Assembly (NCBI RefSeq): GCF_009730915.1
Contig: NC_052480.1
Coordinates: 1-64,000 of the forward strand
DNA length: 64,000 nt
DNA from: Dioscorea cayenensis subsp. rotundata
Lineage: Eukaryota > Streptophyta > Magnoliopsida > Dioscoreales > Dioscoreaceae
Reading direction: 5' to 3'
Both the position numbers and the translations under genes were made by a program. This document shows, piece after piece, positions 1-64,000 of this stretch (position 1 is its first letter; every line of letters starts with the position of its first letter). Under the pieces are notes generated by a model that was not told the DNA's origin, ran no database searches, and worked only from the letters and a program-made list of their open reading frames with translations.

Positions 1-1250
1 GCTTAAACAGAGGAACACCCTAAATGAAATCAGACATACTAAAAAGACACCCTTTCTTTTATGTGCCATCTAATTATAACCAGACCTGGAATCTAGATTC
101 AGATCCTTACCAACCGGATTCTTTAATGCTCGTATTTGCAACAATAAAAAAAGAAAAAAACCTGCTCCATAACCCCCCATATTAGCTGACTGTTCTTCCT
201 GCAAGGCTGTGGGATTTTGAATGATAGGCACAAGCCTTTGACTGGCACCGTTGATCCTCACCAACCGTTCCAAATTTGTTTTTGATTTGATCATGTGTAT
301 AATGAGTGAAATACTTTTGTGACATGCTTGACAACTAAATGATAAAATTAAGATAAAAGTTATATCATGCAGGCAAACAAAAGGCTACGACAAACAAATT
401 TTTAAAAATTGAACTTCCTTATCACACTGCTATAAATAATTATTCATTATTATAATTTTTTACATGAATATTTGAAGACTCAGATATATAGCTATAAAAC
501 AATATATAAATTTTCTGAAGTTTTTTTCTATTATATCTAATTTCATTTAAAATTTATCACTTATTATTTTAGCTAGTAACATCAGGAACAAAATGATACG
601 CAATTTCTTTAATTCGGCCTTCAAATCACATGGTTCAAAAAACAATATGCTTGATTATACGTTTATGCTCATGGCTCTCATCCCTGCATAATTGCATATT
701 TGTCACATGCATGTGTGTGGCCCTTGGTATGTTATGTATAACAATGAAAATAAAATTTTCAAATCATATGATATGATCATAGTAAAAACATTATTTTACA
801 TGCTAATGTGTAAATTAGGCCTTGGTATTCTGGCATTTATTCATACTTAATTACAAATCTCAAAAATAAAAAACAAACAAACAAAGGATGGGTTTGGGCG
901 ATGCGCTTTTATTAGTCTGATCTAATGAAGTCAAAGGAGGAGGGATCACGGTAGCCATACGAGACTCATCTTGTTTATTGACAACGGGAAGCTAAGCAGG
1001 CGCAGCACAAGTTGAAGTGGTGGATGCAAATATGCTATATTTACTTGTGGCTGGTTTACGAAGCACAGAATATTCGCGTCATGTCGTGTAAGTTGTAACT
1101 CAACTTCCAGGCTCCAGGGGTAAGGGGGGATGGCTCAGTCACATTGATTGACGACTAGAATCAGAAATCGAAAACATCACCAAAAGAAAAAAAAGAAATA
1201 CAAGAATAAATAAATAAATAAATAAATAAAATAGAGCGAGAAGAAGAAGT
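1..1250. other. Upstream region of the arogenate dehydratase gene, AT-rich
   Basis: No coding region is supported here. The stretch is AT-rich spacer leading to the arogenate dehydratase promoter. It contains two ACCAACC boxes (109-115 and 260-266) of the MYB-binding AC-element type. The whole stretch is repeated almost exactly after the gap, from 62327. Confidence 0.7.
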
Positions 1251-1271
1251 TGATGCTGTGCAATGCACTGC

Positions 1272-1299
1272 GGTAGGTGAGAGATTGACCCAACCAAAC
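1272..1299. promoter_or_regulatory. MYB AC-elements upstream of the arogenate dehydratase gene
   Basis: GGTAGGT at 1272-1278 reads ACCTACC (AC-I element) on the minus strand, and ACCAAAC follows at 1293-1299. Both lie about 100 nt upstream of the TATA box. AC elements bind R2R3-MYB activators of phenylalanine and phenylpropanoid genes. Function here is inferred from motif and position only. Confidence 0.5.
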
Positions 1300-1303
1300 A
1301 CCT

Positions 1304-1326
1304 CCTCCTCCTCCTCCTCCTCCTCT
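1304..1326. repeat. (TCC)n microsatellite
   Basis: A run of CCT/TCC triplets in the proximal promoter. It is shorter in the duplicate copy (around 63622-63637), so it is one of the main differences between the two copies. Confidence 0.9.
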
Positions 1327-1393
1327 AATTGGGTCCCATTCCTCCACCAATCTGGTTTCATTTTTCAATCAGACAAACTTTCTCTACCTCTCG

Positions 1394-1400
1394 TATAAAA
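1394..1400 (+). promoter_or_regulatory. TATA box of the arogenate dehydratase gene
   Basis: TATAAAA lies about 200 nt before the ATG at 1600. A purine-rich 5' leader with a (GAA)n run (about 1453-1478) follows. The same box is present in the duplicate copy. Confidence 0.7.
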
Positions 1401-1599
1401 TCCCCACCTTCTTACCCGCTGTCTCTCCTCAGCTTCATCCAAGCTCTGGGTGAAGAAGAAGAAGAAGAAGAAGAAGAAAGAGGGAGACATTACCAATACC
1501 AGAGAGAGCTAGTCTTAAATCTTGTCCTTTTATAGGAAACAGAAAATAATACATATAGACAAACAGAGAGACACAGAGAGGTATATAGAGTAAATTAAG

Positions 1600-2944
1600 A
1601 TGGCGGTGTTCCAATCCCTTGTTATCCCGAATCAAACTTTCATTCACCCCAAACCCAAAGTCAGACCCAGCACTAGTAGCATCCTCGTCCGACGATCCAC
1701 CGCCATAAGTTCCATCTACCGCCCGGACTTGGGCGGTTCCGTTTTTCCCGGCGCCATTGGTGGCAACCGAGCTGACTGGCTCAGCTCCTGCGCAATCCTC
1801 TCTAGCAAGATCTTGGCCTCCAATCAAAATGATCATGCTGATAACCCTCCCTCTGGTGGTGCCGACGATGCTTCCCACCATCTCACCACCGTCAACGGCC
1901 ACAACTCCTCCACCGCCTCTGCCTCGCTGGATCTGGTCCCAATCGCCAATCTCCCGAAGCCGCTCACCATCGCCGATCTCTCCCCTGCTCCAATGCATGG
2001 TAACCAGCTACGCGTGGCCTACCAGGGAGTCCCCGGCGCGTATAGCGAAGCGGCCGCTGGAAAGGCCTACCCTAGCTGCGAGGCCATCCCCTGCGATCAA
2101 TTCGAAGTCGCTTTCCAGGCCGTCGAGCTCTGGATCGCGGATCGGGCTGTGCTTCCCGTGGAGAACTCGCTTGGTGGAAGCATCCACCGGAACTATGACC
2201 TCCTCCTGCGCCACCGCCTTCATATCGTCGGTGAAGTCCAGCTCCCCGTCCACCACTGCCTCCTGGCCCTCCCCGGCGTCCGAAAGGAGTACCTGACCCG
2301 CGTGATGAGCCACCCCCAGGCCTTGGCCCAGTGCGAGCATACCCTCACCAGCCTCGGCCTCAACGTGGCCCGCGAGGGCCTTCGACGACACTGCCGGAGC
2401 CGCTGAGTACGTGGCCACGAACGCGCTACGGGACACGGCGGCGATCGCATCGGCTCGTGCTGCGGAGCTTTACGGTTTGCAGGTCCTGGCGGATGGGATT
2501 CAGGATGACTCCGGGAACGTGACACGATTCGTGATGCTGGCCCGGGAGCCCATCATCCCACGCACTGACCGGCCCTTCAAGACGAGTATTGTGTTTGCTC
2601 ACGACCGCGAGGGCACCTCCGTCCTCTTCAAGGTCCTCTCTGCCTTCGCCTTCAGGAACATAAGCCTGACCAAGATCGAGAGCAGGCCTCATCGGCTCCG
2701 TCCCATCCGGCTCATCGATGATGCCAATGTGGGCACCGCCAAACACTTTGAGTACATGTTCTATGTGGACTTCGAGGCGTCCATGGCGGAGGTGCGTGCA
2801 CAGAACGCTCTCGCAGAAATCCAGGAGTTCACTTCATTTCTCCGGGTTTTGGGCAGCTATCCAATGGATATGACCCCTTGGATGTCATCATCTTCCTCTT
2901 CCTCTTCCTCTTCCACCTCACCTCCATCCTCACCGGCCTCATAG
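1600..2944 (+). CDS. ADT: Arogenate dehydratase (plastid, PDT + ACT domains), with one reading-frame slip
   Basis: Converts arogenate to phenylalanine by decarboxylating dehydration, the last step of phenylalanine synthesis in plastids. The gene has no intron, as in several plant ADT genes. Residues 1 to about 130 are Ser/Thr-rich and look like a transit peptide. The PDT catalytic domain starts near residue 138 ([14 protein letters not shown]) and includes [11 protein letters not shown] and, near 306, the catalytic Thr-Arg-Phe in GNVTRFVML. The ACT regulatory domain starts near 327, with ESRP near 359, and the protein ends SYPMDMTPW plus a Ser-rich tail. The frame changes in a GGG run at 2376-2378: read straight through, it stops at 2406 after 268 codons, while conserved sequence ([12 protein letters not shown]) continues one base on. 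Without the extra G the protein would be 447 aa, a normal size. Either a consensus error or a recent null allele. Family assignment is very secure. Confidence 0.93.
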
Positions 2945-3137
2945 TCCTATCTTCCATACCACGCCTACCAAAGTACCAACCTCCTCCATACCATATCCAT
3001 GTTGATGTAACTAGTGTGTGCGCAGCGTGTGAGTGTTTCCGAATTCCGACTCGATGGCAAAAAGGAGGTGTTTGAACTTTGAACACCGCATGGCAACAAC
3101 GAAAATGGGTGCCTGTTATTGTTAAGCCCTTTTATTA

Positions 3138-3171
<34 letters not shown>

Positions 3172-4386
3172 TTCTGTTCTGTACTGTACTGTACTACTCC
3201 ACGTGTTTTGTTGATTTTACCATTTCCTGGGTTTCCAATCCATTTACTACTCACCATTCACCAACCAACGCCCAAGGGGCACTTGTTGTGTTTGGTGGGC
3301 AGCGGCTGGTCGTCGACTCTCCCTCTGTTTGATGGGTCAAATCGAAACCTTTTTTACTTTGAAGCTATGATGTCATGTCATCATATTATATTCGGACGCG
3401 AATCATTTAATTGATTGATTGACTCTCACTCCAGGGCTTTCCCATTCACATTCACCGAAATATTAGCGGACAAGTTAATCAACATCCTGAGTAAACGTTT
3501 ATGTGGAGTATTAGATTAGTATTATGGAAGATGTTCGTCAAACGTGCATAGTTAGTTATTCAGCCTCGACAAGTGCAAAATCCAAAACATTTGTTACATT
3601 GTGGATTAGGACTGTGTCCGTCCGTTCTAATATGTAGTATTTGTTAAGGCCTTGCTGCTAGCTGGAGTTTCATATGTATTGGTTACTAGCTCTATGTGGC
3701 ATTGACTGATTAATGAACTTGTTAGTATGTGATTATGTTTTTATGGTAAATTGGTAACAGACTAACAGTAGAAGACAAATCACCCAGATCAATGATCAAA
3801 CAGGTTTCCAACTGTGGTAGGTAGATGAGATCATAAACAATAATTAATATTCGGCTCTTCAAGGAGTAATATTCTCTTTGTGATTATTGATCCTTGGGAT
3901 TATATTTAGATTTAGATTACTTAAAAGCGAGTTCAAAGTCAGCAACTAGAGATTCGAGACCCAAAGGCAGCCACGCGTGCGAAACTGCAGAGACTCCACC
4001 TAACTCATTGGAAATGACCAAATCAAATGAGACGTTTCTTCTTTCGAGTCCATTCCCCTTTGTACGTGTGGGCCTAAATTTTCAGGCAAGTCCTAAAGCG
4101 GTGGTAGTTGGTACTTGTTTTGTGTGTTCAGAGTCTGTAGAGAGTTTTTAAAAGTATGAGAGAATTTGAGATGCTACGGTTGCTGCAATCTTTTGCAACT
4201 GAGTGAGTTGTTGATGATCACATCGTCATCGACATTGTTGACGTGGCCAACAACCTTAACGGGCTTTATCTGTAGAGAGTAGTAGACATCTCCTGGTGTG
4301 TCGAGATCAGCCCAGTTATGCTTTCATATGGCATGGGCTGTGCTGAAAGTAAAGCTTCAGACTTTGGGGCTCTTAATTTGTTAGTG

Positions 4387-4838
4387 GGCCTAGAGTAATA
4401 GAAATCCATTGGAGTAGCAAATAGAAATTAATTTTCTTCGTATCTCTTTCTATGATTATTTATAATTTACCTATTTGAATGATTTACTCCATGGCCTAGA
4501 GGAATAGAAATCCCTTGGAGTAGCAAATAGAAATTAATTTTCTTCGTATCTCTTTCTATGATTGTTTATAATTTATTTTTTTATTTTATTTTTGAATAAT
4601 AGGCACATAAACGCCTTTTTATGAATATAAATAGTATAGACAATGACTGGAGCCGGATGTACTGATATGAGAATAGTATAGAAATCCCGGGTGAACATTG
4701 TATGAACAGTATGAGGAATAGTACTGTTGGGGTGAGAGATTTGAACCCGTACGACCTCACTTCTGACTTTGGTGTCATCTGCATTTCAGTTTATCCGATG
4801 GTTGAAATAATTTACCTATTTGAGTGATTTACTCCATG
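4387..4838. repeat. Tandem duplication of ~106 bp, second copy split by an insertion
   Basis: The unit beginning GGCCTAGAG at 4387-4492 is repeated from 4493, with very few changes. The second copy is interrupted after 4575 and resumes at 4807 with the same text (ATAATTTACCTATTTGA) seen uninterrupted in copy one. Copy one therefore shows the empty site. Confidence 0.9.
4576..4806 (-). mobile_element. SINE-like insertion with 8-bp target duplication
   Basis: A 231-bp segment flanked by direct repeats ATAATTTA (4568-4575 and 4807-4814). On the minus strand it contains GGTTCAAATCTC, close to the pol III B box of tRNA-derived SINEs, preceded by GAGGTCGTAC as in plant SINEs, and ends in an A-rich tail (AAAAATAAAATAAAAAAATA type). 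The A box is weak. The insertion is certain from the undisturbed neighbouring copy; the SINE assignment is inference. Confidence 0.65.
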
Positions 4839-6328
4839 TTAAATAAATACGCTATCAACTTGCAATTTTTTTCTTTTTGGAGAAAAAAAATCATCAACCC
4901 AGTTTATACATTATAATAAAATATAAAAATGTTGTCAGGCCGATGCCTTTTTCTCATTTCATAATCCGATGCTTTTTTCTCATCTCATAATAACTTAGAA
5001 GAGTCTTTTGGGTGATATCAAATCAAATCAGGGTGTCCACTATGGCTATGGAGACCTGCCATATCTGCTCCTCTTGTTGCATAAAATATCCTTCTCGCCG
5101 TATAAATGCATATCTCCCCCACAACTATGATTATCTCAGTACACGTGGGATGCACAAACAATTTATTAAAAAAAAACCAATGCCATTCTTTCATGCGCAT
5201 GCTGCAAATTCCAAGGCTAATTTGGTGACTACTTATTGTTTCTGTAGTCAGTTAGTCGTGAAACGGAATGGAAGCTTTTCTTTTTTCATCTTGTGATAGA
5301 ATGAAAATCCATTTCAAGTTGTTTGAGAACCATTGAATTAGTTAGGGTAATCAATTAATATGGCATGGGAGTCTAAAAGCAAGGTGTGGTGGTGTCACGT
5401 CCTTAGCAACTAGTGAATAATCTTTGGCTGGATGCTACCATACATCATATGGTGTGCAGATGGATTTTTGTATTAATGATTTGGTCAGCCCCTTTATCCC
5501 ACCATCTTTTTTTCTTTTCTTTGTTTGGTCGCCACAACTATTGTCTGTATTTGAGATATCTACCATATATATCTATATATATAAATTTCAAAAATTAAAT
5601 GTGTATGTATGCATGCATCCCGTGGGCGTGCGGAAGGAGGACAGTTGTCAATGCAGTAATCTGACGCCACAGAACAAACGTTGACTCAGGGTGGCATTTA
5701 TGTATAGTATGTCCAAGTCCAGAACAGGAATACGACGAAACAATGCGTGTACTGTGTAACTGCTCACCTTATTCGCACCACCGCCTCACGAGCTCTTCAT
5801 GGAATTGACCCAACACAACCCAACCCACCATGCCCAGTGGATTCCACTTCCCCAATCCATAAGACTAGTCCTCATAATCAATAGGCTAAAGAAAAGGTTA
5901 GTGATGAGAAAGAGAATAGAGGTCAATAACTGTGAGTGAATATTACTTCTCACTGTGAAACTGAAGAAAGAAAGGTTAAGGAAGCCCTTGAAGAGTGCTG
6001 TTGTTATAGACATCGAAGAACAGGAACAGAACAGTGAGTCATAGCTACTCCAGATGCTACCCGAGTTGAGTGGAGAGTGGGGCCCGAAGTTCCTGGCAAC
6101 CGTTTTGTTTTGGGCTTCTGGGTTCATCTCTGTCACGTGTGACCACATCAAGTGCGCATATATGCATTTATATCCCCCTCCAGTCCTCCACCACCACTCC
6201 CCCAGCCATCCTACTAATAAGTAATAACATACCATCCATCTCTCTGCTTCATTCCTAAATTAACTCTCTTCATCTCTCTGTTTCTTCATCACTAGTCTCA
6301 TCTTATTCCAGCATTTAGATCTTCCACC

Positions 6329-6795
6329 ATGAAGATGAAGCAGCTGCAGGATAGATTTTTACTGCCCCATTCTCTTCCTCATAGTTGCCATCCTCCTGGC
6401 CATCCACACAGTGAAGGCCTCTCATGCACCAATGGAAGGTACTTGAAAGGCAAACAAGCACTCATTTTCATGCACACACTTGACTTTTGGCTGATGATAT
6501 TGATGCTTTGCTTGCAGGAAGCAGAGATGGGGGAACTGAAGATGACGGAAGAGTTTCCTTTGTCAAACGCGAGTGATGGATATCTCTTCTTTATAAGACA
6601 CACCATCTTCATCTTCCTCCTTTGTTAATCATTTATGTCAAATAATTAATTCTCTTGTTTTTGTTTTACAATACCATGCTGCAGCTGATGGAATTGGAGA
6701 ACTGTGAGACCACCGGAGATGATGAATGCATGAAGAGGAGGATGATGGACGAGGCCCATCTGGATTACATCTACACACAGCACCACAAGCCATAG
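6329..6795 (+). CDS. PSK: Phytosulfokine precursor, three coding exons
   Basis: Preproprotein of the sulfated pentapeptide hormone PSK, secreted and perceived by PSKR leucine-rich receptor kinases. The last exon (6685-6795) ends in [13 protein letters not shown]...[17 protein letters not shown] is the mature peptide, with the usual Asp before it and the paired Cys upstream. Suggested exons are 6329-6438, 6518-6552 and 6685-6795, joined in phase at GT/AG sites; the donor at 6553 (GTTTCC) is poor, so exon 2 is the least certain. The hydrophobic signal peptide ([17 protein letters not shown]) lies one base out of frame with the ATG because of the T5 run at 6356-6360; one T fewer would give an 84-aa protein. 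ATG context and the signal support the start. A consensus error is likely. Confidence 0.88.
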
Positions 6796-8901
6796 AAGAA
6801 TGGATGATCAGCCAACTACCCTATTTCATTATAAAAAGTATGCACCAGTGTTTGGATCGGAGATTCCGAGATGCTTCCCAACAAATCTTATCATAGTAAT
6901 CACCTTATAAACTACATATATATATATATATATATCAATATACATATAGATTTATGTAAGGATGTTCTGGCTAGCTGTCACTGGAGCTGGTTTAATTAAT
7001 TTAAGGTGGTGTGTCTTGTCTTTTTTTAATTTTTTTATGAGGTAGCTTCTTGATCTATACGCTCTTGTAACAATGAAAATGTCAGCGCGCGTGCTTGACA
7101 GAACACCCCCGTTAACAATGAAAGCCATTGTTCTCGGTTTTCTCCGTCCATTCAGTATTAATTTATTTTTTAATAATATTCTCGACTTGATGTGTGACTT
7201 CATATCTTTCCTCTGCACAGCAAGCAGAGAGAAGACGCCATATGAAGGTCTAGGTGATCAGAATAACTCACCTTCTGATCACATCATCTTCTTTGAGAAA
7301 GCCTCTTCCTAATTTATCTTCTTATTCATTTAAATGGAAATAATAACAATAATAATAATAATATAATTAGAAAGTCACAAGTAGGGAATTATGCTGCAAA
7401 CTACCTATAAGAAAGAAGAGCAGACATAAAGGAAGTAGTTCAAATGATAGTTTAGTTACTTTTGATGGGAATCTAGCATCTGCCTGTGTCTGTGCTCACC
7501 CCCACTACAGTAAATGATCAATCATCAATAAATTAAAGCATACTTTTCCTTTTTTCATCCTGTCTTCAATTTGTCCAAAGGGCTAAAGTGTCCTAGACAG
7601 AAGCTACACTGTTTGGTGTTTCTAATACTGATAACATAATAAATGAATAGCAACAGTACTCTCTCTCTCTCTCCTCCCCCCATTGTACGCAGTTGACCTC
7701 CATCCAAACTGGTAGGACTGACCTTTCAGAGTTCAGACCTTAACACCAGACAACGCCTACAAGTCATGACAGAATGCAGCAAGTTTTGCATGTTAATGTG
7801 TTACTTCTTTGTATGCCAATCTTTCTACAAGAGATTTATATGGGCAAATATATATGTACACACATGACACCTGCATGCAAGAGCAGGATGGCATTGATGA
7901 ACAATGTGGCCCACTTCTTTTTCTATATTCTCTACCTTTTTATTTATTTGTTTATTCATTGACAAAAAGTTTGCCTGCTTTTTTCACAATATGCAAAACC
8001 ATTTGGATCACGAGAACTATTGGGTCTCACATGTATCCCAATCAAGTAACCATCGTAGGAAATTTCAAGCAAGAACATAATTCCAGAAATGAGTGATTGT
8101 GAAAGAAAACCAACAAGCTGAACTTCATAAGACATCAAATAAGGAAGCCTGATCACTAAGACAAATCAAGGGACCAAACGCTTATCTTTTCATAAATAAG
8201 AGTACTATTTGTTAGCATCCAAAGAAACGACTCACATTCTTTCATGGATCCTTAAGGCATTAACTGATAGCTTTAGCATGAATGTGTATTTATCTTTTTA
8301 TTTACCGATTTTCAATGTTTATTATGTTATGGTTCTGCACTACAAAGAATTGCTTAATTTTGCATGGAGAAAAAAGTCAGATGAACTCAAATCTTCATAC
8401 AAAAGCGCTAATATATTCATGGTCACCAGCCTGCTTTCAAGAATTTAATTATGAGGAGCAACACACATGATATTCTACTTAACAATACTGAAGATATGAG
8501 ACATAAATAGGCATAGAATTGACCAAACATGAAATGTGTACAAATAAATACCTGATCGAAGCCAAGAGAGAAAGAAAGAGTGCTGGAAGCACCAAGGACC
8601 AGATTCTTGCATAAGCCGTGCAAAGTTGAAAGCGACCCTGCAAATTCCACAACAACAATTTCTCAGTTAAATGTTTGCAAGTAGACAAAATTTGCTGATC
8701 AAGCTGCACTCCAGAAATAATGTAAGTCATCCAAGATTTTGTTCATTTTCAGTAAAAAACTTATTAACATAAACCGTTGTCATATGAATGATATCGCCAA
8801 TTAAAAAAATGAATATGTTATAAGAATAATAATAACTGTTCCAGTGATGGCACAAACGCAACCCAAGAGGATGCTAACTATCATCCTAAACACTAGAAGA
8901 C
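6796..8901. other. Intergenic spacer
   Basis: The 3' flanks of the phytosulfokine gene (+) and the HSF gene (-) face each other here. A short (TA)n run lies at about 6918-6934. No gene or clear repeat family is seen. Confidence 0.6.
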
Positions 8902-11900
8902 TTATGGTTTATCAATTTTATCTGAATCTTCATCTGGCAGATCAATTTGGCTTTCACACTGATAGGAATAGGAATCTGCACTCAGAAACTCATCAATATG
9001 CAATCCTTCATCCAATGTCTGCAAGACGGGATCCCATAACTCAGAATATCCAGCAGCACCTTCCAGTTCAGGAACATTCTGATCAAGGTCCGCCCACAAA
9101 TCCAGGCCAGAACTGAATGAGCTCCCTCCAATCTCGAGGCCCGTGCTCCAGGCTTCCATATCTCCCATAGTAATATCTGTAGCAGAGGTAGCTGCATCAG
9201 GTAAGACTTTCTCTTGAGCAATAAATTCCGGAAATGGCATCGTAGTATCTTCACCTGGAGGAAATATGGTTTCTGAAAGGGTTTTCTCCGGACTGATATC
9301 CTCAGGAAACGATACATAGTATTCAGTGACAGCAAAGCTATCATCTGTTTGTAAGCTTACTTCTTGTGTGCAAGCATCAGAGGCTGGAGGCAATGGAGCC
9401 ATTTCTAATCCGTCATGCTCTGAAGCTGCAAGAAGTACTTCTTTTGTGCTTGGATCAAGACCAAGCTTCTCCACCATGTCTTCCAGAAAATTATCTTCAA
9501 GTGGTTTATGCACACCAGCTTGAATGCCCAGCTGCGAAGAAGATCCACCAACATCAACTGAACATTGTCCATAATCCACAATTTTCTGTTCAAGGGATTT
9601 AACTGGCTCACTGCTGCAAGAGTGCTGCTTAAGGAATTTTCTTTTGGCCCTGGCAGGTACAATCTCTCTTTGTGCTTTTTGCTTCCTAATTTGGGCCAAG
9701 AATTCAGGATTCTGAAAAACCCTCGCCAAAAATGTTACCATCTGCTTCTGCCTCCTTTCTGCTGATTGCATGCGCTGATTTAGGGAATCCACCTGTCGGA
9801 TTGTTGCAAGGTGCTCCTGCTGCAACTGAAAAACCTCCTGCATCAATGATTTCTTTTCCCCTCTCAGCTTCTTAAGCTCAATTTCCAATCCAGATTGCTT
9901 CACTTCGGGTTTCACTTCATTAACTAAAGAATTAATAGGATTAACCATTTCCTGTCCCTGTGATGATCGGCGCCTGCGAATGTTCTTCAATAAAGGCCTG
10001 TTCCCTTGCAAGAAATCTTCATTAGCAAACTCCCATCGATCAGTATCAATCTTACGAAAAACCCTGATGAGAATAAATAAATAAATAAATAAATAAATAA
10101 AAATGCAGCTAGATAATACCATAGAGGATTAGTAGCATGCTCCATTGAGTCAAAAATATAGACCATAAAAAAATTGAAGGTCAGAGATATCAAAAAGCAT
10201 ATCCAATAAATACAAAAGCAAATGAATAAGGAGAAAGAAGTCACTGCACACCAAAAGCCAACACTAGTACACTTGAATTTTTCTCATGATCCTTGTGAGA
10301 ATATTTAGTATCAATTTGTTACTTTTATTTTTACATAATTGTCTAAAAATGTTCTGCAAATTCTCAATAAGCAAAAGCTCCTATGCCTAGATAACATGCC
10401 TTTACATGCGTAAGGGCATTAACAGCAATAATAAGCACAGTTCCAACTGAAAAATAGATAGTGACTTCATCATACTCGCTAAATAAAAGGTTTACTGAAT
10501 GTGGAGATACTTGCCTCATCTATGCATTCATGTACCACGAGTGTTACAATAGAGGTAGGCCAAAGACTAATGTAAAACAACTTATAACAGAGGTAGGGAG
10601 CCAATATATCACAAAAATTCTGCACTACGATCTAAATCATTGAAGGTGGGAAAAATATCACCACACTACATACCTTACCACAAGATACAAGTTCTTGGAA
10701 GCACGAATGCATCATGAGGAATTTTTTTGAAGAAGAAATAGAATTACAAAGTGATATGCATGGTGTCTGGTGTTCAGTCATTGGTCAAAGAGGAAATCTA
10801 ATGTCCCGCCTATAATATGAAGTTTCATAAAGAGTTTATCTCACACTGAAAGACCCACATTTTTTAGGCCAGTCACTGATGAAGTAGAAGATGCGAAAAG
10901 AAATGCATGAAGAGGATAAGAGTAGAAGCAGGTTATTGCAATGAAGGACGTCTGGGGGTGAAAAAAGAGGAGTGAATCCAAGAAACAAATCTCAAGAAGG
11001 AAAAGAAACATAAAGAAGAACGATCTTGGAATTCGATGGAAGATTTTACAATCTGCTTGAAATACGTACTATATCTATGAATAAACATTTCACTGAGATA
11101 TAACTCGAGATGCTTACCAGTAAACTGCCACTTTTACTCCAATAAATCATCTCCACTGCAACATGTTGTTACAATCAACATTTTATAACTTGCCATGTAC
11201 TAAATGATGGAGCTAGATTTCAGCAACTGCTCATGCTTTGAGTCCATGTACTTTATAATTATGTAAGGAATTATAATAACCATTAATTGTTATATATATA
11301 TATATATATATATAGAGATATATAATTTTCAGAACAATTTCAGAGTACAAGAGAAACATCAAATAAACTCATACAAATCATGGTTGAGTGACAACAGAGA
11401 ATTCACAATTTTATAACAATCGCATCATATTAAAGTGATGACGACAGAAATAATAACTACAGAATTGTATAAAGGATACACAGCGGTTCTACAGAATCCT
11501 CCTCGGAAGCAATCTACAGAACAAAGATTGATCATTTGAATCAAATAGGCATAATCAGAAATAAAAAATTATAGAGAAAACAAAAGGGGGAAAAAAAGAG
11601 TAAAATACACCGCATATAAATAAGAAACATTGATCAAAGGTTGAAATACGCACATAAGTATTGAGCTGCCGGATGAAACTGGAGAAATTGTTGTGCTTGA
11701 AATGCCGGGGCAGGATAGACATGGAGAACTCTGCAGGGTCCCACACGATGAAGCTCAAACCATTCGGACCCCACGAGATCAGCCGATCAAGGACGGGATC
11801 ATCAACCAGGTCATAGGTCTTGGACAGGAACGGCGGGATGGGAGAACTTTGAAGAGCCTCAAGAGGCCGAGGGAGTTCCGGAACTTCTCCGCTGGCCTCA

Positions 11901-12217
11901 CTGGGAAGAGTCGAACACGAAGATGAAGGGCCCGAAGACAAAAGCGGGATCTTCTCCGCCAAGGCATGAGCTTTTTGGGGAAAATCTAAATTTCCACCCG
12001 TAATTTCAATCTTAAGCTCCCTTGATAAAGGAGACGATGGGATTTCCATCAATGGAGTAGAGGAGGAGAAGGCAAAGCTCGATCTAGTACCTGACATTAG
12101 ATGGTTTTTCCTCTCAATCAAGGATGACGACGACGACGACGAAGAAGAAGAAGAAGAAGAAGAAGGAAGGGGAGGGGGTTCATTTGAAGGACGAGGAGGG
12201 TTGTCTCTGGACACCAT
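8902..12217 (-). CDS. HSFA3: Heat stress transcription factor class A, HSFA3-like, two exons
   Basis: Activator that binds heat shock elements in the nucleus. Exon 1 is 12217-11654 and exon 2 10063-8902, separated by an intron at the position conserved in plant HSFs, inside the DNA-binding domain after FIRQLNTY. The domain runs from [15 protein letters not shown] (residue ~126) through WDPAEFS to [13 protein letters not shown]. The HR-A/B coiled coil follows ([19 protein letters not shown]) with the class A insertion, then a basic NLS (AKRKFLK) and an acidic C-terminus with Trp motifs ([21 protein letters not shown]), the feature typical of HSFA3. The N-terminus is long, with a Ser run. The start is the ATG at 12217; further upstream only a TTG is in frame. 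After the splice acceptor the T5 run (A5 at 10057-10061) is one base too long for GFRK. Expected length about 574 aa. Confidence 0.85.
10064..11653 (-). other. Intron of the HSFA3-like gene
   Basis: Bounded by GTGCGT (donor, 11653 downward) and ATCAG (acceptor, 10064). It holds a (TTTA)n run near 10076-10100 and a (TA)n run near 11292-11315. No coding sequence is seen. Confidence 0.75.
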
Positions 12218-12322
12218 TGGCAACGAATATGGTCGCAAGCTCGAGAAGAAGAGAAAAAGGGGGGAGCTTTTGAAAAATCTGAGATGACAGAGATGAAGAA
12301 CCGCGAGGCGAGGCGAGCGAGA

Positions 12323-12330
12323 TATTTATA
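12323..12330 (-). promoter_or_regulatory. TATA box of the HSFA3-like gene
   Basis: TATAAATA on the minus strand, about 106 nt upstream of the ATG at 12217, in a GC-richer leader. Confidence 0.65.
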
Positions 12331-12344
12331 CCGGTGGTGCTCCA

Positions 12345-12438
12345 ACCGACTTACTAGTGGTTGGACAACGATGGTTCATTGAGAAACCAGATCCCGAGGC
12401 GTAAAAATGGTGGATTAAACATCTACGTGGTGGTCGGC
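12345..12438. promoter_or_regulatory. DRE/CRT and ABRE-like sites upstream of the HSFA3-like gene
   Basis: ACCGAC (12345-12350, plus strand) sits just upstream of the TATA box. Further out, ACGTGG (12425-12430) and GTCGGC (12433-12438, GCCGAC on the minus strand) lie side by side. RCCGAC is the DREB binding core, and DREB2 proteins are known direct activators of HSFA3 in Arabidopsis, so the arrangement fits the gene assignment. Binding here is inferred. Confidence 0.55.
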
Positions 12439-14636
12439 TGCATCAGGTACAATGATATGAACGCAGAACACGAAAATGAGCCAATCAGTTGGGCCTGAAT
12501 AGTATAAAGCTGTTGGGTCCCTCATTACGAATACGCGGGAACGTGACGAGAGCTAACAGCTAAGGCGTTGATGGATGGAGTAACCATTAACCAATGAGAA
12601 GCAGATATTTCGTGAACTTTTTATATTTATTGCGTCGATAATCCCAAGAATCTCTTGGCAGCGAAGGAAGCTCCTCCGGCACAAGTGGACCTCCGCGGAC
12701 GAAGGGTGTCGGATACTTGTGCTCGTGCGCCTCTAAATTTATCTGCATTTTTTTCATAAAAATTAAGTTTTTGTTATATAATACAATTCTTTTTAAGTTG
12801 AGCAAACTATTCATTTTATGCCTCCGGAAGGCGTGGGACAGCCTGGGATTTTTTGATACTACTACATTCAATATGTTTTAAATCTTAGAACAATTAAAAT
12901 TTTCATATAATACATATAATTTTTATATATAGTGAGATCAATATTATTACACTAAAGATTTTATAATAAATCCACTCATATTTTATTTGATGTTATTTAA
13001 CTTTATATTTCTCAATATATATCATAAAATGGGCAGTAGATGAATGACAAAGGGACATATGGTTGGTATGAATAATTTATTACAAGTACAAATATTAATT
13101 ATACCAAAAGTGCTGCGATCCAAACATTGTGGCAGCATTCTCATTCAAATCAAAACCTCAGGAACTTTAAATGATAATTGTATAAACTCGAACACCAAAA
13201 AGAAATGTTGGAACGGATGATCCATCACATTCATGCGGAACATTAATGGTACATGGTCAGTCATGCCGGTCTGACATAGTGCTATATGCTGCATCTACAG
13301 GGGGCCTCTGTTTGTGTCAAATCAATTAAGGAGATGAGCCAAAGCTTAATAAGCTATTATTGTCTAGAAACACTTGGGGTAAATTTTTTAGTAGGTCACT
13401 AAACTTTGGTTTATTTTCACTTTGATCACCGAATTTCAATTTGTATCAATTTGGTCACTTAACTTTAATTTAATTTCAACCGACAATAATTCAAGAATTT
13501 CAACCCCTAATTGATTACATGGTTGTCTAAAAATCTAAATCAGTGTTCCTCATGACACATTATTAAGTCTATTAGAGATGTCCATGTCATCGAAAAACAG
13601 CTACATCATTCATTTAGAGGTCGAAATCCCTTGATTTACAACCTAATAAAATTAAATTAAAATTGAGTGATCAAATTGATACAAATTGAAGTTCAGTGAT
13701 CAAAGTGAAAATGAACCAAAGTTTAGTGACATACTCAAAAATTTATCCAAGACAGTTGCTTGCTTTAACTTTCATTGTGGCCAAGCTGCTTTTAGTTTGG
13801 ATAATAAATTTATGTCCAAAAAAAGAAAAATAAATGTTTGGATGGATTATGACATTTTTTTTATTATTATTTTTCCTGTTCCATACTTTGTTCCTCTCAT
13901 TAAATATATCTCATGCGTTGGTTTGTTTACTTTTATTTAAAAAAAATATATATTTTTTTATAAGTGCCTTATGAGTTATGACAATGAATGGATGGGTCTG
14001 GCATGAGAATGAGATCTACCATCAAGCAATTGAGACGAATTTCTCCAGTGGTCGCGATGGATCAAACTAATTTCAACCGTCTTTTCCTACAGGGTTCGGG
14101 TTAGCCGAAACCAGAACACGTGTTCGACGTTTCTCAGGCGCATCCTTTTTGTCGAATCAAAACTCACCACGTTTCCGAAATCACGCATAAGCATGAAACT
14201 AACGAAAGTTACGCAAAGGGCAAGGAAAGCCAAAAGAGAGAGAGGAAAAAAAAAAGGCTCTTTTTATTAAATTTTTATTTTTAACAAAAAAGAAAAAAAA
14301 GAGAGAAAAGTTCGAGTAAACTAAGAAACAAAACCAGGTGTGTGTCCTTTGCGTTCATCCCCCTTCTCTTCCTCTTTGTTTCGTTTCTCTTCTTCAGCGT
14401 ATCTCCTCCACCCTACAATACCACTCGGGGGGTTTTTTATTATTATTATTATTATTATTATTCTTTTTCACATTTTAGCCTGCAAATTTTCAATATTTGA
14501 AACTAGCCCCCACCCCACCGCCCGGTTGAAACCAAAAGGGGGAAATCAGTGGCAGTTTGGATGGCGGGTGGCTGAGGCAAACCGAGCTCGAGTTAGCTAC
14601 AAAGGCTCTTGTTCTCTCTCTCTCCCTGGCTCGCTA
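12439..14636. other. Intergenic spacer
   Basis: Contains the palindromic MITE at 13376-13749 and a (TTA)n run (about 14437-14462) in the leader of the next gene. Nothing else is recognised. Confidence 0.55.
13376..13749. mobile_element. MITE with ~100-bp terminal inverted repeats (copy 1)
   Basis: The left end (GGGTAAATTTTTTAGTAGG...) and the right end read in reverse (GGATAAATTTTTGAGTATG...) match for about 100 bases, including GTCACTAAACTTTGG and TTTTCACTTTGATCAC. A related element lies at 35355-35748. Long inverted repeats suggest a Mutator-like MITE; the target duplication is not clear, so the superfamily is open. Confidence 0.8.
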
Positions 14637-15384
14637 ATGGCGTCCAAAGCCCAAGCCGCTTTGGCTAAGATCATCGCCATCATATCCACCGTCGTCACTC
14701 CTTCTCAACTAGACTCTGGCGCGGATCCCGATGCCCCACTTCCCAGCCGCAACCGAGGACTGGGTTTTGATCTTAACCTCAGGCTCCGCTCATGCCCCGA
14801 AGACGATGACGACGACGACGACGACGACTTCCGATCCGCCAAAGATGGCGGTGGTTATGGTGTTACGTGCGACGACTCAGCGCCGGCGGAGTCTGCTGTC
14901 GTTTCGAGCTCTGAGAAGAAGGGTTCGATCTCACTCAACGAGTCCGAAGCTGGAGATGCTTTGACGGTGGAGAAGAGCTCGCAGGGCGAATGCGACCCCG
15001 ATGAGGCGGAGGGTGAGACTCGTAAAGCAATGGAGGGAAGAGCCAAGGAATATTCCGAGATTACGAATATTCCTGCGGAGCCGGAGGAGCAACCGTACCG
15101 AAGGGAGGAAGGCTATCTCGACCTGCTTCTGGAGGCTGTTCGACATGTCTCGGCCGGGGTTCATACTGATGAGCCGGATGAGAAGGAGACCGAAACCAGC
15201 AAGAGCTCAAAGCGTAGAGGGCCGTGCTGCACGGCGCTGGAGCTTTACGAGGATTGCGGCCCCGTTGTGCGATCGAAGCGGGGGGAGGAATCAAGTACTG
15301 CCGTCGAGGTATCGAGACTCGATCCTGGAGCCATGGCGGAAGATGCCCACCATCACTCGGTGTGGCAGGGCGGCCAAACCATGA
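14637..15384 (+). CDS. EAR-motif protein of unknown function, with one reading-frame slip
   Basis: Family not recognised by name. From the ATG at 14637 (MASKAQAALAKI) it has an EAR-type repression motif FDLNLRL at residues 44-50 (LxLxL core at 46-50), an Asp run of about nine, a long acidic Ser/Glu region, GYLDLLLEAV near 159, and a basic C-terminus. The C-terminal text VVRSKRG is followed in the next frame by RNQVLPSRYRDSILEPWRK, which reads like the natural continuation. The switch falls in a G6 run at 15280-15285; one G fewer gives a 248-aa protein stopping at 15384, whereas the uncorrected frame stops at 15392. The open frame upstream to 14340 is a microsatellite-bearing leader and was not used as start. 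EAR motifs recruit TOPLESS-type corepressors, so a nuclear role in repression is a guess. Confidence 0.7.
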
Positions 15385-18300
15385 ACCGGTGAACCTCTGC
15401 GGTAAGGTTACCTTTCCTTCTAGGTTGCCTTTAAACGCTTGGGCAACAATTTGGTTCTTTCTAATTCTGTGTAGCGCGCATAAATTATTAAAAATAATAA
15501 TAATTTACCATTTGCTTAGTTTGTCCGTCCTTTTTCTTTGCACTTTATATATATATATATATATTATTTAGAAATATATTAGATAGGAATAGGATGGAAG
15601 AAATTAAGATCAGCGTGCAGGAGAGAATAGACGGCTTGGCTTGGCTTCTTAAATGTTTTGAGGGGAATTGGTTTGCTACTCATTGTCATAATTAACCTCA
15701 TGTAATTGATGTGTTCTGACCAGATTGAGAAATTAGTTTTTATGTAGCAATTAGTTTGGATATTTGATGATTAATTTGTTCATTTGTTCTTAGCTTTTCA
15801 TATTTGAACTTCACTGTTAGTTAGCTTAATACTTGAATGTTTTTTTTTATTATTATTATGTGTATGATGGATTCCTTTACGAGTGGAGTTGGGGGCAGCT
15901 GGCCTCTAATTTATAATTGAGCAGATAATGAACTCAGATTTTGAGTTTGGCCAGCCTGATGTACTGTTGAGTTTGACTGCTGTCTAACTTTGAGTTGCTA
16001 GCAATCAGTTCTTATTACATGCCTCCTGCTATTATATATATATATTAATATATATAAGAGATGTTTATTAATTTCACTCTAGTTAGGTACTTAGATTAGG
16101 TGGGATAAGCGAGAAATTCTCCAGCTGCAGCGTCACTTGCTTTTTGTTGCAGTTGTCGTACCTGGTCATCCTTAATGATAATCTACTGTATTATGTGAGT
16201 CCCCGGGGGAATACAAATTTGGAGACCAGCTTAACCTGAAGAGCAACTGAATCATATATGGAACATCAAATCCAAATGCAATGGTTGGGCCAAGTAGTCA
16301 GCTCCTTGAATTTGGGTTTGCAAAGCTTTTTGCTGCTCAAGTTACTCATTATATGTTTGCTTTTGGATGCACATGACATGCATCTAGCAGCCATGATCTG
16401 GTGCGGTGGTACATGCTTGGTCGTGTAAGTAAAGTTTTTCTTTGACTCAGACTAGTATCGGATAATTTGGATGCTTCTTTGGAATGTAGACCAGACCACC
16501 ATGCATATATACCCGTGAATAATACCAACTTATCATAATAATAGTCAATCGGCGTGCTTCTAATTTGGAACTTCATTCTTGTGTTGTTATTCAGAGAAAT
16601 CTTGGTTGCCGTCAATTCGTCCCTGAATTTAAAAAATAAAAAAATAAAAAATTATGCATATTAAGAGAGAAGGTCCAAGACATCAAAGTGTTATTTATAA
16701 TGAGAAGATTACAATGCTGTGTGGTATTTGGATAAGGTCCATCGCATGCGCTGGCTCTTTCCATTTTAACTCTAAATAGCCGGACATAAGACAACCCAGC
16801 AAACCACATCATGCAAGAAGACTCTTATCCTTGGATTTTGCTTCTTCTGGTTCTCTTGTCCCTTGTTTGAAAACCATATCGGACAATATATATATATCTA
16901 CTGAACTTTAATTGCACAAATGATAATATATATATATATATATTGGACCCTAGTGTAGTTATGATAACAATTTTCATATATATATATACGTCTGACTCTG
17001 CAATATGAGAATATTGAAAGGAATTAAAGACCCTGTGTTTAATTCCTATCTGAAATAAATTTAAGTTCCACATACATTTGTGCAGATTCAATCATACATG
17101 TATATATAAACACAGTCAGGTCAGGAAGTTCCCCAGCTCATTTTCATCTTCAAGATGAGTGGTTAGTATCTATGCATTTGAAAATAACATACAATCCAAT
17201 GAAGTCGGTGGTTGAGAAGTCTATATAACTGATTAGCTAGTGATAGAAACCACACTCTCCAAATGGATTGAATTCCTCATTTGTAATGCCGTAAGTTATA
17301 ATTCTCAATCTGAAAAGAGGAACAAGGAAAAAGAGCAACAGTCATGAAAGATATGCTGATATTCTAAGTAAATCTCTTAATCACTGTAGGATGTGACTAG
17401 ATTAGACGACTCAATAGCGAGTGTTCAGCATATACCTACTATTATACTAATTTGGAGACACCTGCTTCACGTAATATATACTGAGACTCTGGACCACAGT
17501 AAACAAGCCACGAGGACATTGATACAGGCCCATCTCTATGCATAACAGGCTTAACAGCACATGCATAAGTTTTATCAAATCAATTGTTTCAGAGAGAGAG
17601 AGACAGACAGACACAGACACAGACACACAGAGAGAGAGAGAAAAGGAGACTTTTATTTTTTATTTTTTTATTGCATATACACTCTCATGTGCATTTGGAA
17701 AAAAGTAGCATATGATTTATACTTTAAAGTCCTATTTGCGTGCAGTATCATTTTATTTTCCAGAATATTCTCCACCAGAGAGTATCACCAATAAAGAACA
17801 TACAACTCTCTCCATGACACCAAATAACACAATCTCATTCACCAATTTTCCTTGCAGAGAAGTTCTTCAGATTTTAGTACAGTGTCATGCTCTAGACATC
17901 TAGCTTGTCTAAAGAGATCACGGCATGGGTTGAACAAGATGAAGTTGTACCTTGATGACTTAAAAGCAGGCTTTATAACCTTTAGTAAAAACTATATAAC
18001 AAAAGTCAAAATTCATATGCTGGAAAGAAGAGGAAAAAAAAAGAAAGATGGTTGCTGGTTAGTGGATCCTAAATCCGTTAATTGTATTTATATGTATGCC
18101 GACATAGCCATGGATTGTTTTAAAAACTATCCATATGAATCACGAATGGATGCATATTAATTTGGTGGCCGAATACTAACCAACCAACCAACCAACCAGG
18201 AGTATTTCTGAGAGAGGGATGGGTGCATGGTTATCCATTATCAGAACTGTAGCACATAGTTTGTATTATAATAGCTTATGAGAGATCCTGTCAGGATTCA

Positions 18301-19946
18301 AAAAGTCAAAACAACTCATTAAAACGACATTGGTTGACTTTTGATCCTAGTGGCAAATGTCGTTCCCACCAGCCGAAATTTATCTTCTTTTTTTTTTTCT
18401 TCTTTTTCCTTTTTTCTTTTTTAGGCGGTCAACACAATTAAGTTAGTAATAAATGTTTGTGCCTATGGATGACTAAAAGAGAAAGTCATAAAGAGCCTTA
18501 TTAAGGATGGCCCCCTTAAAGATTATACATCAATGTTTGGTAGTATATGGACGAATGAAGATAGAGAACCGATTCAAAAAATAATGTGATGGTGGATTTG
18601 GCATAAACCATTAGAACTTAGTAGTCAATCTGACTCTTTAATACTTGGTATTCAAGTCAACTATATAGCTAGGGTCACCTAGCAACTTGTCTTTTTAAGT
18701 GCTAGCTGGAGAATAACTCTATAACATTATCCATTTGATTCGCCAAGCTATCAAATAAAGAATAAGGAATTATTAATTCAAGACAGGGAAACATGATTAA
18801 GTAAAATAACCAATTAGCAACATAAGAGTAACACGTTGTTTATTGGAGCTACAATAGTATTGGAAAGAGGCATTCTGTGTATCATATTAAGTTTTTTTTA
18901 TTAAAATAGATAAATTAATCATATTTTTTTTTTTAAAAAAAAACAAATACATTAAAAAAAGCAAATAACAAAGAAAAACAACTAGAGTTTTCTCACTAGC
19001 TGCAGGGAGACACTCGAAACATCGTATTATGTTTAATAAATACAAACTACGTACCATCATTTGCACAGTGGTAAAAGTGCCTTAACAGCGATATTTATAA
19101 GCAGATGGGCCATGCATCAGATTACCTCATGCATGACATCCATTCTGATGATTTCTAGCGGAGAGGCGATGCACAGACTCCCAACAGTTACAACCTACAA
19201 CCAAACTTCTGAAAGTCAAACCATCAAACTTCCTTTCGGTAAACAATTAATAAATATTGCCTGATCCCACATGATCATCCACTGCGAAATTTACATTATA
19301 AATTAGTATAAATTATTCCTACAAAGGAAAGCATCTAGAAGTAATTAATCACTCTGCATGCCTAGACTTAACTATCTGATAAACAAGTCCCCTCAAAAAT
19401 AAGTACACAGAGAGAGAGAGAGAGAGAGAGAGGTTCTTCTTCAGTGGTGGAAAACAAGAGGCAAGCCTTAATTGGCCAGAAAGGAGTTAGTGCGGTCTCA
19501 GCAGACTTTTCTACTTTTTTTTATCTCACATTTCCCTTTTAAAGCTTGGTTCCAGGCCATGCATCGATCGTCTAAACCTCACAGTCACAGCCATTCTTGA
19601 TTTTGCTTTCCTATGCTTTTGTTTTATATTCTTTGAGAGAGACAACCATATATCCTTGACATATTCGCAGACAAGCAGTCCACAACGCAGCGCAAGGATT
19701 CTATGATTTCTATCTCAATTATCCTTTATATTATAAAAGAGCATAAACCAACAATCAGTAGGTTTTGTGTTTTTCATCTCTGTTCATCCCAATAAAATAA
19801 AATCAAAAGCACACACAAAATACTATAGATTTTTGTTCCGGACGTTTCATTCAAATATGCCGGCTGACCTTTTTCCTTCATACCCTCTTTGATAAACAAA
19901 GTTGTTGTCTTTAATTTTGTTAAGAGTATACGTGAAATCCTGCAGG
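15385..19946. other. Intergenic spacer of 4.5 kb
   Basis: AT-rich, with (TA)n runs (about 15546-15563, 16034-16044, 16926-16942), an AG/AC-rich run (17591-17640), (CCAA)n at 18179-18198 and (GA)n at 19410-19432. Small open frames here show no recognisable features. Confidence 0.55.
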
Positions 19947-21437
19947 ATGAGTGCGAAGATAAAGCTTCCCAAACTTCTCAATCTTCTACTACTCTACATA
20001 ATACATACAACTTCATGGACTGCTGCAGCAGCTGCAACCTCATCCTTCTCACAACTCCAGTTAATCAATAGAGGCTTCAGTGCAACCCCAAGCCAGTCTC
20101 CATTCCAACCAATTCTAAATGAGCCCAGCGGTGTTTTCTCTCTGGGTTTCCTCAAAGTAGGCTCCAGCCAGCTTGACCTTGCAGTCATCCACCTTCCATC
20201 CCGGCAGCCAGTATGGCGTGCTATTCCGGCTAGTCCGGGAAGCTGGGACAACTCCGTCACCTTCTCCTTTAATGGCAGTTTGGTACTGTCGGATTCCGGA
20301 AAGGGTGTGCTCTGGTCAACTGGTTCTGTGGATGGTGACACACTTGTCCTCCTCAATTCCTCCAACCTCCAAATCCAGAAGGCCGGAGAGCCAGCAGCAT
20401 CAGTCCTCTGGCAAAGTTTTGACTTTCCATCGGACACCATCATGCAAGGCCAGAATTTCACCTCCAAAGCTGCTCTGTTTTCAAATAACCAAAAGTTCTC
20501 CATGAGCCTTGGCTTTGACTACCTAGCCCTTTACATGGAGTTCCCTGGAGTGGCCGCGCCTATGTATTGGAAGCGCACAGCACTCCAGGCCAAGGCGCTG
20601 GATCATCCAGGGAAGGGACCGATCTATGCGAGGGTCGACCCCACTGGCTTCCTGGGCTTGTACCAGACCGAAGCGGTTCCTGTGGACGTGATCTCCTTTG
20701 ATACATTCAACAGAGGAATACCTGACCTCCGGCGCCTGACGCTGGAGTCAGACGGCAACCTCAAAGCATATTACTGGAATGGTTCATCTTGGGTTTTGGA
20801 TTTTAAAGCCATCCCCGACTCCGAGGCTTGTCAACTCCTCAGTGCTTGCGGCGCATACGGGCTATGCCGTTTAGAGGAGCCCATGTGTGCGTGCCTGGAT
20901 AATACTACGGCAATTTGTCCCCCCGCAGACTCAGGCAATCTTTGCAGCAGCGGCAGTATCAGTAGTGTGGGAGGAGATGACTACACGGTTTTCAGAACGA
21001 AAGGCGTCGAATTGCCGAACAAGGAGTTGGCAGGCTATCAAAAAATGGGATCTTTGGAAGATTGCGAGCAGTCCTGTGAGAGGAACTGCAGCTGCTGGGG
21101 TGCAGTGTATAACAACGTCTCCGGCTTTTGCTATTCAATTGATTATCCGATCCAGACACTGGTGGAGGCTGGGAATGTGCAGAAGACGGGGTATTTCAAG
21201 GTGAGGACGAGAGCCAGCAGCAACAGCAAGAGCAAGGCAGGGATGGTAGTGCTACTTACTGTTGGGGTTTTGGTCTTCTTGGCAGCCGCTGGTTTTGGGG
21301 CTTACAGGGTGTGGAACCAAATTAGGAGGAGAAGCCAGGATGGGCTGGATGAGTCTACAGTGGAGTGGCCCTATAAGGATCTCAAGTCCGGCTCCTCCTT
21401 TCGCTCCATCGAACTGTCTGAATCTTTCAGGAAGTGA
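19947..21437 (+). CDS. PAN domain and bulb-lectin-like membrane protein (At5g03700-like)
   Basis: A 496-aa type I membrane protein with the extracellular layout of S-domain receptor kinases but no kinase. The start at 19947 (MSAKIKLPKLLNLLLLY) gives a good signal peptide; an in-frame codon upstream would spoil it. B-lectin-like segments span roughly residues 35-165 (GVFSLGFLKVGS, VLWQSFDFPSDT). An S-locus-like region follows, then a PAN/apple domain about 345-425 with clustered Cys (EDCEQSCERNCSCWGAVY). A transmembrane helix lies near 438-462 (MVVLLTVGVLVFLAAAGFGA), and a short basic then Ser-rich cytoplasmic tail ends the protein. The gene is intronless and intact. It could be a decoy or co-receptor for S-domain signalling; this is inference. 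Confidence 0.88.
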   Translation: MSAKIKLPKLLNLLLLYIIHTTSWTAAAAATSSFSQLQLINRGFSATPSQSPFQPILNEPSGVFSLGFLKVGSSQLDLAVIHLPSRQPVWRAIPASPGSWDNSVTFSFNGSLVLSDSGKGVLWSTGSVDGDTLVLLNSSNLQIQKAGEPAASVLWQSFDFPSDTIMQGQNFTSKAALFSNNQKFSMSLGFDYLALYMEFPGVAAPMYWKRTALQAKALDHPGKGPIYARVDPTGFLGLYQTEAVPVDVISFDTFNRGIPDLRRLTLESDGNLKAYYWNGSSWVLDFKAIPDSEACQLLSACGAYGLCRLEEPMCACLDNTTAICPPADSGNLCSSGSISSVGGDDYTVFRTKGVELPNKELAGYQKMGSLEDCEQSCERNCSCWGAVYNNVSGFCYSIDYPIQTLVEAGNVQKTGYFKVRTRASSNSKSKAGMVVLLTVGVLVFLAAAGFGAYRVWNQIRRRSQDGLDESTVEWPYKDLKSGSSFRSIELSESFRK

Positions 21438-21983
21438 TAAGGGGAAAGTAGACATCAACAAGCTTTCAACCGGAGCCAATCCATGCCACGAATACATGTG
21501 ATCGATCAGGGTCTCGCCATTATGATGAGATATGGCAGCTGCTGAGAATTTGCTGAGAATTTGTGTTCATGTACTCCAGAAATCTAATTCTTCTATATCA
21601 AAAACAGTTACTTCCTTCATAGTTCATCCCTTTCACTATGTGTTCCAATCCTACTATTCAGTTCAGTCGCCATGAATTAAAAAAAGCACAATTTTGGGAG
21701 ATCCAATACAGGAGAAACATGTGAACAATACCATTGTAATCAATCATAAATTCCTTTTTAATGCAATTGGGTTCTTAATTAGAAGAGAAAAAGGGCACAA
21801 TAGAATGTATAATTCCTTCTTCTTTCATTTCCATAGAAAGCATCCGATCTACATATACACGAATCACTAACACCACATTCAATAGAATTACACAGATGAA
21901 AGTTATCCAAAAGAGGGAATTCGTGACTAAAAATGTTTGAAAAAAGAAAGGTTTCTTTTTTTTATTTCTTTTTTGCCTTTGCG
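21438..21983. other. Spacer between convergent genes
   Basis: Contains the 3' flanks of the PAN-domain gene (+) and of the small plastid protein gene (-). No further feature is seen. Confidence 0.6.
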
Positions 21984-22403
21984 TCAGAGGAGGGTGATCA
22001 GAATGAAGAGAAGCAGAGCAGCGATGAAGGAGTACTTAAGAGCAGCGAGCAAGATGGCTACTGAGATAAAGAAGAGCTGCCAGAGGACCTGGACGCTGGC
22101 CCAAGCGAGCACACCCGTCAATCCGACGGCCAGGATGTTATCGGGATCCGGGTCTAGGAGGTCCCTCCACCTGAGCTTGAATCCAGGTCGGCGTTCCCCC
22201 TTGTTTAGATCTTCTCCTCCGCCCTCGCCTCGCCCATTCCGCCCATTCCCATCAGCGAATGCCATCACTCGCACTTTCAGATGACTTCTAGGGTTTCCGT
22301 TTCGGATGGAAAGGCGGCATCGTAGATTGCGATGATATGTGGCGGAAAGCCTTGCTGAAGCTGAAGCGAGAGGAGGCTGAACGGCGGGGAGAGCGGCAGC
22401 CAT
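21984..22403 (-). CDS. Small plastid-targeted membrane protein, plant-conserved, function unknown
   Basis: 139 aa, single exon, ATG at 22403. Residues 1 to about 45 are rich in Ala, Ser and Arg without acidic residues (MAAALPAVQPPLASASARLS), typical of a chloroplast transit peptide. A Gly/Asn-rich linker follows, then KLRWRDLLDPDPDNILAVGL, and two or three hydrophobic segments to the C-terminus (WQLFFISVAILLAALKYSF, IAALLLFILITLL). The DLLDPDPDNILA block with the closing hydrophobic end looks strongly conserved, but I cannot name a function. It is divergent from the CA1P phosphatase gene with about 310 nt between the two ATGs, so the two plastid genes may share a promoter. Confidence 0.8.
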   Translation of the reverse strand: MAAALPAVQPPLASASARLSATYHRNLRCRLSIRNGNPRSHLKVRVMAFADGNGRNGRGEGGGEDLNKGERRPGFKLRWRDLLDPDPDNILAVGLTGVLAWASVQVLWQLFFISVAILLAALKYSFIAALLLFILITLL

Positions 22404-22711
22404 TCACAGCCTTCTTCGAGGATAGCATCAGGCCAAGAAACGATTTTTGGCGTTTTTACAGGTTCGTCAAAACGACACTAGTACTCAGTTTTGTTTGATC
22501 TCGAGGCATTCTGAACGGTGATATTGACGAAACGATAGAGGATAGTATGAGTAATCTCTCGACACGTGGCATCGTCTTGCCGTGAAGTTGTTAATACTCT
22601 TAAGCCATACACATACATTATACAAAGGAAAATATCGAGATATATATATATATATATGGATCGTATGATTCTGCTGGCTCTCTCATCATGTTCAATTGAT
22701 TGCGTTGCAAA
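22404..22711. promoter_or_regulatory. Shared divergent promoter region
   Basis: The only sequence between the ATGs of the plastid membrane protein (-) and the CA1P phosphatase (+). It includes a (TA)n run at about 22639-22658 and ACACGTGGC at 22562-22570, a G-box/ABRE-like core. Bidirectional activity is inferred from spacing. Confidence 0.5.
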
Positions 22712-25700
22712 ATGCTCTCTGTGGCTTCGCCGCCAGTTGCCGGCGGGTCCCTTCATATCAACAGGAAAAGGTCAGGACCCCAGCCGCCAGTGTGGGCGAG
22801 CTTGCAGGAGATCGAGAGACTGAGGATCGATAAGGACGTGAGACAGAAACCTCGACGAATGGTGCCAGAGATTCCGGCAATTCGAGTGGCCAAAAGGGTG
22901 GTTCTTGTGAGGCACGGGCAAAGCACTTGGAACGAGGAGGGACGGATTCAGGGAAGCTCTGATTTCGCTGTTCTGACGCCCAAGGGTGAGTCCCAGGCTG
23001 AGACTTCTCGTCAGATGCTCCTCGGAGACTCGTTTGATGTTTGCTTCACCAGGTCCCCTCTTCTCTTCTCTTCCGATGCTATATTGCGTGCAAGTTGATG
23101 TTAATTGTATTTTTGGTGGGGGGTGTATAAAAGGAGCGTTCTTTGAACTGTGTTTGAGCTAGGATTTTAAGAACAAAGTTAAAACTGAGTGGAAACGATG
23201 CCATTCTGTGATTTCAGCTTTGTTATTGATGAAAAATGGGCTTTTGAATGCTTTGCCAGTCCCCTTGCACGGTCGAAGAGAACGGCAGAGATCATTTGGG
23301 GCTCTCGGATGGAGGAGATGATTCCGGAGCATGATCTTCGGGAGATTGATCTTTACTCTTTCCAAGTTAGTACTGAATCTGGTTTACTAAAAGCAAACAG
23401 TAATTTACTTGTGAAAATTAAGAACTCAGTTCTGCGCTCGCTGATGTGGGTACTCTTGCTGTTTCTTATCTATGGAGCTCAGGGCCTTCTAAAGCACGAG
23501 GGGAAGGCAAAGTTTGGTGATGCCTATCGCCAATGGCAGATTAATGCTGCTAACTTCACCATTGATGGCCATTATCCTGTGAGAGAGTTATGGGACCGTG
23601 CAAAGAGCTGCTGGAACAAAATTTTAGCACATGAAGGCAATTCAGTTCTTGTTGTTGCTCACAATGCAGTTAACCAAGCTCTTGTTGCTGCTGCCATAGG
23701 TTTGCCCTGTTCATTTCTCTTGTATATGTTTTCCATGGTCAATGATCACATGTTGCGGTGGACACAAGCCTTTGTAAGACTCTTGCATCTCAATCCAGGA
23801 TTGGGCACCGAGTACTTCAGGATTCTGCTTCAAAGTAATTGTGGAGTTAGTGTTGTAGACTTCAACCCACAACCAAGAGGCAACCCTCATGTTTCTCTCA
23901 ATCGTTTAAATCAGGTATACATACACCTTACTGTGACTTATTAATCTCTATCTTCCTAAATTCCAAATTATGTTTAATGATTCATCTTGTAAAGTAGAAA
24001 AACTGTGTGGATAAGTTGTTTTGCCATGAATGGTTGTGTATTTTATCAAATCCTTGTTACTTTTTAGTTATGTATGTGTTGCTAAAAGCTTTTTATCAGA
24101 TGCCCCTGAATTATCCATTAGTTCAGTGAAAATTGCTCAGAATTTTTACCAGTTGGTGATGCTGTTTCCAGACTCCAAATCCCCCTATTGCCGCTGGAGG
24201 TTCTGGAGGAAGAAAAACCAGTAAACGTATTGTTTTGGTTTGCCATGGAGCCACACAGAGCAACAATGAGGTATGGCTTAGAAGAGGAAATTGGAATATG
24301 TAATTTTTTCCCTTCTGAAAAACATTAACTATGGGCCCTTTTAAAATTTGCTGGTTCCTTGACACTGGCAATTCAAGAAGATGCGGGTCTCAATTGAAAC
24401 AGATAGTTTGTTGTTTTAAGAATTTATTGATTTCTGTTGAGTGTGGTGAAGATGTACCTGATCAAGTATGTTTCTGCACTAAGATTTCTCCATGCATATG
24501 TGAAGGAGCTGTTATCAGACAGCAGATGAGCATCTCTATTTGCCCAATATAGTACTTCTTATAGAATTCTAAGGTTATAAGTCAGCATGCTCGATTTGCT
24601 TGATTGTAGTTTCCTCTTCCATTATTTGTTTCTATTTATGAATTAATCACATTATGTTGCAACAAATAAATGTTCACCAGTTTCTCTGCCAGGTGGCTCT
24701 CAAATAGCCTAGTATTTGCTTTCGATGATCAAAATCATACTGGGAAGTTTTCAAATTTGTTACTTGTACTAAAGAAGTGATTGTGCTCTTTCTTTCAGGT
24801 TACTTTTCCAAATATGGGATATGAACCCATGAACATGCTTGGCGTCATACAGGTAGCTACTTTCTGTTCTTTCAGTCCCAGGTAGATTATTGGTATTGAA
24901 CTTATTCATTTAATTACCCTTTCTGCCCAAAAACAACAGTCTCAGAAAACTGCTGAGTTACTTCTTGACATGAAGATAGCTTGTATACTCACCAGTTCAC
25001 AAATTGCTTCAGTAGACACAGCCGTGGCCATATCTGAGGTCAGTTGTTCTTTAAGAATGTTTTATTTCAAATATTTTTTGCAGGAGATATATCTTGCTCT
25101 TGGCAAATTTTTGTTGTTGCCCATTTTGCTTCATTTATTCCAACCAGACAGGCTTAATTGCAGGTCCAAGAAGCAGCTGATTGCTTAGGCGCCGACTGCA
25201 TTCCTCGTTATGTAGAGATGAAGAAATTGCAAGACCTCGAAGTCGAACCAACTCTGCAGCAACCATGCACAGTATTAATATCTTTATATTTTGGGTCTTC
25301 TTGGAAAATAGATAAAATTTGGCTTTTTCTTTGTTATATATAGGCTATATAGCAAAGGAGCAGCAAGGCTGCCATTATCGCAAGTAATGTATTTGAGTTA
25401 CACTTGTGCAGCCAGATTCTTGGGATAGTCTCAATAAAGCTACCGTTACAAAGTTGTGGAATCAATCAAAGAAAGCTTGGGGAGCCCTGCTGGAGGAATT
25501 ATGTGCTGATTCAGAACCTGAAAGAAATGTAGTGGCTGTCGGTAACTCAACACTTCATGTTGCACTTATATGCCATTGTTTGAATTTAACTACAGAATGG
25601 TTGGGAGCTTTCCATCTTGATTCTGGGAGCATCACTGTTATAGACTTCCCGGATGGGCCAGCCAGGCAAGCAGTCATTCGATGCATTAACTACACTGCAC

Positions 25701-25759
25701 ATCTGGGGAGGTGGTCTATACCCATTACGAGATCCATGGCAAGTGATGAAGAATTTTAG
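22712..25759 (+). CDS. CA1P phosphatase: 2-carboxy-D-arabinitol-1-phosphatase, nine exons
   Basis: Chloroplast phosphatase of the histidine phosphatase (phosphoglycerate mutase-like) superfamily. It removes phosphate from 2-carboxy-D-arabinitol 1-phosphate, the night-time inhibitor of Rubisco. Exons: 22712-23052, 23260-23365, 23483-23699, 23799-23914, 24172-24270, 24799-24852, 24940-25038, 25164-25271, 25412-25759. All junctions are GT/AG and in phase, giving about 495 aa, close to plant relatives. The N-terminal half carries the catalytic RHG motif (VVLVRHGQSTWNEEGRIQG), the SPLARSKRTAEI block and VLVVAHNAVNQAL with the second His. The C-terminal half repeats the fold in degenerate form (IVLVCHGATQSNNE, Cys for Arg). 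The start is the ATG of MLSVASPPVAGG; the codon upstream in frame is TTG. No frame slip here, unlike several neighbours. Confidence 0.9.
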
Positions 25760-27187
25760 CTGTTGCTGCTAGTTCACTTTGTTGCTCACTTTGTTGCTTG
25801 TTTAGTCATACTATAATCTTTTAACTGAAGTGCTGGAAAGGAAATTAATATGCTGGGTTGTATCATACTTAATTCATAACGTGAAGTGTATATATTTGTT
25901 TGAAAGTTTTGTATCTTTCGCTGCTTGGGTTGATTTTAGTATCTTTCCCACCGCCTCAAAAAGAAATTCTTTGACGGTTGGATGGTAGTTGCCCACTTTG
26001 CAAGCAAAAGTCTTCAGTAATAACTCTCGCCATCTAGTGAAGCAAATCCTTGTCGCAGCTGTTAAACATTACAGAAAAGGACATGGCTGGGGTGAAGTGA
26101 AAATGGTATTGCTGGTGAGATGAGATTGTTAACAGTTTCTATAGAATTAATTAATCCATATTTGTGCCAATGATGTGGCTGAGGAATTAAGCAAGAAGGC
26201 AGAAGGTAACACCGCTACCTGTGGAGGATGGGCAGCAGAGGGCACTTTTGGATACAGAATTAATTATAATTATAATTTATAAGTAGTTACTTGTACACCA
26301 AAGACAAGTTCTGAGAGTTTTCTTGTACATAAGAATGATCAAGTCCGTCTTTTGTGAAAATTTACTTGCAACCTAAGCAAAATGGTGCATATTAACCGTC
26401 AAATAAGCAAGGCCATAGTCAGTACCCATCAATTCTGATTCTTCTCTATCTAACCTGACTTTTGAGTAATCTATTAATCTGAATTAGTTGTTTATTGTGA
26501 TCAATCTGTCTTTGTTGTTCTTTTTTCATGATATGAACTTTGCCTGCATTCTGGATTGTCACTGATCTCAGAAGCTTACAATCTAAGATATAGTGTCAGT
26601 AATAGTGGTCCCTTAACTAATGTGATAGATGGGATAATGAGCACAAGCTCTCCCTCTATCTGTAATTCTGTATGCTATATGCATGCGGCCTCTTCTTTTC
26701 TATTTTCTACAAAAACCTTTTCTTGGTTGTGATGGAGACACTGTCTGCCTTCCATGTACATTGAAATATATTGAGTCCGTCTGAGGAATTGTGAAACATA
26801 TATACAAGCAAGCACAAAGGAATCACTTATATTTCTGTCGCACGTATATTCATCTCATTCTTGTCAAGACTCAAGAGTGCTGTGTGGGGATATATGCACC
26901 AATTTCCATATCCGTAGGTACTAACAGACACGCATTTAAAAAGCAGAGCATTGTCCATTGTGCGGAAAGACCCGACCAGACAAGGCAAAGTTTATATTCT
27001 CTTGTTAGATGTTACATAGTTGCATTCCCCTAAAGACTTCAATTTGAGGGATTGCCAAAGTTGATCCTGCCATGCTTCCCAATCAAGACATCCTCTTTGC
27101 TTTTAGTTTTACAGATAGAAAGATGAAGAGATAGATTAGCTACATCACTCAACATTCTTTCTATCTGTTTTTCTTTCTTTCACAAAG
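25760..27187. other. Intergenic spacer
   Basis: 3' flank of the CA1P phosphatase gene and 5' flank of the DUF868 gene. No gene or repeat is recognised. Confidence 0.6.
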
Positions 27188-28081
27188 ATGAGGAACTTGG
27201 CTTCATGTCTCAGCGAACATGCTGTCAGGGTCTCAGATTCTTCATGTTCTGGCGCCGGCAACAACAAAAACATCTCCTTGGCCATATTTGACCGTAATTC
27301 CTTCCAGAACTCGGTCACATGTCTCTATAAAACGAGGCTAATTTCCACTGCCAAGGAGCTCTTCTTCAAACTCACTTGGTCCAAGACCAACACCGGACCA
27401 TCTCTCTCCGTCTCCATTGATGACAACACCCAAGTCTTGAGGGAAATGGAAGGGAAGCAATCATATAAACATGGAGGCTTGGTGATCTCCATACACTGGG
27501 ATTTCTCTTCAGCCAGATATACATGCTACGCCCCTGACCCAGTGGACAACAACTTCTACGTCATAGTCATGGCTGACTCTGAGTTTGCTCTGTTGCTCGG
27601 AGATTTGAGCACAGACTACGTCAAGATGTTTGAAAACACTTGTAGTAGAGGTATCCCAATAGCCCAATATTCTCTGGTTTGCCGGAAAGAACAAGTCTTC
27701 ACTCATGGTGTTTATAGGACAAAATCTCGGTTTGCAGACAATGGGAAGGTTCATGAGATCATGATAAAGTGCAAAGGGGACTCATGGGACGTGAAGAACT
27801 CGGGGTTGTCAGTGTGGGTGGACAAGAAGAAGGTGGTGCATGAACAGAGATTGTACTGGAACTTCAGAGGCAATCAGGTTATGTTCGTTGATGGTTTGCC
27901 TGTGGATTTCATGTGGGATTTCCATGATTGGTGGTTTGGAGGTCCTTCTGGGTGTGCTGTCTTTGTGTTTAGGACCAGGAGTTCACTGGAGAGCAGGCCA
28001 TGGCTCGAAGAGGATGAGTTGCAAAAGGAACAGAGCTTCTCCGGGTTCTCTCTTTTGATCCAAGCCTTAAAAAGTCCATAA
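27188..28081 (+). CDS. DUF868 family protein
   Basis: 297 aa, intronless, ATG at 27188. The family is plant-specific with no established biochemical role. Characteristic blocks are visible: NSVTCLYKTRLISTAKELFF and LTWSK near the start, FYVIVMADSEFALLLGD in the middle, then HEIMIKCKGDSWDVKNSGLS and VDKKKVVHEQRLYWNFRGNQ, and the Trp-rich VDFMWDFHDWWFG near the end. There is no signal peptide or membrane segment, so it is probably cytosolic. Length and order fit a complete member. A (GA)n run (28084-28103) follows the stop at once. Confidence 0.88.
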   Translation: MRNLASCLSEHAVRVSDSSCSGAGNNKNISLAIFDRNSFQNSVTCLYKTRLISTAKELFFKLTWSKTNTGPSLSVSIDDNTQVLREMEGKQSYKHGGLVISIHWDFSSARYTCYAPDPVDNNFYVIVMADSEFALLLGDLSTDYVKMFENTCSRGIPIAQYSLVCRKEQVFTHGVYRTKSRFADNGKVHEIMIKCKGDSWDVKNSGLSVWVDKKKVVHEQRLYWNFRGNQVMFVDGLPVDFMWDFHDWWFGGPSGCAVFVFRTRSSLESRPWLEEDELQKEQSFSGFSLLIQALKSP

Positions 28082-29397
28082 ATGAGAGAGAGAGAGAGAG
28101 AGAGGCTTCAGGTTTCAGATTTCAGATTTCTTTCTAACTGCTTTACTGACTTGTTCCAATGGTTTCTTGCCTTCTTTCTGTTTGGATGGTGTTGTTACTT
28201 GTTAGTGAGACATGTTTGAGCGAGTAGAGTATTTAGTTTGTTGATTTGAGCTGCACATGTTTGATTTGTAAATTGTGCTTATCCCATGTATGCTTCCTGT
28301 TTTATTTGTTTGCTTATTTTGAATTTTCACTTATTTTGGAAGGCGTGCATGCAGCCAACATGCTATTGTCTTGTCCCTGTTCAATAGAACTCTTCCTTCT
28401 TATTCATGTATTATGATTGATGGTTAATTTCCCACCCAAAATAAAAAATAAAAAATAAAATAAAATCTCTCCTCTCTGTTTCTTCTTTTAAAGCTTGCAG
28501 GGTATTTCACTCTATCAGCACACACGCACACACAAACACGCACGCGCACATAACATGTCTGATTGGGCAACTCCAACAGATGAGAGATCTTGAAGAGCCG
28601 TCTGTATTTGTTTATTCATAAGTCAGTACAATGTGGTGGGAAATATTAATGGAGGAAAAAGGAAGTAAGTTATAATTGCACTTTCAAGTGGCAGTTAATG
28701 GAAAAGAAAAACTACCACCGTTTTATCAGTTTTCTGAATATCTTATTAGTCTTCTGAATTCATTGCTCATTTAAGCGTGGTTCCTTCCTCCTTGAATTTT
28801 CATATCTCAACTCCTAAAATTTCAGTTTGTCATCATCCATACGAAAGGAATAATATAAGACAGCACAACCAACATCCTTTAAGCGGAGTGAAAGGGCGGA
28901 CCCAAATGGGCACTTCAGTGGGCCACTTTTGCCACATGGCCCACATCCACTTTAACTACAAGGGCTGGGCTTCTAATGGGCCATTACCGCTCCTATGATG
29001 AAAAAAGCCCAGATTCAGAGAGTCCAATTAAGTGAATATGCACAAATATATCCTCTTATATTTAATTGTTATAATCGTATTTTCAACTACAACATGCTTC
29101 CACCGTTATCAATCATAATAAAAATCTATCACATGTTTATCTCTTAAATTTATACAATTTGAAACCAAAGAGACTCAAGTTAGAAAAGTTCGCTTTTATA
29201 ATTAAATGACACCTAAATTATTTTGGTTCAATTACCCCGGACTTAACTGATACAGTAACTCCTAACCTTAAATCAAACTAATAGGATATTTATCTTTGTT
29301 GGCCACAATGACCTCTTTGATTAATAATCCACTCCTAAGTCATTTTCTAGGTGACAATTATATTTTTATATTTTTGTTTCTTAATGGAATCCATATA

Positions 29398-29676
29398 CTG
29401 CCTCCGTACATTTTTATCTGTCGTGAATAACCGAATCTCACATACCAATAAATTTAGTTATTTCACAAACTTTTATAAAAAATTTGTTCTCATTCCAAAA
29501 TTACCCATAATTTATATCTTCACATTTAACTCTCATATTTAATTCCAAGAAAAAAATTGAATAAAGTGTTAGGGTAATTTTGAAGGAAAAAAATAATAAT
29601 TAATGCTTCTTGATATTAGAAAATGACAGATAAAAAGGAACATGGGTTTACGACAGATAAAAAAGAACGGAGTGAA
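29398..29676. mobile_element. Stowaway-like (Tc1/mariner) MITE
   Basis: The left end CTGCCTCCGTACATTTTTAT followed by CTGTCGTG is mirrored by the right end ACGACAGATAAAAAAGAACG followed by GAGTGA. TA lies on both sides (29396-29397 and 29677-29678). The CTCCCTCCGT-type terminus and TA duplication are the hallmarks of Stowaway elements. Confidence 0.6.
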
Positions 29677-29903
29677 TATATCACTCGTGAGTATAAAAGG
29701 CATCCTCCTAGTTTATTTGTCAGTCTGTAGTTTATATGCTTTAGTCTATTTTTTTTCTTCTTCTGTTTGTACCATTTTTTTTTTATTTTTTGTCAAAGTT
29801 ATAATTTACATATTTTATATGTAAAAACACCTTTAATTTAATGTAATCCATATTAATAAAGCATATTACTCGTAGATAAAAAAAAATTAATATATAAGGG
29901 AGA

Positions 29904-30086
29904 TCGTTCTCTTTCATGTTTTTTTAAATTATATTTTGATTTTTTTAAATTTCTTACCTCTATGTTAAATTATGGTTTTGCATATCTCCATTAACTCCAT
30001 TATTTTAAAAATTACGTGATTTATTTACTTTAAAAAAAATATAACGCAAATAATTCAATTTTTTTTTTTTTAATGGGGTGTAAGTG

Positions 30087-30137
<51 letters not shown>

Positions 30138-30473
30138 GTTCATTTAAACTGATTAACACTCATAAAAAAATTAATTAAAATTAATTAATAATTTTAAATT
30201 TATATAAAAATGAACTAAATTTTCAAAATTACCCTTATTAAAAATCCATAAAAATTTAATTTCTCTCTCTATGTTAATTATGTCTTTTATTCCTTTGTCA
30301 AAATGGTGTTTTATGTTTTTAAAAAAAATATTGTAAAATAAAGGATTACGTTAGAAATAAATGATAAATTTAGAAGAAAAATATTGAATGCTATATAGAT
30401 TTTCTAAATAGATATATAAAAATAACTAAAAAAACTTTGAAAAAATATGTAAATAGGACTGGAGGGAGAACGA
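29904..30473. mobile_element. Possible MITE-like palindromic element
   Basis: GATCGTTCTCTTTCATG near the left matches, in reverse, the right end AATCGTTCTCCCTCCAGTCC read on the minus strand. The interior is AT-rich with a long (ATT)n run. Ends and target duplication are not well defined. Confidence 0.3.
30087..30137. repeat. (ATT)n microsatellite
   Basis: About 50 bases of uninterrupted ATT repeats. Confidence 0.9.
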
Positions 30474-30679
30474 TTATATCTTAAAATAATTGGGCTACCA
30501 TTATCTAATAAGCTTTTTATAACAATTGTTTTTTTTATTAAAGAAAATGGTGCAAGAAACTTGTATGTCTTTTTTTTCCTAATATTTTTTTTTTATCTGT
30601 AACTATAAACCATAAGATCATAATAAGATGAATGCAAATTGGCTTTCAATCTCTGTTTTATTTACTATATTTTGTTCCC

Positions 30680-30764
30680 TTTATTTTTGGTGAGAGAATT
30701 TCTCACTTTCTATTGTCGTTTTTCTTTTTAATAAATCAGTAATTTATTTATTTTTTTAAAAAAA
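30680..30764 (+). mobile_element. Decayed LINE 3' end, plus strand
   Basis: GGTGAGAGAATTTCTCAC and TTTTTAATAAATCAGTAATT resemble the 3' untranslated ends of the LINEs at 45.9 and 52.0 kb (GGTGAGAG..., then ...AATAAATCTGTGGTTTATCC). It ends in an A-rich tail next to which the minus-strand LINE inserted. Confidence 0.5.
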
Positions 30765-30776
30765 ATTGGTTTTGAA

Positions 30777-33700
30777 AAGGTGGATAAACCACTTCAATAA
30801 AATAAGAGAAGTACAAACACCCAGGACTCCCCCCACACAAAAAGGGGAAAGTACACCCAACCACCAGCAGTGGAGCAATCATCTCAAAACACACAAACTT
30901 ACGGAAACAAAGGAATACATGCAAGAGAAAGAAAAAGGAGGAGAACAGGGGCCTCCTCCCCACCTAACAACCCAGAAAGAGGACTACTCCGTATGCTGTC
31001 CCGGCGCCTCCTCGGCCATAGCAACCTCAAGCACTGCCTCAGAACCGTGTTCCACCTCAGCACGGGGACGCAAGAACTCCAGACTCCTCCGAACACTCCC
31101 CATGGCCTCATCCAGCTTCCCCTTGTCACCCTCTGCACAGTTATCGTACCAGGACAATAATAAATGATCAATTTTAATAATGAGAATATGCACAGGCACG
31201 ACATTGGCATTAAAAATGATATCATTTCTAGCAAGCCAAATTATCCAAACAATAGCTTTCACTAATAAATCCACAAAAGTCCTGGAAGACGGCAACACCG
31301 ACCCCCTCCACGCGATCCAGAGATCGCTCACCGAGATAGGTGGCTCTGGCAGATTGGCCAAATTAACAAAGTAATCCCAAATCCTTCTAGAATAAGAACA
31401 TTGGAGGAAAAGATGATCCGCTGTTTCGATCGCCGAATGGCACAAAACACACGTAGCCGTAGGCAGTTTGTTACATTTCCTCCTCTCCAAGTTTTCCAAC
31501 GTAAGGACCTTATTCTTCCACACAAGCCAGTTATGAAGAATGATTTTCTGCGGGCAATTCTTGCGCCAAAAGAATCTCGCAATTGGACACATGATACCAC
31601 CGTCACTGAGAAAAATATAGAAGGATTTCACCGAGAAAAGCCCGTTACCCGTTAGCAACCAACTTTTCTTATCACACCTAGCCCCCCTATTCGTCTTCAA
31701 ACGATCAAAGACCTGAGAGACCCATGCATTAGCAGAAAAGAGCGGATCCTCAAGAAGATAGGACAACTCATGAACCGTAGCGTTCGGAAGATTACTACGA
31801 CGAAATTCCTCCGGCCACAAATTCATAGGGGCAATGCCATTAACCCATCGATCCTTCCAAAACAGAGTAGACTCACCAGAATTTATGTTGTGCCCAATGC
31901 ACCCTCTAAACGCTGGTAGAGTGTCAAGAACACCTTTCCAAAAGAAAGAGATCCTTCCCGTCAACCTGGGATAAAGATTCCAGTTGAGGAGCCCATAGTT
32001 GAACTGCACAACATCCGCGCCGCACCAACTAGGGTCCATAACTAACTTCCACCACCATTTCCCTAATAACGCCAAGTTAAATGTGCGAAGATCCAGTATC
32101 CCCCAACCACCCTGATCTCGTGGCCGGCATAAATTCCTCCACCCGACCAGTCGGCACTTAGGGTGATCAATATCCGGCCCCGACCACAAGAACTCCCTTC
32201 TGAGATAATCCAGCTTTTTAACAACCCACCTCGGAAGTCTAAAGATAGACATCCAATATGTCGGAAGTGCAGTCAGCACGGAGTTAACCAACGTAAGGCG
32301 ACCTCCCAAGGAAAGATGCTTAACTTTCCAGGAGTATAGCCTCCTCCTCACTTTTTGAATCAATTCCTCCCAATCCTGTCTGCGAGGTCGTCTACCCGCA
32401 ATCGGCACACCAAGGTAAGTAACTGGAAGAGACCCAGTTACACAGTTAAGTGTAGCTGCGGCTTCCGCCTGCGGTAATTCCCCCCACTTGCTCGAGAACA
32501 GGCAGGTTTTTGCAAAGTTAGTCGCCAAACCAGTCATACTTTCAAATAAATACAGTATGAGTTTAATAATCCTGAGATCTTCAAGCCCTCCTGTGGTCAT
32601 AATTAGAAGATCATCCGCGTAATGAAGATTACATTTACTTCCAAACTCACCCAGAGGAACACCCACCAGAACTTTGGATCTAAGGGCATGCGAAAACATT
32701 GAGCTGAGCACATCAGTGACAAGCACAAACAACAGGGGAGATAAAGGATCCCCCTGACGAAGACCCCTCTGATACCTGATGTAACCATGAGGGGATCCAT
32801 TAATCAAAAGATTAGCCTTAGAGGAGGATAAGATACTCATAATCCAACCCACCCATCTACTGCCAAAACCCCTAGCCTTCAGCAGGTCAACCAAAAAGTC
32901 CCAGTCGACCGTATCAAAGGCTTTTGGAAAATCCACTTTCAAAATATACCCAGGTAATCTGCGTTTATGAATGCTAAAGAGGAGTTCTTCAGCCGTGGCA
33001 ATATTATCTAAAATACATCTCCCTTTCAAAAACGCCGACTGTTCTGATTCTACCAGGGAAGACAACACCTTGCTCAAACGATTTGCCAAAATTTTAGACA
33101 AGATCTTCAACGAGGAATTAATAAGGCTAATGGGACGATAATCCGCCGTGAACTCCGTAGTGGCAACCTTTGGAATTAACGCAATACTAGCCCAATTAAT
33201 TCTTTCCAAATTGGCGTGTCCAGAATAAAAGTCCTCACACAGATGCAGGAGATCAAACTTTATCGTGGCCCAGAACTGTTTGAAGAAGAGGATCGGGAAG
33301 CCGTCGGGCCCAGGGGCCTTATTACTTCCTAACTCGAACACCGCACACTTAATTTCCTCCATTGTAAAAGGTTGCTCAAGGTGCGATAAATCGACCCTAT
33401 TTCTGAATACCATAAGTCTTTCAAGATTGACCCTGATTCTCTTTTCCCGTTTCTGACCAAACTGCGTATTAAAATGCTCCGTAAAAACTCTCCCAATTTC
33501 ACTAACCTCCTCCACCAGTGTAGTTCCCTGACGAATGCCATGAATGATGTTCCGGTTTTTCCGACCGTTAGCAACCGCATGAAAAAATTTCGTATTATCA
33601 TCCCCCTCCTTCAACCACTGCAATCTAGACCTCTGTCTCCAATAGATTTCTTCTTGCTTATGAATAACCCTTAAATTTTCTAAGATCGCTTGCTCTTGTT

Positions 33701-33873
33701 GTAGCTCTGTTAAGGTAAGCCGACGACTCTCTTTAATGATATCCAAGATCTCGACTTCCTCTAACAGCGCACGCTTCTTAAGTTTAATCGATCCAAAACT
33801 GGACCTCGCCCATTCGCGTAGATGATTTCTCAAATACATCAGCTTCTTAGAAAAGATAAAAGCCCCACAACCC
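30777..33873 (-). mobile_element. 5'-truncated L1-type LINE with target duplications
   Basis: The element lies between near-identical 12-base direct repeats ATTGGTTTTsAA (30765-30776 and 33874-33885), one mismatch. Its 3' end carries the hairpin GTGGTTTATCCAC (30780-30792 on the other strand). ORF1 and the endonuclease domain of ORF2 are missing, as usual for incompletely reverse-transcribed copies. The remaining coding part is open throughout, and the flanking repeats are nearly intact, so insertion was fairly recent. Confidence 0.9.
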
Positions 33874-33875
33874 AT
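30984..33875 (-). CDS. LINE ORF2 remnant: reverse transcriptase and zf-RVT
   Basis: 963 codons without a stop. Reverse transcriptase motifs appear in order: NKAPGPDGFP, IPK, YRPIS, KILANRL, DFPKAFDTVDW, GLRQGDPLSP, the catalytic YADD in NLHYADDLLIM, and TYLGVPI. After it come HLSLGGRLTLVNSVL, the Trp-rich GKWWWK block, and a C-terminal zf-RVT domain (TCVLCHSAIETADHLFLQC). The apurinic endonuclease domain normally before the RT is absent. The ATG lies across the element/target junction, so it is not the native start. Domesticated host use is not indicated; family membership is certain. Confidence 0.92.
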   Translation of the reverse strand: MGCGAFIFSKKLMYLRNHLREWARSSFGSIKLKKRALLEEVEILDIIKESRRLTLTELQQEQAILENLRVIHKQEEIYWRQRSRLQWLKEGDDNTKFFHAVANGRKNRNIIHGIRQGTTLVEEVSEIGRVFTEHFNTQFGQKREKRIRVNLERLMVFRNRVDLSHLEQPFTMEEIKCAVFELGSNKAPGPDGFPILFFKQFWATIKFDLLHLCEDFYSGHANLERINWASIALIPKVATTEFTADYRPISLINSSLKILSKILANRLSKVLSSLVESEQSAFLKGRCILDNIATAEELLFSIHKRRLPGYILKVDFPKAFDTVDWDFLVDLLKARGFGSRWVGWIMSILSSSKANLLINGSPHGYIRYQRGLRQGDPLSPLLFVLVTDVLSSMFSHALRSKVLVGVPLGEFGSKCNLHYADDLLIMTTGGLEDLRIIKLILYLFESMTGLATNFAKTCLFSSKWGELPQAEAAATLNCVTGSLPVTYLGVPIAGRRPRRQDWEELIQKVRRRLYSWKVKHLSLGGRLTLVNSVLTALPTYWMSIFRLPRWVVKKLDYLRREFLWSGPDIDHPKCRLVGWRNLCRPRDQGGWGILDLRTFNLALLGKWWWKLVMDPSWCGADVVQFNYGLLNWNLYPRLTGRISFFWKGVLDTLPAFRGCIGHNINSGESTLFWKDRWVNGIAPMNLWPEEFRRSNLPNATVHELSYLLEDPLFSANAWVSQVFDRLKTNRGARCDKKSWLLTGNGLFSVKSFYIFLSDGGIMCPIARFFWRKNCPQKIILHNWLVWKNKVLTLENLERRKCNKLPTATCVLCHSAIETADHLFLQCSYSRRIWDYFVNLANLPEPPISVSDLWIAWRGSVLPSSRTFVDLLVKAIVWIIWLARNDIIFNANVVPVHILIIKIDHLLLSWYDNCAEGDKGKLDEAMGSVRRSLEFLRPRAEVEHGSEAVLEVAMAEEAPGQHTE

Positions 33876-33885
33876 TGGTTTTCAA

Positions 33886-36154
33886 TAATAGTTGTCTTTT
33901 CTTAATGATTAAGAAAATAAACAAAGACCACAGGGGAAGAATGCTAAGATTAGGCACATCTTATCTTAATGCTATGCCAGCCATAACATTAATCACTTCC
34001 TTGTTTATGCTTAATTTCAAGGTCAATGCCCTATCATGCCAACCATCGATCTCAGTGGCTGGTGGGTGCGCCCACTTGGTTGGAGTCGTTATCCTTGGTT
34101 TCATTATTTTTATATATAGTTGCAAGGATTTTTAGTTTATTTATTCAATAAATTTAATTTATAAAAATATATAAATCAAAATTTTATGAAATAATTACAA
34201 TATGCAAAAATACGATGAAAAAAATATGAATACAAAATCTAATATAGAAAAAGAACAACCATTTATATATATATATAAAAAAAAGTTACAGGTAATCTCC
34301 TATGAATAGTCAAAAACAAAATGTCCATTTAAAATGATACAAATAAATCAATTTTTGTAAAAAAATATTTTTAATAAAACATCTCTGTGACTTGTCATAT
34401 AACAGTATAACACTCTCTTGTAAGGCGGCACTAGTTTCATGTGTCAAAATAATAATAATAATCATAAATTTAATATAATAAAAAATATTCCATGTATTGA
34501 TTAGTTAGGGTCCATCCTATGCAAATTATTCCATGTATTGTTTGACTTTTATTTTTATAACCATAAATAATTAACCGGTTGTTTATGTTGGTAGACTTAA
34601 ATTATTGCTTTGCAGGCAATCCACACTAAATATCGACATTTATTTTTTAAATTAATTTTTCAAAGGTTTTTTTTAAAATAATGGTTAATTTTTTCTCCAT
34701 ATATATATATATATATATTAAATTATATATTAAATTAAAATAAATAACAATCATCTAAACTTAGAAAGAGCACATCTTGTTTAAAGTGGTCAAAATTATA
34801 ATTTACATACCTGCATACGTATCAAATTAAAAAATAATAATTTGATATATATAGAGTGATAAGAGTGAATAAATTACAACTTTCTTCCAATTTGGTAATT
34901 TTTATTGAAAAACACAAAGGGACTATTCTTTTAGAAGGGTAGCCTTTTGTTAATGGTTGGCCTGATCCTCCTAAGGACTTAGGATTTAAAAGCCTTAAAA
35001 TATATTTGAACCATAATTACATGTTGATTGTTAGGTAATTATCATTGACGTTTAGTTTTATCCTATCTTGATTCAATGCACTCAATGATTCAGAGTGTGC
35101 AAGGATCATGGAGAACTAGTCTGTGGGAAAAAAAGATTGTTAGGACGACCCCAATTTGTTTAGCCAATTTAATTAGATGCTTTTCATTTTGTAGATCTTA
35201 ACTTTATAAGTAGATTTTTTTAAAAAAATTATTTTATACTATTTTTTCTTAAATTTTGTACTATTATGTGTGTGGTTTATCTAATTTGGTGAATGAAAAA
35301 AAAATCTACTTAAACCAATCATATTCTATATAATTAATTTTTAGTCTTCTAAAGGGGGTAAATTTTTTAGTATGTCACTAAAATTTAGGTCATTTTCACT
35401 TTAATCATCAAACTTCAATTTGTATCAATTTGATCACCCAATTTTAATTTGATTTCAATAGGTAATAACTCAAGAGATTTCGGCCCCCAAATAAATGATG
35501 TAGTTCTTTTTCAATGACATAGACACCTCCAAAAGACTTAATAATATGTTATAGGGAGGGCTAATTTGGATTTTTAAACAACCATGTAATTAGGAGTTGA
35601 AATCTTTGATTTATTGCTCGGTGAAATCAAATTAAAGTTGAGTGACTAAATTGATATAAATTGAAGTTCGGTGATCAAAGTGAAAATAAGCCAAAGTTTT
35701 GTTAATGGAAGGGCAACATCAAAATATTCATTTATTCTAGTATTTTGTTGGTGTTAATTCTATTTTTTTCTTAAAAAAAAAAATGAAGCTATTATATCAT
35801 GTTAAAAATAAAATGTGAAACGTTAGTTGACTGCGCGCAATGAGAAACAAGAGAGGGATATATATATTTCTTTAACCCACAAATCATTTCATAAACAAGG
35901 TATGTGATAAGTACTTCCAATGCATCAATTTCACTTGAAACAAACTAAAACCAAGGAAAGAACATATATCAATGAAACACTTGATAATAAACCTCAATAC
36001 TGAAACCATTTATTAACCGAAACGTACATATTGAGAGGAAGAAAAAAAAAATTAAGCAGAAAATATAAATTAAGAAGTACACATGCATAATATGGATGTG
36101 TTGGGTCAAGCAAGCCATTGAAGGTGCTGCACTTACCATGGTGGAACAAATTAA
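33886..36154. other. AT-rich spacer
   Basis: Contains the second MITE copy (35355-35748) and (TA)n runs (about 34264-34278 and 34700-34718). No gene is seen. Confidence 0.55.
35355..35748. mobile_element. MITE with long terminal inverted repeats (copy 2)
   Basis: Same family as 13376-13749: GGGTAAATTTTTTAGTATG at the left, and the mirrored GGTGATCAAAGTGAAAATAA block near the right. The right terminus is more decayed, so the end is approximate. Confidence 0.7.
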
Positions 36155-37051
36155 TTAGTGTGACTTCTCGCGAACTTTCTTAGTCCATGCGAAGTCTTCT
36201 ATCTTGTTATTCACCATATTGAGATGCAAGTCTTTTATAATCACAGTCCCAGTGTTTTTTCGACGGCGGCGACGGCGGTTGCTAGAACCCTCATCATCAG
36301 AGAAGGATCCGGACTCCTTCAAGTGAACATGACGACCACTAGGAGATAGTGTCAATTTCTTCAGCAGGTCTGATAACTCCACTCGCGCACCAAGTTTCTC
36401 CCTCCTGTTGGGTGCTGGTGCTTCTTCATCCTCTTCTTCTTCTTCATCATCTTCCTCATCATCATCATCATCAATATATGTGCATTTCTTGCATCTGCAT
36501 GTCTTGGAGTGACGAAGAGACCTTGATGACCTCTCATCTTCATATTCATCTCCATCTCCATCTTCATCTTCATCTTCCTCATCATCACTGTATGTGCATT
36601 TCCTACATCTGCAATTCTTGGAGTGAGAATGAGACTTTGATGATCTCTTATCTTCATATTCATACTCCTCTTCTTCTTCCTCATCTTCCTCGTCATCACC
36701 ATCACTGTAAGTGCATTTTTGGCATTTGCATGACTTAGAGTGACGATGAAACCTTGATGATCTCTCATCTTGATCATTTTCATCTTCATCTTCATCTTCA
36801 TCTCCATCTTCGTCTTGATAATCATCATAAGATTTGGATCGACGGTGGTTATTACGTCTGGGGAGGTCCTCACCGTAGCTCAGTTGTTTAATTGTAGCAG
36901 AACTCCTGCCTAGCCGACGTGGCCTTTGTTCTCCATAGTCGCACTCGGACTCCTCCTCTTCTTCACCTTCACCTTCGTCACTCTCATACGTCTCCTCTTC
37001 TTCATCGCTCACCTCTTCTTCTCTGTACCGGGGTTGTAAAATCTTCGGCAT
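36155..37051 (-). CDS. Acidic protein with three CxCxxC repeats (family not recognised)
   Basis: 298 aa, single exon, ATG at 37051 (MPKILQPRYREEEV). Almost half the residues are Asp or Glu. Three tandem units of about 40-45 residues, each a basic/His-Ser stretch plus a Cys motif plus an acidic run, are clear: RHSKSCKCQKCTYS, HSKNCRCRKCTYS and RHSKTCRCKKCTY. C-x-C-x2-C with neighbouring His could bind a metal. After the repeats come LSDLLKKLTLSPSGR, an Arg run and the C-terminal motif IKDLHLNMVNNKIEDFAW. The last motif recurs in the gene at 41.2 kb (VKDMHVHMSHNRIRNFAW), showing the two are paralogues. Low complexity makes database matches unreliable; the shared C-terminus argues it is a real gene. 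Function unknown; a nuclear or nucleic-acid-associated role is only a guess from charge pattern. Confidence 0.72.
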   Translation of the reverse strand: MPKILQPRYREEEVSDEEEETYESDEGEGEEEEESECDYGEQRPRRLGRSSATIKQLSYGEDLPRRNNHRRSKSYDDYQDEDGDEDEDEDENDQDERSSRFHRHSKSCKCQKCTYSDGDDEEDEEEEEEYEYEDKRSSKSHSHSKNCRCRKCTYSDDEEDEDEDGDGDEYEDERSSRSLRHSKTCRCKKCTYIDDDDDEEDDEEEEEDEEAPAPNRREKLGARVELSDLLKKLTLSPSGRHVHLKESGSFSDDEGSSNRRRRRRKNTGTVIIKDLHLNMVNNKIEDFAWTKKVREKSH

Positions 37052-37541
37052 GCGATCTGAACCAACTCACTGATCTCTGTGTATGTGTAGCGTCTCGATG
37101 CGGCGCTAGGGTTTAGGAAAGAGGGGGAGGATAAGAGAAAGAGAAGAAAAGAAAGAGAGAGATATATATAAGAAATTGAATGATAGGTTGCCTGCCACTC
37201 ATTCTCTCTTTTTATTTATATATTCTTTCTTTTTTGGAATAACAACGTCTTATAGAGTAACTTGTGTTTCACGCCATGCCATACTATTGGTTAAGGATTA
37301 CAATCATCATTGATTATGAGATAATCTCTAGTAATCAGCCCATAATTAAATCATCAAACCGCGTGACAGCTGTCGCTTTCCGGTTGCTCCTCCTCAGCCC
37401 CTTTGCTGTTGAACATTGCCTCCCTTCTTTTTGACCATTTCCCTCTTTCTCTTGACCATTGACCGGTACAGTATGTATGTGTGTGCAACGCCATTGAAGA
37501 ATGAATGGCAGATATAGTCAGGGTTTTGTGAATGACATTAA

Positions 37542-38247
37542 GGATGTGTTTGGTTTGAAGGAGTGAAATAAGAATCATTATTTATATTGTATAAATCCTT
37601 GTTTGGGTGTGGAGTAATGGAAGTGAGAAAGGTATGATGAAAGTGTGAGGAAATTATGGAGCAGGAGTCAAATGCACTTGAATTTTGAAAGGATTCTTAA
37701 TTCCTTGACAATGAAATGACAATACTACCCTTACTTGAACCCATTTTTTTTTATATTAACCAAATTGTAATTAGTGATTTATATTAGTTAATTAATTGCT
37801 TATTATAATATTAACAATAAATTTTAGTTAAAAAGTAATTATTATGGTTCATAATATATTTATTAAAAAATATATTTAAATTAATAATTAGTTATTTATT
37901 ATAGTTAATTAATTGTTAATTAATGATATTAATAAAAAAAAATTGAGATTCGGTTACCTATTTAAGTTAAATATTTATTTATAATAATTAATTTACTTTA
38001 ATATTTAAATATTTTAAAAAATATAATTGTCACAACTCTCATTACTATATATATTATAATATTTATATAAAAGGCATAATAGTCATTTTATCATGCTTTT
38101 TCTTTTTTACCTTTCTCATCCTTAATAAACAGCCTCTACAATCTTTTCCATTAAACATAGTTTTCATTCTCATTACTTTTTCAATTCTCCTCATTATCAT
38201 TACTTTTCCACTTCTTTCCATTCCATTCTTTACAACCAAGGGTCCCC
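37542..38247. mobile_element. PIF/Harbinger-like non-autonomous element 1
   Basis: Left end GGATGTGTTTGGTT and right end AACCAAGGGTCCCC form a short imperfect inverted repeat, flanked by TAA on both sides (37539-37541 and 38248-38250). TAA target duplication with a TTTGGTT terminus fits Tourist-like elements. No transposase is present. Confidence 0.6.
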
Positions 38248-38397
38248 TAAATATTAGTCATCAATGGGTGTTCCCATGGTGAGGATGTTTCCACATAAAA
38301 TCATAAGGAAGGCACCCGAATAAAGTAAGAAGTTGCTTGTCAAAGGTTTTTAAGCAACGACAGTTTCTGATCCATTTGTTCTTTAAAAAATGACTAA

Positions 38398-39124
38398 GGG
38401 GGTGTTTGGTTCAGTGTAACTATAAATACAGTGGATTTCTAGATTACTGAATCGAAAAATCCATGGATTTTTATAATACTAGTCAGATCAAATCTAGTGT
38501 TTGGTTAGATGTACTGTAGATGTTGTATTATAGGATTTTGTATTTGATAAGAGATATTTATAAATTTGAAATTAGAAATTTTTACATTATAAATATTTTA
38601 ATGATTTTTAAGTACCGTGATTAATTAATTTAACTATTAATTTTATTATTAAATTAGTTATTAAATTTATTAGTATATTTATTTATTTATTTTATTATAT
38701 TTTATAATTTTTAAATTTAATTTTTAACCCAATAAAAAAATTATTTTGAACTTTTCATACATTTTTAGCATGTTATTAATGATTTTAATTATCGCATTGA
38801 TCATTTTAACTCTTAATTTTATTATTAAATTAATTATCAAAATAATTATTAAATTTTTATAATTTTTCACTCCACAAAAAATATCCATAAATGTTTAATC
38901 ATATTTGTTTTTTTCTTTAATTGGTCAGCATGTTATCGTTTGAAGAAATTTAAATATAAAGGATTTTGGTTTTACGCCCAATTTGGCCGTAAAAACCAAA
39001 TCCCTCATTGGATGTAATATGAGTTACATTGGTTTTTGAAATCCTGTGAATCAAACACTGAATTTCAGAAAACCCAGTAACTCAAGTTACATGTAACTCA
39101 AAAACCCTCCAAACAAACACTACC
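38398..39124. mobile_element. PIF/Harbinger-like non-autonomous element 2
   Basis: Left end GGGGGTGTTTGGTT and right end AACAAACACTACC are mirrored, with TAA on both sides (38395-38397 and 39125-39127). It is of similar size to element 1, 150 bp away, but its inner sequence differs. Sub-terminal GTGTAACT and AGTTACATGTAACTC are mirrored as well. Confidence 0.65.
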
Positions 39125-39267
39125 TAAGAGGAAATTATATAAAAAGACTTCTGGACTTGATAATGCGCCACTAGCTAGCTACGACATCATAATTTCCTAG
39201 GCTTTTAAAAAAGACCATATACAAGTAGACTTAGTCAGGCATTAACATATTCTATCAATCAGTCTTT

Positions 39268-39302
<35 letters not shown>

Positions 39303-39980
39303 TCCCCCTAACAAAGGATTCTCGAGGATTGTAAAATAAAAACCTTTTTCATTAATTTCTCCCACTTGACCTAATAATGCCATTGAAAATTATGATGCTT
39401 ATCACAGTCTCCCATTTCTAAAAAAAACTTCTTTTAATAAAAATAAAAAAATAATGTCTGATCACAAAAAATTATTTTTTACTCACATAAAAATTATCAA
39501 AAGAACAAATACATATAGTGATACATGAGTGAACCCAATAAACAATAAATAAACAGTATTATATTATTTTATAATATTTACAAAGTAATATAATAGTTGA
39601 TTTAGGAATTCGATCTAAGTCTGTCAATTCATTGTTGAAGGTTGTTAAAATATTATTTTTTAATTAATTTTAATATATTTATAATTTATTTATTTTTATA
39701 AAAAAACAATAAATAAAGACCATTCATCACACATGCACGCGTATGTATATTATAAAGAAAAAAAAAAAAACTTTGAAAGTTTGTTCGCACTCATCGCTTA
39801 GTATGATGCAGTAGTTGAACAGTCAAGATCCATTTCATGAATCCCCCCAGTCCCCAGATGCCTATATATGAGCTCCTCTGTGACTCTGTCTGCTTATGAA
39901 AAGCATTCAACAGCCCCCCAACTCTTGTTTTCACTGTTTTTCTCTCTCCGGTTATCACTTCTAAACTAATCCTTGTCAAG

Positions 39981-40677
39981 ATGGTACGTAGCTAGCTAGT
40001 TAGTTCTTGATCTCTCTTTCTATGTGCAGGAGTTGATCAATTTATAGAATATATGTATATTCACTGCCAAAAGTACTACTGATCAATATTTATGTTGTTA
40101 TGATTGCAGAGGTGCGCACCATCATGCCGTCCCTTCCGGCCCTGCTGCGTTCCAGGTTGCCCCTACTCAGGGGATGTCCAAGTAGGAGTGGACAACCAAG
40201 CAGGCAGAGACTTTGAAATGGACATCACCGACAATGATATCATTGGAGGACGTGGCAGAGACTCGCTTGGGTGCAGGCAACGATGCCGGCCGTGACAACC
40301 GCGCCAGTATATGCGAGAACCGCATCCTCAATGCCAACGTGAATGCCGATATTGGCGTAGGCAACAGAGCAGGCCGAGACAACGTCATGGAGGTCTACAG
40401 GAATACTGTGAGGGGTGGGCGTGACGGTGCCAACGTCCGTGTGGGGGCGGGCAACGATGCATGTGGGGATAACAGAATGCGTGTCTTCTGCAACAACGTC
40501 GAGGACGCTGAGGACGATGTGGATATTGGCACCGGGAACTCTGCCGGCAGGGATAACTTCATGGAAGTCTACAACAACGATGTCCGTGGTGCGCGCGGCG
40601 GTGTGCGCATTGGCGTTGGGAACCAGGCCGGCAGGGACAACAGGGGCCGAGTGTCCGGGAACATAGTCAGGCGTTGA
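39981..40677 (+). CDS. GVGNxAGRDN repeat protein 1, ATG-only first exon, with one reading-frame slip
   Basis: Family not recognised. The first coding exon is just the ATG (39981-39983), followed directly by GTACGT; the intron ends at 40109 (ATTGCAG), and exon 2 is 40110-40677. Exon 2 begins with a Cys/Arg/Pro head (RCAPSCRPFRPCCVPGCPY) and then six repeats of about 28 residues with the core GVGNxAGRDN plus a following NxVxG-type strand. It ends SGNIVRR. Exon 2 is 568 nt, against 567 for the paralogue at 50 kb, and the frame slips near 40261 (GAGACTCG where the paralogue has GAGTTCG): one extra base. Otherwise the products are collinear (189 aa). Regular Val/Gly/Asn/Asp repeats suggest a beta-solenoid. 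No signal peptide. A (GTT)n run follows in the 3' region (about 40758-40788). Confidence 0.78.
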
Positions 40678-40755
40678 ATTATAAATATACCTATACAAAT
40701 ATGTTTGCATGCAGCTTATCTTCTACTTCATTTCGGGTAATCACTTTTATGTATC

Positions 40756-40788
<33 letters not shown>

Positions 40789-41187
40789 GTGGTCCTTTTC
40801 TTCCCCTGCTCTGCAATACAGACAAGAGTTTGCATTTGGGAGGAAGGAAAGTTGCATGCTCTGTTTTTCCTCCTGAGTCCTGGTTAATTGTCTTAATTAT
40901 GATTCAATGAAACAGTGTGTTGTTGGGTTATCCATTCGGGCATTCTAATTACGAGTTTTCTTCTTCTTCTAATTCTCTCTTTGTTTTATTTATTTATATA
41001 TTTGGAAGACTAATACTAGATATGCGCTGAAACGTACCTTTTGCATCAAACCGAAAAGATTTATGAATCTAAAAGTTAAAGTTTTATTATTTTCAAAGAT
41101 ACACATTTGAGAAAGAGAGAGAGAGAGAGAGGGCGCGCAGTTAATTACAAGACCTTCAGTTTGCCTGAGATCTATGTACGCAGCTAA
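40678..41187. other. Spacer between convergent genes
   Basis: Holds a (GTT)n microsatellite (40758-40788) in the likely 3'UTR of repeat protein 1 and a (GA)n run (41114-41130). No gene. Confidence 0.6.
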
Positions 41188-41881
41188 TTAACGCCGACCC
41201 TTGCTGATTTTCTCCTTCTTGTTCCAAGCAAAGTTCCTAATCCTGTTATGAGACATATGGACATGCATGTCCTTTACGATCATAATCTTGCGGTTATTAT
41301 CGCAGCTGCAGGAACTGTTTTTCTCCTGCCGATCACCATAACGAGATAATGCTAGTCGCCCGAACATCCGAGCTGCCTCCTCTCTCTCTTCATCATACTT
41401 CCTCCTTGCAGAAGTCTTTCTAGAACAACCATTACACTTTTGTCTCTGTTTTGAACAATACTCCTCCTCTTCATCATCATCATCATCATCTTCTCTCTTC
41501 CTCCTCCTCCTCCTCCTCTTCATCCTCATCATCATCTTCCTCATCACCTTCATCACTCTCATACTTGTTCTTGTGATATTGATGGCTCCGAGATCTTGGG
41601 TACTTGTTGTTCCCTTTCACGTAGAGATCATTATCAGACTCATCTTCAGTCTCAGAGTCCTCATCGTCACTCTCATCATAGCATCTCCTTCTGCCTTTGT
41701 TTTGCTGAGGTCTCACAAAGCAGTCTGCAGCTTCAGCTTCACTTTCACTGCTCTCAGTCTCTGAGGCCTCCTTTCTCCTTCCTCCATACTGCCTGGAGTA
41801 TCCTCCATGGTGCCCAGAGTATCCTTGATGGTGCCTGGAGTAGCTATAGCCACTTACAACCTGGTGGTATGAGGCGAACAT
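41188..41881 (-). CDS. Acidic protein 2, paralogue of the 36.2 kb protein, with one reading-frame slip
   Basis: Read from the ATG at 41881: a Tyr/Ser/Gly/His-rich N-terminus (GYSYSRHHQGYSGHHGGYSR), a Ser/Glu-rich part with DCFVRPQQNKGRRRCYDES, and long Glu/Asp runs. In the (GAG)n/(GAT)n tract near 41490-41505 the frame moves by one extra base; the continuing frame has [36 protein letters not shown] and the C-terminal VKDMHVHMSHNRIRNFAW, which matches the last part of the 36.2 kb protein. Without the slip the product is about 230 aa. The low-complexity tract is where a consensus error is most likely. Cys clusters (CSKQRQKCNGC) echo the CxCxxC units. Function unknown. Confidence 0.65.
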
Positions 41882-42976
41882 CGGCGTGTTAGTCAGGAGG
41901 TGTTTCCAAACTGAAGCAATGCCTACCCCTTAATTAGCGCAAGAACTCATGTATGCAAGGCTTTTTATAAAATCAGAGCACAGCTAAATTATCCTCTATG
42001 ATTAAAAAAGAAAAACTCACAAATTCAAAATCATTTTAGAATTTGTCTTAATTCTTTATCATGATCTTCTGAATTGATATATCAAGAATCCCTTTTCTTT
42101 GCCACAATGTATCTTTTGACTTTGATTATTCTATGCTTGTCAATGTGGCAAGCATAGATATAGCCAAGTTATGATTAACAATATCTCAAGAATGGAATCC
42201 AATCTCTTCTTGCCCACTTTTCTGCAGTATTTTCCTTTACTCCACTTTTTAGAGTTTTGCTAAGAACAATTTCATCCTCGCCATCCAAGTTGGCTGCTGC
42301 ATCAAAATGTCGTATTAAGAATTTCAATTAGTGGATATGTGAAATAAAGTTAGAAAAGAATTCAGCATATGCTTTCTTTTTTGGGAGTGGGAGAATTAAG
42401 TTCTTGAAACAGAGAATAATAGGAAACTGTCTCAATAGAAGACAAGCTTATTGCCAATGAAAATATTCTGATTAGGATGCCACATTTATTTATTTATAAT
42501 AATAATTATTATTATTATAAAGTGGAGAAAAAACAAAGTAATAGCTGCCAAGAGGGGCAGAAAAAAATTACAAAAAAATTCACTAGTTATGGAGCAAACA
42601 TAACTAAAGAGGAAAAAAATACTAAAAGTAAAACACAAGGCATAAAGTGCCCCTTAAACAACACATTTATTTTTCAAATAAATGACAACATGAATGAAAA
42701 ATAGTTTTCAATGACACATAATCTTTTCTTAATTGATACCAAATTTTCTATAGTCCAAATCATTTTTAAAGTTCTTCAATTAAGTTGTAACTTGTCCAAA
42801 AGTTAATTGTCATTTTTGTTAACATAATTAATATTCTAAATGATTTATTTCCTTCCAAAATTTTACATATTCTCTTATAACTTAAACAACTCATTAAATA
42901 ACCGCTAGGAAAATTAACTCAAAATTAAGCAAAAAAAAATAAAGATTTTTTTTTTAAAAAAAATTTTACATTTTAA

Positions 42977-43722
42977 AGGGCTATTTGATTGAGGTAATAC
43001 CCTCGGAATGTAAACTAAATAATTTTATATTACTCAATTTAGTTATATAAAACTATAATATTATAATCTTATAATATAATAATGTGGCCAATGTATACAG
43101 AAAGTGTGAAAATGTGGCAATCTCACAATTCCAATGGAATGTAATTTTTTTCTTGTCATATCCTTCAAATTCAATAAAATCTCAAAAAAATATAATGAAA
43201 AGGTGGATAAACCACTTCAAATAATAAAATGAACAAGAACAAGGACCCACACGTCTTAACAACAAAGACACAACAAGGTACAAAAACAACCCCAAAGACC
43301 CGAACAAATCACAAGAAGTGGCACAACACAAAACAGACGACCAACAAAAGAAAGAAAAAACCACACACTGACAAAAATATAAACTTTTAAAAATTCAAAA
43401 ATAAGTTAAAATTTTATTTATTTTAAAAAGGAAATTTAGACTTAATTAATATTAATAAAAATTAACTATATTAAATTAAAATTTATTTTTTTATAATATT
43501 AAATTTTAATATTTACTTCAAAATATTATTAATTTTGATATATTTAGTACTTATTAATTAGATAAGAGTATTATATTAAAATAAAAATTTGTATTAAAAA
43601 ATTTCCCATTTATTTAAACGCTATATATTATATTACATTCCAGCTACATTATTGTCTTGTTAGCCAAACAAAAATTACACATATTATTTTAGTGGTAATA
43701 TCACGCATAAACCAAACGACAC
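42977..43722. mobile_element. Possible Harbinger-like element, carrying a nested LINE fragment
   Basis: Left AGGGCTATTTGATTGAGGTA and right end (read in reverse) GTGTCGTTTGGTTTATGCGT are loosely mirrored, with TTAA on both sides (42973-42976 and 43723-43726). A LINE 3' fragment sits inside. Termini are diverged, so the class is tentative. Confidence 0.4.
43198..43380 (-). mobile_element. LINE 3' end fragment
   Basis: Starts (plus strand) AAAAGGTGGATAAACCACTT, identical to the 3' end of the LINE at 30.8 kb, with the hairpin at 43203-43215. About 180 bp of 3' untranslated sequence remain. Confidence 0.75.
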
Positions 43723-44271
43723 TTAAGGGATTTGCCGATAAAAGATGAATTATTCATTGCTTTAATACCTTTGTCATATCCTATTGATCATCATAATGAT
43801 TTAAAAAATTGCTAGCATTAGGTGGATATAACACATTTTAGGATAAGTTTTAAGATAAAGCGAATAAATGGAAAAAATTTCAGGTTATTGCTATTATTAC
43901 AATTATTAATAGATAAACTATATAAAAGATATTAAAAAAAAAAACAAATACAAGTATATATAAGAACCAGAAATAGGCAAAACTAGTGATTAAATTTTTT
44001 TTTTTTTTTGAGGTTTTATTAAATTCTATGTGGCATTTTTATTAAATTCAAGATTCATGAGTCTTGACTCTTTAATCAGGTCCGTGGTTGGAGAAGTATT
44101 TCCATCTATTTCAAAATTAACAACACAAGAAATTGAGGCTGGTTTTATTGTAGTCATACAATATTTTGTTTGAGTCTCTTTGAATCATAGTTAATATAGA
44201 GAATCAAATGAAAAAAATAATTTTAAATTTTTAATTAGAATTCAGAAAAAAGAGTTGAGATAATTAATAAA

Positions 44272-44360
44272 TTTTTTTTTGAATAAATTGGATAAATCAC
44301 GAATTTATTAGCAAATAAAAAAACAAACAAACAGGACGTGCGAACAGACAAGAAATTAAT
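44272..44360 (-). mobile_element. Decayed LINE 3' end
   Basis: TTTGAATAAATTGGATAAAT followed by CACGAATTTATTAGC resembles the LINE terminus, with a degraded hairpin. Confidence 0.4.
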
Positions 44361-44490
44361 AAATATTTTATAATTTCTTTCTAAATAGATATTCTGAAAA
44401 AATAACTCTAGTGATGAGCTCATTGGTAAGACAACAACATCATTCTAGGTTGAGCTTTCAAAATGAGTATATATATATATTTTTTCAAAA

Positions 44491-46010
44491 TGAGCTTATC
44501 ACTTGGTGGACGCTTAACCCTCGTGAATTCTGTCCTTTCCACCATTCCTGTATACTGGATGTCAGTTTTCAAACTTCCTACTTGGGTGATCAAAGAAATT
44601 GATAATATCAGAAGAGACTTCCTTTGGAAAGGACCTGATCTGAGTCCCAAAGGAATCAGATTGATCGCCTGGAACAGGATAACTAGACCACGCAACATGG
44701 GAGGTTGGGGAATCCTCAACCTTCAGGAATTTAATAAAGCTCTACTTGGAAAATGGTGGTGGAAATTATCCTGTAACCCAAACTGTGGTTGGGCTAAAAT
44801 CATTCAATCTAACTATTCTTTCAATGTTGCAAATGGGCTCTTGTACCACAATCCACCTAGAAATAAATCCTTCTTTTGGGCAGGAGTGATCTCCACTTTA
44901 CCACCTTTCCGCTCTTGCCTAAACAAAACTATCCAAAGTGGTTCTAGCACATTCCTTTGGTACGATCGTTGGCATGCCGGGCTTCTTCTCAAAGATCTTT
45001 GGCCAAACCTTTTTTCTCAATGTACCTCCCCTTGGATAACGGTCAGACAATTTTCTCAACATCTAACTAATCTAGAGATTCTATTTCCTTCTGTCTCTCC
45101 AGATACGTTGTCTCCTCTTCTCGATATTATTCCTGTTTGCTCTCTCTACCAGGAAGATATTCCTACCTGGGCCCTAGAAAAAAATGGAAATTTCACAGTC
45201 AAATCTTTTTACAATTTTCTTATTGATGGTGGTTTGCGCAGCTCTCTTCACCCACACTTCTGGAAAACCCGATGCCCTAATAAAATTACCCTTTTCTGCT
45301 GGCTTGCTGGAGAAGACAAAATCCTTACACTCACAAATCTCTTCAAGAAAGGGTGCAATAGACTAAACTCCTCAGATACATGTGTCCTCTGTCACAACGC
45401 CTCTGAAAATCTAAATCATCTTTTTCTCGAATGCGAATTCTCTAAACGTATCTGGACATATTTCTCCCAAATCTTGGATTTAAATTCTTCTCCCCAGTCA
45501 ATCTCTTTACTGTGGACTATCTGGTTACCGACCATCCCTCCTGAGCACCGTATTCTCTGGGATCTTATCTCCCGTGCAATCTTATGGAACATTTGGATTG
45601 AACGAAATTCTCGTATCTTTTCAATCAATTGCGTTACCACCAGTATAACATTATGTTTAAAAACTGCTAATATGATTCTTTCTTGGTTTTCAACAGCTGC
45701 TGATAGTCATCAGCAAACACTCAATGAAGCTGCTCAGAAAATTAAGCGCCTCTCAATTTCCTTAGCGCTAGATCCTCAACTCCAACCGCGACTCCCGACC
45801 CCGATCGTCGCTCACGAGTAGACACTCCTTCTTCTCGACTTTCTAGGCGTGCCCCGAGATGCCCGTGGTGTCTTCCGTCTTCTTAGATTTTTATCCTTGC
45901 TTTTTTTTTTCTTTGTGGTATTTTGTTTCTCCTCACCACTGGTGAGAGGAGTTTCCTTTTTGTAATGTTGTTACTTTTCAATAAATCTGTGGTTTATCCA
46001 CTTATTTCAA
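44491..46010 (+). mobile_element. 5'-truncated LINE, C-terminal part of ORF2 and 3'UTR
   Basis: Begins inside ORF2 at SLSLGGRLTLVNSVL, so the RT catalytic core is gone. The remaining frame is open to 45821 and includes GGWGILNLQEFNKALLGKWW and the zf-RVT motif TCVLCHNASENLNHLFLEC. The 3'UTR has GGTGAGAGGAG, then AATAAATCTGTGGTTTATCC, with the hairpin at 45989-46001, and a short A tail. Related to, but clearly diverged from, the LINE at 30.8-33.9 kb. Confidence 0.88.
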
Positions 46011-47209
46011 AAATTTGAGATGAAGTGATTAAAATGCACGACCAACACATTCTGAAATGATTTTATATAAATTCTAAATTCTTCTCAAAAACTCACATGA
46101 TGCACTAAAAATCTTAAACAAAAATTTAGGTAAATTAAGCATGAACAAACTTGGAATATTTATATACATATATTTTAACACAATTTCACTTCTACTAGGA
46201 CTTCTTGTTTTAGGGATTGTCTTCGTTAAACCTGTTATCAATACATTATTGTGAACAAGTTAAGTATCCGATTTAGAATAGTTTGAATTGTTATAAATCA
46301 AATATCAGATATAGAATAGTTTGAATTGTCAAATTAAAAATCTATAATTATTTTTGTTCTTGCGAATGATCAACTTTAATAGTCCAGGACAAAAAATTTA
46401 TAGCTTAACGAGCAACATTGGTTCCGCTACAAAAAAATATTGGTGTGAGGATTTAAAAAGGCTTTGAGTTTAAATTCACTGGATGCCCTGGATATAATAA
46501 AAAGTAATAGATTTTTTATTATAGATGTTGATTTGCAACCTGAATCCCATGTCATTAAACGTTATGATTACCTCCTTTGTAAAAAACAGAAAGCAAAAAA
46601 AAAAATTCTGGGCTATATTTATGTACAGGACCTATAGTTGTTGTGGGTTGTCAAAAATTTTTTTTGATTTATTTTTTTAATTTGTCAAAACTCTATTTTT
46701 TTATTACATTTTTGCATTACAATACTATATAAATGCCTTTTAAGTAATAGTTCAAAGCTGAGAAAAAAATTCCTATCTATTTAGTTGATTGGTGATATGG
46801 TTAGTCATATACCTTAATTATAAATATGAATAAACCTGTCAAACAAGGGCCTAGCGAAATAAAAATGCATGTGATCGTGAGTGAAGAGGTAGAGAGTTGA
46901 ATCCCTTTTATAAAAATATTGTAACAGAGATTGATACTCGTAAAAAATATTGTATATCACTGTTCATTCACTATTTATTAGATTTTTTGTATGAGTCATA
47001 TTTTCACATTTCCGGGATTATATAGTAGTGGAGATTTACTATCATAGGGTTATACTTTCTGATATATTATTTTGAATACAGGTGGTAAGTCATTATTGCC
47101 CCATTTATTAGCTAACTATATATAGTAAATTTGTAGGGATCATTAACTAGTATGTGTTTGTTTTTTTTGACAACTCCCTGAGAGGCGACACTTGTCATTT
47201 TTATCAAAA

Positions 47210-47212
<3 letters not shown>

Positions 47213-47252
<40 letters not shown>
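47213..47252. repeat. (TA)n microsatellite
   Basis: About 40 bases of uninterrupted TA. Confidence 0.9.
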
Positions 47253-47253
<1 letters not shown>

Positions 47254-47329
47254 CTACAACATTGAACCCTCAATCTCTTAATTTGTGAAAAAATAAAATA
47301 ATAATTTTTTTATAGTGTTGTCCTTTGTT

Positions 47330-47425
47330 TTGCTTGGGGTGTTTGTATTGGTTTGATTTGTTTTTATTTGTACTTTTTTTCGCTTCTTTTAATAAAAGTT
47401 CGTAGTTTATCCAATTTTCGATAAA
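47330..47425 (+). mobile_element. Decayed LINE 3' end
   Basis: CTTTTAATAAAAGTTCGTAG followed by TTTATCCAATTTTCGATAAA matches the LINE terminus with changes in the hairpin. Confidence 0.45.
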
Positions 47426-47587
47426 AATAAAAAGAAAAAATTAGTGGGGATGATTTTTTTATTTTTATTTTTCAAACTGATGAAATATCTGAAAAATTAA
47501 AAAACTGAATTTTCATTGAACTCCTCTCATATAATATTGAAAAATTTACAACAGTGACTCATATGCATTGTTTAAAAATATATAATT

Positions 47588-48623
47588 TCAACAATTTAAC
47601 ATCAGAAGAAATTCTGGTGCGGAGAGGGAGCCTATCTGATGACACGGTTCCCACTGACCCTGCCACCAACTTTTTCCACCAGCGGAATTCCTTATTCCCA
47701 TCACCACTTTGGATGGGTCTTCACAGATGACAATGTTATCATAAACAAGAGTGCCACTCTGTTTATCCCCAGATGAGGATGACCGCTTCTCTCTATTTTG
47801 AATGGCATCATCAGTAAGATATTCACGTCCATCTCTAAGTGGGTGTTGTCTGCCAATATGATCATTTCTAGGCCAATACTGATCTTGTCCATGGTACTGA
47901 TCACCATGGGTATGAGGGGGCACAGGGTAAAACTCCTGATCACGGTTGTAGGGGTAGGGGCAGTTGTGGTCAAACATCCAGTTGCTCCTTGAATCTCTTC
48001 TTGCCATATGATCCCAGCCATGTTGATCAGGTTGATGGAAATTCTGTTGAGGTGGGACGATACCATCATTATTATTATTATAATTATGTGGATTTTGATC
48101 CTGTCTTCTTGAAGCTGAAGTATCTGGTCCCGTGACATTTGGAAATTTGTCAATACCAGCTGGTGGCGGTGGTAAAGCTGGTTTAAAATCAGGCTGGTGC
48201 ACTTCAGTTTGGACTATGTTTGGCTGTGTTAATCAGAGGGAAATTAAGCATGTCTGTGTTACCTATTCACGGAATAATTGTAAATTCCATTTACTAGCTC
48301 TTGATGAGATATATATATATATATATATATATACCTGACCCTTATCCTGGGCTTGTGATTCTTCGTGCACCGCTGCCTCTAAAGGAGATGTAGCTACTGC
48401 CGTTGACGACGCGTTGGTCTGTAGCTGCTCCTTGGGTGGTGTTGCTTGGGATTCTGCATCATTTTTCTTTGGAATAACTGGGTCTGGAGAACTAGTCTCG
48501 CTCCTGCGCTCTGCTTCCTTTGATTGCTTGCCTCCCTGAAGTTCCATTATGAATTTTCGATAGCGTTTAAACATATACGAGACGAGTTGAGAAACTGATT
48601 ATTCAGAGTGCAACCAAGAATAA

Positions 48624-48660
<37 letters not shown>

Positions 48661-48689
48661 AAGATATATACATAAAAGGAGCTTACCAT
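47588..48689 (-). CDS. His/Gln/Asn-rich protein with predicted N-myristoylation, three exons
   Basis: Family not recognised. The ATG at 48689-48687 is the whole first coding exon, followed by GTAAGC. Exon 2 is 48535-48335 (acceptor AACTTCAG, donor CAG/GTATAT) and exon 3 is 48223-47588. All phases agree, giving 279 aa. The spliced start MGGKQSKEAERR fits the MGxxxS N-myristoylation pattern, so membrane anchoring is possible. The middle is rich in His, Pro, Gln, Asn and Asp (NPHNYNNNND, FHQPDQHGWDH, DQYHGQDQYW). The C-terminus has VYDNIV...KVVMGIRNSAGGKSWW, which resembles one unit of the repeat proteins at 40 and 50 kb (VY.N.V then V.MGVGN.AG). An alternative start at 48574 within intron 1 would give a longer N-terminus; the conserved ATG/GT arrangement favours the spliced form. 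Confidence 0.68.
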
Positions 48690-49838
48690 CGAAAAAGGTT
48701 AGAGTGAAACTCTCCGATTCCTTTTAAGTATAAAGGAGACGAGGATCACAAAAGCTAGTGAGGAACAATAGTATAAAAGAAAGTGAGAGCTCAATTGGAC
48801 AAGTGCAAAGGCTTCAAGTTGTGGGGAACTTATGCAAAAGATCTCATGGATTGAATTTGATGAAATGCATCTTATCTACCCATATTTATTATATTATGTT
48901 TCTGCAGGTCTAATATAGTCGTTGGTCATTTTTAATTAGTTTCTATTGCTGTTGAAGATAAACAAAAGAAATAGGTTGTATACAATGAGAATCAGAATTG
49001 GTCCGTGTCGAATAATTATAAAAAGACCAAAAGAAGCTCAGCTGCTTAGGATTCTTGGCCATGCTTTATTATTAAACTCACTGGTCTTTAAATAATCCCA
49101 AAGTCGATCTTATTATAGCTAAGATATAGTTGGTTCACAAGCCTTTGTCATCATTTCATTAAATATCGTTATCTTGTTTTTATTCACACAGATTATTTCA
49201 TTCACTCGAGGTAAACTTTTTTTTTTTGGATTAAATGAATGAGTTTTGACTTGATTCGGTTAAATGAGGATTGATGATCTATACTTGGTAAATCAATTTG
49301 TAATTTGCCAATACTAATAATAAATTCACCATAAGCAGCACCCGTAGTGGAAATTCATGTGCTTAATCTGGTTGCAATGTGCCAAGATTGGAAGGTAAAA
49401 GTAACAGCTAAATATCATGGTTGGCAAGTAGCAAGTCAGAGAGTCAAGGCATGGTGTCGCACTTGCTAGGCGATGATGACGATGATAAATGGCTATAAAA
49501 CTGTTTAACATGTACAATAAACTATGCTAGTACAGCCAAAAAGTCAATGATATTGAGCCCATTGAAATTTCGACCATGGGCCCAACGAATTGGAATATAC
49601 ATTTTTGTAAAAATATTTTAAACAATGACTTGACTTGATGACCTTCTCTCTCTACCTGTTCACAATTAAGCACCAGCCATCCATCTATCCATCATGAAGG
49701 TAGCTGCTCGGTTTCATGAATTCAGGGGGTGCCTATATATATAAGCTTCATCCTTTCTTCCTCTTCTAAAGCAATCCACAGCTAAATTAACTCATCTTAT
49801 TGATCCATACCTCATCATATCATCATTAACCAAGATAT
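48690..49838. promoter_or_regulatory. Intergenic region between divergent genes, duplicated downstream
   Basis: Lies between the ATGs of the His/Gln/Asn-rich gene (-) and repeat protein 2 (+). Most of it (to about 49570) is repeated at 53010-53885. Near its right end is GCCTATATATATAAG (49729-49743), a TATA-like box for repeat protein 2, matching CCTATATATG before repeat protein 1. Confidence 0.6.
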
Positions 49839-50530
49839 ATGGTACCTCCGATTCTCTGTTACATATATATATATATGGTTAATTAGTTGCAGATACATAT
49901 ATGTATATATATATATCAGCTGGTAATTGATTCTAATTAACATGCATGGTGTTATGATTGCAGGAGTGCGACCGGTCATGCCGTCCCCACCGGCCCTGCG
50001 GCGTCAGGGGCTGCCCTTACATGGGAGACGTCCAGGTCGGGGTTGACAACCGCGCATGCGGAGACTTGGGAATAGATGTCACCGACAATGACATCATAAG
50101 GGGTAGTGGTAGAGTTCGTATGGGTGTAGGTAACGACACCGGCCGTGACAACTATGCCCGTATCTACGAGAACCGAGTCTTGGACGCCGACGTGAACGTC
50201 GATATGGGCGTAGGCAACACCGCCGGCTGCGACAGCCGCATGGAGGTGTATAGGAATACCGTGACGGGTGGTCGCCGGGGTACCAACGTGCGTGTTGGAG
50301 CAGCCAACGATGCACGTCGGGACAACGACATGCGCGTCTTCTGCAACAACGTGGAGGGCGCTGAAGACGATGTGGATATTGGCGTCGGGAACACGGCGGG
50401 CAGGGACAACTTCATGGATGTCGACAACAACGATATCCGTGGCGCGCGCGGAGGAGTTCGCATGGGCGTGGGGAACCAGGCCGGCAGGGACAACAAGGCC
50501 CGAGTGTCCGGGAACATAGTCAGGCGTTAG
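49839..50530 (+). CDS. GVGNxAGRDN repeat protein 2, ATG-only first exon
   Basis: Intact paralogue of the 40 kb gene. The first coding exon is the ATG at 49839-49841, followed by GTACCT; exon 2 is 49964-50530, after TTATGATTGCAG, which is also the acceptor context in paralogue 1. 189 aa. Head: ECDRSCRPHRPCGVRGCPY (four Cys). Six repeats follow, beginning VQVGVDNRACGD, VRMGVGNDTGRDN, VDMGVGNTAGCD, VRVGAANDARRDN, VDIGVGNTAGRDN and VRMGVGNQAGRDN, each with a second strand such as MEVYRNTVTGG or MDVDNNDIRGA. Repeat length is 27-30 residues. The pattern implies a stacked beta-solenoid; Asp, Asn and Arg at fixed places could form a ligand or metal-binding ladder. No signal peptide or membrane segment. 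Function unknown. Confidence 0.82.
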
Positions 50531-50795
50531 AATTATCTATCCGTGCTTGTGCTTGCATCTTTATCGTTTTCTTCATTTAGCTCGTGTGTTTTGCTTTCTT
50601 GAATAATCTTTGTGTATTTGTTGTTGTTGTTGTTGTTGTGTCGTTTTTTCTTTACATCCTGTTTTTTAGGCTGTTGCTTGCCTTCATTATGATCCAATAA
50701 AAAAGAGTGTCTTATATTCCCATTGTTATTTATTTATTAATTATTAACTTAAGACGTTTTATGGATAATATGTACAAAACTAAAATAGGATGCGA

Positions 50796-50817
50796 TAATA
50801 ATAATAATAATAATAAC

Positions 50818-50855
<38 letters not shown>
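50796..50855. repeat. (AAT)n microsatellite
   Basis: About 60 bases of AAT repeats with one AAC interruption. Confidence 0.9.
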
Positions 50856-50856
<1 letters not shown>

Positions 50857-51549
50857 GAGTGCCTCATTGTTCTCACATGTTAATTCATCATATCGACCTC
50901 ACTGAACAACCCTTCCTCTCTTTCGCCCCTGTTTGGTAACTAATGACCAATCTGATTCCACCTAAGTGTGGCTTCATTAGTTCTTTGTATCATATAATTA
51001 GCTTGCCCATTTGTTAGGGTTTGCTAATCTGCAATGCCTAGGTATGGATTTGACGGCAATAACATTCTCCAAACTTAGACCTTGCACTGGTAGAAGTCCT
51101 AGGTAATCACTTTCCCTGATCCTAGGCTAGATAATTCTCACATAAAGTGCAGGTTGACCTTTTACTTCTAAAGGTTCCTTTTACACTCGAGGAACTAAAA
51201 GCTATGATTTTTTTTGATTTTTTTAGTTTGGTGCTGAGAAAGCTCCAAGTGAGATATTTACCTTATTTTCTTTTTTTTTTTCCTACACTACAACATTAAT
51301 ACAAGGCTCGAGCCTAGATGAAAAAGGCTCAGGGTCACTACATGGTTGGGAACACAAGGAACTCAAGTGAAATGATCCAATATCACTCCAAGGTGTGAGA
51401 TTCTTTATGAGTGGCATGCATATCTCCTTATAGTACTGTAGCACAATCCATGACTGTGGGCAATCGATAGTAATTTTTGGAGTTGTATTTGTCACCTTGT
51501 GAATCTCAACCACTGTTGCCTACGTTTGATGTGTCTTGTCGTCGCGGAA

Positions 51550-51700
51550 TTGGGTGTGGAGAAATAGCCTTATTCCCATGTTCTGCATCCTTTGTTTGCT
51601 AGCCTCCCTAAAATTTATTTAAAAATTGAGAATAAAGAGTACATATACAAGACAAGTTAAGAAACTCATTATTAAAGTTAAGTGTTGATACTGTAAATTT
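51550..51700 (-). pseudogene. Decayed copy of the start of the 47.6 kb gene
   Basis: TCCTTTGTTTGCTAGCCTCC parallels TCCTTTGATTGCTTGCCTCC at 48516-48535 and is followed by matching intron text (ATATACAAGACAAGTTAAGA against ATATACGAGACGAGTTGAGA). In the duplicated unit the start-codon site near 53030 (TTTACAATCC against CTTACCATCG) has lost its ATG. A LINE fragment and other sequence now separate the two parts. Confidence 0.55.
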
Positions 51701-51737
51701 TGAGGTATATTTCAATACAACTCTTTTAATCCATTGT

Positions 51738-52071
51738 TTGATCAGCAACCTCTCAATGAAGCAACTCAGAAAATCAAACGCTCACTCAACTTGCTCAGCA
51801 ATAGAGAATCCACCTCAGTTGGCGATCATGACATCGACACTGCTATGGAGTAGGTGATCATGTTGTTTGTCTTAGTAGGCCTGAGATGTCAGACGACATC
51901 TCTCGTCTTCTAAGCTCCCATACACTGTCTGTCTTTTTACTGTATTCATCTTCTTTGTACTTCCTCACCTTTGGTGAGAGATGACTATTTCTCTGTTCCT
52001 ATGTTTCTCTTTGTACTGTTGTTTTCTTTAATAAATTTGTGGTTTATCCACATTTTATCAAAAACATGGGA
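51738..52071 (+). mobile_element. 5'-truncated LINE fragment
   Basis: Begins with the last codons of ORF2 (CTCAATGAAGCAACTCAGAA, as at 45721) and has the 3'UTR with GGTGAGAGATGAC and the hairpin GTGGTTTATCCAC at 52039-52051, then a short A-rich tail. Confidence 0.8.
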
Positions 52072-53885
52072 GTATAACACAAAATTAAGGAATGTGTGAG
52101 TATAGCACAACTTGATGTAATTTTTGTATTTTCAAGACCTGGGGCACACAAAAACTCACTAAGGTACATGACATGATTATCCTAGTTAAAAATAAAAAAA
52201 TTTTTGTTTTTTTAAAAAAATATTTATATAGTTTATAAATAAATAAATTTCGTGAATCTTTATGAAAAACGCTAATTTCTTGCCTTAAATATTTTAGGTT
52301 GAACATTAAAAAAATTAATTATGAATTCATAATTTTATTAATAAAAAACTAAGTGATGCATATTGTAAAGGCGAGAAAAATACTTACAATATTTTCTTTG
52401 AATTTTTTAATTATAAAATAATATAAAACAATACATAATGTATTATAATATTTTTTTTGAAAAAGATAGATAAACTACTACTTTATTAAAAAAAACAGCA
52501 CACCAAAAAAATAACCAACAAAAAAAAACAAAACAAATAATTCTCACCAACAGTGAAGAGCTCAAAAAAGAAAAATACAATTAAATAAGGAGGACAGCAA
52601 GTAAACAAAGAGGACAACCGGGAAAGCAAAAAGTATTATAATAATTTCACACTTTCTCTTTCCATGTATTCCTTCTCATCGCTGTGATTCCGCCTATGTT
52701 CTCATGTTTTTGAGAGCTTTGCTCATAGTTTTGGAGAGGCTGCTAACAACTTTTTCGGAAACACTAGAATCAAAATAGGAAATGGAATAGTTTGTTATTA
52801 CTAATTTTTTAAACCAGTATTTGTGCAAATAAAATTGGAAACAATACCTAAAACCTTTTGTGATATCCATTGAACATATAATATAAAACAGTACAAGCAT
52901 TTATATTGTATCTCAATTATTTTTATTGTATTGTGCTTCTTATGTTGTACTTGTTTACAAATGAAATGGAGGGCGCACCAAAGAGCAAACATATATATAT
53001 ATAGTTAATGATACATAAAAGAGTTTACAATCCGAAAAGGTGAGACTGAAACTCTCTAATTCCCCTTAGATTAATTATTCTTGTATTCGAGTAGTGGCTG
53101 TAGCATTCTTGAAAGGAGAGAAGGATCACAGGAGCTAATGAGAAATAACAGCATAAAAAGAGAGTTTAATTAGACAAGTGCAGATGCTTCAGGTTGTGGG
53201 GAATTAATGAAGCAGATCTCATGGATATTGAAATTGATGAAATGCATCTTGATTATCTACTATACCCATATTTATTTTAATGTTGTAGCAAGTCTAAAAT
53301 AGTAGTTGGTCATTTTTAATTACTGTCTATTGCTGTTGAAGATAAACAACATAAATAGGTTTGTGTACAATAAGAATCATAATTGGCCTGTGTTGAATCA
53401 ATGGCATTACCTTCTGCTTAGGTTGCTTTCCTTAATCAATTTCTTCATGAGTCTGAATGATTCAAATAATTATAAAAAGACCAAAAGAAGCTCAATTTCC
53501 TCACTGGTCTTTAAATAATCTAAATTAATTTATAGCTAACGCAGAGTTTGTTCAGACGTCTTTGTCATCATTTCATTTAATATCCTCATGTAATTTGTAT
53601 TCACACTAACTTTGACTAGATATGGTAAATGAATTTATAATTTGCCAGTACGTACTGATCATAAATTCACCATAAATTACATCCATATATAGTTGAAATT
53701 CATATACTTAATCTACGTGCCATGATTGGAAGGTAAAAGTGACCATTAAAAATCTTTGTTGGCAAGTAGTGACTCAGAGAAAAATAAAAAGGAAATGACA
53801 CTTGCCAAGTGATGACGATGATGCATACTTGTAAAAACTGTTCTACATACACCAGCCAAAAAAGTCAATGACACCGAGCCCATTG
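52072..53885. repeat. Decayed duplicate of 48.6-49.57 kb
   Basis: From about 52985 the sequence runs parallel to 48640-49570: for example TGCTTCAGGTTGTGGGGAAT against GGCTTCAAGTTGTGGGGAAC, and GTTGGTCATTTTTAATTA in both. It ends at 53885, where the parallel jumps to 50372. Before it, 52450-52635 is a minus-strand LINE 3' end. Confidence 0.7.
52450..52635 (-). mobile_element. Decayed LINE 3' end
   Basis: GAAAAAGATAGATAAACTAC followed by TACTTTATTAAAAA matches the reversed LINE terminus with a degraded hairpin; about 180 bp of A-rich 3'UTR (minus strand T-rich) follow. Confidence 0.5.
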
Positions 53886-54042
53886 GATATCGGCGTTGGG
53901 GAACTCGGCGGGCAGGGACAACTTCATGGATATCTATAACAATGATATCCGTGGTGCTCGTGGCGGCGTGCGCATGGGCGTGGGGAACCAGGCCGGTAGG
54001 GACAACAAGGGCCGAGTGTCCGGGAACATAGTCAGGCGTTGA
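53886..54042 (+). pseudogene. Repeat protein 3 fragment: last two repeats only
   Basis: Parallels 50372-50530: GGCGGGCAGGGACAACTTCA, then CGCATGGGCGTGGGGAACCA and GTCCGGGAACATAGTCAGGC. The head, first exon and first four repeats are missing; the flank at 53880 is joined straight to the repeat region, at a shared GGATAT. There is also an extra G near 53898. Not expected to make protein. Confidence 0.85.
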
Positions 54043-54221
54043 ATTATCTATATATATATATATATATACTTGCAGTAAGTAATTATCTTTTTTTCCTTCA
54101 TTTCGTGTGCTTTGCTTTGTTGAGTCATCTTTATGTATTTGTAATTTGTTGATGTGTAGCCCCTTAAATTCTTTAACTTAATTCTGTTCTGTCCAGGCGG
54201 CTGCTGCTGCTTCTTGCTTCT

Positions 54222-54266
54222 GCGTCTTGCTTCTGAATAAGGTGGATAAACCACAATTTATTAAAA
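54222..54266 (-). mobile_element. Very short LINE-3'-end insertion between direct repeats
   Basis: A 45-bp piece with AAGGTGGATAAACCACAATT followed by TATTAAAA (hairpin 54242-54254) lies between direct repeats CTGCTTCTTGCTTCT (54207-54221 and 54267-54281). Part of the flank is itself repetitive, so the exact borders are uncertain. Confidence 0.5.
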
Positions 54267-54654
54267 CTGCTTCTTGCTTCTTCCTCCACATTGTCTTCAT
54301 TGCTATTCAATAAAAAATGAGTGCCATATGATATATATATATATATATATATATAGGGTAAATATCATCTACTGGGACGTTCCTCCACAGATGTGATGAC
54401 AGTACTCAAATTAATTGCTATAGTGAGACATAATGAAAGGTTAGTTGGATTAATTAATTTTGGTTTGGGTTATAGTTTCGTTAGTGTTGATCTAGTAGAA
54501 AAATAGTATTGGACGGTTCAGATTTGTTTAGTTACTGTGCAGAAATTGATTGAACGATCTTTGGATTGAAATCCAACGGTTGAGAGCAACGTTCTATCCT
54601 CTTCTTCATCTATATATTCCCCATTAGTCTTTTTTTTAATTTTAATTTTAATTT

Positions 54655-54800
54655 TAATTTTTTTAAATAAATATGGATAAATGAGGGATTATTTAAAAAA
54701 AACAGCACATAACAAAAGATATTCAATGAACACAAACTAACACAAACATGAAAACAACAATAAAAGAGAGGACAAATTACCATCCACTCTGGGTAGAAGA
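54655..54800 (-). mobile_element. Decayed LINE 3' end
   Basis: AAATAAATATGGATAAATGA followed by GGGATTATTTAAAA and ~120 bp of A-rich sequence, like the reversed 3'UTR of the other LINE copies. Confidence 0.45.
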
Positions 54801-54916
54801 AACACTTAATATTTTTTATTGATAATAAGTCACTAGGTGATAATAATAATAATAATACCAAAAACGTTCGATATATATATATAATCTAATTTAATAATGT
54901 TATTTAATATATACTA

Positions 54917-57872
54917 TGTAATACCCGAACACATGGATAACTGTTAGAAAATATACTCGGGAGTATTACTTATAGTGGTAGTAAGATTTTCTACGATTAA
55001 TCTTGTTGAGAAACCCCAAGTGAAAAGAATAAGGACCTAAGTGTAAAAAGTTTTTTTAAAAGATTTTTAGGGTTAAAGAATAAATGAAAAGGATGGACAT
55101 GAAAATGTTTATGAAACCGAGGGACTGAAAGGTAGGGATGGAAGGGATCTTTTTAAAAATGTTGTTTTATAATCCAGGGGACCACTGGATAATTTGAAAG
55201 GACCTTTTGAGAATACTATTTTCATAATTCAAGGATCATTTGGGAGTTTTTCAGGGACTGTTGTGTAAGAAATTATGTTTTGAGGGACTAAAATTGAATT
55301 TCGGCTGAAAACTTAAGTTGGAGAAAAACTCTAGATTTTTGATGGTTCATCTTCTTCTCCCTTCATCCGCTACAAATGAACGCAGAGAAGATGAAGAAAT
55401 GGGAAGAAATTGGAGGTTTTAAGGAGAGGACTTGGAGATCGTTGGAGTGAGCTCACTGGGAGGGATGGGCTTGGGCTAGTAAGAGGCTTCAGTATTGTTT
55501 TTAGCATGTATATGTATGCATGTATATATATGTATTTATGGTTGGATTTGATGAAAATGTTGATGAATTTGAAGAAATATTAATGAGAATGATGAGGGTG
55601 TTGTTTTGAGATGAAATTTGTGTCAAAAAACCCTTGTATCCATGATAAATCAAGGATGAGATTGCGGAATTACGTAGCAATTCATGTAGCAACGAGATTA
55701 GGGGTTTGGTTTGATTAATTAAGTTGATGATTATGATGATTAAGGTGTTAATGATGATGGTTGGATTGAAATTGGTTGGGTTTAGCCAAATTGATTTGGT
55801 TGAGTTGAATTGAATTGATTGAGTTGAGTTTGATTTGGTTTAACCAAGTTCATTTAATTGAATTGGAATTGGGTTTGGATGAGAATTGAAGTGGTTGGGT
55901 TTTAATTGAATTGATCTAGTGCAGGGTTTGATCAAATCAAGTTGAGTGTAGTTGGACTTGAATGGTTTGGTTGAATTAAATTGGTTGAAGTTGATTTGGG
56001 TTTGGTTTGGATGTTGGGCTACGGGTTTTGGGCCGAACCAAGTTGGTTCAACAGAATTTGTATAAGAATTAAGTTGGTTCAAGGCTGGTTGGTTTAATTA
56101 AACCTGGTTCAGTGAATTTGAGTTTGGTTCAGTGAATTTGATCTTGGTTCAGCGGAATTGAGGCTGGTTCAGGTTGGTTCATAATAGTCTAGCCCAAATT
56201 GAGTTGGCTTAATTGTAATTGGAGACCAATTTGGTTATACATGGTCGAGGGTTTGAGCCGATTGGAGTGAGTGAGCTAGATTGAGAGTCGGGTTATTGAT
56301 TTCTTGTATTTTCTATTGGGATAAATTATATTTTTTTAGTTGTCGATGTTTTATTTATTTTTATTATGTTATCATGCTAGGGTGTTGATTAGGCTTTGGG
56401 AGGAGTTCGGGTCTAGCAAGGAACTCAAGGACACCAGTGTGAGTTGGTAGTGGCTATTATTTTAAATAATTGATTAATTATTATTATTTTGAAATAATTG
56501 TTTAATGGCTAGTATTTTTGAAATAAATGTTTAAAGTATTTCATTTTATCATGTTTGATTCCATATATAGTTGAAATATACATGTATATTTGTTTGCCAT
56601 TGATGTTCATGATAACCCAGTATTGATACATTCGTTTTTGTATAATTATACGTATTTGTGAATAGTAAAAATACATGTATATGTGATTTAATTATTCGGT
56701 TCATGTATTTATTTTTTTGATGGGTATATATGCTTTGATTTGGAGTGATTTGCAGAAACCATGTGAGCATATTAAAAGATGTTTTATCGGCATTGTTAAT
56801 AGAATTGGTTTTCATTCCTGGTATAGGAATGGTATCGATGAATCCGGGCTTCATCGGTATTATGCATTATTATACGCTTGGCATTGGCTTTTGTGGAAAA
56901 ATAATGTTTATTTCCGTGATGTGAATACTTGTCCTGGAAAAGGATCATGTGTTATGATTTATACAGATGGTATTATTCTACGTATTTACTTGATGGTTTT
57001 GATGGTGACGGGCTCAAGGTCCCGACTATCGCGATGGTGGGTCCCCACGGGCCGACCTTTAGAGGTGGCGTGGTGGACCCGGGTATTGATACTACGAGGG
57101 CGCTCGGTGGGAGTGTGGAGCCACTGATCGGATATTCATCGGGTAGCCGGGTCACCGACCGGTGAGCCGATGGGTCAACGTCAGAGACATGAGTTCCTTG
57201 ACGGCTCCGAACCCTAGCCGTGCCACGGCGAGGGTTTAGAGAGTTTTCTGAACCATGTTATCTTTGGGTGAGTGTTGGGTATTCTTGTATTTTAATTTGA
57301 GATTTATGTTATTTTTGAATTGTGATGAGGCGTCCTCCACAAAATTGTGTTTTCTGAGAAAAATCAAATTGATGTTGATTTATGTTGAATTTATGTTTCA
57401 AGAGTTCTTTAAAGATGTATTTTTGCTAGAATTCGGTATTTTTGGAAAAATTGGAAAAATTATTTCGAGCAGCTTGGTATTTATATATTTTATATATACG
57501 TGATTTAAGTATTTTGAAAATTATTAAGCCACTACTCGACCAACTGAATGTCGTAGTAGGCTGCAGGGAGCGGGACCCTAGATTGCACGATTGAGTATAG
57601 AGCTAGTCGGGGTTGAATCCGAGGATCGCGATGGGTCCTCCTTCCTTTCTTTCTATTTATTGGTGTCGTGATCTCTGTAGCCGTTGTACTCGCAAAATTT
57701 GAGTTATCGTATTCATAGGTATTTATGTATTTCGAACACAGTAGTTGGTGTAAAGTTGTAAATTGTGATTTGTAGGTCCGATTTTGTTTAAAAGCAGGTG
57801 ATCGGTTTCGCTAAAAGGGAATTTTAACGATGGGTGCCACATTTACCCTCGAGTAGAAGGGTGGGTGTGACA
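54917..57872 (+). repeat. 5' LTR
   Basis: Begins TGTAATACCCGAAC and ends GTGTGACA, the TG...CA ends of an LTR. About 55760-56200 is a degenerate run of TTGAATTGA/GGTTGGTTT words, and 57000-57240 is GC-richer. Confidence 0.85.
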
Positions 57873-58377
57873 TCTTTTGGTATCGAGACGTAGGTTGAGA
57901 TATCCGGGTTTGGTAGAGATCACGGGTTGTGATCTGAGCCTAAGTTTAGAAGTCATGTCTAGACTTAGAGGGTTAGTGAGTGATTAGCGAGAAAGTTAAG
58001 GGCCCGATAGAAGTATTTAGAGTCTCCAATCGGGTTAAAAACCTAAGTTGCGTGTTGGGATTGAGGGATCGATAGTAGATTTTGACATTTGAGACAAAGA
58101 GCTGAGTAGTGTACTGTGATCAGGATTATGTGTTGAGATATTTGTCAAAATTGGTTTTATTCAAAATGAGTTAACTTAAAGATGCCAAAGAAGTGTGTTT
58201 GGCATGTTGTTTGTTGACTGATACATAGTGATTTACAGTGTGATTATTTACTATTGAGCAGGATTTGTAGCAAGAGAAAGCAGGGGTCTTGGAACAAGTA
58301 AGTGAAATTCGAAATGATATCGGATGGATAAATGCTAAGAAATTTCGAGGGGACGAAATTTTTTTAAGGGGAAGGAT

Positions 58378-61326
58378 TGTAATACTCGAACACCTGGATA
58401 ACTCGATAGAAAATATACTGAGGTATTACTATAGTGGTAGTAAGATTTTTTTCTACGATTAATCTTGTTGAAACCCCAAGTGAAAAGAATAAGGACCTAA
58501 GTGTAAAAAGTTTTTAAAAAGATTTTTGGGTTAAAGAATAAATGAAAAGGATGGACATGAAATGTTTATGGAAACCGAGGGACTGAAAGGTAGGATGGAA
58601 GGGATCTTTTTAAAAATGTTGTTTTATAATCCAGGGACCACTGGATAATTTGAAAGGACCTTTTGAGAATACTATTTCATAATTCAAGGATCATTTTGGG
58701 AGTTTTTCAGGGGACTGTTATGTAAGAAATTATGTTTTGAGGGACTAAAAATTGAATTTCGGCTGAAAAACTTAAGTTGGAGAAAAAACTCTAGATTTTG
58801 ATGGTTCATCTTCTTCTCCCTTCATCCGCTATCAAGAACTCAAGAAGATGAAGAAATGGGAAGAAATTGGAGGTTTTAAGGAGAGGGACTTGGAGATCGT
58901 TGGAGTGAGCTCGCCGGAGGGATGGCTGGCTTAGTAAGAGGCTTCCTTGTATTGTTTTTAGCATGTATATGTATGCATGATATATATATGTATTTATGGT
59001 TGGATTTGATGAAAATGTTGATGAATTTGAAGAAATATTAATGAGAACGATGAGGGTGTTGTTTTTGAGATGAAATTTCGTGTGCAAAAACCTCAGATCC
59101 ACTGATAAATCAAGGATGAGATTACGAATCATCGTAGCAATTCATCGTAGCAACGAGATTAGGGTTTGGTCTGATTAATTAAGTTGATGATTATGATGAT
59201 TAAGGTGTTAATGATGATGGTTGGATTGAAATTGGTTGGGTTTTAGCCAAATTGATTTTGGTTGAGTCGAATTGAATTGATTGAGTTGAGTTTGATTTGG
59301 TTTTAACCAAGTTCATTTAATTGAATTGGAATTGGGTTTGGATGAGAATTGAGTGGTTGGGTTTTAATTGAATTGATCCGTCTGGTTTGATCGAATCAAG
59401 TCTGAGTGTAGTTGACTTGAATGGTTTGGTTGAATTAAATTGGCTCAAGTTGATTTGCGGGTTTGGTTTGGATGTTGGGCTACTGGTTTTTGGGCGAACC
59501 AAGTTGAGTTCAACAGTAATTTGTATAGAATTAAGTTGGTTCAAGGCTGGTTGGTTTAATTAAACCTGGTTCAGTGAATTTGAGTTTGGTTCGAGTGAAT
59601 TTGATCTTGGTTCAATGGAATTGAGTCTGGTTCAGGGTTGGTTCATAATAGTCAAATTTCCAAATTGAGTTGGGCTTAATTAGTAATCGAGACCAATTTT
59701 GGTTATACAAGGTCAGGTTTGAACCGATTGGAGTGAGTGGGCCAATTAGAGAGTCAGTTATTGATTTCTTGTATTTTCTATTGGGATAAATTATATTTTT
59801 AGTTGTCGTATTTATTTATTTTTTATTATGTTATCATGCTAGGTGTTGATTAGGCTTGGGAGGAGTTCCAGGTCTAGCAAGGAACTCAAGGACACTGCGT
59901 GAGTTGGTAGTGCTATTATTTTTAAATAATTGATTAATTATTATTATTTTGAAATAATTGTTTAATGGCTAGTATTTTTGAAATAAATGTTTAAGTATTT
60001 CATTTTATCATGTTTGATTCCATATATAGTTGAAAATATACGTGATATTTGTTTTGCCATTGATGTTCATGATAACTCGTATTGATACATTCGTTTTGTA
60101 TAATTATACGTGATTTGTGAATAGTAAAAATACATGTATATGTGATTTAATTATTCGGTTCATGTATTTATTTTTGATGGGTATATATGCTTTGATTTGG
60201 AGTGATTTGCGTAAACCATGTGAGCATATTAAAAGATGTTTTATCGGCATTATTAATAGAATTGGTTTTCATTCCCGGTATAGGGAATGGTATACAGTGG
60301 ATCCGGGCTTTTACTCGGTATTATGCATTATTATACGTTTAGCATCGGGCTTTGTGGAAAATAATGTTTATTTACATTGATGCGAATACTTGTCCCGGAA
60401 AAGGATCATGTGTTATGATTTATCTGACGATGGTATTATTCTTGTATTTACTTGATGGTTTTTGATGGTGACTGGGCTAAGGCCCGACTATCGCAGAAGA
60501 TGGGTCCCCACGGCCGAAAGCCTTTAGAGGTGGCGTGGTGGACCTGGGTATTGATTACTACGAGGGCCGCTAGCGTGGGAGGGTGAGCCTCGGATCGATA
60601 TTCATCGAGTGGCCAGGGTCATGGCCGGTGAGCCAGATGGGTCAACGTCAGGACATGAGTTCCTTGACGGCTCGAGCTCTCAGCGGCCACTGGCGAGGGT
60701 TTAGAGAGTTTTTCTAGACCATGTTATCTTTGGGTGAGTGTTGGAGTACTGCAGTATTTTTGAATTTGAGATTTATGTTATTTTTGAATCGTGATGAGGG
60801 CGCTCTCACAAAAATCGTGTTTTCCGAGAAAATCAAATTGATGTTGATTTATATGAATTTATGTTTCAAGAGTTCTTTAAAGATGTATTTTGCTAGAATT
60901 CTGGTATTTTGGAAAAATTGGAAAATTATTTGAGCAGTTGGTATTTATATATTTTATATATATTGTATTTAAGTATTTGAAATTATTAAAGCCACTACTC
61001 GACCAACTGAATGTGTCAGCAAAGTTTGCAGGAGCGAGGACCCTAGATTGCCTGATTGAGTATAGAGCTAGTCAGGGTTGAATCCAGGATTGCAGTGGGT
61101 CCTCCTTCCTTTCTTTCTATTTATTGGTGTCGTGATCTCAGTAAATGGTTGTACCCCATAATTTCGAGTTATTAGATTCATGTATTTATGTATTTGAACC
61201 CCATAGTTGGTGTAAAGTTGTAAATTATGATTTGTAGGGTCCGATTTTGTTTAAACAGTGGTGTCGAGCTTCAGTTAAAAGGGAATTTTTAAATCGATGG
61301 GTGCCACATTTACCTCAAGAGAAGGG
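58378..61326 (+). repeat. 3' LTR, cut by the assembly gap
   Basis: Begins TGTAATACTCGAACACC and follows the 5' LTR along its full length. The gap starts about a dozen bases before the expected end. Confidence 0.85.
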
Positions 61327-62326
61327 NNNNNNNNNNNNNNNNNNNNNNNNNNNNNNNNNNNNNNNNNNNNNNNNNNNNNNNNNNNNNNNNNNNNNNNNNN
61401 NNNNNNNNNNNNNNNNNNNNNNNNNNNNNNNNNNNNNNNNNNNNNNNNNNNNNNNNNNNNNNNNNNNNNNNNNNNNNNNNNNNNNNNNNNNNNNNNNNNN
61501 NNNNNNNNNNNNNNNNNNNNNNNNNNNNNNNNNNNNNNNNNNNNNNNNNNNNNNNNNNNNNNNNNNNNNNNNNNNNNNNNNNNNNNNNNNNNNNNNNNNN
61601 NNNNNNNNNNNNNNNNNNNNNNNNNNNNNNNNNNNNNNNNNNNNNNNNNNNNNNNNNNNNNNNNNNNNNNNNNNNNNNNNNNNNNNNNNNNNNNNNNNNN
61701 NNNNNNNNNNNNNNNNNNNNNNNNNNNNNNNNNNNNNNNNNNNNNNNNNNNNNNNNNNNNNNNNNNNNNNNNNNNNNNNNNNNNNNNNNNNNNNNNNNNN
61801 NNNNNNNNNNNNNNNNNNNNNNNNNNNNNNNNNNNNNNNNNNNNNNNNNNNNNNNNNNNNNNNNNNNNNNNNNNNNNNNNNNNNNNNNNNNNNNNNNNNN
61901 NNNNNNNNNNNNNNNNNNNNNNNNNNNNNNNNNNNNNNNNNNNNNNNNNNNNNNNNNNNNNNNNNNNNNNNNNNNNNNNNNNNNNNNNNNNNNNNNNNNN
62001 NNNNNNNNNNNNNNNNNNNNNNNNNNNNNNNNNNNNNNNNNNNNNNNNNNNNNNNNNNNNNNNNNNNNNNNNNNNNNNNNNNNNNNNNNNNNNNNNNNNN
62101 NNNNNNNNNNNNNNNNNNNNNNNNNNNNNNNNNNNNNNNNNNNNNNNNNNNNNNNNNNNNNNNNNNNNNNNNNNNNNNNNNNNNNNNNNNNNNNNNNNNN
62201 NNNNNNNNNNNNNNNNNNNNNNNNNNNNNNNNNNNNNNNNNNNNNNNNNNNNNNNNNNNNNNNNNNNNNNNNNNNNNNNNNNNNNNNNNNNNNNNNNNNN
62301 NNNNNNNNNNNNNNNNNNNNNNNNNN
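61327..62326. other. Assembly gap of exactly 1000 N
   Basis: A round number of N marks a gap of unknown true size. Open frames spanning it are meaningless. Confidence 0.99.
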
Positions 62327-63924
62327 GCTTAAAACAGAGGAACACCCTAAATGAAATCAGACATACTAAAAAGACACCCTTTTCTTTTTATGTGCCATCT
62401 AATTATAACCAGACCTGGAATCTAGATTCAGATCCTTACCAACCGGATTCTTTAATGCTCGTATTTGCAACAATAAAAAAGAAAAACCTGCTCCATAACC
62501 CCCATATTAGCTGACTGTTCTTCCTGCAAGGCTGTGGGATTTTGAATGATAGGCACAAGCCTTTGACTGGCACCGTTGATCCTCACCAACCGTTCCAAAT
62601 TTGTTTTTGATTTGATCATGTGTATAATGAGTGAAATACTTTTGTGACATGCTTGACAACTAAATGATAAAATTAAGATAAAAGTTATATCATGCAGGCA
62701 AACAAAAGGCTACGACAAACAAATTTTTAAAAATTGAACTTCCTTATCACACTGCTATAAATAATTATTCATTATTATAATTTTTTACATGAATATTTGA
62801 AGACTCAGATATATAGCTATAAAACAATATATAAATTTTCTGAAGTTTTTTTCTATTATATCTAATTTCATTTAAAATTTATCACTTATTATTTTAGCTA
62901 GTAACATCAGGAACAAAATGATACGCAATTTCTTTTAATTCGGCCTTCAAATCACATGGTTCAAAAACAATATGCTTGATTATACGTTTATGCTCATGGC
63001 TCTCATCCCTGCATAATTGCATATTTGTCACATGCATGTGTGTGGCCCTTGGTATGTTATGTATAACAATGAAAATAAAATTTTCAAATCATATGATATG
63101 ATCATAGTAAAAACATTATTTTACATGCTAATGTGTAAATTAGGCCTTGGTATTCTGGCATTTATTCATACTTAATTACAAATCTCAAAAATAAAAAACA
63201 AACAAACAAAGGATGGGTTTGGGCGATGCGCTTTTATTAGTCTGATCTAATGAAGTCAAAGGAGGAGGGATCACGGTAGCCATACGAGACTCATCTTGTT
63301 TATTGACAACGGGAAGCTAAGCAGGCGCAGCACAAGTTGAAGTGGTGGATGCAAATATGCTATATTTACTTGTGGCTGGTTTACGAAGCACAGAATATTC
63401 GCGTCATGTCGTGTAAGTTGTAACTCAACTTCCAGGCTCCAGGGGTAAGGGGGGATGGCTCAGTCACATTGATTGACGACTAGAATCAGAAATCGAAAAC
63501 ATCACCAAAAGAAAAAAAAGAAATACAAGAATAAATAAATAAATAAATAAAATAGAGCGAGAAGAAGAAGTTGATGCTGTGCAATGCACTGCGGTAGGTG
63601 AGAGATTGACCCAACCAAACACCTCCTCCTCCTCCTCTAATTGGGTCCCATTCCTCCACCAATCTGGTTTCATTTTTCAATCAGACAAACTTTCTCTACC
63701 TCTCGTATAAAATCCCCACCTTCTTACCCGCTGTCTCTCCTCAGCTTCATCCAAGCTCTGGGTGAAGAAGAAGAAGAAGAAGAAGAAGAAGAAGAAAGAG
63801 GGAGACATTACCAATACCAGAGAGAGAGAGAGAGCTAGTCTCAAATTTGTCCTTTTATAGGAAACAGAAAATAATACATATAGACAAACAGAGAGACACA
63901 GAGAGGTATATAGAGTAAATTAAG
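62327..63924. repeat. Second copy of window positions 1-1599
   Basis: Follows the first 1.6 kb nearly base for base, starting at the same base (GCTTAAA). Differences are mainly in microsatellites (TCC, AAAT, GAA, GA) and scattered single bases. The TATAAAA box and AC-I element are kept. Confidence 0.95.
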
Positions 63925-64000
63925 ATGGCGGTGTTCCAATCCCTTATTGTCCCGAATCAAACTTTCATTCACCCCAAACCCAAAGTCAGACCCAGCACTA
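63925..64000 (+). CDS. ADT: Arogenate dehydratase, second copy, first 25 codons
   Basis: ATG at 63925 starts MAVFQSLIVPNQTF, against [14 protein letters not shown] in the first copy. The gene runs off the window. Whether this is a second tandem gene or the other haplotype of the same gene cannot be told from here. Confidence 0.9.
   Translation, partial: MAVFQSLIVPNQTFIHPKPKVRPST

Follow-up and report, generated by a model that had tools for sequence, protein, structure and literature searches.

The chromosome end of a flowering plant analysed here, a window of 64,000 nucleotides, carries a cluster of uncatalogued small-protein genes, each encoding six similar turns of 28 residues. The new element of this analysis lies in their neighbours, genes that bear a single such turn, or rung, as a tail. 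Our working interpretation, to which we give somewhat less than an even chance, is that the six turns form a solenoid scaffold onto which, we infer, the single-rung tails would dock by stacking.

Six-repeat genes, their copies and selection

Two six-repeat genes lie on the forward strand of the window, A1 at 39981..40677 and A2 at 49839..50530. Read by eye, both consist of a first exon of one codon, a short intron with GT...AG splice sites and a second exon: the ATG at 39981-39983, the intron at 39984-40109 and exon 2 at 40110-40677 in A1, and the corresponding segments at 49839-49841, 49842-49963 and 49964-50530 in A2. The TATA-like string CCTATATA, a string match only, stands 120 bp 5' of the A1 ATG (39861..39868, forward strand) and 107 bp 5' of that of A2 (49732..49739, forward strand). 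The predicted product is 189 aa long in both cases, with five cysteines in the head of A1 and four in that of A2, and the head motif of the six-repeat proteins reads C-x3-C-x5-C-x4-C-P; inspection by eye shows no signal peptide at the predicted N-termini, and the proteins are probably non-secreted. A remnant at 53893..54042 on the same strand retains the last two repeats only, and neither a head nor an ATG exon was seen. The preliminary description had announced two paralogues of 189 residues plus a fragment, with four- or five-Cys heads and six repeats. All three were found where it had placed them, and the cysteine counts and the number of repeats agree; A1 in the window, however, is not one frame, and its 189 aa span more than one because, compared with the open frame of its second copy, the sequence carries one inserted base near 40260, between repeats 1 and 2.

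Most of window positions 1-54910 is repeated in C10:62327-119260, a segment bounded by N gaps at 61327..62326 (an assembly gap of 1000 N) and C10:119261-120260; the assembly has probably linked two allelic contigs here, the window and C10:62-119 kb, across N gaps. There, the second copy of A1 (C10:105127-105696, or C10:105 kb) is open, and that of A2 (C10:114566-115135) has 3 base differences in exon 2, all synonymous. The remnant, whose frame in the window is broken in the first of its two repeats, has both in one frame at C10:118082-118366, again without a Cys head. Paralogues are found at 160 and 186 kb of C5, where a further copy at 177 kb is broken. Across the genome, the DNA pattern for GVGNxAG occurs 33 times and the reversed pattern 5 times; of the 33 places, 16 lie off C5 and C10, and five of these, on C1 and C2 (L001-L005), gave nothing significant when scanned with the repeat profile. 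The C15 matches of the C5:168-kb protein represent a low-complexity relative in which the repeat has left no significant trace.

By the NG86 method, the C10 pair has a dN/dS of 0.278 and comparisons of C10 with C5 give 0.12-0.23, values that place the six-repeat genes under purifying selection. Selection on the protein had been proposed earlier with dN/dS as its check, a ratio near 1 speaking against it; given the ratios obtained, the check comes out in favour of the proposal. The same ratios, well below 1, disfavour a pseudogene-only reading, in which the cluster would be ordinary debris of a transposon-rich chromosome end. Reverse-transcriptase ORFs at most 10 kb away, and the presence of a remnant, a broken copy and a copy with a frameshift, would suit such debris, but the only differences between the 50-kb exon and its second copy are those three synonymous sites, and the C5 and C10 members have kept their lengths with no internal gaps; we regard this explanation as very improbable.

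Repeat architecture and the predicted solenoid

The repeat profile finds six units in the 50-kb frame, six in the C10:105-kb copy, and one plus five in the two frames of window A1. Mean identity among the six repeats of A2 is 0.447, against 0.10 after shuffling (5000 shuffles; sd 0.015, maximum 0.167), and since the observed value lies so far above the shuffles, a chance origin of the repeats is ruled out. In all four distinct intact members (C10 50 kb, C10 105 kb, C5 186 kb and C5 160 kb), the repeats are spaced identically at 28/28/30/28/28, and the four align without an internal gap. Between paralogues, repeats at the same position share more identity (0.58, 36 comparisons) than repeats at different positions (0.42, 180 comparisons). 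Counted over 24 repeats, with repeat 1 placed one residue out of register, Asn occupies unit positions 10, 16 and 23 in 21, 19 and 20 cases, Asp occupies position 15 in 17, and V/I/L are found at position 20 in 22 and at position 25 in 23; the earlier idea of fixed Asn/Asp/Arg ladders fits these counts.

The AlphaFold2 model is a beta-solenoid (best pLDDT 84.0, pTM 0.80), a fold that the program is prone to over-predict for perfect repeats. On this model, the six repeats would form a six-rung parallel beta-solenoid with one 28-residue turn per rung. Opposite charges alternate from rung to rung, the odd rungs being acidic and the even ones basic. In a test of charge order that is independent of AlphaFold and covers 27 unit positions in four members, the native rung order is the best of 720; two of the 720 reach the top score, the native order and its mirror, which ties because the score is symmetric. 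The stacked beta-solenoid imagined in the preliminary description is both predicted by AlphaFold2 and, as to the stacking, backed by a test made without it.

Alternatively, the six-repeat protein, rich in Gly, Asn, Arg and Asp, could be largely disordered (e.g., RNA binding or condensate forming) and the solenoid an artefact of AlphaFold. The over-prediction mentioned above, the very polar composition (GRAVY about -0.7) and the pLDDT of 36.8 for a degenerate family member would all accord with disorder. Set against them are the hydrophobic register kept at positions 20 and 25, the divergence of the repeats, which at 45% mean identity are not perfect, and the charge order, and we consider disorder unlikely.

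The preliminary description could not place the proteins in a family familiar to it, and the searches made here turned up no described family either. At curated cut-offs, none of 19 family entries matched Pfam and neither of two matched NCBIfam; at E up to 10, Pfam returned 0 families for the 50-kb frame, the 154-aa 40-kb frame and two six-repeat C5 frames, in a scan where HMMER filters drop most matches above E about 0.1. PHROGs gave 0 families for two proteins at E up to 1, and the best PDB match by sequence had a chance-like E of about 0.5. The six-repeat family had no match in GTDB and IMG/VR: with alignment A2 of the family, 0 of 185 pattern stretches in genome contigs and 0 of 133 in viral contigs were confirmed, and tblastn of the 50-kb protein found no relative in plasmids or phages; a bacterial, phage or viral origin was rejected. 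Among the papers listed, literature searches by repeat peptide strings and amyloid/plant terms found no description of the family, and those by amyloid/plant terms no rung-stacking code for plants.

Neighbouring genes with single-rung tails

The single-rung-tail gene of the window (class B) lies on the reverse strand at 47588..48689, with its exon 1 ATG at 48687-48689 and exon 2 running from 48535 downwards, and encodes an Asn/Pro/Gln-rich protein with one repeat in its C-terminal tail. The tail is put out of frame in the window by a 1-bp homopolymer difference; in the second copy, C10:112241-112837, the frame runs through to the tail's stop. Two acidic genes on the same strand (class C) are linked to the repeat tentatively: a low-complexity gene with a short C-terminal motif at 41188..41881, broken in the window and one 247-aa frame in C10:106222-106962, and a gene with repeated CxC..C segments at 36155..37051; a C-terminal motif is common to the two. 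On C10 and C5 alike, genes adjoining the six-repeat genes encode low-complexity proteins with one repeat rung as their C-terminus.

The kinship of tails and repeats is visible in both directions. A profile of three tails matches the six-repeat protein of the 50-kb gene with E 1.2e-6 and 28.1 bits (default bias correction), where the best of 2000 shuffles of two six-repeat proteins scores 7.9 bits, and matches the C14 tail, which was outside its training set, at E 7e-21 (ORFs from 1.8 kb); the full six-repeat profile, in turn, recovers the tail protein of C5:162 kb from among seven sequences, with E 6.9e-7. The tails carry Arg where the even rungs are basic. The claim of an undescribed system went beyond the evidence of the preliminary description, and has become likelier because neighbouring genes bear single-rung tails.

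In the scaffold we propose, Asn and R-D-N ladders, together with salt bridges linking odd to even rungs, would hold the six-rung solenoid. As the stop codon comes right at the end of the last repeat (one residue later at C5:160 kb), the edge of the last rung should be open, and the tails, too short to fold alone, could add onto it. With tails stacked on this edge, the six-rung protein would thus serve as a scaffold or nucleus gathering long low-complexity proteins, and the Cys head, as a metal site, disulphide or membrane anchor, might be its attachment or gate.

A rather unlikely alternative is a stand-alone beta-helix with one face binding a ligand or surface (sugar, metal or ice), the tails being decayed or exapted copies that do not dock. 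Grass ice-binding (IRI) proteins are likewise plant beta-rolls or beta-helices with N-x-V repeats. Their motif, however, NxVxG/NxVxxG at 14-15 residues per turn (PMC5744647), is spaced differently: in the 50-kb protein, N-x-[VI] stands at residues 43, 71, 99, 129, 157 and 185, at intervals of 28-30 residues, and two of the six rungs have the motif in full. Decayed copies, moreover, would hardly end as the tails do, all four readable ones (C5:162, C5:190, C10:112 and C14) being exactly flush with the stop codon.

Likeness to amyloid and beta-helix systems

Self-recruiting amyloid motifs signal in fungi, animals and bacteria (PMC12261475 and PMC7889193), and a 2021 review leaves the paradigm in plants as an open question (PMC7889193); the six-repeat cluster offers a concrete, small and testable candidate. 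In its general form, solenoid or amyloid templating in a plant, with a six-rung nucleus and clustered low-complexity proteins each adding one complementary C-terminal rung in rung-on-rung assembly, seems to us doubtful. Still more doubtful is true amyloid signalling, in which, by analogy with fungal NWD2/HET-S, a six-rung seed would template fibre growth of single-rung tails. What speaks for it is that in the fungal system, too, a neighbouring gene carries one solenoid rung (at the protein terminus, in a beta-solenoid repeat), and that the top PDB row by E-value in the fold search is the bacterial functional amyloid FapC, though E 0.056 and TM 0.10 are not significant. The elementary repeat, however, is 21 residues in the fungal proteins (PMC5485727), whereas the plant rungs run 28/28/30/28/28, and the fungal partners are HeLo and NLR proteins while here six rungs sit in a small protein with low-complexity partners. 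Pfam detected no NB-ARC, HeLo or kinase domain in 13 non-family window ORFs, taken unspliced, and no HeLo-type effector or NLR in the 19 family entries. A profile of three tails and three last repeats had 0 matches among PDB sequences at E up to 10, in a type of search where short motifs are poorly detectable. Amyloid aside, this is a plant family under purifying selection, with no Pfam model and an unusual one-codon first exon, and its simple repeat could interest protein designers.

In metazoans, signalling proteins carry RHIM as a short motif. The plant repeat resembles RHIM, fungal PP and bacterial BASS3 in being a short motif of Val/Ile-Gly-Asn type, and V-Q-V/I-G, as in the RHIM core, occurs in rung 1 of three of the four plant members; the search of PDB sequences with the profile of tails and last repeats, poorly sensitive to such short motifs, gave no sequence match to them. 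Curli (CsgA) and FapC share repeated solenoid turns with the predicted plant fold, and FapC and the CsgA fibril turn up in fold searches, but both are bacterial, the CsgA alignment has an rmsd of 8.8, and the Pfam scan of the 50-kb, 154-aa 40-kb and two six-repeat C5 frames returned no curlin repeat (PF07012). Parallel beta-helix proteins (PL3 pectate lyases, SufB/SufD) appear in fold-search rows at 6-9% sequence identity, and the corresponding Pfam domain was not found. In the viral structure library, the best match has E 0.008 and TM 0.14, and a lower row holds a phage glycine-rich domain protein with E 0.049, probability 0.94 and TM 0.37.

Structure, copies and conservation of the six-repeat genes

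The window spans C10 from the contig start to 64 kb, in a genome of 584 Mb and 2249 contigs, and has the gene content of a flowering plant: a prephenate dehydratase, an HSF, DUF868 and B-lectin/S-locus-glycoprotein domains, and reverse transcriptases. Two six-repeat genes lie on its plus strand, at 39981-40677 (the 40-kb gene) and 49839-50530 (the 50-kb gene). Read by eye, both have an exon 1 whose coding part is the ATG alone, a GT...AG intron (126 and 122 bases, respectively) and a single exon carrying the rest of the coding sequence; the TATA-like CCTATATA occurs upstream of both ATGs, at a distance of 120 bases in the 40-kb gene and 107 bases in the 50-kb gene. As the preliminary description had it, six repeats follow a Cys/Arg/Pro-rich head of four or five cysteines. 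The repeat consensus is roughly V-x-I-G-V-G-N-x-A-G-R-D-N-x-M-x-V-x-x-N-x-V-x-G, and the head cysteines are spaced C-x3-C-x5-C-x4-C-P, the 40-kb gene having the additional Cys. Its claim of two paralogues of 189 aa stands for the predicted products, but not entirely for the window sequence, as its copy of the 40-kb gene contains a 1-bp insertion near 40260, outside any long run. Given several 1-bp homopolymer differences between the copies of a neighbouring tail gene, that insertion may be a sequencing error.

Searched against the genome at E up to 10, the 50-kb protein has 13 matches, none of them outside C10 and C5. Between two 1000-N gaps (61327-62326 and C10:119261-120260) lies C10:62327-119260, a second copy of most of the first 55 kb of the window: identity is 95–98%, with 331 substitutions in the 48144 columns of the five longest alignments (0.69%) and many indels. 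The simplest reading is that these are probably two allelic contigs set in tandem, that is, unmerged haplotypes, a true segmental duplication being the less probable alternative. If the contigs are allelic, the genes at C10:105 kb and C10:114 kb are probably the other alleles of the 40-kb and 50-kb genes, respectively, and the gene counts given here are inflated. Between the 50-kb and 114-kb copies, exon 2 shows three base differences, all of them synonymous. On C5, the 177-kb copy has stops and a shifted frame, and the 160-kb paralogue (L023:783-1772, C5:160783-161772, minus strand) carries a tandem pair of Cys heads ahead of its six repeats. Beside the first N gap, a 3-kb tandem duplication of ~91% identity (54917-57861 and 58378-61326) is enclosed by a strong positive GC skew over window 54-62 kb.

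The repeats start 28, 28, 30, 28 and 28 residues apart, and their phase is identical in four distinct intact members (C10 50 kb, C10 105 kb, C5 186 kb and C5 160 kb). Between paralogues, repeats agree more at the same position (0.58; 36 comparisons) than at different positions (0.42; 180 comparisons), and the six positions were thus fixed before the genes split, without homogenisation afterwards. Conserved length and phase had been taken earlier to imply selection on the protein, and the substitution rates bear this out: NG86 gives a dN/dS of 0.278 for the 50-kb gene against the 105-kb gene, well away from 1, and 0.12–0.23 for C10 against C5 members, where dS (1.6–3.0) is near saturation. The C5:160/C5:186 pair yielded no usable NG86 value and a YN00 dN/dS of 0.47. 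The C10 pair is clearly under purifying selection, and the remaining members are likely to be as well. The family appears undescribed, a judgement made against the family libraries and literature searched, with no plant sequence collection among them.

Single-repeat tails and the gene clusters

In three genes, a long low-complexity product closes with ~40 residues made up of one repeat and the half before it, and the stop codon follows directly. The first lies at window 47-48 kb, its tail being in frame in the second copy (C10:112241-112837); the second, at C5:162.5-163.7 kb, also retains the Cys head; the third (L026:31-2121, C5:190031-192121) is an open frame of 697 aa, in which several internal segments resemble one another and the tail comes last. 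The ATG-only exon 1 is readable in the first two and in the C5:169-kb gene; at C5:190 kb it was looked for and not found. A profile of the three tails matches the six-repeat protein of the 50-kb gene (E 1.2e-6 and 28.1 bits under default bias correction, with 2000 shuffles reaching at most 7.9 bits), the C5:186-kb member at 1.6e-4 and the C10:105-kb member at 5.2e-4; the C5:160-kb member was absent among the best 25 matches listed. Conversely, among seven sequences, the full six-repeat profile matches the C5:162-kb tail protein (E 6.9e-7), and a single-repeat profile did not match the tails significantly. A fourth tail, on C14 (L052, C14:12065801-12067600, minus strand) and outside the profile-building set, was matched by the tail profile at E 7e-21; it is well kept in a 63-aa frame distant from the clusters, and the 1.8 kb retrieved there showed neither a head nor a low-complexity part.

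The members of a second set (class C, at window 36 and 41 kb and C5:193, 197 and 199 kb) have a common short C-terminal motif, and those of a third set (C5:165 and 168 kb) share a longer motif; tentatively, both may be akin to the repeat. The C5:197-kb class C protein, searched against the genome, has four matches including itself, on C5 and C10 only. Six-repeat, single-repeat-tail and class C genes lie together on both C5 and C10, each cluster within about 200 kb of the contig start. The acidic protein at window 36155-37051 (minus strand) has internal CxC..CTY segment repeats, with a DNA tandem repeat of 114-117 bases, and is possibly metal-binding; a 264-aa frame at C15:8207515-8208306 (minus strand), itself internally repetitive, is related to the low-complexity protein of C5:168 kb.

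Charge order and a candidate docking mechanism

On the premise that one repeat is one rung, with equivalent residues of successive repeats adjacent, and with no use of AlphaFold, we scored charge opposition between neighbouring rungs at all 27 unit positions in four members, for each of the 720 rung orders. The native order scores best, and two of the 720, itself and its mirror, reach that score. By rung, position 5 reads Q,R,D,R,D,R (the last being K in C5:186 kb; R,H,E,R,D,R in C5:160 kb) and position 19 reads D, R/S, E, R/K, D/E/Q, R; singly, 8 and 72 of the 720 orders reach the native score at these positions, which were chosen after the data had been seen, unlike the all-position test. 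As an ancient duplication of a two-repeat unit could yield part of the pattern (similarity between repeats 3 and 5 is 0.58), the charge order supports rung stacking short of proof. The tails have Arg at position 19, like even rungs, and R, V, V and A at position 5.

The repeats, selection, shared tails and clustering are shown by the sequence data; we infer the fold of the six-repeat protein, docking at its edge and the role of the head. Since the last rung of the putative solenoid ends at the stop codon, its beta edge should be open; a tail, a single rung flush with its stop, should not fold by itself. Economically, tails would add onto the solenoid edge, and the six-rung protein would so collect its low-complexity neighbours. 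An acidic rung of odd number would be the matching face, for instance rung 1, which follows the Cys head.

A passage of a 2021 paper (PMC7889193) raises, as a question still open at the time, whether amyloid signalling extends to plants. Among the 13 non-family window ORFs scanned, no NLR, HeLo or kinase partner was seen. In fungal NWD2/HET-S, according to a passage of PMC5485727, a single rung is carried by the gene adjoining that of the solenoid protein; likewise, genes near the six-repeat solenoid candidates carry one rung, although its length is 28 residues here and 21 in the fungal system.
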